From assembly GCF_910592395.1 (NCBI RefSeq), contig NC_088326.1, positions 12,529,001 to 12,593,000 on the forward strand: a stretch of 64,000 nucleotides of DNA, given 5' to 3'. This DNA comes from Lineus longissimus. Its lineage: Eukaryota > Nemertea > Pilidiophora > Heteronemertea > Lineidae. Numbering within the stretch: the stretch's first letter is position 1; every line of letters starts with the position of its first letter. The notes under the pieces were generated by a model. It worked only from the letters and a program-made list of their open reading frames with translations. It was not told where the DNA came from and did no database searches. The position numbers and the translations under genes were made by a program. Shown piece by piece: positions 1 through 64,000 of the stretch.

Positions 1-36
1 CAATAACGGGTGGGAATGAAATGGCCTGAATTGGTA

Positions 37-170
37 TTGGGTGATATGAATAGAGACTAGGAAAGGCTTTTACTTAAAACTTCACGCAAATTTACACTAG
101 GCATTTCTGTACAAAAATCTGTACAAAATAGAAGTAAAAGCATTTACTAGTGTTTATTCATATCACCCAT
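37..170. mobile_element. MITE, family A (TGATATGAATA termini), copy 1
   Basis: The ends are inverted copies of one another: the left end reads GGGTGATATGAAT and the right end ATTCATATCACCC. Just inside them are CTAGxAAxGCTTTTA on the left and its complement on the right. There is no room for a transposase, so this is a non-autonomous miniature inverted-repeat element. It differs from copies 2 and 3 at several positions, so it is probably older. Confidence 0.75.
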
Positions 171-362
171 TGCCTGTCTCGCTTTATGATCAGGTCACCC
201 TTCTTCCATACAGCATGCAGTTCATTTATGTCCGGTCAGCCTCCCTGGAACCATCCAAGTAATAACTGTTCTTACTCACTGAACACCTGGTCTTCCACTA
301 CGATGGCTTTCAGTGTGCGTCTCGAGCAACATCCACGAGCGTAACGTTAGTGTTGTCGCGAC

Positions 363-487
363 ATGGGGTGATATGAATAAAGACTAGCAAATGCTTTTAT
401 CTAAAACTCCATGTACATTTACATCAGGCCTTTCTGTACAAAATTGAAGTAAAAGCATTTGCTAGTCTTTATTCATATCACCCATTG
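363..487. mobile_element. MITE, family A, copy 2
   Basis: This has the same termini and about the same length as copy 1, which ends about 190 bp to the left. The inner arms (ACTAGCAAATGCTTTTA and its complement) pair exactly, so the element can fold into a hairpin. It carries no coding capacity. Two copies so close together suggest preferred insertion or local duplication. Confidence 0.75.
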
Positions 488-1288
488 ACGTGTGGTTAAG
501 GAATGCACAGAGACATCCAATGATGTGGTACAGTCGTTCTAATGAGCGATCAGGGGGAGTTTACCGGCAGTGAAGGATGGATGAATGCACGACATTAGAT
601 CGGCATGCTTGATTAGGCTTTGAAACTCCAACGGGGGTTAAATCATTTAAGAACAGACTCTAGTCCTTTTTAGTAACATATTTATTGTAATATGGAGAAA
701 ACTTACATGTATCATATTCTTTCCTGACCAAAGGTCATACATGTACATTTACACTTAGCAAAGTGTATTATTACTTGGTAGAACTAAACTCAATTCTCTC
801 CTGGAGTTTCAGTGTAAAAGACACGATGGAGCAGGGCAGTTGTTCATAACAAGTTACGCACTTCAGACTGATGACAAGTTGTTTGTACAACATATCGCAG
901 TCCTGTCGACTGATCTACCTCGATAACAAACCTGTCAGCAGACTGAGTTTTTCAATGCATCTAATATGGCAGCGTTGCTTGCATTTATAGAGGACATGCT
1001 GATGACATCATCACAGTGAAAGACACTATTTTGGACACGCTTTGTCATCATATTAGAAGGTAGTGAAGAGAGCAGTATCAACCAAACGTTATGCACTTGT
1101 GGAACGCCCTGTAGGGAACATCAGAAGGGTCAAGGACATGGTCGACGTCCAAAAAAGGCTACCCGAATGATGTCACTGCATGACCTCTATAACCAGCCGT
1201 AGAGCCAACACTGAATTAGGCTCAGTCTTATATTAGTATAAACCCACACCTCAAACAAAACAAGTCTAAATTTAAATCTAACATTCTG
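488..1288. other. Intergenic, downstream of the CCDC43 homologue
   Basis: I see no gene here. A minus-strand AATAAA lies near 680 and could serve the CCDC43 transcript, which would give a 3' UTR of about 600 nt. The rest has no recognisable repeat or coding signal. Confidence 0.4.
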
Positions 1289-3085
1289 TTATCTTCTCCG
1301 CTCTCCCTTCTGTGTCCTCTGTTTTTCTTTTTCTTTCCTGTCCACTTTTGCCTGCTTTTGTTTTTCTCTGTCTGATTTATCGCGTTCCTTTTTGTGATCG
1401 CTATCTGCCTTCATCTTTTCACGTTTCTCGCGCTGCTCCTGGAAGACCTTGTCGGCGTTTGCATTTTTCATGACTGTCGGGCCGTCGTAGGTCGCCCCCT
1501 TGTAAGTAGCACCATCATCGTCGTCGGTAAGCAGGAGTTAAGGGCTATTACACACAAATTTTGATTACATAATTATGTACCCCCTTTGTGCCCAAGGATG
1601 TACACAGTGGAGGGGGTCAGGTGGGGATAAAAAAACTTCGGCCAGTTTGCATCTGCGCATGATGTGGGGGGGGGGGGGGGCTATCTAGAAAATGAACTCT
1701 GCTTTTTTCGCAATCTGAATTGATCCCCATTGGCGCACACAGTGTATCTATTCTGATTGATAGGCCTGGCGAGGCCCAGGCATTGATGGACACGACCTGA
1801 TCATCAGCAACAAAAAGGATATTCAATGATTTCTTCATCTCCGTCGCAAACAGTTGAATACTGGGCCAATATGGCTTCTTTCTGCGCGTTCTGTTCGGCA
1901 GATATTTCACGCTTTGTGGCGACAGATAGCTTCTGTTTTTCCATAATACTGGCAAGTTTGTCATCGACGGAGACAGTTTCCTCTGCAAAAAGAAAATACA
2001 ATAAATGAGGGAAACTTACACGACTAGGGCCATTTTCATTTGCCCAATAGAACCTCTCTATTAAGGACACCCTTGGGACTGACAAGTGCTGTCCTTAACA
2101 GGGAGGTGTTCTGATTAGAGAAGTCAAAATAAACGAAGAAAACTAATTTGGGACCAAAACCAATTGACTTATAGATAGGGTGTCCTTAATAGATATATCT
2201 TTACCTTCCACGACTGAGGCTTTTTCATCCCACTGTTTCATGATACTATCACAGAATTCACTTGTGCCGTCTTCCTGAAATAAGAAAAGCAATTTTCCAA
2301 TCTCAGTTGTGAAAATGTAGGCCTACTGCGGTCATGCTAATTCCCGACCTACCCCGACTTTTCCCGACTTGCGGAAAATGCTGCCAAAATATAGTGTATT
2401 AATCATCAGAATATTTATATTTGTACTGTTTACATACATATACAGCACGTCTGTTAATTTCAAGACTTTTGAACGATGCTAAGTTGAGCAAAGCTACCCA
2501 ACCGACCGCAATTTTTTTGCAGGTCGGTAATCTTGGTTAGTTGTGGTTGTCGCTTCTTGTAAACTGTACATGCATATGGCCTTGTCTGAACCCAGCATGA
2601 ATTAATTATTGGAGTTGATTAACCCGGCCTACTGTATAAGCCTACCGCCTTTGCCTAGGACTACCACCTAGCCTACGCGGCGAAGCCTACACATTACGAC
2701 CCTTTTTAAGGTGATTGTTTGAAGTACAGTTCACCTGTCCTGTGAGACAATAGTAAGATCGATCACAACTTTCTAGTGAGTAAACGCGATTTCCATTGAT
2801 TTTTATGGGCCGACAGTGACACAGTGCACATGGTGTACACAATACAGTACATTTTGTGTGTACATTCAAGCATTCTGCACGGTCAAAAAAATATCCGCCA
2901 GCTTTCCTTACCAAAACAGAAGGCAGCAGCTCATTTAATGACTCAATCTTTTCATCTTTGGAAGTATCGTCTTCTAAGATACCCTCAATGTATGATACGA
3001 AGACATCTAGATCAATATCTGGGTTAGAATCGACCAATTTTTTCGACAACCAGTCACGAAATGTTTTTGACATGGTCGCTACCAT
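1289..3085 (-). CDS. CCDC43: CCDC43-like coiled-coil protein, four exons
   Basis: Coding exons on the minus strand are 3085-2912, 2274-2205, 1982-1823 and 1526-1289, giving 213 aa against about 220 for vertebrate CCDC43. The N-terminal part is a small helical region (motif TFRDWLSKKL, then YIEGILEDD). The middle contains AILAQYS, close to the AALLAQYA of CCDC43. The last 65 residues are a very basic, Lys/Arg/Glu-rich coiled coil ending in TQKGERRR, the hallmark C-terminus of the family. Introns 1 and 2 are GT-AG. Intron 3 (1822-1527) starts ATATCCTTTTT and ends CTTAC, as in U12 introns, and only this junction keeps the frame. The first ATG (3085) was chosen; a second in-frame ATG follows four codons later. 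The molecular function of the family is poorly known. Confidence 0.9.
1527..1822 (-). other. U12-type AT-AC intron (intron 3 of the CCDC43 homologue)
   Basis: Read on the minus strand, the 296-nt intron begins ATATCCTTTTT, matching the U12 AT-AC donor consensus ATATCCTTT. It ends CCCTTAACTCCTGCTTAC: a TTAAC branch site about 10 nt before a terminal AC. Joining 1823 to 1526 restores a run of five Asp codons followed by GATYKG, parallel to the acidic DDSGAT stretch of CCDC43. Every GT-AG alternative I tried meets a stop or lacks an AG in frame. The intron contains a long G homopolymer on the plus strand near 1664-1680. Confidence 0.85.
2049..2193 (-). mobile_element. MITE, family B (pogo/Tigger-like ends), truncated copy in CCDC43 intron 2
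   Basis: It carries TAGAACCTCTCTATTAAGGACACC at one end and GGTGTCCTTAATAGA-like sequence at the other. It is an inverted-orientation, internally rearranged relative of the full copies at 18.4, 19.5 and 22.0 kb. It fills most of intron 2 and stops about 12 bp before the exon 2 junction, so the element abuts the 5' splice site. Confidence 0.65.
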
Positions 3086-3379
3086 CTTGTTTTTTGAGGC
3101 TTACTGTGATTTACAGAACGAACTGAACCTGAACAAAGTGAAGGCTTACGATAATTTACAAAACGACAACACCTAAAATAGCAGGAATGTCTTAGATATC
3201 AAGTCCAAGTTGTTCCTTTAACCTAAAAGATATGGTCACAGTTGTGAATGAGTGTCCCGATCCAGAATGTCACTATAAAACGTTGCACAAGAGAAAACAA
3301 AGATATCTTTTCAGATCGGAAGTTTATTTTTACCAATGAATATGTCAAAAAAGCGGAATTGCCACCAATACATAGACTA

Positions 3380-3600
3380 GTTCATTATTTGAATTGAATT
3401 GAATTTACATTTACATTTATATACCGCAAAATCCAAATTTTGCTCTAGGCCTAATGCCGTGTTTCAAAATGTCGTCTGAACAGATGGGTTTTTAGCCCGC
3501 ACCTGAAAATAGCAACAGTCCTAGCCTTTTTAATCTCAATGCTGTCTGGCCGTCTGTACAAGGAAGCTCCTGCCACCGTACGTCTCCAGGGAACAAAAAT
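3380..3600. repeat. Putative SINE-like dispersed repeat
   Basis: The sequence ATTTACATTTATATACCGC followed by AAATTTTGCTCTAGGC resembles the widespread animal repeat with core TTTATATAGCGC; a fragment of that type is also seen near 61,008. There is no coding potential. The assignment rests on this short core only. It lies between CCDC43 and GATM. A minus-strand AATAAA at about 3323-3328, just outside it, could serve GATM. Confidence 0.3.
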
Positions 3601-3726
3601 GCGTCCGCACACTAAAAGCCACTCTCCACATACGCGATAGAGAGCGTTTCAAGCCGAATTTCGGCGTCAATGATCTCCAAATCGTTTCTAAGGAGACGCG
3701 GTAGCCAAAAGATATTTGGACGTCTT

Positions 3727-6700
3727 CTAGTTGTAAAATTGGGACGCATTGAAATAAGAGTCCATCACACCGCGCCGTCTGACGTCACAGGTCCAACAGT
3801 GGAATCCTCCTCCAAATGAATTGGCATGCCTGGAAAGAAGATAAAGAGGCAAATATTATTTAAAATAGAAATGTCACATCACTGCTGTCCGGAAATACGC
3901 CTTATCCGAAGCAATGTAGTGTGATTTAGTTTGGTAGACAATCTGACCTAAGAGGGTCCGCCTGAGAACGGCATATAGGCCTACTGAACTCCCAGCGATA
4001 TTGCCTCCGCTACCTCCGCCCATATTAGACGCGCTTAGTAGCAATGTCAATACATTGACGGTCAAGATGGGGAACGGGAGTTAGGACCGTAACCCCCAAA
4101 CGTATTTTTGCCCCTTACCTCGCGGTCAAAAGAATTCAGGCTATACATGTATAAGCTCGACACGCGACACACCTTTTGTCTTTAAACAATAAAAAAGCCC
4201 GCTCCCACCTGGGCCTTAATTTCCTTTGTTCTAACCACAGGATTAGGAGACAAATCTTGATAAAATCGACCCCCACGAAAAAGCCTCATGAGGTCTATAT
4301 AAGCTGTAACCCTCCTTACGAGGGTTTTCGACTTACTTGATGTCGAGCGTGATGCACTTTACTCCTAGCTTCTCAAACATTTTCTGTGTCGGTACTTCCT
4401 CTTTCCCGCATATCACCCTCTTCTCGTCCAACATCAAGGTGTTCATGGAGAGCCACTTGGACGTGAACCACAGAGGATGACCTAGAAATACAAATGGAAT
4501 ACAGTGACAAGCCGAGAAATCTGATAAAGGGGGACCGCAGCCCTGCCACCCATGCTGCCGAGAGGTCCGAAGCGGCGATCTTGGAAACAAGGCGTTTTGG
4601 GGCCTGCACCCCGAAACACTTGCAAATCTAAGTGCCAAGAAGCATTTCTCGGGCATCTGGAGGGCTAAATTTAGGAGTATAGATTTCTTTGCTTCCTGGG
4701 GAGAGGCACCATAAAAAGCTTTGTTCTCCTCCGAACAGCGGGAAGGGGCGCACCTCTTGCGCTTCCACCGAGTGAAAGGGCCCGAGTCAGGATGGCCTGC
4801 AGTGAATTTAACAATACCTTCTGGCATGACCGGCGCGGGTGCCTCGACAATCTTCCATCCCATCTGCTCAAACTTCTCCTGCTGCAGACACGGCCGGATC
4901 GGATTGGTGATGACAAGACCAGGGGATAACATACAGAACGAGGCATCGATATGAAGCGGGTTCGAATCCGCGAATGTCAGACGATGGACGCGGATGCCCT
5001 TTGGCGCGAGATGGCGTTCTAGCCAGTCGATGCCCATGTCATTAGTGACCTAGAAAACAAACAAAGAAACAATAATTCATGGACGCATCTCCATTCATTG
5101 CGATTCTACATAATCATGATATTGTAGGTTTACCAGCATGACCGTCACCGTCCTGACCACCAAGTCTTTCTGCATCTTACCCGACATTAAAGGGGGTATA
5201 GGGGCTGTCGGGGTGATATACAGCATCAATATCAGCTCCGGTCACCAGATCTGAGATCCTGAATTCGATTCCCAGCCTGGGCGGCCAGGTATACACTCAA
5301 GTGATCAGAGAGAGCAACTCTCTTCAACAGCGTCAAGCGATTATACGAACATGAAGTTCAGGATGACCGGCGGGTATTTGGCAGTCAGTCTTTAGCCATG
5401 CGCATTTGCTGAAAGTTATGCAATGTCCAAACATTTAGGGTCACGATGCTTTGACCCGACGGTGCGTAATAGTTATTTGACCCCTAAGATCCTGCTTATA
5501 TAGTCCCCCTTTATATTTCGTCTTGAATAAACCGACCTGACTTTTTTGTGCAAAGATGTCACGTCCCGCTCTCACAAAATCTGCCGCGTCAAAACATGGC
5601 TCGAACTCGGTGGTGAGAAATGTGCCTTTGGCCGCGAGAGCACTGCGCTCTTTCTCGGAGAGTTTGGCATAGTCCTGGAAGGGAAAGGAAGAGTATCAAA
5701 AAACAAACAAACAACAACAACAAAAGAAGCAGTGCATAAACTGACGTGAAGAAACTATCCCGATTCATGATACACCGATAAGTTCTAAAAGAGCGCTAAG
5801 AGGACATTGCTCTCTCTTCATGTTTTGTAGCTGGTTCCCGCCGTGCGCGGTGGAGCCGGTAGGTACCACCATGTTTACCTTGGCAACGGTATGAACACAT
5901 GTGACGTCATTAGACCAGTTGAGAGATTCCCATACAATACGTGAGGGACTGTTCCTCCCCTAAAAGTGTGTGTGTGGCGTAAAATGGTGTAATAAGATGG
6001 TGGCAGGCATGCATTAAGATGAGATTCTCGGTCACTAGGTAACTGTTTCTCCTAAAGTGATTCTTGGATTACCTAAAGGAAGAGATCACCAATGACTTGA
6101 ATTTACCTGGTCATACAATTCGTCCGACATGCTGGCTTTCGGGGCAGTGGTCCACTGGGCACCTCCTCTGAAATATTCCTTCATCAGGGTACGGTAGGCT
6201 TGGTATTCGAAGAACCGGGACCGCCATGACATTGGCGCCTCAATTATCTCATCTCCGACGACCATCAGAAGGTCACGTGGCATCGCTGCATATAAACCTG
6301 AGGAGATAGAAATACTCGATGTCACACTGTGTCACGCTATGTCTCGTTATCTGGTCACGTGACTATGTCACACTTTTTCCTCTTCCTTCTGATCGCTGAG
6401 AGGAACTCGAGTCCTTAAAACGACAAATAATGTTTTTTTCTCGTCATTTATCGTACAGTTGTAACTCAGTGATTTGATCAAGTACATTTGTTACTGATTT
6501 TATCGTTTGAATGGCCTTCGAAAGAGTTCTTAAAATCGAGGTAAAAATAAATAAGATTTGCACGGAAGTTCGAGTCGATTTGAGTCGAATTTTTAAACGA
6601 TAAACACGCGAGTAGATCGCCTTACCTGTTGACTTGAAATCTGGTGTTTCATACGTCTTACTGTAGTCGACAACATCAGGTCGTCTCACCTTCACCCCTT

Positions 6701-8116
6701 CTTGTTCAAGAATATGACAAAATTCGTTAATTTCTTTCTTTGCTTCGTCAATAAATTTCTTGGGGAATGCTTTACCCGCGTTTTCGGTCAAAAATGGCCA
6801 CCATTGCTCGTTCACGGTACCCTAGAACGGAAATGTTATATATTGATTGGTTAAAAGTAACAAAGGTAATCGCATTACCAATGTTTTCACCTTTTGCCAG
6901 TACGCCAGTACCACCTAGGGTCCGGAGAAAACAAGCCATTTTTGAAATAGAGCTTCGTGGTTAAAGACGCCAGACGCCAAAAGGCATTTGGTGATATGAA
7001 TAAACACTAGCAAATGCTTTTATCTAAATCTCCATGTACATTTACACTAGGCTGTTCTGTACAAAACTGAAGTAAAAGCATTTGCTAGTCTTTATTCATA
7101 TCACCCATTGTCTGGCGTCATCAAAACGCAAAGTTAGTTTGTTTTCCCGACCCTAGGTGGTACAGGCGTATCTGGCAAATGGCCTATCTTTGTGTAGTTA
7201 ATACCTTCAATTCCGTAGTAAGATGCGGCACGATGGCGTTCTCCGCCCTCCCGACTATCACCTCCTCTAAGGGGTCCCATTCGTTGCAAGACCAGACCGG
7301 GGATCTCGCCCACGGTTGGACCGGCGCGACATTTTCGTGCCTCGGAACCGAGGCGGCTTCTTGACATTTCGTTGTCGTTGTGGAGATATTCTGAAGAAAA
7401 AGACATACATAGATGTGTGAATCATAACACCTGTGGGCGTCTCCATAATATATTGGTTGCGAGACCATGCAGTTGACTGGCTCAGCTGACACCGTGGAAG
7501 GGCCCATTGCCTGTGGTACCCCCTAGGGTCGGGAAACAAACGACCATCTTTACGACAGACGGCTCGGCATTGTCTTCATCAACATCTATTGTAAAGTAAG
7601 TTTGTTTTCCTTATCACATTCCTGAGGGTTTAAGTACCTTTGGCCAGAACGATGAAAAACACTTTATTGCTTTAGGATTTCAAGTTCCAGTCAAAATGGT
7701 GTTACCATGTTTCGGTTTTCAAAGCGATACGTCGCATCTCTGGTTCCAGAGTTTGAGTTGTTACATAAGCGCCTGTACGGGAGAAATCGAAGCGTACATT
7801 TCAAACGCTGAAACCAGAGTTACACAAAATCGGTTTGAAAGCCCGATCATGGCTCATTGGATGAGTTGGCATCGCCTCGCCACTGTGAGGAAGCTATAAG
7901 TCGGATGAACGGTCTTGTCTGTACAAGGACTTGGTTCAATGTCCGAGGCTGAATTTGCTCGGCGGAGACGCTCGGGCAGGTTGTAGCTGATTCCACAGGG
8001 TGGTGCAGATGGGTAATGAAGTCACTGCCTACACGTGGTTTCACAAAAGGGACAAATTGAAAACTCACCCTTAAATGCCGTGCCAAGTGTCTGCCGATGG
8101 GTGAAATCTTCTTCAT
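3727..8116 (-). CDS. GATM: Glycine amidinotransferase (arginine:glycine amidinotransferase), complete, eight exons
   Basis: The enzyme transfers the amidino group of arginine to glycine, giving guanidinoacetate and ornithine, the first step of creatine synthesis; in vertebrates it is mitochondrial. Exons (minus): 8116-8069, 7390-7205, 6821-6626, 6297-6107, 5674-5537, 5049-4818, 4481-4337, 3829-3727. All junctions are GT-AG, phases agree, and the product is 412 aa (human 423). Family blocks visible are [75 protein letters not shown] and [15 protein letters not shown]. The catalytic trio expected from human Asp254, His303 and Cys407 is present at about Asp236, His286 and Cys390. The short, Arg-rich first exon (starting [16 protein letters not shown]) looks like a mitochondrial presequence, though it is shorter than usual and the start depends on that exon choice. 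The C-terminus differs from the vertebrate one after VRRRG. Confidence 0.95.
4130..4330 (+). repeat. Family C transposon-end repeat in GATM intron 7
   Basis: It shares AAGCCCGCTC-CACCTxGGCCT, TTGTTCTA and CAAATCTTGATAA with the inverted-repeat elements at 34-40 kb and with the monomer of the 44-kb array. This is a single, diverged copy in forward orientation. No partner arm is seen nearby. Confidence 0.55.
6989..7110. mobile_element. MITE, family A, copy 3, in GATM intron 2
   Basis: It has the same ends and hairpin arms as the copies near 100 and 420. It is flanked by GACGCCAGAC on the left and GTCTGGCGTC on the right, which are inverted to each other. So either the true termini extend further or the element sits in an older palindrome. 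It lies wholly inside the intron between GATM exons 2 and 3. Confidence 0.75.
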
Positions 8117-10302
8117 TGTGTGTGGCGGGTTTGGATCAGTCGGGAATGAATGCGAGTTTACACTGCCGCCTAATATGAAAACGACAAAAATATCAAAACA
8201 GTAATTCGTTACCATTTGAATAGTTTTTACTATGTACTCTTTTTCACTTGAACAACTATAGTTCACTTTACTAAATTTCACAGTTGGTGCAATAATAAGT
8301 ACCAAAGGAATCGTTTTTACTAATCAATTTGAAGAATGTACCTTAAATGTTGACTGTACCTGATAGTGCAATCCAGAAAACAGCTCCAAGTCAAAATACC
8401 TTCCAAGTCCAACGACTACGTAAATGTTGTGACGCTGCAACAGTTTGCAATGCAATAGGCCTATCTATTTCTTTCGCGATTTATGCAACATTTATTTCAT
8501 ATTGTATAAGTGCATATTAGACATTACGGCATCCTAACCGCGAGTGCCTGTATAAAAACCACCAGCTGGGAATTCCAATAGACGTACCAATTAATAACCA
8601 ACACAGATGTGGGTACCTCGTGGTTAGTTGGCATCCTGTCACATTCGCGTTGTGGCTGTCGAAGGCCCGACTATATACATTACAATATAGATGAAACCAA
8701 GGGAATAATTACGACAAGTTGACACATGTACAGTGGTTCCGAACGACAGGACGAGGAATGTGTCCTAAGTGTATTGCATGCAACAGATGTGAAATCGCCG
8801 ATTGTGCTGAACGTACCTAGCTGAACGAAATAGGCTTTGATAATAATATAGACGGGTCTGTAATGTATTTACTTTGTAACGCCTGTACGTGCAGCTGTTT
8901 TTCAGGACAGCTGTTTCGAGGATAGCAAAAACTATCTCCAGTGCTTTTTTCAGGGATGACCAGACGTTCACCAGATCGCATGCCCTATGTTCTTTTCGAA
9001 TCGGCCAATCGCTGTGCTTGTGACGCCAGTGGTCATGTGGAAATTGTTTATGCGATGAACTGAGTTGTTTACTTTCGACCTGGCGAATGAAACTCCACCA
9101 TTCGAGGCCAATTTCCGTCCCACTTGTAGTAAACAGGCTGCCCCTCCCCCCGCTGCGCCCCAGCAGCTGCAGGGGACCGCGTGCAGCAGACGGGCGGATC
9201 AAACATTCAGGAAGTCACATTTAGGAGAGTCAATCAGACACTGGCGAATGGATTCCCCAACTTACCGAGATTCAGGCAGGTCTTCCATCTTGCCGAGCTG
9301 GCCTGTCCTTGGAAATCAAACACTCTTGATCACCCTGGCGAATCAATTTCCCAACTTGTCGAGATTCAGGCAGGTCTTCCAACTTGCCGAGATAGTCAGT
9401 CCTTGGAAATCAGACACTCTTGATCCCCTGGCGAATCAATTTCCCAACTTGTCGAGATTCAGGCAGGTCTTCCAACTTGCCGAGATAGTCAGTCCTTGGA
9501 AATCAGACACTCCTGATCCCCTGGCGAATCGATTCTCCAACCTGTCGAGAATCAGGCTGGACCTCCATCTTACTGAGCGATTTAAACGTTAATGGTATCG
9601 TTACTTTGCCAGATAAATAACGATTCGCGATGAGGAATTCGTGAAATTTGCGAAACATCGCAAATATGTGCGGAAAAAAACAAAGAACTATACAAAATAC
9701 TTTATTTTATCTGACGGAAAATCAGATCTTTTGCATCGGGAAACCTATGCACACAATTATTTACATCGTAGAACTTTCAGAAGTTACATCACCAGGCAAG
9801 TGTAGTGATGGCACTGTACTTAAGTATAGTAGCTGCCTGGCTTGGGAGACACTCGTTGCCTCCCCCCCCCCCACACCTATCCAGGAAGGAAATCTGCAAA
9901 GAAATTGCAATCGCGTTGATATGAGTAGTGCATGGCATACAAGGGCATGTCCGGTAATTCGATTGCGAAACTAATCTCTCGGGCGGGGGCCTCCTGCAGT
10001 ATTATTTATTGTCTTACTTATGCTGGACTGGGTCCCTGCTGTCCTTGAGGCAATAATTCATGAGTTCAGGAGCGCGTCCAACGAATAGCACTTTCAAAGC
10101 ACGATATCCCGACAACTCGATGAAAACACAAACTTAAACAAAAATTTAACCCACCAAAAGCAAAACTGACCGGAAATCCGTCAAATAAGGCCCTGTGATT
10201 GGCTCATTCAAAATTACTGCACCGGTGATGCAGAATCTAGTTCTTCTGGTTGGACAGACGACCGATTGTCTCATAAAAACTTCTCCCGGTTAATCGCTGT
10301 GG
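8117..10302. other. Intergenic between GATM and the 482-aa ORF, with repeats
   Basis: No gene is supported. The left part should hold the GATM promoter and 5' UTR, though I see no clear TATA box. A 93-bp tandem repeat (9215-9575) is annotated separately. A C-run lies near 9863, and the region just after it has no coding signal. AT-rich sequence (9600-9760) follows the repeat. Confidence 0.4.
9215..9575 (+). repeat. Tandem repeat, about four units of about 93 bp
   Basis: Units share CTGGCGAATC-ATTTCCCAACTTGTCGAGATTCAGGCAGG (fragment), followed by TCTTCCAACTTGCCGAGATAG and TCCTTGGAAATCAGACACTC. The middle units are nearly identical and the outer ones diverged. 93 is a multiple of three, so one frame stays open through the array (9065-9592) and encodes a repetitive peptide. 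I treat that ORF as a by-product of the repeat. Confidence 0.8.
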
Positions 10303-11751
10303 TCACGCTGTCTCCGATGAGTCAGACAGACTTTCCGTCGGTGACGAAATCGGAATCGGCTCCGGATAAGACTCGCCTATTTCCGTTTCCTCGTTCTCTT
10401 CTTGAATATCATTCATATAACGATCAACATCTTGCACCCAGTCTCTAATCATTTTCTCCTTCGATTCGGGCATCAATTCATTATCCTCTATGTACTGTTT
10501 CACATCCTGATAGGCGCAAGAAGTATCCGGGGCCCGCCAAGTCCTCCATGTTTTCGCAGACGCCGGCGCCTGCGCAGCACTAGTATTCGCAGTATTCGAA
10601 GCCGCGTTTTGATTTGGCGGCACTGAAATCTTTGTACTTCGAGTCCGTCGCGCTTTCGTTTCGACGCGCTTTTCAACACATTTCGATGCTTTTGATTCAG
10701 TATTCTGGCCGCTTGTGTCTTTTGATCGTACTGCATCCACCTCAGCGTCATTTTTTAATTTTAATCGCTTTGATCCAACGAGCTCACTCGAACTCGACTC
10801 CGTCACGACCGGAACTTTCTCCACTGGAACTACTTCCGGAACCTGGATCTTTTTGATCAAAACCGGCGCAGTTTCCGGCAATTTTCGTTGTCTTCCCGCC
10901 GACGACGGCCTCTGCAATTTCGGCCCCTCGTCAATTATCATTTTGTTCTTGGTATACCGTAGTCTATATTCCTGCTCATGCCATCGCTTAAACTCCTCCA
11001 GTTTATTTCTGATGCTGACCTCCTCCCTGTAACGCGGTCGCACCATAGGATAACTCATGCGATTTTTCTGCGTCTGCCCGGGCCTCTCATGAAAATCGAC
11101 ATGATTGCTCTTTAAATGGATTTGTTTCGTTAACTCCCTTTTCTGATTCAGATAGTCAACGAATTTATCTCTGTTGGGTCGGTTGCTAGGCCTATTTTCC
11201 TTATTTTGTACCTCATTTTTTCGTTTTTTCTTCGTTGTGAGCAAAACGTCTTGAAAATCAATACGCGCACGTTCGCGCGGATGAGCATCCTCCAATTTAT
11301 ACGGGGAGTGATTCAACAAAACAGGCCCCGGGGAGCTCACATAATCCTTGCTGCCACGCGGGTTACTGTTTATTGGACTCAGCGCGCGTACTTTCTTCTT
11401 CTCTCCGTCCTTCACCTTTGACATATCTGATGACCTTGTGGTCGTGTTCCGGTTCTGCGGCGTAGTGTTCTGCGCATACCGGATCCAGGTTGTGTCTTTC
11501 ATAATGCGAGTTCTGTTCAGAGGCGGTAGAAGGCTTGGTTCGCTCCCCGTGCGGACGACTCGAGGTGTTAACTTCGGCCCTTCTGCTTGCGCTGCTGATT
11601 TGTCCATATCTGCCTTTTCCCTCAGAACCAAGGAGCCATTTTCCTTTATAAGATTCACGACATCGGCGTACTTTAGAGTATAAAGCTCCTGAGTTTTATA
11701 GCAGCGTTCTTTCCCAATGACATCTACTGTCATGCTGTGGTCGTTCGTCAT
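10303..11751 (-). CDS. Uncharacterised intronless 482-aa disordered protein
   Basis: A single uninterrupted ATG ORF of 483 codons, by far the longest single-exon frame in this half of the window. I do not recognise a domain. The first 60 residues look folded (KTQELYTLKYADVVNLIKEN). Residues about 60-400 are rich in Arg, Lys, Ser and Pro and look disordered, with short aromatic-charged stretches such as LEEFKRWHEQEYRLRYTKNK that could be helices. The C-terminal 80 residues hold a probable helix (DVKQYIEDNELMPE, then KMIRDWVQDVDRYMND) followed by an acidic Ser/Pro tail. There is no signal peptide or membrane segment. Low-complexity composition and occasional helices are common in cytoskeletal or ciliary scaffold proteins, but that is only a guess. 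A spliced extra 5' exon cannot be excluded. Confidence 0.75.
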   Translation of the reverse strand: MTNDHSMTVDVIGKERCYKTQELYTLKYADVVNLIKENGSLVLREKADMDKSAAQAEGPKLTPRVVRTGSEPSLLPPLNRTRIMKDTTWIRYAQNTTPQNRNTTTRSSDMSKVKDGEKKKVRALSPINSNPRGSKDYVSSPGPVLLNHSPYKLEDAHPRERARIDFQDVLLTTKKKRKNEVQNKENRPSNRPNRDKFVDYLNQKRELTKQIHLKSNHVDFHERPGQTQKNRMSYPMVRPRYREEVSIRNKLEEFKRWHEQEYRLRYTKNKMIIDEGPKLQRPSSAGRQRKLPETAPVLIKKIQVPEVVPVEKVPVVTESSSSELVGSKRLKLKNDAEVDAVRSKDTSGQNTESKASKCVEKRVETKARRTRSTKISVPPNQNAASNTANTSAAQAPASAKTWRTWRAPDTSCAYQDVKQYIEDNELMPESKEKMIRDWVQDVDRYMNDIQEENEETEIGESYPEPIPISSPTESLSDSSETA

Positions 11752-14074
11752 CAGTTCGACACGTGACAGAGGTTATTTTTTTAGACTGCGCCTGCAAAGA
11801 GAAGAAGATGAACTCTTGTCAGAAAAGTGTGAGAATTGGAATTTATAGTAATAGCAGTCGTCAGACCATTCAGCCATCAATTCGTCACTCGCCATCCATT
11901 CGCTGCCAGTACAACTTCCGCCACTCGATTTTCGCCAATTTCCCATTGTCGACACCCTGATCAGGAGCTCGATCAATGGGATAGGCGTTCACGTTGGCGT
12001 CTCGGAGACTGCGAAAGCGCCCTCCAAAATTCTAACAGTGAGTTTAGTTGCTGCGTGAGCCAATGGATGGGGATAGCACCACTTTAAATACCGCCTTTCG
12101 TAGCTTCATTGCATCTTTGCAAACACAAGGCGTCTTGGAGACGGTTGCTATCCATGGATAAGCAATGATTGTTGTTTATCGAACGGCAATGCCGGAAATT
12201 GTATGTCCGTATTTTGTGATTTGCATTGACACGGCGAGGACGGATTGATTAGGCGCTGTCATGATATTAAAGCGGATTTCGCACGACCAACGTTTCGGCC
12301 TACTTTTTTACATTCATGGGCGGCGATTGAACCCTCTGATTTCTCATGTTAATGATTCCGGCGCAGATCAGTTAGAGAGATGCGGACATAAGGGTCTGTA
12401 TTAGGGTCCCATTCAGAAACTGGCCTATGACCTGATGATGCGTCAATACCTTTCATACTGACCGAGGCGCGGTATAGGGCATTGTAGGCCTATGTGGTCT
12501 TGAGATCACGGCGATATTGGTCGCAGCCAAACTCATGAGTGGAAAAGTACACGCAGTCTACTTGCAATGCTTAAATGTTAAAGGGTTAACCAATTATCGA
12601 TTCATTTCCACACACAAAAAAATGATATATGTGTATGATATTGTTCGAATTCTACAAAGAACTTCAATTTCACGCATGAGAAACCAATTGAGGCCAAGTC
12701 AGGTCAGCTGTAAAATTTTATCCGGATTCATACAACCTTTAATAAACGAATATTATAAGTAATTTGTGCTGACAAAATTATGTTTATGGAGAATATCATT
12801 TTTTTAATCATTGAAACTTATGATTGACATGTTTAACAGACTATACTAATGCGACGAGATAATGACGTTGATGTGATTTAAGGAATGATCGCTGGATTAT
12901 TGGTTTTCGCACCCAAAATCGCGAGGGTGGAGCTGAATTGTCGGCCAAGAGGTGACCGGGGCACATCCCGCCGAGGTTTGGGCGAAGGGCAGCTCTACCC
13001 AAGCCGCGGTGTTTGTGAGATAACTAATATATACCAAAAGTGTGAGGTATCAATTTATTTTACATACACTTCAAACTATACATTGATAAGCAATTTAAAC
13101 TTTGCCCTGTACCTTTTTGCGGTTCACTGAACTACGTAACCTTTCCTACCTCCAGTAGAGAAGAGGCCCCACAAGAATTCCCGCCAGAATGTCCACATCT
13201 ACTTAAGTTAGGAAGAAAACGCCAATCAAAGGTCCTGCGTTGGGGCAATATTTCAGTAACTCAGTAGAACAGAACTGAAAACCGTTGGTCATCGACAAAT
13301 ACCACGAAAACTTTCATAAACGATTCGATTGTTGCGATATATAGTGTTTTCTTTAGTTGTATTAATGCAAAATCGTCTGCTTCGCATTAAAGTGTAATTC
13401 TGGAAAAATAACATGTCCTATGCCTGACAACAAACACTAATAGGCCTAATTCATTTGATAATCCCCGCACTATTAATCCTTGCTTTTATTCAAGTAATGG
13501 CACATGAAAATCCTTCATGAAATATCTGAATAGAATTAAGAAATGGAAAGTAGAATTCCGTAGGTATAAAGCGGAATAACAGTAAGGAATGATTCCACTA
13601 TAACGGGGTTTCCCGCTGCGGTATTTGCCCTGGGAAAGTATCGCTCGGTCCCAGCGGTTAATGGTTGCTGAAGTTATCTGTTGAATTGCGATAGGCGTGT
13701 TGAGCCTATCGACCCCATGTAAGTTGTTTCATGGGGGTCGATGTTATCAAGATCTGCTTCCGTATTTCAAGTTCTAGTCAAAATGGTGGTGCATGTGGTC
13801 AACCCTTTAATTTCGATGATGGGCCGAACGAGTGGACGGTACAATATACTGTTTATGCTGAACATATTTTCTTGTACAGGTCAACCTAAAGGTGTGTGCC
13901 GTTTGTATTTACTAGTGGTCCAGGAAAATAGAAATGCAGTTATGCAAAATGCCGTAGTGCAGTTATTATGCATGCGAACTTACTGAAGCCTGGTAGTTAT
14001 TGTATACATTTTTTTCTATGTCGCCATCCACACCGGCATTGTCGAAATTTATACCCAGAACGTATTTGCACTTT

Positions 14075-16326
14075 TTTGAAATTTTGAAATTCAATTACAA
14101 ATTTGAAATCTATTTAACGAACGGCGTCCGCAAGGCCTTTAAGTGTTTTAGAAAATAAATCCTAATGCTCAATGCATACACAATCGAGAATCAGTCATAT
14201 TATTGATGTAATGCATAATAAATGATATTTTGCCAACATAAACTAGTATACACATGTGTATAGCATATGTTTGATTGTTTCGCACACCTGCAGTTTTTGA
14301 AAAAAATGCCACATTTCAGTCGGAAGTACAAAACACCACATTTAGTAGGCCAGGTAACCTCGACCCTATCCGTCGCGTATAGCGGAGGGTCGAGGAAGCC
14401 TCGTTGATTAACCCGAGGCGAGCCAAACATTTTCAGTGCATACAGTGGATGCACTGTCCATACCTCACCATATAGCTCACAAGGTCATTTGCATAAGATA
14501 TTGATGACGTTTTAGTCACGTGACAGTCGGACATCGACACTCATGTCTACGCATTTGCGCCATTTCAAAGTCAATCATCTTTGACCCTGCATTGTTTTTA
14601 GCATGAATGATACCATAGAGTCAGAGAGAGAAATATTCAGAACAATTATGTAGTATTTCCAACACTCGGACATGTGCCAGATTGAATCTAACTGGGGAAA
14701 TAGAGGGCAGCAGCTGCAGTGACGTCATCTTCGCGGAATGCTATTCACCATAGCACTAGTAATAATGCGCACGTTTAGCCTGCATGCATGGTCATACCGA
14801 GCTGCCCATTGCGTCATCCTAATCGGGTCTCCTTATGTTGCCGGAAATAATTTGATGAATTTTACTAGCTTTTCTGGATGGGATTGTCACAACAGGCTCC
14901 GTGAAAATCTACTGGGGTATCGAGGTTTCTAAATCATTCTCTTGTTTTAGATTGTGTCAAAATATGTGACATCATCACAATCAAAAAAGACCACTGATAC
15001 AAATCTAAGATTTATCTCAAGGGTGATATCAAAGGTCAAACATTAGGAGCATGTTTACCACTCTTGTCGCGCATGTATTTTCCAAAGGCAACGGGGTATA
15101 AAGATTCGGCAGAATCACAGTAGTAGTTCAATTCGCTGAGGTTAAGCCTTGACTTAGGCTTACTTTTGATCTCCTGCGGTAAGGTTCCAGTATTATAAAG
15201 AATAAATACCCAAGTTTATTGAGAGATATTACCACTACGAAAACAAATTATCGCAAGAACTGTGATCGGGATTAGAATGTTTGATTTACCGTTGGTATGA
15301 AAATATCTTTAAACGAGTTGGCGGTTATTCCTCGCCATGATTGAGGACCCCTCCATACGGCAGAAACGTATGCAGACCGGTGGGTTGAGCTAACGGTAGA
15401 CCACAAGGAGGATTCCGCGGTGACGTCACATCACGTGATCACATCCCATGTTGGGTAGACCATCAGTGATACGGATCGGTGGAACACTTCAGAATAAGTT
15501 ATAATATAAGTTCCATTTTAGTCTGGTTATTCTAAGAGAAGATCCATGAAAGGTTCACATTCATGCAAACTGAAGGATGAACTGCTTCAAAGGGTTTTAA
15601 CCAAGCGAGTGACCAGGACCGAGTAAGCATGACTGCGGTTGATGTACCGTGTTTTTTTCATTTAAAGGGATAACTTGAGCTTAACATGTTGCTTTTCATA
15701 CAAAATGGCTTCTTGCAGGGCCGTGACTTCAAAAAACAGGATAATAAAAAAACCATGAAATTGCAATGTACAATCTACTAGAACTTGGTGTAAGAATGGG
15801 GCTGTCTGAAATCCACAAGCCATGTCCAAAACTACCTCGCAACACTGGCGAAAATCATTATTAGAGATCAGCATGTGTATGATACTACCAGTGGCGGCGC
15901 ATTGTGGCCAGCAGGGGAATCATTCTCTGAACAGGGACAACGAGTTGTCCCTTCAAAATTAGGTGTACCGAAGTTAGTTGTGCAATCTGTTGGAACTAGA
16001 CGTAACACAGAGAAAAACTTACTTCACATTTGACTGTATTTACACGATATTGCGAAAATGTGTCATATTCACTGGTCACACATGCCCATATCAAACTGAC
16101 GAAGCTATCATAATTCGTTCTGCAAATCATTAAGTACTCCACGTTCATTCATGAGTAAACTACACACAATAGAAGATATACACGTTTTGTCGTTCTAAGG
16201 TGACATTCTGTGTGTCATCTTTACAAAGAAATCATCCGTGAACAAGTCATATCAGACGGCAGTCTTTAAAGGCTAACGCCATTCGTTAGAAAATTGAAAT
16301 TTTGTAATTGAATTTGAAAAAGATGC
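14075..16326. repeat. Possible element bounded by about 60-bp inverted repeats
   Basis: The left segment (about 14,075-14,145) contains AATTCAATTACAAATTTGAAA, CGAACGGCGTCCGC and AGGCCTTTAAG. The right segment (about 16,264-16,326) contains CTTTAAAGGCTAACGCCATTCG, then GTAATTGAATTTGAAA, as the inverse complement with gaps. No transposase ORF lies between them. The match is imperfect, so the pairing is tentative. Confidence 0.35.
14693..14750 (+). repeat. 58-bp dispersed repeat with TGACGTCA core, copy 1
   Basis: GGGGAAATAGAGGGCAGCAG, then CTGCAGTGACGTCATCTTCG, then CGGAATGCTATTC. The inverse complement recurs at about 56,265-56,325 with only a few differences. The core contains the palindrome TGACGTCA. 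The two copies are 41 kb apart and in opposite orientation. There is no coding potential. Confidence 0.7.
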
Positions 16327-17554
16327 GGAATCCCATGTCATTCTTCTGTTGACACATGCGCTTGCATGCCCATGTTCCCCGTCAGATCATCGACATGTAC
16401 ATAATATTAGCAATTAATTTCTTATTAATTGATTCAATGTTGCGATGACACGGTTGTCGTGTTAAGTAAACATGCAATCAAGAAAATGGAGGAGGTGATG
16501 TTGTACTCATACATAGAGATATCGGTAGGTATCACAGAAATACATGAATCATGGGGATATGCGACGACAGGGTCAGTTGCTCAATCTGCATCAGCGCAAG
16601 CAAGGAAGTCGGGACGCGTGTCATCTCCTTCAACAGAAGCGTTAGGACTTAACACCAACGTTAACTCCTAATGATGAGCAACCGGGACGTGGATTTGCCG
16701 TTTAGAGCTTTTAACGGTCACATTCCGGCCAATAAACAGGTCCCCCGCTTGCTGGGTTCACAATCTTTGCTCAGAAACTCAACTAGTATGTGTTGCCATT
16801 GCATTGATCGAAATTCATTGATTACTTCGCAATAAAATACCCCAAAGGCATAGTAATGCGTTAAGTTGTATGTAACGGTCCACAACGGCAATAAGAAAAG
16901 ACCAGTAGTGACAAACATTATGTTCAAACAGACGCTAATAAATGGAACATGAAGTGGACCACACGACCAATGTGTTTACAATTTACAAAAGACCAGTATA
17001 CCTACCATTTTGTACTCCTGCTGAAGACAAAGTTGCATTTAAATCCCTTTGAGGTATATTCCTCTGTCCCGTATCCTCCTGGTGTTAGTGGATATAATTT
17101 TCTTATCAGAGGCCACGGCGCTACACGGGGACTGTTTCTTTCGCGCGGTAAGGTTCTATACTCCGTTACAAAATATCAGGCGCGCTGCGTGAGCGAGGGT
17201 TGCTAAGCCCTGATCTTTTAATTGTAAAGGCAGGAGTGAGAGGCTTGTCTTTGTATCCTTGAGCAAGACACTCGATGCTGGGCGGGGGGAGGGTGAAGGG
17301 GGGGGGGGGGTGAGCATACGATTTGTCAGAGCGCCTCTCGCCAAGAAAGCAAAGAACGACTTCTTATTCTTGGGAGTAGCTTTCGAGGGGGGGGAGGGGT
17401 AGCCCTCAGATGCCCTAAAACACATATTTGGCTCATAGCGTAAGGTTAGATTTCAAAATGTTCTGGGTGTAGGCCCACAGACCCCCCCCCCCCCCCCCCA
17501 TTCCATAATCACACCTTCGGTCCAAGGGTAGAACTTGTGAACAAGGTCAAACCT

Positions 17555-17650
17555 TCGACTGGTACACTCCAGACGCAGTGGTCCAGCCACGTTCCTCACC
17601 CTAGAGGAAGGACGATCAGGATGACGAAATGGACTGCTTAGGAGTCTACT
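17555..17650 (+). repeat. Dispersed repeat, copy 1 (partner at 26,960-27,055)
   Basis: TACACTCC-GACGCAGTGG, then GTTCCTCACCC, AGGATGACG and ACTGC-TAG are shared with the partner at about 26,960-27,055 in the same orientation. No coding content. Confidence 0.55.
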
Positions 17651-17922
17651 GACTCGAAACGGACTATAGCAGAGCTAACAGTACATTATATGCCTTCTGT
17701 GTTTCCTTTTGTCCACATTGCTTTGTGAAGTAGGCTTTTTATCGAATTAGCGACAATGACACAGGCCTCAATGTTATTTAGAAGTATCAATGTCGGATAT
17801 GAACATTACAGATTATGTTCAAATACTGGTCAAAGAGCTCACAACGCGATTGGCGACTAAAGCACGTATTCAAATTGTGCGAATAAATATTAATCATGCC
17901 ATTGAGGACAGGTGATATTTGA

Positions 17923-18094
17923 CCCGGTGTGACAGCGGATATAGTCCCCCTGGAGTCATAGTCCGGTAGCATTGTATTTGATCAATTAAGCAGCATGATC
18001 TATTGTACCGCTAACCCTAACCAAAACATTTAGCAATGCGGGCTATTGTTACACGGACTATCAGCCCTAGGACTGCTATCCCTTACACACCGGG
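17923..18094 (+). mobile_element. MITE, family D (CCCGGTGT termini), copy 1
   Basis: The element starts CCCGGTGTGACAGCGGATAT and ends CTTACACACCGGG, so the termini are short inverted repeats. The interior contains CTAACCCTAACC and AGCAATGCGGGCTATTGTTA. It is about 170 bp long with no coding capacity. An inverted, about 93% identical copy lies inside a TUBE1 intron at 20,171-20,340. Confidence 0.8.
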
Positions 18095-18440
18095 AGTGGT
18101 GGAAAAAACTTAATTCTTATTGAAAATATGACTGGTGTGAAAGGGATTTTGGACCCCTGGAGAGAAAGTCCATGGAATGTGATCCTTATTGTAATCAAAG
18201 ATTGACCATTGGCTTTTCCAATCGTAAACCTCGGACAATGGCTAAGGGGCTGATCTGGGGGGGGGGGGGCAACCAACCCATTAGCGATTCACGTATCATC
18301 GTGATTGGGCTGTAATAGCATCTGAGAGCACGTAGATTTCGCTATTTCTGAACAAACTGATGACCAGCTGGAGGGGTCAGTCGTGACGCATTGCTGATAA
18401 GATAACCAGCTTGAGGCGTTACCTATCCGGTAAAGGTCAA

Positions 18441-18622
18441 TACAGTGGAACCTCCCTTAGCGAACACCTCTCTATTAAGGGCAACCTCTTAATTAAGGAC
18501 ACTAGATTTGGTCCCAAATTGGTTGTTTCCATTCAATTTGACCTCTCTAATCAGGACAACTCTCTATTAAGGACAGCACTTGTCAGTCCCAATGGTGTCC
18601 TTAATAGAGAGGTTCTACCGTA
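18441..18622 (+). mobile_element. MITE, family B (pogo/Tigger-like ends), copy 2
   Basis: It begins TACAGTGGAACCTCCCTTAG and ends GAGAGGTTCTACCGTA. It repeatedly contains CTCTATTAAGGACA and its complement. TA ends and a CAGT-GAACCTC terminus are typical of non-autonomous pogo/Tigger relatives of the Tc1/mariner group. Three other copies are in this window. Confidence 0.8.
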
Positions 18623-19305
18623 GTATCAGAATTAAAGGCGGAAATGTCCATCATATCAAATTAGAGTTTATTTGCGTAGAATACAATATTTTGGTGGTAT
18701 CAAAATACATGTATAGATTATCATCAACAAACACAACAGGACAGGAGGCTAGCCCTAACAAGGGTGTACTGGGTGTCAAAATCTTTTTCCATACTTTTGA
18801 TTTTGAATAACTCGCAAAGTGCTGATCTGATTTTCACCAAATCTCTCCCACAAGTAGCTAAGATTCCAGTTCGTTTGATCTCGTTACCTGCATTAGTTAT
18901 TGCGCAATAGGCATTTCGATTTTTCGACGTTCCTACACCTTGGCAAGTTCAATTTGGTGTCATCTGTCACCAATCTAACTCTAAGAAGTGGCCTCACCAT
19001 GCAGTCTCTTGAAGTATCCTCCACATGTCTATCGGAAGGCCAGCTTCCGACTTCATTATAAGATTCATCTTAGCATCTTGGCATTAGAGACTAGCACCGT
19101 TCTTAACTATTGGTGGTACATGAAAATAGAAACACAGGGATACGAGTTTAAAAGAATTAGTATCAGTGCCAACGTCAACATTGGCCGATTTGGACAAAAG
19201 TTCAGGCCAATTCTCTTAGAATCGAGTCAAACTAACGAATGACTCCATGTCTGTGAAATCCTACACTTTATCCAATCCGCTGATCCTGGTATAATGGTGG
19301 GGCTC
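18623..19305. other. Short intergenic region downstream of TUBE1
   Basis: I see no coding exon. It should contain the 3' UTR of TUBE1, whose stop codon is at 19,306. No clear AATAAA on the minus strand was noticed close to the stop. Confidence 0.35.
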
Positions 19306-22300
19306 TCATGCCACCGGCAACCTTGCAGCGTGGCCAGGTGGGTTCGTCTCTAAGCCTTCGTACTCGGATATGATACCGGTGAGTGACTCAAGGCTGTCCG
19401 TGAACTCCTGGGCCTCCATCCCGTCCACACTGGTATAATGGTGCATATGGGCCTGCAACGAAAATGATTTATGAATGACAGGACAAACATTAAAGGGGAA
19501 CGCCCTACTTTTTCATACATTAACTGTTGGTCCAACTTAATATACAGTAGAACCTCTCTTAGTGGACACCTCTCTATTAAGGACACCAGTTTTGGTCCCA
19601 AACTGGTTGTTTCCATTCAATTTGACCTCTCTAATCAGGACACCTCTCTATTAAGGACAGCACTTGTCAGTCCCAAGGGTGTCCTTAATAGAGAGGTTCT
19701 ACTGTAGTTCCTATTTTTAACAGCAGTGGCGTGTGTCTTTTATTGAAACAACCACCAGGTCAAAAAACGGCATGAGCCTTCAAGCCATTTGCGCTAGCCA
19801 ACATCACTTTCAATGACAAGGAGAACCTGCTTTGTACCTTTCTCTTATAGAGCCGGACAAACCGATCCTTCAGCTCGGAGAATGTATGTCGTACACACGT
19901 GTTATTTGCAAGCGTCAGTAGTGAGTATTGTTGGCCCACAGGGGGCGTTGAACACAGGCCTGTCTTCCAACCCTCTTGGTTCCAGTGGATGAATTTCAGC
20001 GAGGGCTTTAACCTGAATTCATAGAGTGAAGAGACTAGCAAATATTGAATTGAGAGCTGAACGTAAACTAGGACATTATTAGCTTGATAAACGATTAGGG
20101 CGATTGTAATTTAAGTAGGAGGAAACCTACACCGTTGAAGACGGTCGCCCTGTCTATCTTTTGAGTATACCGGTGTGCAAGGGATAGTAGTCCTAGGGCT
20201 GATAGTCCGTGTAACAATAGCCCGCATTGCTAAATGTTTTGGTTAGGGTTAGCGGTACAATAGATTGTGCTGCTTAATTGGTCAAATACTATGCTACCGG
20301 ACTATGACTTCAGGGGGACTATATCCGCTGTCACACCGGGACTGACATATTGATATGAAGTGGAGGTAATGAAGGAGAGACACTCGTGACACAACTGAAT
20401 TGTCCATTTGACTTGTTTAGTTGTTGTCAAATTATTGCCGATATCAAGGAAAATTGGTCTGTACCTCTCAATGTTTCGCCTGATGTCAGACACTTCCGCG
20501 TTCCCTCGGACCATGAGGGCGCATGCGAGGTACGTGCTGTGTTTCGGATCAGCTCGGATCAACTGGTGATCTCGCGAGAAAGCGTCCGAGAACATCTGAT
20601 CGAGTCGCCGCGGAGGAAGGTGGATATCGGCGCAGGAGTAGAGCGGCGCTTGGCTGGAGACGAGGTAGTGTAGCTTGGGGAAGGGGACGAGGTTCATTGT
20701 GATTTCGTTTAAATCTACGTTGAGCGATCCTTCGAATCTTGCTGAGCTGAAAAACGAGAGACGTAATGTTAATGGTCTGTTTTCCTGGACCACCAGTGAT
20801 TTCAAACGGCGTACCCCGTTAAAGAAAAGGAAGCGCGTGGCAGAATGTCCTCTCACCTTGTCATGTTCAGTAAGAGATTAGCGACGATATTATTCATCGT
20901 ATCGAATGGTTTTTCATCTTTTTTCTTCGTCAGACCACCGTCACCAGTTGCGAGGGTCTTCACATCTCCGAACGTCTTTTTCCCGATTTTCGTGGATGGA
21001 ACCGCCTGATTGATTTTATTCATAATTTCGACAAGAGCCTGAAATTTGAAATCATAAATATCATATCTCAAACCACAAAATTTCTGCGCTTCTTTATTTT
21101 TGAAAATTTCTGTAAAAAATAATTAAAAATAATTAAAAAGTTTTATTTTGGGCAATGGTACATTACAAATTTCTATCAGTATTTCTGATCAAAAATATTT
21201 TTTGCAATTTTTTTCTCATGAATCTAGTCTATCACTAACAATACACCCAGAAAAATCTGGCATTTTCAAAAGCATATACGTGACCCGCTCTACCAAAACT
21301 AGGCGCTTGTCGCATCTGAACTTGACAGGTTGATACGGACTTGTTGTTCATTTCCCTATTGTAGACCTTTTGTGAAATGTGACCAAATCAGTTTGTAATA
21401 GATTTCACAAAAGGTCTACAATAGGGAAATGAACAACAAGTCCGTATCAACCTGTCAAGTTCAGATGCGACAAGGGCCTAGTTTTGGTAGAGCGGGTCAT
21501 ATATAAGTCTTTAAGCACTATACAACATCCCCATCCCGACATTCTAACCAAAATTGTCTAAAATCCTCCCTGTTTCGACCCCTACCTGATTCTCTATAGG
21601 AAGAACACAGTCAGCATTTTCCGTCAACTGCCGCATCGCCAGGACGCTATTATACGGCGAGGTGATGACATCATCCTCCGCCGAGGGATAAACCGCGGTG
21701 ACGAATCTGTAGACATCCGGGTACTGTTCTTCTAGTATCCGGAGAACGTGAGTGCCAAGACCTGAACCAGTCCCTGGAAAATAAATAACCGGTACGCAAG
21801 TGAAGTTACAATGAGGAACATATATTTCAAACAGCTAAATTTTGGTGTAATTTTTTCTTAAGGATTTGGAAGTTACCTAGATACACATGTAGTAAATACA
21901 ACAAAAAAATTGTGAAAAAAAAATTAATTGGAAAATTAAGGACATTTCATAAACAATTGCTAATTGCAAGTACAATGGAACCTCCCTTAGTGGACACCTC
22001 TCTATCAAGGACAACCTCTCTATTAAGGACACTAGTTTTGGTCCCAAATTGGTAGTTTCTATTCAATTTGACCTCTCTAATCAGGACACCTCTCTATTAA
22101 GGACAGCACTTGCCAGTCCCGAAGGTGTCCTTAATAGAGAGGTTCTACTGTATATGGAAGAGCTCAGTAGCTCAGCAGGACGAACGCTTTCCTTATACAG
22201 ATAAGATCTTTTTACCTCCTCCCATGGAATGCATTATGAAGAAACATTGCAAACAATCACAGAATTCCGCAGCTCGACGAATTGTGTCGGATATTTCCTC

Positions 22301-23694
22301 CCGGTACTGCACTCCGTAATTATGATGACCAACCGCCCTGGAAAGACACGAGAATGGATCTTACACGTAACACAAAAGGTTAATAATGCACTTCTTTTTA
22401 TGGGATTTTCTTACAAAACTTCTATAATCCCGGCAGCATAAACTCACCAATTATTACCACATCCTGACACATCTGTAATGAGCTGCTTATAGTCGAAGAC
22501 TTCCCTCAGCGGCCCCTTCATGACGTTACTAACTACCCCTTCTTCCATATCCACCAGCACTGCCTAAAAAAATGTTTAAAAAAATAAACATGAAAAAATA
22601 AACATTTAAAAAATAAACATTTGAAAAAATAAACATGAAAATATTACAAGTAAAGAACATTTTGGGCACCTCCACAGCAAAGTGATCTACTTTAGCAAAA
22701 CTTATAAGTATGTGGACCAATCACGTAGTGTCATTCATGGTCACGTGTGGCGCTAAGTGATAATTTTTCAATAGAGCCAGAGGCCCCAAGTACGGGCCAC
22801 AGCAAGTCTGCTCATCCATAGACTGCTTATTGCTTGTGCTGGTTATCCTAAAAGGGGGACTATAGCATTGAAAAAGCATGCCGTGGCGAGGAGAGGTGAC
22901 CTGAACAGAACTTACCCTCGCTTTAAGTGACTTGATCTTGCCTCTGGAATCACCCAATGGAATATCCACTGGGTCGTCATATCGTGTATCGACATTCCTG
23001 AAGAAGCTGCTGATGGACTCGTCGTAAACGCCACGCTACATGAAGAAGGAAGGGTAGACTTTAGACTGCTAACATTGCCGTTAGCAACTCTTGAGCTTGC
23101 TCGAAGGTCAAAGGTCATGACGGGTACAGTCAGGATCAAGAAACAATGATCTTCTTGGTAAACAAAATTTTTTGATTTAATGATATCGAAAACTATAGAT
23201 CACTTCTCAACAAAGTTTTGTTATGTATTCAATGCCTAACTTCATGCAGTAGGCCTATTTGAGTATCCAAATTTATGCTAGCAGAAATGATTGAATTACC
23301 TTGTTTGTGCTTGCGTGCTCCCGCAGAGCTAAATCCCAGAACCTTGTGCCGATCTGATTACCGCACTGACCAACTGAAACGAAAATCCAAATCAGTAAAT
23401 CATCAATGGTAAGGAGTATCAGATATGTGATTTCAACGAGGAACTTTTTGACACATTTGCTCGTGAAGAGCCAGGCACTTTAGGCCTTGAATACCCCGGG
23501 ACAACTGTCTTCAGTTTAAGTGCCTGCAAGGGAACTATGGCCCACTTTTTGAGAACCTGACAGTTGTGAATTCTAATGTCACCTATAGCCACATGGTGGC
23601 AGCCCTATCCAACGAAAAAGTTACAAATTTCAACTTCTTTTTTGCTATTTCCTAGAATTTAGCGCTCACCTTGGACAACAATTGACTGCGTCAT
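19306..23694 (-). CDS. TUBE1: Epsilon-tubulin, complete, ten exons
   Basis: Epsilon-tubulin is a centriole protein needed for triplet microtubules and is typical of organisms with centrioles and cilia. Exons (minus): 23694-23670, 23373-23300, 23035-22916, 22563-22448, 22337-22216, 21773-21586, 21038-20857, 20746-20465, 20012-19838, 19452-19306. All are GT-AG with consistent phase, giving 476 aa (human 475). The start MTQSIVVQVGQCGNQIG matches the human N-terminus almost exactly. The GTP-binding signature GGGTGSG spans the exon 5/6 junction at about residues 151-157. Other blocks are AVLVDMEEGVV, SGCGNNWAVGH, YPSAEDDVITSPYNS, KPFDTMNNIVANLLLN, LPPRRLDQMFSDAFSRDHQL and WNQEGWKTGLCS. Four introns carry MITEs or a long palindrome. 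The gene is divergent from EXOSC6. Confidence 0.97.
19543..19706 (+). mobile_element. MITE, family B, copy 3, in TUBE1 intron 9
   Basis: It has TACAGTAGAACCTCTCTTAG at one end and AGAGAGGTTCTACTGTA at the other. The termini are perfect inverted repeats for 12 bp, with TA at both outer edges. It is 164 bp long and lies in the intron between TUBE1 exons 9 and 10. Confidence 0.85.
20171..20340 (-). mobile_element. MITE, family D, copy 2, in TUBE1 intron 8
   Basis: This is the inverse complement of the 17,923-18,094 element, with about a dozen differences and the same CACACCGGG end. It lies between TUBE1 exons 8 and 9. Confidence 0.8.
21281..21499. mobile_element. Near-perfect palindrome, 98-bp arms, in TUBE1 intron 6
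   Basis: The left arm is 21,281-21,378 and the right arm 21,402-21,499, with a 23-nt spacer. By eye the arms are inverse complements with a single mismatch (position 21,305 against its partner). The outer ends are TGACCCGCTCTACCAAAACT and its complement. It has no coding capacity. It is most simply a recent foldback MITE, and transcribed as part of the intron it would form a long RNA hairpin. Confidence 0.9.
21971..22152 (+). mobile_element. MITE, family B, copy 4, in TUBE1 intron 5
   Basis: It starts TACAATGGAACCTCCCTTAG and ends AGAGGTTCTACTGTA. The interior CTCTATTAAGGACA units and the TTTGGTCCCAAATTGGT palindrome are the same as in the other copies. It lies between TUBE1 exons 5 and 6. 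Confidence 0.8.
22565..22640 (+). repeat. AT-rich short tandem repeat next to TUBE1 exon 4
   Basis: Four to five copies of AAAAAATAAACATTTG-like units. It lies immediately upstream of the exon 4 acceptor as read on the minus strand, so it supplies a T-rich polypyrimidine tract in the transcript. Confidence 0.7.
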
Positions 23695-24129
23695 GCCTTC
23701 TTCAGGTATGTATTCACCGTAAAAAGGTAACAAGTCCACATCTATTTAATCAGAGAAGACATATTTCGACATTTTATTGCTTGAAAACTCAACTTTTTCC
23801 TCTTGGAACTCTTTAAATGAATTTCTGGCGGAGGTAGAGTTTTCTGCAAAACAAAAGAGCAAGCAATGATAAAACTGCCTCAAACGCGCTTGTTATCCAG
23901 ATCTCAATTAAGTCTTTCTAACTAAACTAAGATTTAAAATTTTATAAAGTTAATCATATTAATTTAGTACCGAAATCTTAGCTAAAATATTTTTTTAATT
24001 CGTCGAACTTGCCGAACGTCGGATGATTTCTCCATATAAAATGGCTGCGCCCATGTTTTGCAAAACCAGCATTTTTTCGTAGAAAATTGCGATTTATTCC
24101 ATCATTATTGAAATTGAGAAGTTGTCATC
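23695..24129. promoter_or_regulatory. Bidirectional intergenic region, TUBE1 and EXOSC6
   Basis: The 435 bp separate the TUBE1 start codon (minus) from the EXOSC6 start codon (plus). Both 5' UTRs and both promoters must lie here unless there are unseen non-coding exons. The sequence is AT-rich (many A/T runs at 23,930-24,000), without an obvious TATA box in the expected place for either gene. AAAATGGCTGCGCCCATG near 24,039 contains AAAATGGC, resembling YY1-type initiator sites common in housekeeping promoters. Confidence 0.6.
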
Positions 24130-26697
24130 ATGCCTATAGATAGCAGACGTATTTTTGGTCCGGAGGAAACTCTTGATCCGATGACATTTGTTACACCAGA
24201 AGAAAAAAAACTGAAAAAAGAATCTGAGGTATACCTGCTGTACATTTGGTAGTGTATTTGTGCATGGCTTCATTTTGGAGGTTTGACGACAGTTTATGGC
24301 TGAGTCTTTTGTAAGATGGGCAGAAGATTGGGGTAGATCCAGGAGAGGCATACAGTAGGCATAGTGACAATCGGTAGGGCATGTAGACCTGCTTGCTAGC
24401 CCGATTTTTGCCTTCGTAAATGGTAAAAATATGGCCACAAACTTACCATTTTGCTTCTTATTTAAGGGAAACCTTTTAGTGGATGATTTGCGCAATGATC
24501 GCCGAAAAGTGGACCAAATCAGACCACTGTGTAAGTACACTATCATGAGAATCCTTTACCTGGACTAATGTAGTACCCAAGATGTACATGTCGGTCTAGA
24601 CTGTAAGTAGCGTGGTATTGTCGTATAACGAGTTGCGATTTTTCAATCATACTAAAGGTTGGTGCTCTTTTCAATTTCAGTTTTGCAATCTGGAACAATC
24701 ACACAGGCAAAAGGATCGGCTTACATTGAAATCAACAACACAAAAGTTATATGTGCAGTGTGAGTATGATGTCTTGTAAACACAGGCGTTTGAGGTTCTT
24801 TTATTGCTAGCTGCTCTTTTGTTTTGCAGAAAATTCTACTGACTGTAAGGATCCAGGTCTTAAACTCAACCAACCAACTCGAGTATCTTTACCACAGCAG
24901 GTTTATTTCAAACTCGGAAAAACCCACAGCAAATACCAGTCAGTCCTCTCCCTCTCACCAACCTCAAGCTTCAACTCACTTCAACCACCTTCCATACAAG
25001 AAAACCCTACACCAAACCTCCACCCAATTATATAACAACAAAGAAAGAGTAAACTCAAGGATTAAAACATGAATGTGTTTATTTACAAGTGAATTACGCA
25101 AAACACACAATGAATGGCCTCGGTAAGGATCAATGATTAAAACATGATTGGCACGAGTAGTGGAAATTGTTACACTGACGTATTCTGCTATTGGGGTCAG
25201 AGTCTCTGATTGGATTGTAGGTCTGCAAGTAATCCATCCTTTACTCATACTCGTCCTGTATTGGGTCCTTCCAGGTATGGGCCACGGGAAGCCGTAAGAC
25301 GAGAAGACTTCAGCATGAAGGGACAGCTCAATTGTGAATTCAAGTTTGCGACGTTTTCCTGTCCGCAACGCCGGCCGCATCAGGCGGACATGATGGATAA
25401 AGACTATTCAGTTCTGTTAATGGATGCGTTAGAGCCGGCCGTCTGCTTGGACAAATATCCCAAATCTGTTGTCGATGTGTTCGTTACAGTCTTGGAGAAT
25501 GACGGAAGTGGTAGGTATTGAGGAAAGGAGGATGTGAATCAAATGATAATTTAGAGGCTGGGGCTATGACTTGTTGAGTTGGGAGGGCTGAACTTCTTAG
25601 CTGTCTGAATCTTGCAAGCAGCCCAGGATGCTTTTGTAGATTGGGAATTCTGTTCTTCTCGAGACAGAGACCTAAAATGAGCGCAAACTGTGATGAGATT
25701 TCTTTCTTCTAGCCCTAGCTGCTGCCATAACTTGTGCTGCGGTCGCCCTCGCAGACGCCGAGATTGAAATGTACGATGTTGTAATAGGATGCTGTCTACG
25801 CTCGATTGATAATCACCTCCTCCTGGACCCGACATATGAAGAAGAATATAAACCACACGTATGTATTTGATCATCGATTTCAACTACATTTTGATTATAT
25901 GTCAAAAGGGAGATCAGTGGCAGAGTGGTTTGTAAACCATGAGGGTGTAGATTCGACACTAAGATGGATCAGTGCTGTTTCTCTTTGTGTCCATGGGCAA
26001 GGTACTTAACCCTACATGCTTTTGCTCTGCACTCGGAGGTGTTATTCTCCATGGAGTATTCCTCCTCCGAGGCATTTGAGTCCAGGCTTCTCTGTGTTTT
26101 AACGTCCAATTCTTGCTTCCAGGTGCAACAGGCTAGGGCTGATAACAGCATGATGACGGTGGCCTACATGCCGTCAATCAACCAGGTCTCTTCCATAGAG
26201 ATGAAGGGAGTAGCAGAAATAGTCAACCTACAGGAGGTCAGTATTAACAAGATTCCATAAAGACTAGTCAATATTAATTCTTTGCGACCAAAATTGCTTG
26301 TTTGCAGTGGTCATTGTAGGTGCCTGCAAGAAAAGGTTGTCTGCGATCTGATACAAACCTAGCGATCACTTATTTTACCCACAGACCAGCAATCTGTGGA
26401 AATTGTCGCAGGATGCAGTGGCTAAAATCCCTTGTTAACAGTGTGAAAATTGACACACAGGAGTGGACAAAAAACCTTGCATTCAGTTCTTACAATAGTA
26501 AATGCCAAGTAGGAGAAGACTTCTTCAAATTGGAGACAAATCCACTGAGTCTCGGGAAACACAGTCAAAAGGAACTAACCTATCGATTTCTCTTCCAGGG
26601 GTTGAAGCTTGTCATTAGGACCTGCCAGCGCATCTACCCTGTCATACAGAAATGTCTTCTCGACGCTGTGAAAGAAAAGTTGAAGGAATCTTCCTAG
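24130..26697 (+). CDS. EXOSC6: Exosome complex component MTR3, complete, seven exons
   Basis: A subunit of the RNase PH-like ring of the RNA exosome, which degrades and trims RNA in nucleus and cytoplasm; in animals the ring is structural. Exons: 24130-24228, 24467-24530, 24681-24759, 25275-25510, 25713-25858, 26123-26236, 26599-26697; all GT-AG, consistent phase, 278 aa (human about 272). It starts [14 protein letters not shown], like the RRIRGPEE of MTR3. Next come [60 protein letters not shown] and [17 protein letters not shown], all RNase PH-family positions typical of MTR3. Exon 2 (64 nt) has the weakest similarity and rests mainly on phase and splice sites. The human gene is, to my knowledge, intronless, so the seven exons here are notable. 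Confidence 0.95.
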
Positions 26698-26864
26698 CAC
26701 AATCTTGAATTTTTTTCTAAGAATGGACTTTTAGACAATATTGACTATTCAGGTGGAACTGTGAGTAATCCGTTGGATTCATGAAATGAGATCTGTAGCT
26801 ATTTCAATATTGTACATGCGATTTGCCACTGCCTTCCCCAGAGACTCTGGAGATTATATTTGTA

Positions 26865-26880
26865 AATAAACAATAATAAA
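26865..26880 (+). terminator. Polyadenylation signals of EXOSC6
   Basis: AATAAA occurs at 26,865-26,870 and again at 26,875-26,880, about 170 nt after the stop codon, in a suitable AT-rich context. Confidence 0.7.
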
Positions 26881-26959
26881 AACAGAACTGTTGTTGATTA
26901 TGTGTTACTGTACGATTAGTCATTCGAAGATGGCCAATTCAACCCCCCTCCTCCTGCCT

Positions 26960-27055
26960 ATCGTCCCTACACTCCGGACGCAGTGGACCGGCCTTGTTCC
27001 TCACCCATATGGAGAACCAATTAGGATGACGCAATGTACTGCCTAGGTAGTCTAA
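26960..27055 (+). repeat. Dispersed repeat, copy 2 (partner at 17,555-17,650)
   Basis: CTACACTCCGGACGCAGTGG, GTTCCTCACCC, AGGATGACGCAATG and ACTGCCTAGG match the copy at 17.6 kb in the same orientation. Confidence 0.55.
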
Positions 27056-28790
27056 TAGTCCCCCATTAAAAGCCGAAAAGGGCGGTGTTCTCGGACCAAA
27101 CTGCGTTTGCCGACTTGGGATACCTGCACTCTGTATGTGAATACGGGAGTCTGTACGATAAAAATGGCAAGATATGTCTCTCCCGATACGTCTCGTAGAT
27201 GACTTTCATCCGAGTCTGGCATGTTTTAATGAAATATTAAGTCATCATTGTATCGGTTATCTTGCATCTCAAGAAGCCTCGATGGAATTTAAATTGGAAG
27301 AAGACATTTAATTAAATCTTCATGGTGATTTAATTCGGAATAGTCTTGTCAATGACAATTACTGGCAATATATACGTTAAACCAAGCGTAGATTAATCTA
27401 TGCTTGACAAAACCAGTGTCTTTAAAATTTAATTGAAAGACTCTCTGGTAAACCGAAATTCACACAAGGTTCAGATCGCAATGTGGAATATTTTGAGATT
27501 TTTTGAATGGTTGCCACTTTGAACGGGGGCCTAAACCAGCAATACATTATAGTCCCGTCCGGTCCTCGTCCGCAGGCTTCGGTAATGTTCCCGATTGTAC
27601 ATGTTCCATCTGGAAACCAATCGAACCCGGACGCGGAGTCAGACACTAGACTTTTTCCAGGGGGACATTTTCGACTGCTACACCGGGAGTTGAACCGCCC
27701 AGATCCTGTCAGTAACCTCCCCCTAACTTTAGGTTGTAGGCAAGGAGATAGCATCTTATCACATGTAACTTTATAGTGACCTTGACCGCATGGGTTTTCC
27801 AAAAGGTAGCATCTTTTGGCTCTGTACAAAGCTACATAATGTACCTCCAGCCTCAGTAGAGTCGATTTAACACGAGTGTAAATCAGTGTGGGAGCGCTCG
27901 GTCGCTACCTCTTGAGTCCGTTGCCACAAAACCTCTTGACCCACTCTTGGAATCTTTTTCCCTCCTTGATGACCATTAGTGCCGCGGAACTTCTTGGGGA
28001 GACGGAATATGAGCATATCATCCCGATGTCACTGGCCACTGGGCACAAACATCATGAAATTCAATTCGGCTAATTCAACAGTGCAGCACAATGAGTATAT
28101 ATAATCAGGATTTCGGACGAAGAGGACTCGTTATTGGACATTCTTTAAGTAAATCATTGCGTTTTGCATTTTCATAATGATCAATCCTTGCATATCGTTG
28201 CCCCAAATCATTTCGAAAACATGCCGTTTTTCATGCAATCTCAGAGCGAAATCGTTGCGGGGTTGTTTCAGTAAAACAAACTTTCCAACCCGTTGTTGAA
28301 GTTTGAAATGTCCTAGGCGGGATTATCCGGAGAGAAATCATAACCTCTTAGAACCATACACCACATTCCGTCATTATACAATAGGGCTGGACACCTTTTC
28401 CAGGGGGACATTTTCTACTTCTGCACCGGCCTCGAGCACCTGTGTTATATGACAGGAAAGTCTAAGGCGTCTGACGATGCCGACTGGTTAGATTGCTCTG
28501 ACAGGGTAATAAGTGCTGTCAGGGGTGAATTGATGACCACGGACGGCGGCAGGTGGGTGATTTCTTCGGCGGCAGGCGCCCGGGGCTGCCCGTAATAAAT
28601 AAAGGGCGCTCGGTAATAGGGAGTTTTCGCAAATACCCCGAAACGCCAGCGCGTGAACGCCTATCCCATCGTTCGACCTCCTGATATTAACTAGGTCGAA
28701 CAATTGGATAGTTGTTCGCGTTGACGCTGTTTCGGGGGACTTCCGAAAATTCCCCATTGCCTGCGTGTTGCTCTTCCGAAAACTTTAGGC

Positions 28791-28936
28791 TTTGGACGAC
28801 CCAATAAGTCCTGCTTATAGTCCCCGTTTAAGCTTTAGACGACCCAAATAGTCCAGCGTATAGTCCACCTTTAAGCCTTGGAAGTCCCAAATAGTCCTGC
28901 CTACACTCCACCTTTAAGCTTTGGGCGGCCAAATAG
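28791..28936 (+). repeat. Tandem repeat, 43-bp unit, about 3.4 copies
   Basis: Units read TTTGGACGACCCAAxTAGTC, then CTGCTTATAGTCC and CCTTTAAGC. Spacing between unit starts (28,791, 28,834, 28,877, 28,920) is constant. Related single copies (GATCCTGCTTATATAGTCCC then CCTTTA) occur near 5,489. Confidence 0.8.
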
Positions 28937-30007
28937 GTTTACACCAGCCTCTTCCGGACAGGAATGTGCAGTGTCGGGCCAAGCAATTAAATTTCCAAGT
29001 TCGTCATTAGATTGCATTTCTAACTGATAACAACTGTCAAGTTGAAATGGATGACCCCGACGAAGACGAACAATATGTCACTTTCAACTCAGCAATATAC
29101 AATCTACCTTGCGCCAGGAATTGGCGGAGGCGCAATGACTTAGTGGGACGAGGCTGCATTCCTGTATAACACTCATTAGCTCTTACACCGGAAGTAGCAT
29201 CCACTTGCGCTGTAACGTTTATTGGTGCGCGCATAATTTCGGAATGCTTTCCGTAGCTGTTTCCGGTGCAGCGGGAACACAATGTTTCGGAATGTATTTG
29301 TAAGTACTTTTGCTGACGAAAACAAGAATGGTTTCAGAATCATATATATATATACATGTACATTTTGTAATTGCATAAGAGGCACGTGAAGTCTTGGCTA
29401 TTCAAGGGACATTATCTGTGATGAATCAGCTGTAGCGCTACGTTAATAAGCAAATCGTACTAATGATCGCTATAGTTTGCATGGGATCTGTGCACCAATT
29501 CCCTGCAACCTCCCTAGGAAAACTGCATCCTCCGCCTTTTGCAGGGAATACAAAATCTCCCTAGTAGCTTCTTACCAAGCGAAGCTTTTCAATAATCGTT
29601 TGAAGTGCATTCTAACTCAAAATAAATGATCCGGTTCCACAGCGATAAGACCACATTCATCACGGGGCAATTTTTGATTATTTGATCAGATGGCGCTCTA
29701 TGAATTTTTCATGAGATGCGCGCGCGGTAGAGGATGCATGCGAGATAAAATGCAGGAGTTGTAATGATTAATCACGTCCTGTTGACATCATTGTACGAAT
29801 TGTGTATGAGAGGGTGGATTCGGGGGGGGGGGGTTACAGGCCGTTGATTATAGATCTAATCAATGTTCTGTGGGGTATCATCAACAAATCACCACACTTG
29901 TTCTTTATATCTAGGCATGTCTTACTTTCGACCTTGTGTCACATGTGCTGACTTTCCTGATGATCCTCTACAGTGCGACCACTGATCGAAGTAATGTCTT
30001 ACATCAA

Positions 30008-30150
30008 TCTCCTAGCCTAGCCATTGGTATCGGTTGCTTAGTGATCATAAGCACCATTACCAGCGTACATTTGGCCTTTTCCGGTTGGTTTCTTCCGGGC
30101 AGCAAATGGCAGCTCGTCCTCTCATTTGGAGATTGGGCCAACATGCTTCA
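30008..30150 (+). repeat. Dispersed repeat E, copy 1
   Basis: It shares CTCCTAGC, GCCATTGGTA-CGGTTGCTTA, GCGTACATTTG, TTCCGGTTGGT, CAAATGGCAGCT and TCCTCTCATT-GGAGATTG with the segment at 62,928-63,085 in the same orientation. It was not found elsewhere in the window. Confidence 0.7.
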
Positions 30151-30436
30151 GGAACACCCTGTGAACATCATGTTCATATATTCCACACACTAGCAAAACC
30201 ATCAATTACATACCGATAGTTTCTGCGGGTGAAGGGTTTACTTCATCATGATATTGATAATGATAATAATGATGATGGTTTAAGAGCGCTGGCGGATCCA
30301 GGAACTGGAAGAAGAGGAGGCGTGCACTGCATTTCTCATCAAAATTGCTGCACTACAGGACTGTGTGTTCCAAAATTTCATGGTCAATTTCAAAGATTCT
30401 ATAACAATCAGGGGGCGTGCCTCTGGTGCACCCCCT

Positions 30437-30680
30437 TGGATACGCGCCTGATAAACGTTCATGGATGAAAGTAGAACGGAAGCCTTAATGAAAAAAAAAA
30501 AAGATATAAAATTCGCCAGGGTTTGAATCTAATTCGAATCCGCGCCTGATAAACGTTCATGGATGAAAAATGGAAAGAAGACCTTTTAAAAAAACGAAAA
30601 AATACATTCGCCGGGGTTCGAACCCGTGACCACCCAATCTAAAGCGCAGCTCTCTAACCGCTGAGCTATCAGGGCGTTCA
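30437..30680 (-). repeat. tRNA-derived (SINE-like) sequence with adjacent duplicated tail
   Basis: On the minus strand 30,607-30,678 reads like a tRNA: TAGCTCAGCGGTTAGAG (box A) and GGGTTCGAACCCC (box B) are intact. The acceptor-stem arms do not pair, so it is not a functional tRNA. The flank GCGCCTGATAAACGTTCATG GATGAAA (fragment split) occurs twice, about 97 bp apart, at 30,444 and 30,541, each followed by an A-rich run and a TTCGCC-GGGTT segment. That arrangement suggests a tandemly duplicated SINE. Confidence 0.6.
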
Positions 30681-31202
30681 TGTTTGACGTGAGATATTCG
30701 GCAATCTGAAGACAGGCCTTAGGGTACGCGCCATGATTGTGGCTAGGTCACGCTGGCGGAAGAGTAATTGGGTGCAAATAGTTCCAAGGTAACCGTATAA
30801 CACAATATTACTATAGATATTTCTTAATATATCGTATATATATAGCTCGGTGATTTTATTGAAAATGTTTGCAGTTGATTTAAATGTTTGAATGGTTTAA
30901 AAACAAAATTTTTAGAAGCGAGGTCAACAGGGTCAAAAGAAATAGTTTTTTGCGCCAATGATGTCGGCAACGGCAGATTTGAATTAAGATTCGAGTCGAT
31001 TCTTTTGGAAGCCGAATCTGCGGATGCACAGGGCAATTGCATTTAGAAAGCTCCGCCGACTGATAGTCAAACCATTCCCTGGAGTGCTCGAAAACCTGGA
31101 ATCAGTGTGTACTTCAGCTTGAAAAGTTCGCGGATACAGTCACGTGAACTGAATTTATATGCCCGCCTGTGAGAGTTTTAATATAATACAGCCCACGTAG
31201 TT

Positions 31203-31440
31203 TCATGTTGCTTGGCTGTATTAATGCACACACAAATACAGAGCAATGCAAACTAGTACGACATCCGTATTCACCATCTTCTTGGAGTAGGATTATAGTT
31301 TCACCCCTGCTGAATACGTAATGCACACACGAATACAGAGCAGTGCATGTATTTACAGCCTATTCTCAGTGCGGAATATTGTATTAGTTTCACCCAGCTG
31401 AGGACTGAATGCACATATGAATACACAGCGATGCACAGCA
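31203..31440 (+). repeat. Degenerate tandem repeat, about 110-bp unit
   Basis: Three occurrences of AATGCACA-A-GAATACAGAGC-ATGCA are followed by TAGTTTCACCC-GCTGA-. The units are about 75-85% alike by eye. Several short ORFs on the minus strand derive from it. Confidence 0.65.
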
Positions 31441-33571
31441 AGTTACGGTCTCGGCATCGAAAAGACAATAAAATATCAAGGATCATCTGGGTTCGGTAGA
31501 TAAACGCGCATAAAAGTCACGGCGGCTGCAATAAGTGACTGTTGATGCTGATCCATGAGTAATGCCCGGATAATGGGACGGTTACTCACGAGATCGAACA
31601 GGCCGTTCCATCTCTTTGTTACAACGCATCCGTCATTTCCTTGTCCACACACGGGTTACAAAATGTCTATTTACTTGTGGTGTCTCTTGCATTAAGAGAG
31701 GCTCCGCGGTTCTCAAATTGAAAAAGTAATTTCCGTGATGGCAATCGGTCATTTCTGTATACAGGAAATGGAAGTGATGTTGGAATTTTGCTCATAAATC
31801 CCAAATAAAGAGGGCCTCGTTGTTCAAAACAAATTTTCGGTGACTAACGCTGGCGTTAGCTTAACTTAGCGTAATCTCCTTCAGTGAAGTCCATTAGACT
31901 TTAGACGCCAAGTTGATTTTACGGCAACGTAAAAACCGGGCTCTGAGCTAGAGTTAAGCCACAGCTTGGCAATGACATTACTTTCGAGAAAAAGGATTGT
32001 AGACTATCTTCATCTAACTACGGTCATTGTACATTACATCCGGTCCCAAAAGACGCGATGGTGATTCATATACATCGTCAAAGACTATCCGCCACCATTG
32101 TAACAATGTTTCGATAATATCTAATGCCAGCGCGACTGTTGCACCAGCCTCCTCCGAGATGCTGTTAATGTCCTTGATAAGAATGACCAATGGTCCGATG
32201 ATGACTCGTGGTGTCTGTTATCAGTTGAGGGAGTGGGTAATTTGTTGACAGCTTCTTAATATAAGCTGCATCGGGATGCTGTCGTGGTATCTATAAATAC
32301 GTCATTTTTGCTATTGCAGCGTCCCGGAACAATAGAGGTGTCACATTACGCAAACACCCACTCGGAATGTGGATGGCTGGGCCGAACGATGATGCGGAAA
32401 GTGGTAGTCGTTGGTTGTGTGGTTCGGACTAGACATGTAATCTGCAACCCCATGGCCTTATATTGACAAGCTCATTCCCCTAACAGCGGATCGGATTTCA
32501 ATGGGGTAAGACGGCCCCATCGAATTGACGGAGAGGAGTGGACTGTGAAGTCATACTTTTAGGGCGATTGGTGAGGTGAGCTAAAAACAGACGGGCATGC
32601 ATATATGGCGCATTCAGTGGCGGTCCTCGGTTGCTGATCATGAGCTGCAGGTAGCTATTGGTCGCCACAAAGGGGTGGCTCCGGCCAAAACATCAAACGC
32701 TTGCGTCCTCGACCAAGGAAAGCCGCGAGGTTGAATTTAATCACGAGAAGAGTAGAAATGCTGATTTATTACACGGCATATTTTGAATTTTTGTTCATTT
32801 TTGATAACAACCAATTGTACACGTAGCTCTTCGTGCCTGATTTGCATCGGTTGTTGTTGTCGTGCCAAACACTGCTGGATGCTGATCTACGGAGCTGCCG
32901 AGAACATAGTAAATCGATTTCCACCCACCTGGCAGCCCCCGGGTTGTTATGGGTGAGCGAATAACCTTTCGCTTCACCTGGCCTCAGCTAGTCGTTGGCA
33001 AGTCTAATGAGCATTCACACCCCGCGCACCTGGGCCACCGGAACTATATTCCTCGCGATGAGATATTGCCAGCCTACAAATCATCGCACTTACTCTGCTG
33101 TGTAGGATATTGTTCATCCGCTCGCTGCATACACTGTAGGCGGCGAAAGGTTACGGCGCAGTTTATGGACATAGCACGCTAGAGAAGAATGAGTCATTAG
33201 GCAGATCGAAAAGATGCCGAAACTACATTGTAAATCTGATTTTCCGGAGAGTGAGAAAGGCTATTGCGCAACCTTTTTCATGTTTTAGGCTGGGGAACAC
33301 TCGAATTCCGATAGACAGCTTTGCTTGGTATAAATGCCCTTCTGACCTTCGTTGGTACTTTAAGGTTGGGGAGTTCTCTTTCCAAAGAATTGACGATATC
33401 TGATTCAGATCATGTTTTGTTTCGGAATATCCCGTGTTTGTCTGATTACGAAACCGCATTCCCGTATCAGACTCTCTTGGGAAATATTGTGTCAGATGGA
33501 AGGCGAGCGGCACGCAATCACGGCGTGGGACTCGGTGTGTTTTAATGCAATCATAAGTTTTATTAGAGCTC

Positions 33572-34597
33572 CCCCGGGGAGGGTAGTTGATAAAGTATGG
33601 AATTAGTGAAACCTTGGAAACACTGATAAACCTTGGAATATTCAATGTAAACCATGGAATCACTGTGCAAATAGCGCGGGAAATCGGGTGCGTTCCTTCC
33701 ACGATTTATACCCTCCCAACTGACAGTCTCGTCCCAGCTGACTTTATCGATAGCAACTTGCCAGTTAGTTCAGAAGCCAACATTTTTAATGTGGAGGATG
33801 ACGTCATCAATTGGCAATGCGCTGTGGTCGTTAGAATATTTTATTTCTCTTCAATGGAAGCAAACATTAGTTTTTATGATTGTTTTGTATTCCATAGACG
33901 ATAAAGTATTATGCTCGGTACTAGATGCACGAGATCATAGGACAAACACACACGTGAATAAAAAAAACCGCTTAGAACTGGTGACGTCACAAAGATCTCT
34001 GCATCCCTCGATGCGTACTGGAAGATGTAAGAAATCGCTCACGGCGAAGGAAATTTTCATCCGCAAACTTCGGTAATAAACATACATGACTAGGCTTCTT
34101 TTATTCATCGTTTGTTATAAAATATCAGTCAATCATAGACAATTAGGCCTAGACATAGTCGTCAACCTTATCCATGCATAATGCATGGCAGGCCCCCAAT
34201 TTTCTCTGTATCACCCTGTATGAACAGACCGATCCGTAGTTCAAATAGGCCCCGCGTGGTGGTGGCGTATTTATAAGAGGAGCGCTATTGGTCCATATTA
34301 TGGGTGTGTGGTGGGCGTGTCTTCCCATATTTGGGAGATCAGTACTGTACACTAGAGGCGAGGTACAACTGGGTTGTTCTAAAATATAGACTATTGAATC
34401 GGATATGCGACAGATTTCTAAATTACCATAAAATTCCGATCTGATCATGTAAGAATAAGCTCCAAATGTTGATTCGTAACCACGTTAGGTTCGAATGGCA
34501 TTATTTCATGTTTTTATGCATTTTTAGGACTGATTCCAAGGTTTATCACTGGTTCCAAGGTTTCACTGATTCCAAGCTTTATCAACTACCCCCGGGG
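33572..34597. mobile_element. Foldback element, about 65-bp inverted termini
   Basis: The left arm (about 33,572-33,639) starts CCCCGGGGAGGGTAGTTGAT and continues AAACCTTGGAA and GATAAACCTTGGAAT. The right arm (about 34,533-34,597) is its inverse complement, including ATTCCAAGGTTTATCAC and TATCAACTACCCCCGGGG. The arms match at roughly 85%. The 0.9-kb interior has no transposase-like ORF. It is probably non-autonomous. Confidence 0.7.
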
Positions 34598-34685
34598 AGG
34601 GGCTATACGGCAGCACTATACGACTCCTTATTTCAAATTACGCTGGGATTGGCGTATCCGCTCCCATGAAATCTGTTTTCTGATG

Positions 34686-35372
34686 GTCGATGTTATCACT
34701 ATCTGCCCTGATAACCCTTTGATAAGACTGTAGAACAATGGGAATTTAGGCCTAGGTGCGAGCGGGCTTTGTTTAAATACAATAGACCGTGTATTTGGCT
34801 GAACCAAATTACTGCCAAAACCTCACAGGTCAATGCCTATATGCACCACACCAAATATCATCGCTACATGCAAAAAGCAACACCATTTGTCATCGAGTCT
34901 CCATGGAAACGCCAAACATCAAGTGCTCTCGAAAAATTCATTAAAATGACGTCAATTGTGTTCCGCGAACTGTTCTTTCAAATTTTTAATAACTCGCACA
35001 CATCTAGAAAACATTGCACTAAATGTGACACATTCAACAAGTGACTTCCGAAAAAACTTCTAGAGAGCTTTTTGTGAGAAATCAGACATTCCATGTTCTC
35101 ATAGGGCGGATAATACTTTGTACAATATCTATATTGGTTTGTATGTAATTAAAGACTGTTGTCATAGTCTCTGTTTTTTGTGTGTGTTTGTGTGTTTTGT
35201 GACATATATAGTACATTTATTACTTATTTTGGCAATTATCTTGCAGTTAACAGATTTCAGGCCCTGCCGAATACACGGTCGACTCTAAACAAAGCCCGCT
35301 CGCACCTAGGCCTAAATTCCCATTGTTCTACTGTCTTATCAAAGGCTTATCATTGCAAATCTTGATATGGAA
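34686..35372. mobile_element. Family C inverted-repeat element 1
   Basis: The left arm (34,686-34,815) contains GATAACCCTTTGATAAGACT, GAACAATGGGAATTTAGGCC and TAGGTGCGAGCGGGCTTTGT. The right arm (35,240-35,372) is the inverse complement, with ACAAAGCCCGCTCGCACCTA, GGCCTAAATTCCCATTGTTC and AAATCTTGATA. The interior of about 420 bp lacks coding signal. Further family C pairs follow, so this is a non-autonomous family with long subterminal inverted repeats. Confidence 0.7.
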
Positions 35373-36380
35373 ACCTAAAAAACAGTTTTTTATCATAAAT
35401 ACAAAATGTTAAGGCTGAATGGCCGACAAGCAGTTCTTTCTAATTTGGAGTTTTTTTCCGATAAGGCCGACATGCATGCTAATATGCCCAATTCTAAGAA
35501 GACACATAGTAAAGGAACCAATAAAAATTGTCTTTTCTTTTCTCAAGAGTGCAATGCATGGTCGAGAATACCACTGATCAAATGAACCAACCATATTTAT
35601 TAGGGGCTTACTCAGTATTTCCATGTAACTGCCTCAATCGTTAATGACATTTTCCCGAAAAATGATACGACTTTCGTATTAAATTTCTATTCTTAGACCA
35701 TCAACATCATCTTCATGACATTAAGACTACCCATATATTGGCAATTTAGGAAATCATATATAGGCGATAACGCAATTAAGTTAAAAGAAATGTCATTAAC
35801 TGTTTTTAAGATATTCTAACCAACATCATAACGATTATTTGATTATAAACCTGGTACTTGGAAACCTGCTCGCTGACGTAAATCATGGAATGCTCTTTAT
35901 TTTAAAAATATTTGCGCCTATTTTTTTCTTCTAAGATTTGAAATTTTAGCGATATTTTTGGCGCACTACGAAATTTCATACGAAATTTCATTTCTTAAAT
36001 GGCAACTTTATGATATCCAGTATTTTGAGCCGGAGACTTCATCAAGCTCAGACTGTATTTCCAATTCATGACCATCAGAACGAGAAAACCATGTGGGTCG
36101 TCAACAAAGTTTTTATTGACCATTGGTCCGTCACATTGACAGGAGATCAGATTAAATGACCCGACTCTCACCATCGGACTTGTCGCTATCGCAAATATTT
36201 TGGAACATTCGATCGGATAAATCAACCTTCTCCTCGGTTGATCGGGCGCCGGCAGCCATATTGAAGCCATCCATCCATCTCATCGACAAGAGATCAAATC
36301 TGGCCACAGACATAGCATGTCCTTGTCAACAAAACTTTACATTAATTTATACCGACGCATTACGTTTTTTTGCTCTTTAG

Positions 36381-37530
36381 GCCTCGCCCAATACAGGTCT
36401 ATTGTCTTTAAACTGAGCCCGCTCGCACCTAGGCCTAAATTCCCATTGTTCTACAGTCTTATCAAAAGGTTATCAGGGCAAATCTTGATAACATCAACCA
36501 CCACGAAACAGTTTTAATGGGGGTTGATAGGGCAAGGGCAAGGGAAAATAAACACCAGCGTGTGTGCACGTTCGGTCAATTATTTATGATTTCTCCTTTT
36601 TTAATTCCCAATTGTGGCTCCCCCCGTAAGCTATGCATCTGATCAGATACGCACTTTCCCATAATTTCGGAGTCATTTCTTGAATTTCATGGCCCTCCGG
36701 GGGATCCGTGGACCACTAGTCTAATCTGAAATAAAGATTCCGGATCACTAACCGCAATAATCATTCTGCTCAAGTTCATTGTTTTCATGTAGAATCATGA
36801 CACAGAACACATTAAATTCAAGGATGTGGTCGCCAACGATCGACCTGATGGCTACAGTGGTTTGAATGTTAAATGCATTTAGTCGGTTGATAAGCAAGAA
36901 CGCAAATGTTGTCTGTTCAGAAGTGAATTCCCATCATCAATCTTACCAAGGAGAGATTAATCCATACTTGATTTTACTTACAATCAAAGGGTAACCAACC
37001 CCGGCCAATCAGATCTCCTTATGGCCGTCTCTGCCGCGCATGCCGGAACCACAATTCATAAACACAGAAAGAAGTCTCATAATTGCTTTTTTCGGAAAGA
37101 TTTGATGGACAGATTTATTTTTCACCAGCCAAAACGAAGTCTATCTTGTGTGAACGTGATTTATTAGTTTATGCTGCTAAGAATACTAATATTTCCAATA
37201 AATTCCTATCAACTTGGGACGCCGGATCATCAGACCCAGCGGACAGCCCTTTCGGTGTGACAATTTGGTGTTGGAAGGTGAGACCAGCTGGGGGAGATTT
37301 GCGCCACGTCCGGGAAATCATGGGTAGAATCCGTGCAATCATCCCGAAATTGGATGAATGGAATCATCTTGGAACCTCTGGCACTTCGTTCCCAGGAACA
37401 ACAGTGAAGCATCCGACGACAGAACCATTTGATAAGCCAGTAGAACAATGAGAATTTAGGCCTAGGTGCGAGCAGGCTTTGTTCAAAGGCAATAGACCGG
37501 GTATTGGGATCGGCCTAATTTTTTAACTGC
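36381..37530. mobile_element. Family C inverted-repeat element 2
   Basis: The forward arm is at 36,381-36,530 and the reverse arm at 37,428-37,530, both carrying the GAGCCCGCTCGCACCTAGGC block or its complement. The interior is about 900 bp. A 122-codon open frame (37,083-37,451) runs through interior and arm; I see no family similarity in it. Note that forward and reverse arms alternate along 34.7-39.7 kb, so other pairings are possible. Confidence 0.55.
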
Positions 37531-37724
37531 ATGGTAATAGACAAAAACGTGGATTTTTACTGCCAACTGAAGAATAGTATATAGCCAACTTTCTTAAAAT
37601 ATTTCCCATCCGCCCCATAATATGCTAAGGAAATGTGAGCAACAGATCAGGGCTGATTCCGCTGATAGCTTGGATCAAATGTCATACCAGAATTCCCCGG
37701 GGAGCATCGATCGATGCCCCTTGA

Positions 37725-38560
37725 TATCACTCCCCTGGTCCACTTGTTCGCAACTGATAGCTCCCGATCACTGGGTGGAAAGATCCCCAATCGCTGAGGC
37801 AGTCAGCTGCCTTAATGAGTTTGCCTTTCCAAACATTGATTAGGACGGATTTCTCTAGTGAGTTTTTGGGTTATTGATAAGAATGTTGTATTTGAAAATA
37901 CGAGGGAAAGACCTTTTGTCTGGGCTGCTTGTTCAAAACAGATTTTGAGGCAATCTCTTGCTTCAACGAGTTTGCCTTTCCAATAATTGTTTATGAAGAT
38001 CTTTCTAGGTTGATTCAGGGTTAGCACTGAAGCGATATAAAAATGTTCGAGAAAGCACAAAGGGAACATTACGTTATTTTGCACCTTGCCCTGCAGTTAA
38101 AAGAATTCAGACCTAGCCCTATACACGGTCTACTGTCTTTAACAAAGCCCGCTCGCACCTACATGGAGCTCTAACTTTCTATTGTTCTGCTGTCTTACCA
38201 AAGGATTATCAGGGGAAATCTTGATAACATTGATACTTTGGAACCAGCTTTCGTGGGGGCGATATGCCTAAACTGGCAAGGGCAAATGAACATGAAGAAA
38301 ACCCTCCCCTCCAAGCATTTGGCTCAACAACTACAGCCTGGGCGACTAAGTATTACCACGAAGGAACCTCGCAGTCCCCCGGTTCACATGCTCGCGACTG
38401 ATAGATCTTGTTCACTGGTTGGAAGATCACAAATCGCTGAGGCAACCCATCGCCTAATTAATGTGTTTCGCTTTCCATTTATTGAGAATTCCTCCATGTT
38501 GAGTTTGCGCTGCTGGCATCATAAGAATGTTATGCTGAGACGCACGGGGAATCAAATCAA
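37725..38560 (+). repeat. Diverged direct repeats of about 180 bp
   Basis: 37,725-37,910 and 38,380-38,560 share GCGACTGATAG-type sequence, AATCGCTGAGGCA, GCCTAATTAATG/GCCTTAATGAG, TTTCC-ATT-ATT and ATAAGAATGTT, in that order. A third partial copy lies at 37,950-38,040. They sit between and beside family C arms and probably belong to one composite element. Confidence 0.5.
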
Positions 38561-39655
38561 TTTCAGTGTTTGTCAACTGGGCCCGGTAGTTCAAAACTCA
38601 TACAAAAGTTAAGTATATCCTAGGACAGATACAAAGGTATAATGTGGGATGATGAGTTGTCATGAACTCGCCCGAAACACAGCGTGGGAAATGAAAGTTT
38701 TCTTCAGAAAAACAATGCAACTTCACGTATCGGGTAACTATATTGACCCTATTGGGCCATTAGCGTACGTATATCAGTTTCAATGGCGTGATGTCCGCCC
38801 GAAACAAGTCGAGCGAGACTACAGATATTGTTTACGTATTGACATTATTTCTGTGAAACGCTAAAATTTTGAGGCCTCCCACGGTCTGTACTGTACAATC
38901 CATCTAAGAAAGGTAGGCATAAAATTCTTGTGAAAGAGACATAAAACGAGATATTTGGTCATTCGATTGGAAGTGATGTATCATGCTCATGTAGCGCATT
39001 CTTCACAGAAACCTTGTACAAACCCCAACTTCTCGCCTCTCCCTTAAACTCGTAAATCTTTTGATGATGTTTATGCATCATTTCACCTGTTCCATCATCC
39101 GTCCATTCCGCACATTCCACAGAGCCACCGCCCAGCGCCGTATGGACGGCTTTGTTGTTTTCATAGTAATTGCGCCATGCGATGCGGTAATATTTCAAAA
39201 TCAGAAATGACAATGATATATGTCTCTCTCGCGTATCTGATGAGGATTTGGTTGTATTTCAAACTATATGAGTAATTTACATCGATATAGCAGGTGAACG
39301 ATATTACTCCCACTCTATCCATCATCATGGACATTTTAAATCCAGTAGGCGAATGAAGATTTCAATGTCAGTACAATAGCATTGGAATGGATCGAAAGGT
39401 AACGGTGTAAAGGTTAGCATTGTCATGGAAAGGTCTGGTCGGGCATGACCTTTATTTCCCCCTGGCAGATTCAAACCTACCTACCCCGACGAAAGCTGTT
39501 TCGCCGGGGTCGATGTGATCACGATTTGCCCAGATAACCCTTTGATAAGACAGTAGAACAATGGGAATTTAGGCCTAGGTGTGAGCGGGCTTTGTTTGAA
39601 CACTATAGACGGTGTATTGGGCTAGGCCTAAATTCTTTTAACTGCTAGGTAAAGG
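38090..39655. mobile_element. Family C inverted-repeat element 3
   Basis: The forward arm (38,090-38,272) begins GCAGTTAAAAGAATTCAGAC. The reverse arm (39,488-39,655) ends GGCCTAAATTCTTTTAACTGC, so the full terminus is GCAGTTAAAAGAATT and its complement. This copy shows the element ends best. The interior of about 1.2 kb has no transposase-like frame. Confidence 0.65.
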
Positions 39656-42600
39656 GCGTTGATAAAACGTAATGGGGTTTGCAGTGTATTACTACGGCAA
39701 GGCCGGTAAGCAGGGCATATATTGAATGTTAAAGGTTAGAGTTCATTACAAGTTAATCTTCTTTAGCTATAAGATTTTTTGTTTGGAAGCGTTTGACAGT
39801 TAGTCCATATTCGGTAACAAACTCAAACAGTATTGTGTCCTCTGGACCAGCATTCCTTTCTATTCTTCATTAAGAAGCTGGTCTGAAGCACGTGAGATGT
39901 AGTCTGGTCCCCAGGTCAACATGAAGATTCTGCAATTAAGTATGGAAATAGGCCCAACCCTTGATCAGCTCTGCTTGGGGCGCTTTTGTTCCTTAACCCA
40001 TTTCCCTGTATTCCTCGGACCGTCATCAGGTTTTATTTTTCTCGAAAATGATACGACTTCAACAACATGATTTGAAAACCAAATGCAAATTATCACATTA
40101 ACATGCACCTCACTTAATGAACACAAAAATCTCCTGCAAAGAAAAGAATACTTGATTTGAAACATTTTTGACATTCGTTAGGGCATGTACGGAATGTCGG
40201 GCTTGATTCGAATAAACTTTCATCAGTAAATACGCTGGGGAGATGATACCTTCTTTTCAAACAATTTGATTTCGATAGATATCGCGGTTGGTGTTGTGCT
40301 CTGGGTAATGGATGGAGATGAAACTTAACACTAAATTAAAAGTAAAAACCCTGATTTCAAAGCATTTCTTTTTTTTTCGTTTCACCAAAACAACTCTACT
40401 GGGTGTAACTTTGTGTTGGCCAAGAAACCTTTCATGGTTTTTTTCAGGCGCTCAAACCCTTTTTTCTAGGAGTGTAGGCCTACTATACACGTTCATGTAA
40501 CTTTTATTCTAAGGCGACCTCATGATAAGTGTGTGAAAATGTGCATGTAAAGTGATATGTCAGTTTCCGCCTCCACCCACTCGGGTAATTGCAAGCCAGT
40601 GCTCTCCTTTTCTTTCGACATCCTGGGCCAGCCGTTCACATATGGGGCACACGCAGCGCATCGGAAAACAGCAACCACCGTGGCGGTTATTAACCGGCGC
40701 TTCCCCGGGTTATTGCAACCACTCAAACTTGCCAATATAGGGGAGTTCACATCGATTTCCGAAGAACCGGAAGCGAACAGAAGTCATTCAACATCGTATA
40801 AACATAGACACGTCGTCAACAACTCAGTCAACAACAACACGCAGGCGCCGCATCAATACACGTGGCGCCCCCTCGCACCAAATCGAGGAACCTTTCAGTG
40901 GCATTTCGTTGGATGTGATTTCGCTCGTGCGTGGGCTGAACCTCTTCGTCAGTGGTCTTTATATGTAGTGGACGGATAGCTACTGTAGTTTAGGATACAT
41001 TTTCGCAGGGAGTACTTGGATACACAGAGAAATGAAGGTTTGTACTTGCATGTAGTAATTAGAATGCTTTAGGGACCCTGAACATGACGTGAGTGAAATT
41101 GAAGGAAGGACTAAATTTCTGAATTTCACAATGCTTTATTTTTGTACACGATCCCTTCGCTGCAACTCCTCTTTTTAAAGTGAGTTTTGATCTTTTTTCG
41201 TTTGATTATGTACATCTACATGTTCTTGTGTGTATTTTACAGCTTTTTGTATCGTCTGGTCGAGGCCTCTTTTATATTAGCTGAACTTTTCAACGACATT
41301 TTAGAGCTGTTTACTTTCTTTTTTGCATGAAATCTCTTATACTTCCATCTATTTCTAACCAAGCTTGGCTCAGAAACTGTTCGAAGTTACGGTAGTCAAC
41401 GCCCATCGATATACCAAACCCTCGATAAAGGATAAATAACACATTTACCGTTTTTGCTTTTTTGATAAAACAATAGCCTATCATTACTCTTTAATTACCT
41501 TGTAAATATTAATTTTTAGTTATTTATTCTACTCCGTCGTAAAGGTCTTTTTTTATTTGCCTAGTACCATGTTGAAATTACCACGCATCCCTGCTATTTT
41601 GCAATATTGTATATTCAGTTATTTCCTTACATTTTAAAAAGTATTTTCTCCAGTTTTGTAAATTGTGTTTTAAGTCTTCATAATAATTTATATGATTTTT
41701 GTTTTTATTTGTTTTGCTAATCTTCGTTTAATTCAATAATCTTTAATTTAATTTCCTGTCGCTTCATTTCGTTTCATATTTTGAGCAAACGGAGGGTTAT
41801 TTCGTTTTCTATCTCCACAAATATCCCTCAGCACTGCTGCTTATCCTTAAAATCAGAGAAAGAACTTCGCTTACGGGACATCGAGTGCTGAGAGAGATAA
41901 GGCTAAATTGTTCATGATACAATCATCTTAAATTCTTCCTCTCAACCTAAGACTCGCATTAATAGTTATTACACCGTTCGGAATTACGGAAGCGTGATAA
42001 ATGACTTACATCAAAATGCTATAAATTCTAATGTATGCTATTTGAAGGCCAATCAAACCACTCGACAGTTTTCAAATGAAGCGATAAAATTTTAACGGCC
42101 AATGCAACGCTGAGATTAAACTTGTCATGATTAAATTGGAACTTATCTATATTCCACGGTTTCTAGGTTCCCTGCACTTTTAGAAAGGAAAGGTTTTTGC
42201 GCTCTTAAAAAAACCAACACAAATATTATGCCCCTCGTAGAGGTTTTTCGGTAAAATTAATAGCACAATGATTTTTGTGGTGCAGAAAATATATCGTTTC
42301 GTCCGATACAAACACTTATTCCCTTGTCAGGCTCTAGACAATTGGCTTAAAACAGAGACTGTTATATTGAATTTTAGTACTACTCAATAGAATAAAAGAC
42401 ATCATTTTCAAAAATTTCAGTTCAACGGACTTTTTACAGTTACATGTATTCATTGGCGTGTAAAATAAAAGTGTCCGGCGGAATTCACTTTTTGAATTTG
42501 TTAGGTAAGAACGAGAAACACCTTTTTTCATGCCCGGCCTTATATAACAATGCCACAAGATATATCGTCAGCGATAACCGAATTTTGGAATCGTTTTCTC

Positions 42601-44249
42601 AGGTGAAAGTTTTATCAATTTTGGTTGCTCGGTGTACTCCAGCGCAGAGAGATTAATCAGCTTAAGTCAAACGTCATCATTTATTATTCATGATGAAGGA
42701 TTTGATATGAAACGTAATATAAATCTTAGATAGCTTTGAGGCGGTCATATATTTTGATATCGTATTGATGAGCGTTTTATTTACCGCCAGATGATGGAGA
42801 TTGCATGGGTAAATAGTTGAGTTGTGCGTCTTGTTGTCTAATCATCAAACGTACAGTGAAAATGAGTGCATGCTACCCATCAGTTCCCTATAATACCTTT
42901 GAAGACAACATTTTATTCTGAAAAACCCTATTTATTCTTTATAATTAAAGCCCAAATATTTCAGCATATCTGATGAATCCAAAAGAATCTGAGATCAAAA
43001 AAGGAACTTTCTTTCATTTGCGAAAGCAGATTGCTCAGTTATGCTAATTTGCCGACATATCCATGGTTCGTAGTCTCTCTCTCAATGCAAAGATTTATGA
43101 AACAATTCCGAAAAATTACCTCAGAATCTCGTAAAAAGTAGGAAAAGTTCGGCTGAGTTTCGGAAAGAGCAGTAACCGCGGAATCTTGAGAAAATGTAAG
43201 GAAATTATTGCGGCGGAATATCACTCTTAGAATGTCGTTTCCATGCAGTATTCAGCACCGACTGCGTGGAGGTCATTAATATTTTCATCAGGAATTATTC
43301 ATACTACCAGAAGAACTGAACATACGATCATAGAAAGCATCTCATAGATAAGAGGATGAAGCCAGTTTGAGTATTTAGAGAGCAGTGATGGAATACTCTA
43401 AACTCACCCATATAAGACCGTCTGCATATTCAAGTAACGGAAATTCACGTGATCTTTGCTTTTCAATATCATCTAGCAGCAAATGATATGACTAAAATCT
43501 TCAGCCTGAATAGTGCACGGTCCGCCTCGGGATGTCCTCTTCGTGAATGGACTCACTTAGTACTTATGTCTTCGAGGGTACCATAAACTGTCGGCAAATT
43601 GCTTTTTTTCCTGACGACCAGTTGAAATTTTTCCTCGGGGAGAAATTGCTGGTGGTTGTTAATATCAAACAGTGACAGAGGATAGAGTTATCCTAGCAGT
43701 TAATGTGATGAGATGGCCGTATGAGGGATTAAATGCTAGCTCGCTTTCTCGGGTTAATATCCTCTTGACCTCCCGCCGGGAGCATATTTCGCCGGGTCAC
43801 ATCCTAAATGATGTTATCTTGTTTTGCTCTGTTTGATAGGTATAGGGGGAGTTAATGCTCAGGGCATCCAATGGAAACATACCCTGAACATACGCCTCTA
43901 CTTATTTGGCGATATCCAACATGTCCGACTCACTTACACTCACTGGCCTACGAATGTATCAACGCCAAGTCGCCATGCAATTATCACTTTGCAATTCCAA
44001 TTTAACAAATTAACGTCAATACGTCAATTAACGTCGGATTTTCTAATGAAGATAGTACCTCGCGTATAGTAGTATTTCTCAGCTAGCGTAATTGAGGTTT
44101 CGTAAATCTCACGAATAACGATTTGATTAACAAGGTTGTCCAAAAATTACCCAGTGTCATTCTACCGGCGGTCAGTCGTATCCAGTGTTGCGTTTTCATA
44201 CGCATATTTCCGCTTTGGCTTATCCACCACAATGATTGTTATTCCATTG
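39656..44249. other. AT-rich gene-poor stretch
   Basis: 41,050-42,300 is strikingly AT-rich with many T-runs. A 140-codon ATG frame at 40,557-40,979 is the longest and has no recognised domain; its product is rich in Ser, Asn and His and may be chance. No exon with family similarity was found. Confidence 0.4.
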
Positions 44250-44934
44250 GGGCTGATGTTATCAAGACTTTCCCTGATAAGCCTTTGATAAGACTGTACC
44301 ACAATGGGAATTTAGGCCAAGGTGCGAGCGAGCGGGGGTTGATGTTATCAAGACTTTCCCTGATAACCCTTTGATAAGACTGTACCACAATGGGAATTTA
44401 GGCCAAGGTACGAGCGAGCGGGCGTTGATGTTATCAAGACTTCCCTGATAACCCTTTGATAAGACTGTACCACAATGGGAATTTAGGCCAAGGTGCGAGC
44501 GAGCGGGCGTTGATGTTATCAAGACTTCCCTGATAACCCTTTGATAAGACTGTACCACAATGGGAATTTAGGCCAAGGTGCGAGCGAGCGGGCGTTGATG
44601 TTATCAAGACTTCCCTGATAACCCTTTGATAAGACTGTACCAAAATGGGAATTTAGGCCAAGGTGCGAGCGAGCGGGGGTTGATGTTATCAAGACTTTCC
44701 CTGATAACCCTTTGATAAGACTGTACCACAATGGGAATTTAGGCCTAGGTGCGAGCGAGCGGGGGTTGATGTTATCAAGACTTTCCCTGATAACCCTTTG
44801 ATAAGACTGTACCACAATGGGAATTTAGGCCAAGGTGCGAGCGAGCGGGGGCTGATGTTATCAAGACTTTCCCTGATAACCCTTTGATAAGACTGTACCA
44901 CAATGGGAATTTAGGCCAAGGTGCGAGCGAGCGG
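44250..44934 (+). repeat. Satellite-like array, eight units of 84-85 bp, derived from the family C end
   Basis: Each unit reads GATGTTATCAAGAC, CCCTGATAACCCTTTGATAA, GACTGTACCACAATGGGAAT, TTAGGCCAAGGTGCGAGCGA, GCGGG. This is the family C arm as found at 34.7, 37.4 and 39.5 kb. Units are almost identical; the variants are a T/TT indel and CAAGG against CTAGG. 84-85 bp drifts through all frames, and the minus strand stays open across several units, giving overlapping ORFs with no coding meaning. Confidence 0.9.
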
Positions 44935-47900
44935 GAAAACGCAGAACGCACTGCGAATTGGAAGGTGGATGCCTTGTGAGCAACAGATCATGTTTTCACG
45001 TTTCAGGAGAAATAATCATTTGTAATTCCTAATGCGTGGATTTTGTGGAACCTTGCTGTTATCATCAGTCTTGTGGAGCTAGCATTTATGGTACCTCGTT
45101 GGACCTCAAGTAGCATTTAGCATCCCGGATGGCTGACCGATCATGCTATCTGCTAAGTGATAACTTCATCCTCTGTCCTCCTTTGATATCAAGAACACTC
45201 ATCACTTCCTCCCCAAGGACCCATTCCGTCGTGTCCTCAGGAAAAAAGGCAATTTGCCTGCAGTTTATGGTAGGTGAGATCGCCCTCCGTAACAGGGGAT
45301 GGGGGAAAGACATCGATATCGTTTGTTTGCAATAATGTGGCATAAAAGCTTGTAATGGCACCAGGAAAGAATGTATTCGGGCTGTCGGATTGACGCCGTC
45401 GAAACATCAGCGCCGTGTCGCCTCCGAGGTTCCGGATTTGGTTCACGGTGTACTCATGTGACAGAGAGGGCGACTCTTAACAACATCGTAGGATTCCTCC
45501 TACCTCACACCACAGATCGCCCAACTATTGTCCACAAGCCCCACGAAGGTTGACCAGATGGTTGTTATAAGAAATAGACATAGGTCATTGACCATATACG
45601 CCAGCTAAATGAAAACTTGAATGTTTGGCGTTTTCATATCTGCCAATAGCGTGCCAAATAGAATATTTTGTTTGTAATTCTCACCTCAAAATATAGCCTA
45701 TTTTACTTTTTTCTCTCGCGATGTATTGCCTAAGAAACGCTTTAACACGCAATAAAGTGTTATAAGTAGCCGGGAAGCGACTCCCTAAGGTCTAAAGTAC
45801 ATCACTATATAAAAAAGGGTGATAGCGCCAGTAAGTTTAAAAAGTTAAACGTTTGGTTTATAGTCTGATATGAACTGCGGCAGTCATCCGATTTCACACT
45901 TTAACCCAGTCTATCATGAAGCTTTTCAATACAACTCAGATGAGCGGTTCATTCAGGGCTTCAACCTGAGCACTTCAAACCAGTCCCCATCGATACCCCT
46001 GGGTGGAAACTAACAAATTATACTGGTGGCATGTAGGAGAACACCAGTTTCGTTCTTTCAGCAGTTCCGATTCTACGTCCATTGTAAAGGTGAAGCGTAC
46101 AAGTCAGTGTCAGGGGCCCAATACAATTTAAATTCATTTGAATTTTATTCACATCGCAACCAATAAAATCTCATACAAACGCAAACTAATCGTGTACTTT
46201 CTATGACACAATGGTATTCACGGCCGCCTTGGAAATATGATTCAGAGTTTATAAATCACTTTTGACGAACGGGTGCGCATTTCGAATGAGAACCCGTCCT
46301 GTTTTAACAGCTCGCCCTGGTACACAAGGCAAGGTGATTTAAAAACCTGTGGTCGGCTCAACGCACCGAGATCACAGCTAAACATGTAAGAAATCTAATC
46401 TAAACATTGTTTTTTTCATCCTGAGATCAGCCTTAACACGCTTATGCAGAATGAATAATTCTCATGGGCAGTTTCATTCTGAAATATGGGATGAGTAGAA
46501 GGAAGAAAAATAATATCGCGTTATTTCGCTGGTGGTACATCACCGGCAAAGAAGATTAAAACATAATATGCGGACTCGCCAGTTGAGTGTGTTATAAAAA
46601 GAATCAGGGCATTGGGTTCATCGGGAAGGAGGGGAAAGAGTTGAGATACCATCTCAATCTTATATGCTGTGGTGAGCCAGTACAACTCAACCTAATGGAT
46701 CATGCACAACATGTAGCACTGCTGTGGTGAGGTTTCCGTGAAGATTTGACCATAAAATCATTCTCGCTAGAACTTGAAACCATAAAGGAATTAGAAATCT
46801 TTCGGAACGAAGTGAATGCCAACTTCAACGGTGGGGGTCCTATCTTTGTTTTCTGGAGAGAACAGCCTCCAAGGTTTGAAACGGGCATTCACTTCGGCTT
46901 GAAGGACTTCTAATTGCTTTAGGATATCAAGTTCTAGCCAAAATGGCGGTACCTATGGTCAACCCATAACACATCAGTGCTGAACGTCTCATGTTCCTTA
47001 GCGAAAGGTCCTCGAGCACGTTGACATGCCCGTGGTTTCTCATGGCAGAAATAAAGACGAAGAGACTCTTAGAGTACTCGTGCTGGACGATTCCCTTGGT
47101 TGCCTGGAGACACTAACATTGTTAGACGGACATATCACGCGAAACCCTTTCAATAAATGCACTGCACGATTAAGTTACTCTTCCCCCTAAAACAACGTGT
47201 TGCAGACTTTTTCCTGTGAGACTTCATGTAGTGATAGCCAATTAGAAGCCATCAATCCCTGCTTCACCGGCGCAGCTTTCGAAATTTAGCCAATCACAAG
47301 GGAGTGTTGAGACTTCCGGTCACTTACATTGAAGGAAAGCGATGATTTGGCGAAATCAGTGTTATGATTTGCTGACAGAGCAATAAGGTGGACATCTCAG
47401 ACAACCGAAGCTTATGCATAAAATATAATGCCAGTACGAGTAATCTCAGTGGCAAGGTGATGATGCTAGTCTTCCGTTGGCCGGGTCTTTTGTCATTCAG
47501 CATGTTCAGCGCGCGAGCTGGGCAAAATTATCATGTTGGATTGCCAGCTCATATCTTGGCGAAGGAGAGTCACCTTCATCATTTGGTATGCACCCGGAGT
47601 GCTGGCCTTGGTTGGCGAGTGCTTGAAGGCTCTTGTCTGTCCTGTTCTGTCACCACACCGGGCCGTGATATGGAAATACGAAGCCAAGACAAAATTGATG
47701 ACATCGACATCAAACACTGTACTGGTCGCGATAGCTTTCCGAAACCCGCAAGCATGGCAAGACGTAAAAACGCTAAGATCTATAATCCGCTTGATTAAAG
47801 GCTCCCATGACTACTCCAAAAGGTATTAGTGTCGCGTCCCCCATTATCTTTTTTCCGGTGCAAATGGGTTTTTTACCGGCATTCGATTTCTTTAGGCTCA

Positions 47901-48230
47901 TCATCATGTTTTATTGAAACTAAGTGGCTACAGAATGGCACTTTTATCGACTGGGGCTGAGTTGACCAGTTACCTTTCAACATTTATCTTGGTCTTGACA
48001 GGCTTGTTCAAATGCTACATCGAAACCGCGGCCGAATCCTCCCGTAAATTATGAGGAAATCAGTGAAAGCTTCGGCCCGGCGGCGACTTTCAAATCTTGC
48101 ACGCGATTCCTATTTATTCACGGGGAGGTTAGTTAGATTTTAATCAAAACAAGCAAGAGACGGTTACTTGTATTTCTCCTTTTCTCCACTTTTATAATTT
48201 GTGTAATTTTCTCTCTTTTTCCAATTTAAG
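44935..48230. other. Intergenic region upstream of the cysteine-rich cluster
   Basis: No supported gene. A dispersed fragment GGATATCAAGTTCTAGCCAA then AATGGCGGTACC lies at about 46,921 (relatives at 7,676 and 13,766). Overlapping frames at 47,388-47,829 show no family similarity. The missing first exon of peptide gene 1 should lie here; I could not identify it. A TATAAAA-like motif at about 46,592 is a possible promoter. Confidence 0.35.
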
Positions 48231-48545
48231 CTTCTAAATGTGGCGTGCCTGTGCCTTTTTATAGTGACGCTTTCGTCTTTCATTCGCCAAACGAACACAC
48301 AATGCACCAACCTTTGCTTGACAGGACTCTCGGCCTGTGTTGGTTCATGCAAGAAGAACTGTTCACACGACTGTGCGCGCCTCTGCCGGCGGAAATTACG
48401 GAAATGCAATGCCTTGGACGAACCACGAGAATATTGTGAAAGGTACGCGGGCGGCTGTGCAAGTTATTGTTATAGAAGAAAGTGCGTTAAAAATTACTGC
48501 AAAAAGTGCCGGGGTGCCTACGCCAGATGCTGGTATTGCTATTAA
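48231..48545 (+). CDS. Secreted 16-cysteine basic peptide, paralogue 1 (3' coding exon)
   Basis: No known family is recognised. The exon follows a clear acceptor (CTCTTTTTCCAATTTAAG) and reads in frame to a TAA. It first encodes the hydrophobic rest of a signal peptide (VACLCLFIVTLSSF), then a mature part of about 80 residues starting QC. The mature part has 16 cysteines with spacing C-x3-C-x6-C-x3-C-x3-C-x3-C-x3-C-x6-C-x9-C-x6-C-x3-C-x4-C-x4-C-x2-C-x6-C-x2-C. It is rich in Lys and Arg (CRRKLRKC, CYRRKC). There is no in-frame ATG in the exon, so the start lies in an unseen upstream exon. A role in defence (antimicrobial) or venom/mucus is possible but not shown. This copy alone ends CWYCY instead of CWNC. 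Confidence 0.8.
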   Translation, partial: LLNVACLCLFIVTLSSFIRQTNTQCTNLCLTGLSACVGSCKKNCSHDCARLCRRKLRKCNALDEPREYCERYAGGCASYCYRRKCVKNYCKKCRGAYARCWYCY

Positions 48546-49076
48546 AGTCAACATACTCGTACACCCGTAGATTTGTAGAACTGTCGGAGTGTATCGGACA
48601 TACAACATAAGGACCTAGAAACGAGGATGATTCCTGAGTCATCATGCTAGTCCCCATTAGACACTGATAGTGCTGTGACTATTTCCTAACATTCAACAGT
48701 CAAGGACCAAGATTCGAGGATGAAAATGTTATAACATATATTTTTCGTGTTCGTGTTTTATACACACTGTCGTAATTCGCGTCCCGCTCGGGAGATGTAG
48801 TGCATTGATATGCAGTAGAATATAGTAGGAAGCAGAGGGAACGAGGATACCATATCTAGAAGAAAAGAATGACCAGCGGACCTTTTTCTGACGCGTAGGC
48901 GAGTAAACGTCTTTAGCGCGAGATGTTTGTGGATGGGTTTTCGATTCCGCTGAAGACGGTACGAATTCTAAATTATTTCTGATTTAAGCGCCCTTTCCTT
49001 CACCCAGTTACATTTTTATAGGAACTCTGAAAAACTATCATGTAGAAGGTCAATCCGGCTAAAGCAATAGATATCG

Positions 49077-49345
49077 TTAGGAAAGTCTGTGGTTTCGAGA
49101 ACACGAAATTTGCTGTTCCCAAACCACTGAACTTACACGTTCAGAACGGCTATAGTTTGAGAAACATGAAATTCCATGCCCCCAAACCACTCGGCTGAAC
49201 TTACACCTTCGGAAAATCTGTGGTTTCGGGGACACGAAATTCGTTGCTCCCAAACCACTGAACTTACACGTTTCGGAAGGTCTGTCGTTTCGGGAACGAA
49301 ATGCGTGTTTCAGGAACATGACCTTCGATGCCCCCAAACCACGAG
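49077..49345 (+). repeat. Degenerate tandem repeat, four units of about 65 bp
   Basis: Units share TCTGTGGTTTCGGGAACACG, AAATTCGTTGCTCCCAAACC and ACTGAACTTACACGTT. Units 1 and 3 are closest and units 2 and 4 carry small insertions. It lies between peptide genes 1 and 2. Confidence 0.75.
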
Positions 49346-49874
49346 CAACCTGGCTGATTGCTCCGCTTGATACTAGTTGTACCTGCCCCGCCTCTATCTG
49401 TCTAACCAGTGCGGACGAGTATACGTTGATTGGTACGTAATCCTAATTCTCGATCGAAAACTCACTGATATTGTTGATGTTTAGTAGATCGTCTAGCTTT
49501 TTGTTTCGAAAAACGTAGTCTGTGTTACATTCACTTGTATATCTGATGCACATGTACATGCACTAGTTCTTAGTTTGCACTAATGCGTAGTCTGTGATCC
49601 GTGATACATGTACAAGTAGTTCTTTCTTGTTATAGTAGTCTGTGTTTCGCTCGCAAGTAGTCTTCGTAAACAATAAAGCGTAGTTTGTGTTTTATTTAGA
49701 GTGCAAGTAGTTCTTCCTTGTTGAAACCTTGTTTTTGTTTTTCTTCACGTAGTGGTAGTGTGAGGTGGTCCTACTATCACGGCTTGCACCGACGTTGCGC
49801 TTCTGATTGTGCAGCACGACAAGACGCCTCACATATATCGTAGCCATCGGTGTTAACGCTACTGACACTGACCT

Positions 49875-50035
49875 CGAGAATGTCTTTAAACAAAGCCCGC
49901 CCGAACTTAAGCCTATATTCCCATTGTTCTACTGTCTTAGCAAAAGCGTAACCAGGACAAATCTTGACAATCCCGACCCCTAAGAAACAGTATTCGTGGT
50001 GGTCGTCATGGCCTACCCGACAAGGGCAAATAGTT
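49875..50035 (+). repeat. Family C end fragment
   Basis: AAACAAAGCCCGCCCGAACT, then AAGCCTATATTCCCATTGTT, CTACTGTCTTA and ACAAATCTTGACAA match the forward family C arm. It is a single arm within the spacer of the peptide cluster. Confidence 0.65.
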
Positions 50036-50585
50036 GAAGCACGAACCAATAAAACAATCTCGCCCACGGCGAAGAATCCCCATCTTTGGACGGATTGGAT
50101 GCGGCAGCCTTGATGTCATGATGACACCAGATGATAGTTCTTCAGCACTCTCAACAAACACTCCATCACTTGCAAGATTCTTTATTAAAATCTGTATGCC
50201 GCAAAGACTTGCCAATAAGACACATTAGCGATTTTGTGAGCACTTTCCGTGTTGCACACTACTCTACTGAATCGAATGTTACTAACATATTGCGATGGAA
50301 CCAAGGTGTAGAAGCTACATGTAACATGTTCTCGCAACAGAAAAAGTCTTGTCGTGAAACAAGTGAACAGTTGGTGCGTCCTGTTTACGAGAATCTCAAA
50401 AGTCTTTTCTATAAGATTTTCCCCGTATGATTATTCACATGACCAGTCGTGGTGCACTACCGGTACTAAAATACATAACGTATAATGGTTTTAAAGACAG
50501 TATCTCGGCAGCTATGTGCAGTGCCGCCATTTGTTTTGCCATTTTTATAATAAATTATTTTCCCACTCTTTTTTTCTTTTTTAAG

Positions 50586-50894
50586 CTGGATTTTGTGGCG
50601 TGCCTCAGCATTGTACTCCTTATGACTCTGCCATATTTCATCACCGCCCAATGCACGAACTATTGCCTGACTGGACTATCATCCTGCGTCGGTTCCTGTC
50701 GAAAGAGCTGTTCACATCAGTGCGAGGGATTCTGTAGGCGCAAATTACGGAAGTGTAACCGCTTACGCCGAAACCGCTGGAAAAATTGCGACATTTATTC
50801 CTATGGTTGTGCCTCCTATTGTTACCGACGAAAGTGCAAGTACAACGTTTGTAGAAAATGTAGGACGGCCTATGCCAGGTGTTGGAATTGCTGA
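50586..50894 (+). CDS. Secreted 16-cysteine basic peptide, paralogue 2 (3' coding exon)
   Basis: Same architecture as paralogue 1: acceptor TTCTTTTTTAAG, signal peptide remainder (VACLSIVLLMTLPYFITA), likely cleavage before QC, then 16 cysteines. Spacing is identical except that the middle loop is x10 instead of x9. It is very basic between cysteines 8 and 9 (RLRRNRWKN). It ends CWNC and TGA. The frame happens to stay open upstream to an ATG at 50,427, but that stretch includes the T-rich acceptor tract found in all three copies, so I regard it as intron and the true start as lying further upstream. AATAAA at 51,099-51,104 is about 205 nt after the stop. Function unknown. Confidence 0.8.
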   Translation: MDFVACLSIVLLMTLPYFITAQCTNYCLTGLSSCVGSCRKSCSHQCEGFCRRKLRKCNRLRRNRWKNCDIYSYGCASYCYRRKCKYNVCRKCRTAYARCWNC

Positions 50895-52595
50895 GTCATC
50901 AGCCTCGTCCCCCGATGCCTTTAGTTTTGGAAAATTATTTCGTGTACATACGATTGTAGGACCTAGAAACCAGGTTGATGCGGCAGCGAATCGCCGAAAT
51001 ATTAAGGATTATATTTTTTCAGTTCGGATGTTTTTAGAGCTCCCTGTAGCGAATCTCGTCCCTAGTTGAGTAAGGCTGTGCATTGATCACACGCAGCTAA
51101 TAAAGCGAATAACGGTGGAGGTGAGGATCATATTTACAAATTCTGGCATGTTCGTTTGCGGATTGATCCCAATATTCTCTGTTAAATCATTGCAAAGAGA
51201 GATTAAAAAGATTGGAATGCTCAGAAGAGTATATACAAGTTGGAGTAAGTTTGTTTTTAAACTCGCAGTAGAACTTGGCTGACCCCCTCCGCCATCGATG
51301 TAGCTCTCTAATGTTGTAAGACTATCCACTGTGGCAATGGTATCTAACGGAATGGAGTAAAATCAGCTTTCCATGTCTCTCACACCACATTTAGTTATAA
51401 ATTACTAACTTACTAACGAATAAAATCTTGTACTAAACTGCATGTAAACTTTTAATTTCCCATTCGAACCCCAACCTTCCGACGCCTGACTATAATGACT
51501 GAAATACACCTTAACTTCGTCTGCATGGACTCTGAATTCTGACATTGTTCTTTATGATGCACGAAGGCTTAAAGCGAAATGTTTAATCTCCAAGGCTTAT
51601 TCTCTGGGGTCTGCATGCTTTTCCTTTTCCTGCGAACGTTTATTGCATGCTCCAAATTCGCAGTTGCGTGTTTATTATCGTTCACACCTTACTCCTGGCT
51701 GTTTCCTATTCATTGTGCTCCTCCTGTGCCTTCTGCGCTGATAATGGTATGATCCTGTGCATCCTGTCATACATGTGACACTAGTGCATCTACGCCTCTG
51801 TGCTTACGTGCTTCTGCATGTGGCTCCTGTCATACATGTGCCTCCAATGCATCTGCACCTCTGTGCTTATGTGCTTCTGCATGTGGCTCCTGTCGTGCAT
51901 GTGCCTCTAGTGCATCTGCACCTCTGTGCTTATGTGCTTCTGCATGTGGCTCCTGTCGTGCATGTGCCTCTAGTGCATCTGCGCCTCTGTGCTTATGTGC
52001 TTCTGCATGTGGCTTCTGTCGTGCATGTGCCTCCAGTGCATCTGCACCTCTGTGCTTATGTGCTTCTGCATGTGGCTGCTGTCGTGCATGTGCCTCCAAT
52101 AGACCTGTGCCTCCGGTGCTCCTGTGCCTAATGTCCTTCTAAGCCTTATGCCATGCCTGTGCCCTCCGTTTCTGTCGTTGCTCCACCAATTAACCGGGCC
52201 ACACATCACACTTCTCCTGGAAGTGGCACGAACAGTGCCATTACCCGAGAGACTTCTAGCAGTTCTACGTACATGGCAGCGTTTAGTGTTGTAGACTGTA
52301 TTTTGGTTGAGAATCATAATCAAGGTAAACTGAGTAAAGACGACCCTCTTTTTCGCTCAAGATTTTCTTGGCGGATGCACTTAAACTTGCATGATTCTTG
52401 TTAAGTCATGACATGTCTTTTGGTGATATGCCTTCACTTCAACCACTGCATCTAATAAAACGATATGTGCGAGAGACAATGCCAGACTGTTGATCTGGGG
52501 TTGTGATTAATTGCCCCGGGGTTGCCTTTGTCGCACTTTTACTTTGCAATGCAAAACCAAAACTAATAACACATTTCCCGCGTCTTCCATTTTAG
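50895..52595. other. Spacer between peptide genes 2 and 3
   Basis: It contains the 3' UTR of gene 2 (TAGGACCTAGAAACCAGG at about 50,958) and its AATAAA. The 63-bp minisatellite (51,755-52,100) follows, and presumably the first exon of gene 3, which I could not place. Confidence 0.45.
51755..52100 (+). repeat. 63-bp minisatellite, about 5.5 units, open on both strands
   Basis: Units read CTCCTGTCGTGCATGTGCCT, CTAGTGCATCTGCACCTCTG, TGCTTATGTGCTTCTGCATG, TGG. The unit is 63 bp, a multiple of three, so whole-array frames persist. The plus frame gives a 21-residue hydrophobic repeat (CAYVLLHVAPVVHVPLVHLH) and the minus frame a His/Ala-rich repeat (HAEAHKHRGADALEAHARQ). Only the repeat is certain; I do not call either frame a gene. 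Confidence 0.85.
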
Positions 52596-52910
52596 GTGGT
52601 TTGTCTGGCCTGCCTTAGCCTTGCCCTCATCGTGACCCTCTCGCCTTTAATCCAGCAGACCACCGCCCAATGTACCAACAGCTGCCTCAGCGGGCTGTCA
52701 GCCTGCGTGGGGTCATGCAGGAAGAACTGTTCCCACTACTGTGGGCGTCTCTGCAAGAGGAAGTATAGGAAATGCAAGGCAAGGAAAGACCACAAAAGAA
52801 ACTGTGACATCTACTCGCACGGTTGCGCCGTCTATTGTTACAGAGTGAAATGCAAGACGTCGATTTGTAAAAAGTGCAGGACATCTTACGGCCGATGTTG
52901 GAACTGCTGA
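52596..52910 (+). CDS. Secreted 16-cysteine basic peptide, paralogue 3 (3' coding exon)
   Basis: Acceptor CGTCTTCCATTTTAG, then signal peptide remainder (VCLACLSLALIVTLSPL), likely cleavage after QQTTA, and a mature part starting QC. It has 16 cysteines with the same spacing as paralogue 1 (middle loop x9), ending CWNC and TGA. Positions conserved in all three are the N-terminal QCTN, CVGSC, CSH, the basic C-R/K-x-K-C loop, GCA-YCYR and the CRTSYGRCWNC-like end. Other residues vary freely. Most of the variation lies in the middle loop and between cysteines 5 and 8. No domain is recognised and function is unknown. Confidence 0.8.
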   Translation: MVCLACLSLALIVTLSPLIQQTTAQCTNSCLSGLSACVGSCRKNCSHYCGRLCKRKYRKCKARKDHKRNCDIYSHGCAVYCYRVKCKTSICKKCRTSYGRCWNC

Positions 52911-54944
52911 GTCGTTAGCCTCGTTCCTATGGCGCTCCGTTAGGACATTAATTATTGATTGTACGTGCAATATAGAAGGACCTAGTTTCCAGTATGACGT
53001 GGATTTAGACTTTGGATTATTTGTGGACATTTTTGGATTATTTGATTCGAATTTTAGGATGCTGATTAACCCCGTCCCGTTCGGATGTAAATGGAATTTT
53101 GCAGTGCATTATTCTGAAGTAGATCATGTCAAGAAGCAGCTGGAGTGAGGGTGGCATTCCTTGCTGTTAAATACGTGGAATATTGTTGAAATCTATTCTA
53201 CGTCAAATGACGCCACCCAACCTCATGTTTTGTTGTAAGAGAATGTGGTCTTATTTTAATATTGCTAGACGAGTGACCTTTCTCACACAAAACACGGAAT
53301 ACCAAGTGTGTATACGGAATTTTTGATTGCTAACAAACATCATAAAAAAGCTCAAGTCCTGAGCGCAGTGGCCGTTGTATCCGGCCAACAATCTGGATGA
53401 CACTTCAACGCGACTTCTTCGAACAAATACTGGAACTGTTACAATTTTTTTCTTTTTGTTTGCAATCGGTTGCATCATTTCGATAAACTGTCTTCAATGT
53501 TTTATGTTTATTGATTAAGCCAGATCACAGCTATTACTGCGCATGTCAAAACTAGTGTTTAGACTGTGGGAGTGCCTGGAAGAGGTAGTTTGTAAAATAT
53601 GGAATTCCGCCGCCATTTTTTTCATCTTTATCTTCTCAATCTTGAACAGGAGATGCTCAATACACGTAACCTATCCTCTGTGTGCCTTCTGTAGATTCAA
53701 GTGGAGAGGTTTTTCGTCTAAAGTTGTGATATACGTAGTGCTGTAAAATGGCGGCTGTGTTTACAGTCAGAAAATCACGTGGCTGGGCATGCGCAGTAGT
53801 GACTGTGAACTGGCTTGTTAAGTTTAATTCTTTGACCACCTACGTCCTCCACGTCACCATGTTCATAGACACGTGAAATACAAGGAAAATACAATTGATA
53901 ACACGAAATTTGTACTTGTTCTGGCTCTGACTTAGTCGTCTTGTGTCGAGTTTAACCCACGAATACATTCTCCCGATTGTACTAGCCTAACACCGTAAGC
54001 CCCTCACCCCCGACTGGCGCTAATGCGGTCTAATTCTTAATGATTAGATTGTTGAAATCCGCGACAGGATTTTGTCGTGACACGTTCTGCTGTCTCGTAA
54101 TAGACTGATAGGCTAAGTTTTAAATGTTCAATCGGACGCACGTGGCGGACTGGAACGTCCTCTCCCGAATGAATAACACCTATTCCTGCACTGACTAGTG
54201 TGGTTCACCAACCCCGGGGTATGCTCCCTTGGATCTTCCCCGGGTCCAATGTCTCCCGACCAGGAATGTTTCGGTCTTCAAAAACCGTTTTCAACAAACC
54301 ATTTATTAATCAGGGGCGAAGGAATTATGCCTTGGGAACAAACCCTGAACTTGATTGTACCCCTATCCCTATCCATAACAGACTATCTTACATGTATTCT
54401 TCTTCAAACACCGATCCTTACCCCTAAATATTTTAGACTTAGAGAAATCTATTAGGCCTTTATCGATTGCCTTGTCTGTAGCTAGTCTCTAATATCATCC
54501 CAGTCCATTTCCTCAGTAGACAGCTCTCTAAAACACACATTTGGTAGATTCAAGGTACCAGACAACCCAGGGAACATATGACCCACGGAGCATGGGACCC
54601 AGGCAACATACGGCCCGGAAAATATCGGACGTAACCTATTGTACGCTGAACGATTGACACGTGTTTCGGTGTTTCCGTAGTCGAAAAGTCATGGCCTCTT
54701 CAGCGGTCAATTGTAGTGAAACACTAAATTATGCAGGGAACATAGGGCCCGGGCAACATAGGACCCAAGGAGCTCATTGTTTGGAAACGCTGAACCATTG
54801 ACGCGTTTTCTGTGATTCCGCTATTGAAAAGTCCTTAGCTGTAAGTTGTATTGAAACACGGAAATATAGGTAACGAACAAAAGGTTATTTGCACTGGAGT
54901 CGATTCGGTCCCCGCTCCGTCGTCAATACATTTCCATCGCCATC
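52911..54944. other. Intergenic region after the peptide cluster
   Basis: It begins with the 3' flank of gene 3, which shares AGAAGGACCTAG and CGTCCCGTTCGG...TGCAGTGCATTA with the flank of gene 1. No further copy of the peptide was found. It ends with a degenerate duplication at 54,541-54,865. No gene is seen. Confidence 0.45.
54541..54865 (+). repeat. Degenerate duplication of about 150 bp
   Basis: Both copies run GGGAACATA, GGCAACATA, GGACCCA, ACGCTGAAC-ATTGAC, CGTGTTTC, TTCCG, GAAAAGTC, TTGTA-TGAAACAC in the same order. The second copy starts near 54,736. Confidence 0.6.
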
Positions 54945-55292
54945 TTACGGGATCCAGTGTAGTTGACTAAAGGCATAAACACAGAATCCAGTCAAGCCAA
55001 AAATTAAAGCCGTCACCTTTGCATCCGGACAACACTTGTTTTTAAAATTTGGATACCGCGTTTCGAAGTATAGCTTTCCGACGTAGCCTACGAAAGCTCC
55101 GATGATGGTCCAGATAATTGCATATGCAGATAACGTTAGGTTAAGCACAGTCAATGGTTCTTCAGCGGCAGCTGCGGCTGGCTTTGATTTTGTCGTGATA
55201 ACACGTGCAGCGCCTGATGCGAGCAACAACTTCGTGAAGAAAATCACTAGAGTTATTGCTGTATGGACCGAAACTGTCCGATGTGATTTCAT
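54945..55292 (-). CDS. Possible small two-pass membrane protein, 115 aa, single exon
   Basis: An uninterrupted ATG ORF. The first 26 residues form a signal peptide or first membrane anchor (TAITLVIFFTKLLLASGA). Two more hydrophobic segments follow (LSAYAIIWTIIGAFVGYVG and ALIFGLTGFCVYAFSQL), separated by a polar stretch with CCPDAK. The hydrophobic pattern and Met start make it plausible. I do not recognise the family. A 202-codon frame runs antisense over the same DNA; its composition shows no protein-like pattern, so the minus frame is preferred. Confidence 0.5.
   Translation of the reverse strand: MKSHRTVSVHTAITLVIFFTKLLLASGAARVITTKSKPAAAAAEEPLTVLNLTLSAYAIIWTIIGAFVGYVGKLYFETRYPNFKNKCCPDAKVTALIFGLTGFCVYAFSQLHWIP

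Positions 55293-64000: not shown

Follow-up and report, generated by a model that had tools for sequence, protein, structure and literature searches.

The window analysed here, a 64,000-nucleotide stretch of the Lineus longissimus genome (contig NC_088326.1), contains three plus-strand exons that appear to encode small peptides unusually rich in cysteine. This locus raises the question of which family such peptides belong to, how so many cysteines might be accommodated in one fold, and what role the products may play. A previous inspection of the nucleotide sequence (the sequence-only reading) had placed the exons about 2.2 kb apart and had described in each the remainder of a signal peptide, a conserved QC start and about 80 residues with 16 Cys, a pattern matching no recognised family.

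A tandem cluster within a small gene family

The starts of the three exons (Table 1), all of which are in phase 0 and preceded by an acceptor-like AG, are spaced by 2,355 bp (copies 1 and 2) and 2,010 bp (copies 2 and 3), in agreement with the earlier estimate. The described organization of the product was likewise present in all three: about 20 mostly hydrophobic residues (best 12-residue hydropathy 2.73-2.99), which constitute a putative, signal-like segment, precede a mature part of 80-81 residues with QC at the start and 16 Cys. The spacing of the cysteines, which can be read directly from the sequence, is 3,6,3,3,3,3,6,9 (10 in copy 2),6,3,4,4,2,6,2, as reported earlier, and copy 1 carries one additional Tyr beyond the final Cys. 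When both strands of the window were searched for stop-free matches to this spacing, the same three exons alone were returned. No fourth copy was found in the window by tblastn with the three copies; the next-best matches had E values of 0.001 (on the strand opposite copy 3, interrupted by stops) and 0.015. The intergenic stretches have only short matches in common, the best of which comprises 22 bp (E 0.004). We infer that the products of the cluster are putatively secreted peptides and belong to a small gene family.

Between copies 2 and 3 there are 5.3 copies of a 63-bp tandem unit (51762-52098). One frame of this array reads as a Cys-rich repeat, by which a search for Cys patterns could be misled.

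Table 1. Position of the exons, related loci and other predicted features (window coordinates, unless a contig is named)
Feature	Position	Strand	Remarks
Copy 1, exon 2	48231..48545	+	mature part at 48300-48542 (81 codons), between signal segment and stop
Copy 2, exon 2	50586..50894	+	mature part at 50649-50891 (81 codons), between signal segment and stop
Copy 3, exon 2	52596..52910	+	mature part at 52668-52907 (80 codons), between signal segment and stop
Candidate initiator ATG of copy 1	45267..45269	+	candidate
AATAAA, possible poly(A) signal of copy 2	51099..51104	+	205 bp past stop
L217	C20, about 3.1 Mb away		copy 3 genome search
L218	C8		copy 3 genome search
L219	C20, about 232 kb downstream		copy 3 genome search
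Arginine:glycine amidinotransferase	4336-7522	-	open frame 4336-5049, E 1.6e-39
Tubulin C-terminal domain	20305-20877	-	E 1.4e-15
Class C G-protein-coupled receptor	58121-60199	-	7tm_3 and NCD3G in one open frame, ligand-binding piece in another
tRNA gene	62363-62444	-	64.7 bits

When the host genome (391 Mb in 30 contigs) was searched in six frames with copy 3 as the query, six places were identified, i.e. the three copies of the window and three further loci, L217, L218 and L219 (35-37% identity, E 5.7e-6 to 7.2e-5). Each of the latter contains an open frame with 16 Cys, one of which is shifted by one place in L219. When L219 was used as the query, the same six places were obtained together with one stop-containing fragment (E 0.68), taken as a chance match. 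With these two queries, the family comprises at least six loci in the genome; the tandem cluster recognised previously is real, but the family is not confined to it. The sole relative found beyond this genome is P0001, a metagenome protein on a 4.1-kb contig, which was recovered by two of three database searches; copy 1, the query in the remaining one, retrieved no relative. Site resampling of an identity quartet placed P0001 beside copy 3 in 93% of cases; the copy 3 lineage therefore seems to predate the divergence of the two hosts.

The alignment of all seven members (the three copies, P0001, L217, L218 and L219), designated A4, contains only two invariant non-Cys columns, Asn-4 and Trp-78, while Lys or Arg occupies positions 18, 30, 32, 34, 69 and 71 in at least six of the seven. 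The four close members have net charges of +12 to +18 and the three distant ones charges of +5 to +14, with L217 at +5. A conserved net positive charge had been claimed for the three copies; its sign is indeed kept, but its size ranges from +5 to +18 over the seven members.

We also calculated pN/pS for the mature part, pairwise, using a Nei-Gojobori script, with upper limits obtained by bootstrap. The ratios are 0.25, 0.33 and 0.23, and omission of the conserved Cys codons raises them to 0.36, 0.45 and 0.32 (upper limits 0.56, 0.65 and 0.49). The pS values between copies (0.72-0.94) indicate that synonymous sites are near saturation which, together with pN/pS of 0.23-0.33, argues for old copies that have evolved under purifying selection. 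This is what the sequence-only reading had proposed, and the ratios lie far below the value near one that would have spoken against it. The residues other than Cys, which it had described as diverged, have undergone some change, but less than was implied, since the copies share 61-65% identity over exon 2.

Mirror arrangement of the cysteines and predicted fold

Pairing of the cysteines from the outside in gives position sums of 82,83,83,84,83,82,82,82 in copies 1 and 3 and in P0001; each sum is greater by one in copy 2, and the sums span 2, 3 and 2 units in L217, L218 and L219, respectively. A hairpin requires nested position sums that are nearly constant. The mirror reading of the Cys positions is new here. 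Its probability under shuffling is 0.0010-0.0016 when all gaps are shuffled, 0.015-0.023 when the central gap is held fixed, and 0.047 when half 2 alone is shuffled. The first half is strongly helix-periodic (period 3.81, equalled by none of 20,000 random patterns); the second is not clearly so (period 3.40, P 0.07).

AlphaFold2 was run on a four-member alignment and its output was read at the level of secondary structure. Two helices were predicted for copy 3 (residues 2-38 and 43-78; pTM 0.52; pLDDT of the five models 73.4, 72.9, 55.9, 41.6 and 36.3). For copy 2, the predicted helices comprise residues 2-38, 48-51 and 54-79 (pTM 0.53; pLDDT 72.6, 70.7, 39.6, 34.4 and 34.0). Internal indels in the seven members are confined to two places, following residue 33 and residue 43, which lie in the predicted turn or next to it: one residue in copy 2 and four in L217 after residue 43, and three in L218 after residue 33, between C7 and C8, where predicted helix 1 ends. 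Apart from these, the members differ in length only by the terminal Tyr of copy 1. Taken together, the mirror sums, the AlphaFold2 helices and the indel positions point to one long helical hairpin, and they lend support, at the level of prediction, to the earlier guess that the C-x3-C steps represent helices pinned by disulfides.

A backbone elastic model of the nested ladder (281 of 404 model runs completed) gave a total strain of 13.4, compared with 28.4 in an earlier run from other starts. None of 138 random Cys patterns was as low in strain as the ladder; on the other hand, 76 of 139 shuffles of the half 2 gaps did as well as the real order, and the Cb distance limit was respected by all 277 controls, too. 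Within this model, the ladder is thus feasible, but not demanded by the order of the gaps.

We propose, with a probability of about 0.4, that the peptides are helical hairpins with a ladder of about eight disulfides, acting in host defence at microbial surfaces. The mature peptide would form a single alpha-helical hairpin, with the first eight Cys on helix 1 (approximately residues 2-38) and the last eight on helix 2 (approximately 43-79). The cysteines would be paired from C1-C16 to C8-C9, and the resulting ladder would stand in for a hydrophobic core, leaving a Lys/Arg-rich outside and a variable turn. Such a stable, basic rod might bind microbial surfaces outside cells, in the manner of the cationic alpha-hairpinins.

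If the ladder exists, it would be an extreme natural case of disulfides replacing a hydrophobic core, with a spacing unlike that of vanabin, and would provide a helical scaffold of high stability and basic character, variable at a single turn. Its helices would be longer than those of the alpha-hairpinins or the helical-hairpin toxins cited below, and kinship with vanabins is not supported by sequence. It would also open the question of whether ladders of this kind evolved repeatedly. The Cys spacing and the seven-member alignment permit relatives to be sought in animal genomes.

Comparison with known systems and possible role

No Pfam family was assigned to the three exons; among the seven aligned members, one (P0001) matched DUF677, with E 0.22 and well under the model's cut-off. 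Sequence searches of the PDB likewise gave no significant match: the best hits were a scorpion toxin with a single sequence (E 2.6), factor VII with a four-member profile (E 2.2) and conotoxin Mu8.1 (7px1; positions 10-70) with the seven-member profile (E 0.053). The absence of a recognised family, claimed from the sequence alone, is upheld by these searches, including the profile searches, in which a significant match to a named family would have contradicted it.

Several known systems resemble the peptides in part. The vanabins (Vanabin2, PDB 1vfi; PF11437) are helical proteins of about 90 residues, likewise with dense Cys and many Lys/Arg, but they contain 18 Cys (16 in VanabinX) in a different spacing; in Vanabin2, moreover, mirror symmetry is lacking (P 0.30) and the net charge is +6, compared with +5 to +18 here. 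According to PMC7191063, the alpha-hairpinins of plants are basic-type defence peptides of two antiparallel helices, with nested bonds C1-C4 and C2-C3 between two C-x3-C motifs. Two helices are predicted for our peptides, and the four Cys and two bonds of the alpha-hairpinins contrast with 16 Cys and double the length here. The helical-hairpin toxins (acrorhagin I, neurotoxin B-IV, U-GRTX-Esi20 and 21) carry three to four disulfides, as described in PMC11896702 and PMC11722136; the 8 Cys in 36 residues of U-GRTX-Esi21 approach the density of one half of our peptides, but the maximum of four disulfides in these toxins differs from the approximately eight proposed here. According to PMC11896702, the members share under 20-21% identity and the genes of the octocoral superfamily are intronless, while an upstream exon is needed here, copies 1 and 3 being without an in-frame ATG.

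Of the features that mark a vanabin, neither a match to PF11437 nor the 18-Cys spacing was found. Alpha-hairpinin membership failed on the definition by four Cys and two C-x3-C motifs, as given in PMC7191063, and the Pfam search yielded no sequence match to members of that family. Our best reading is that the family is a helical hairpin built like vanabin or the alpha-hairpinins, yet failing their membership tests.

Defence is the likeliest role in our assessment, followed by metal binding. We favour it because the peptide would be small, stable, basic, encoded in tandem and akin to cationic hairpin peptides; the slow rate of change and the low charge of L217 count against it. A vanabin-like binder, in which Lys/Arg on a disulfide-ladder scaffold would hold metal oxo-ions and the disulfides might be redox-active, appears unlikely: up to E 10, PF11437 gave no match to any of the seven members (Vanabin2 itself 3e-10), the Cys spacing is no nearer to that of Vanabin2 than are shuffles (P 0.26-0.35; copy 3 0.33), hhalign gave probabilities of 0.8% and 4.5%, and Vanabin2 does not occur among the 23 chains (19 entries) listed with the model of copy 3. 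In addition, PMC9486056 reports vanabins from vanadium-rich ascidians only. A secreted product with a structural or signalling role instead of defence, in matrix or mucus or as a peptide ligand, would be in keeping with a fixed partner, to which the low pN/pS at non-Cys sites and the invariant Asn-4 and Trp-78 could be related, but most members are highly basic and the six loci vary in charge, and we regard this role as rather improbable.

Doubtful as well is a different fold, namely two small Cys-rich modules, each half closed upon itself, generated by internal duplication. Gaps 2-7 and 9-14 can be read as a direct repeat (6,3,3,3,3,6 and 6,3,4,4,2,6; shuffle P 0.030), and half 2 is without clear helix periodicity; against this, with the loop placed in the middle the gap difference is 16 for the direct repeat and 4 for the mirror, and the best models show one long helix per half, except for the break in half 2 of copy 2. 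Very little probability is given to a role as a toxin, in venom or elsewhere, of the disulfide-stabilised helical-hairpin type, which has been described in sea anemones, octocorals, a nemertean and scorpions. Small, Cys-rich tandem peptides of secreted type would suit this role, and toxins of this shape containing between two and four disulfides are known (PMC11896702 and PMC11722136). Nevertheless, the slow change outside Cys argues against a fast-evolving venom toxin; a toxin-like role had been among the options raised earlier. Conotoxin Mu8.1, the best toxin match, is likewise Cys-rich and comprises 89 residues, but its E value is not significant and it has fewer Cys in the aligned stretch; it was not listed with the four-member profile. 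No solved helical-hairpin toxin occurred among the matches listed at E up to 10 in the sequence and profile searches.

First exons, gene ends and surroundings

No in-frame ATG precedes the mature part in copies 1 and 3, and the initiator should therefore lie in an upstream exon. A confident first exon was not found for the copies of the window. The candidate ATG of copy 1 is directly followed by the donor-like GTAGGTGA (score 4.2). The candidate first exon of L219, placed 1.4 kb upstream, consists of ATG plus two codons (donor score 6.2), and eight donor bases are identical in the two candidates. Copy 3 has weak donor candidates only (best 2.3), and no donor above 3.5 bits occurs in the 2.0-kb interval upstream of copy 2, although the window as a whole has about 1.2 sites above 4 bits per 2 kb per strand. 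As the stretch before copy 2 yielded no ordinary first exon, it is possible that one putative first exon is common to three alternative terminal exons. We tentatively consider, with more doubt than confidence, that this is an undescribed animal family combining a nested eight-disulfide ladder and two 35-residue helices with three exons that may be alternative terminal exons on one shared first exon.

At the 3′ ends, AATAAA is also present 1,127 bp past the stop of copy 1, and neither AATAAA nor ATTAAA was found within 1,590 bp past that of copy 3.

Approximately 3.3 kb upstream of copy 1, at 44249-44935, there are eight 86-bp tandem units with a 97% match. A palindromic repeat element composed of CCTCTCTATTAAGGACA-like units is located at about 18450-18630, 19550-19700 and 21975-22150; a pattern derived from it had no match in two collections. 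The element, with 14 unit matches in the window against 0.02 expected, looks like a small inverted-repeat transposon. On the minus strand, the frames up to 7522 resemble, by eye, further exons of the amidinotransferase, and the tubulin frame resembles epsilon tubulin.
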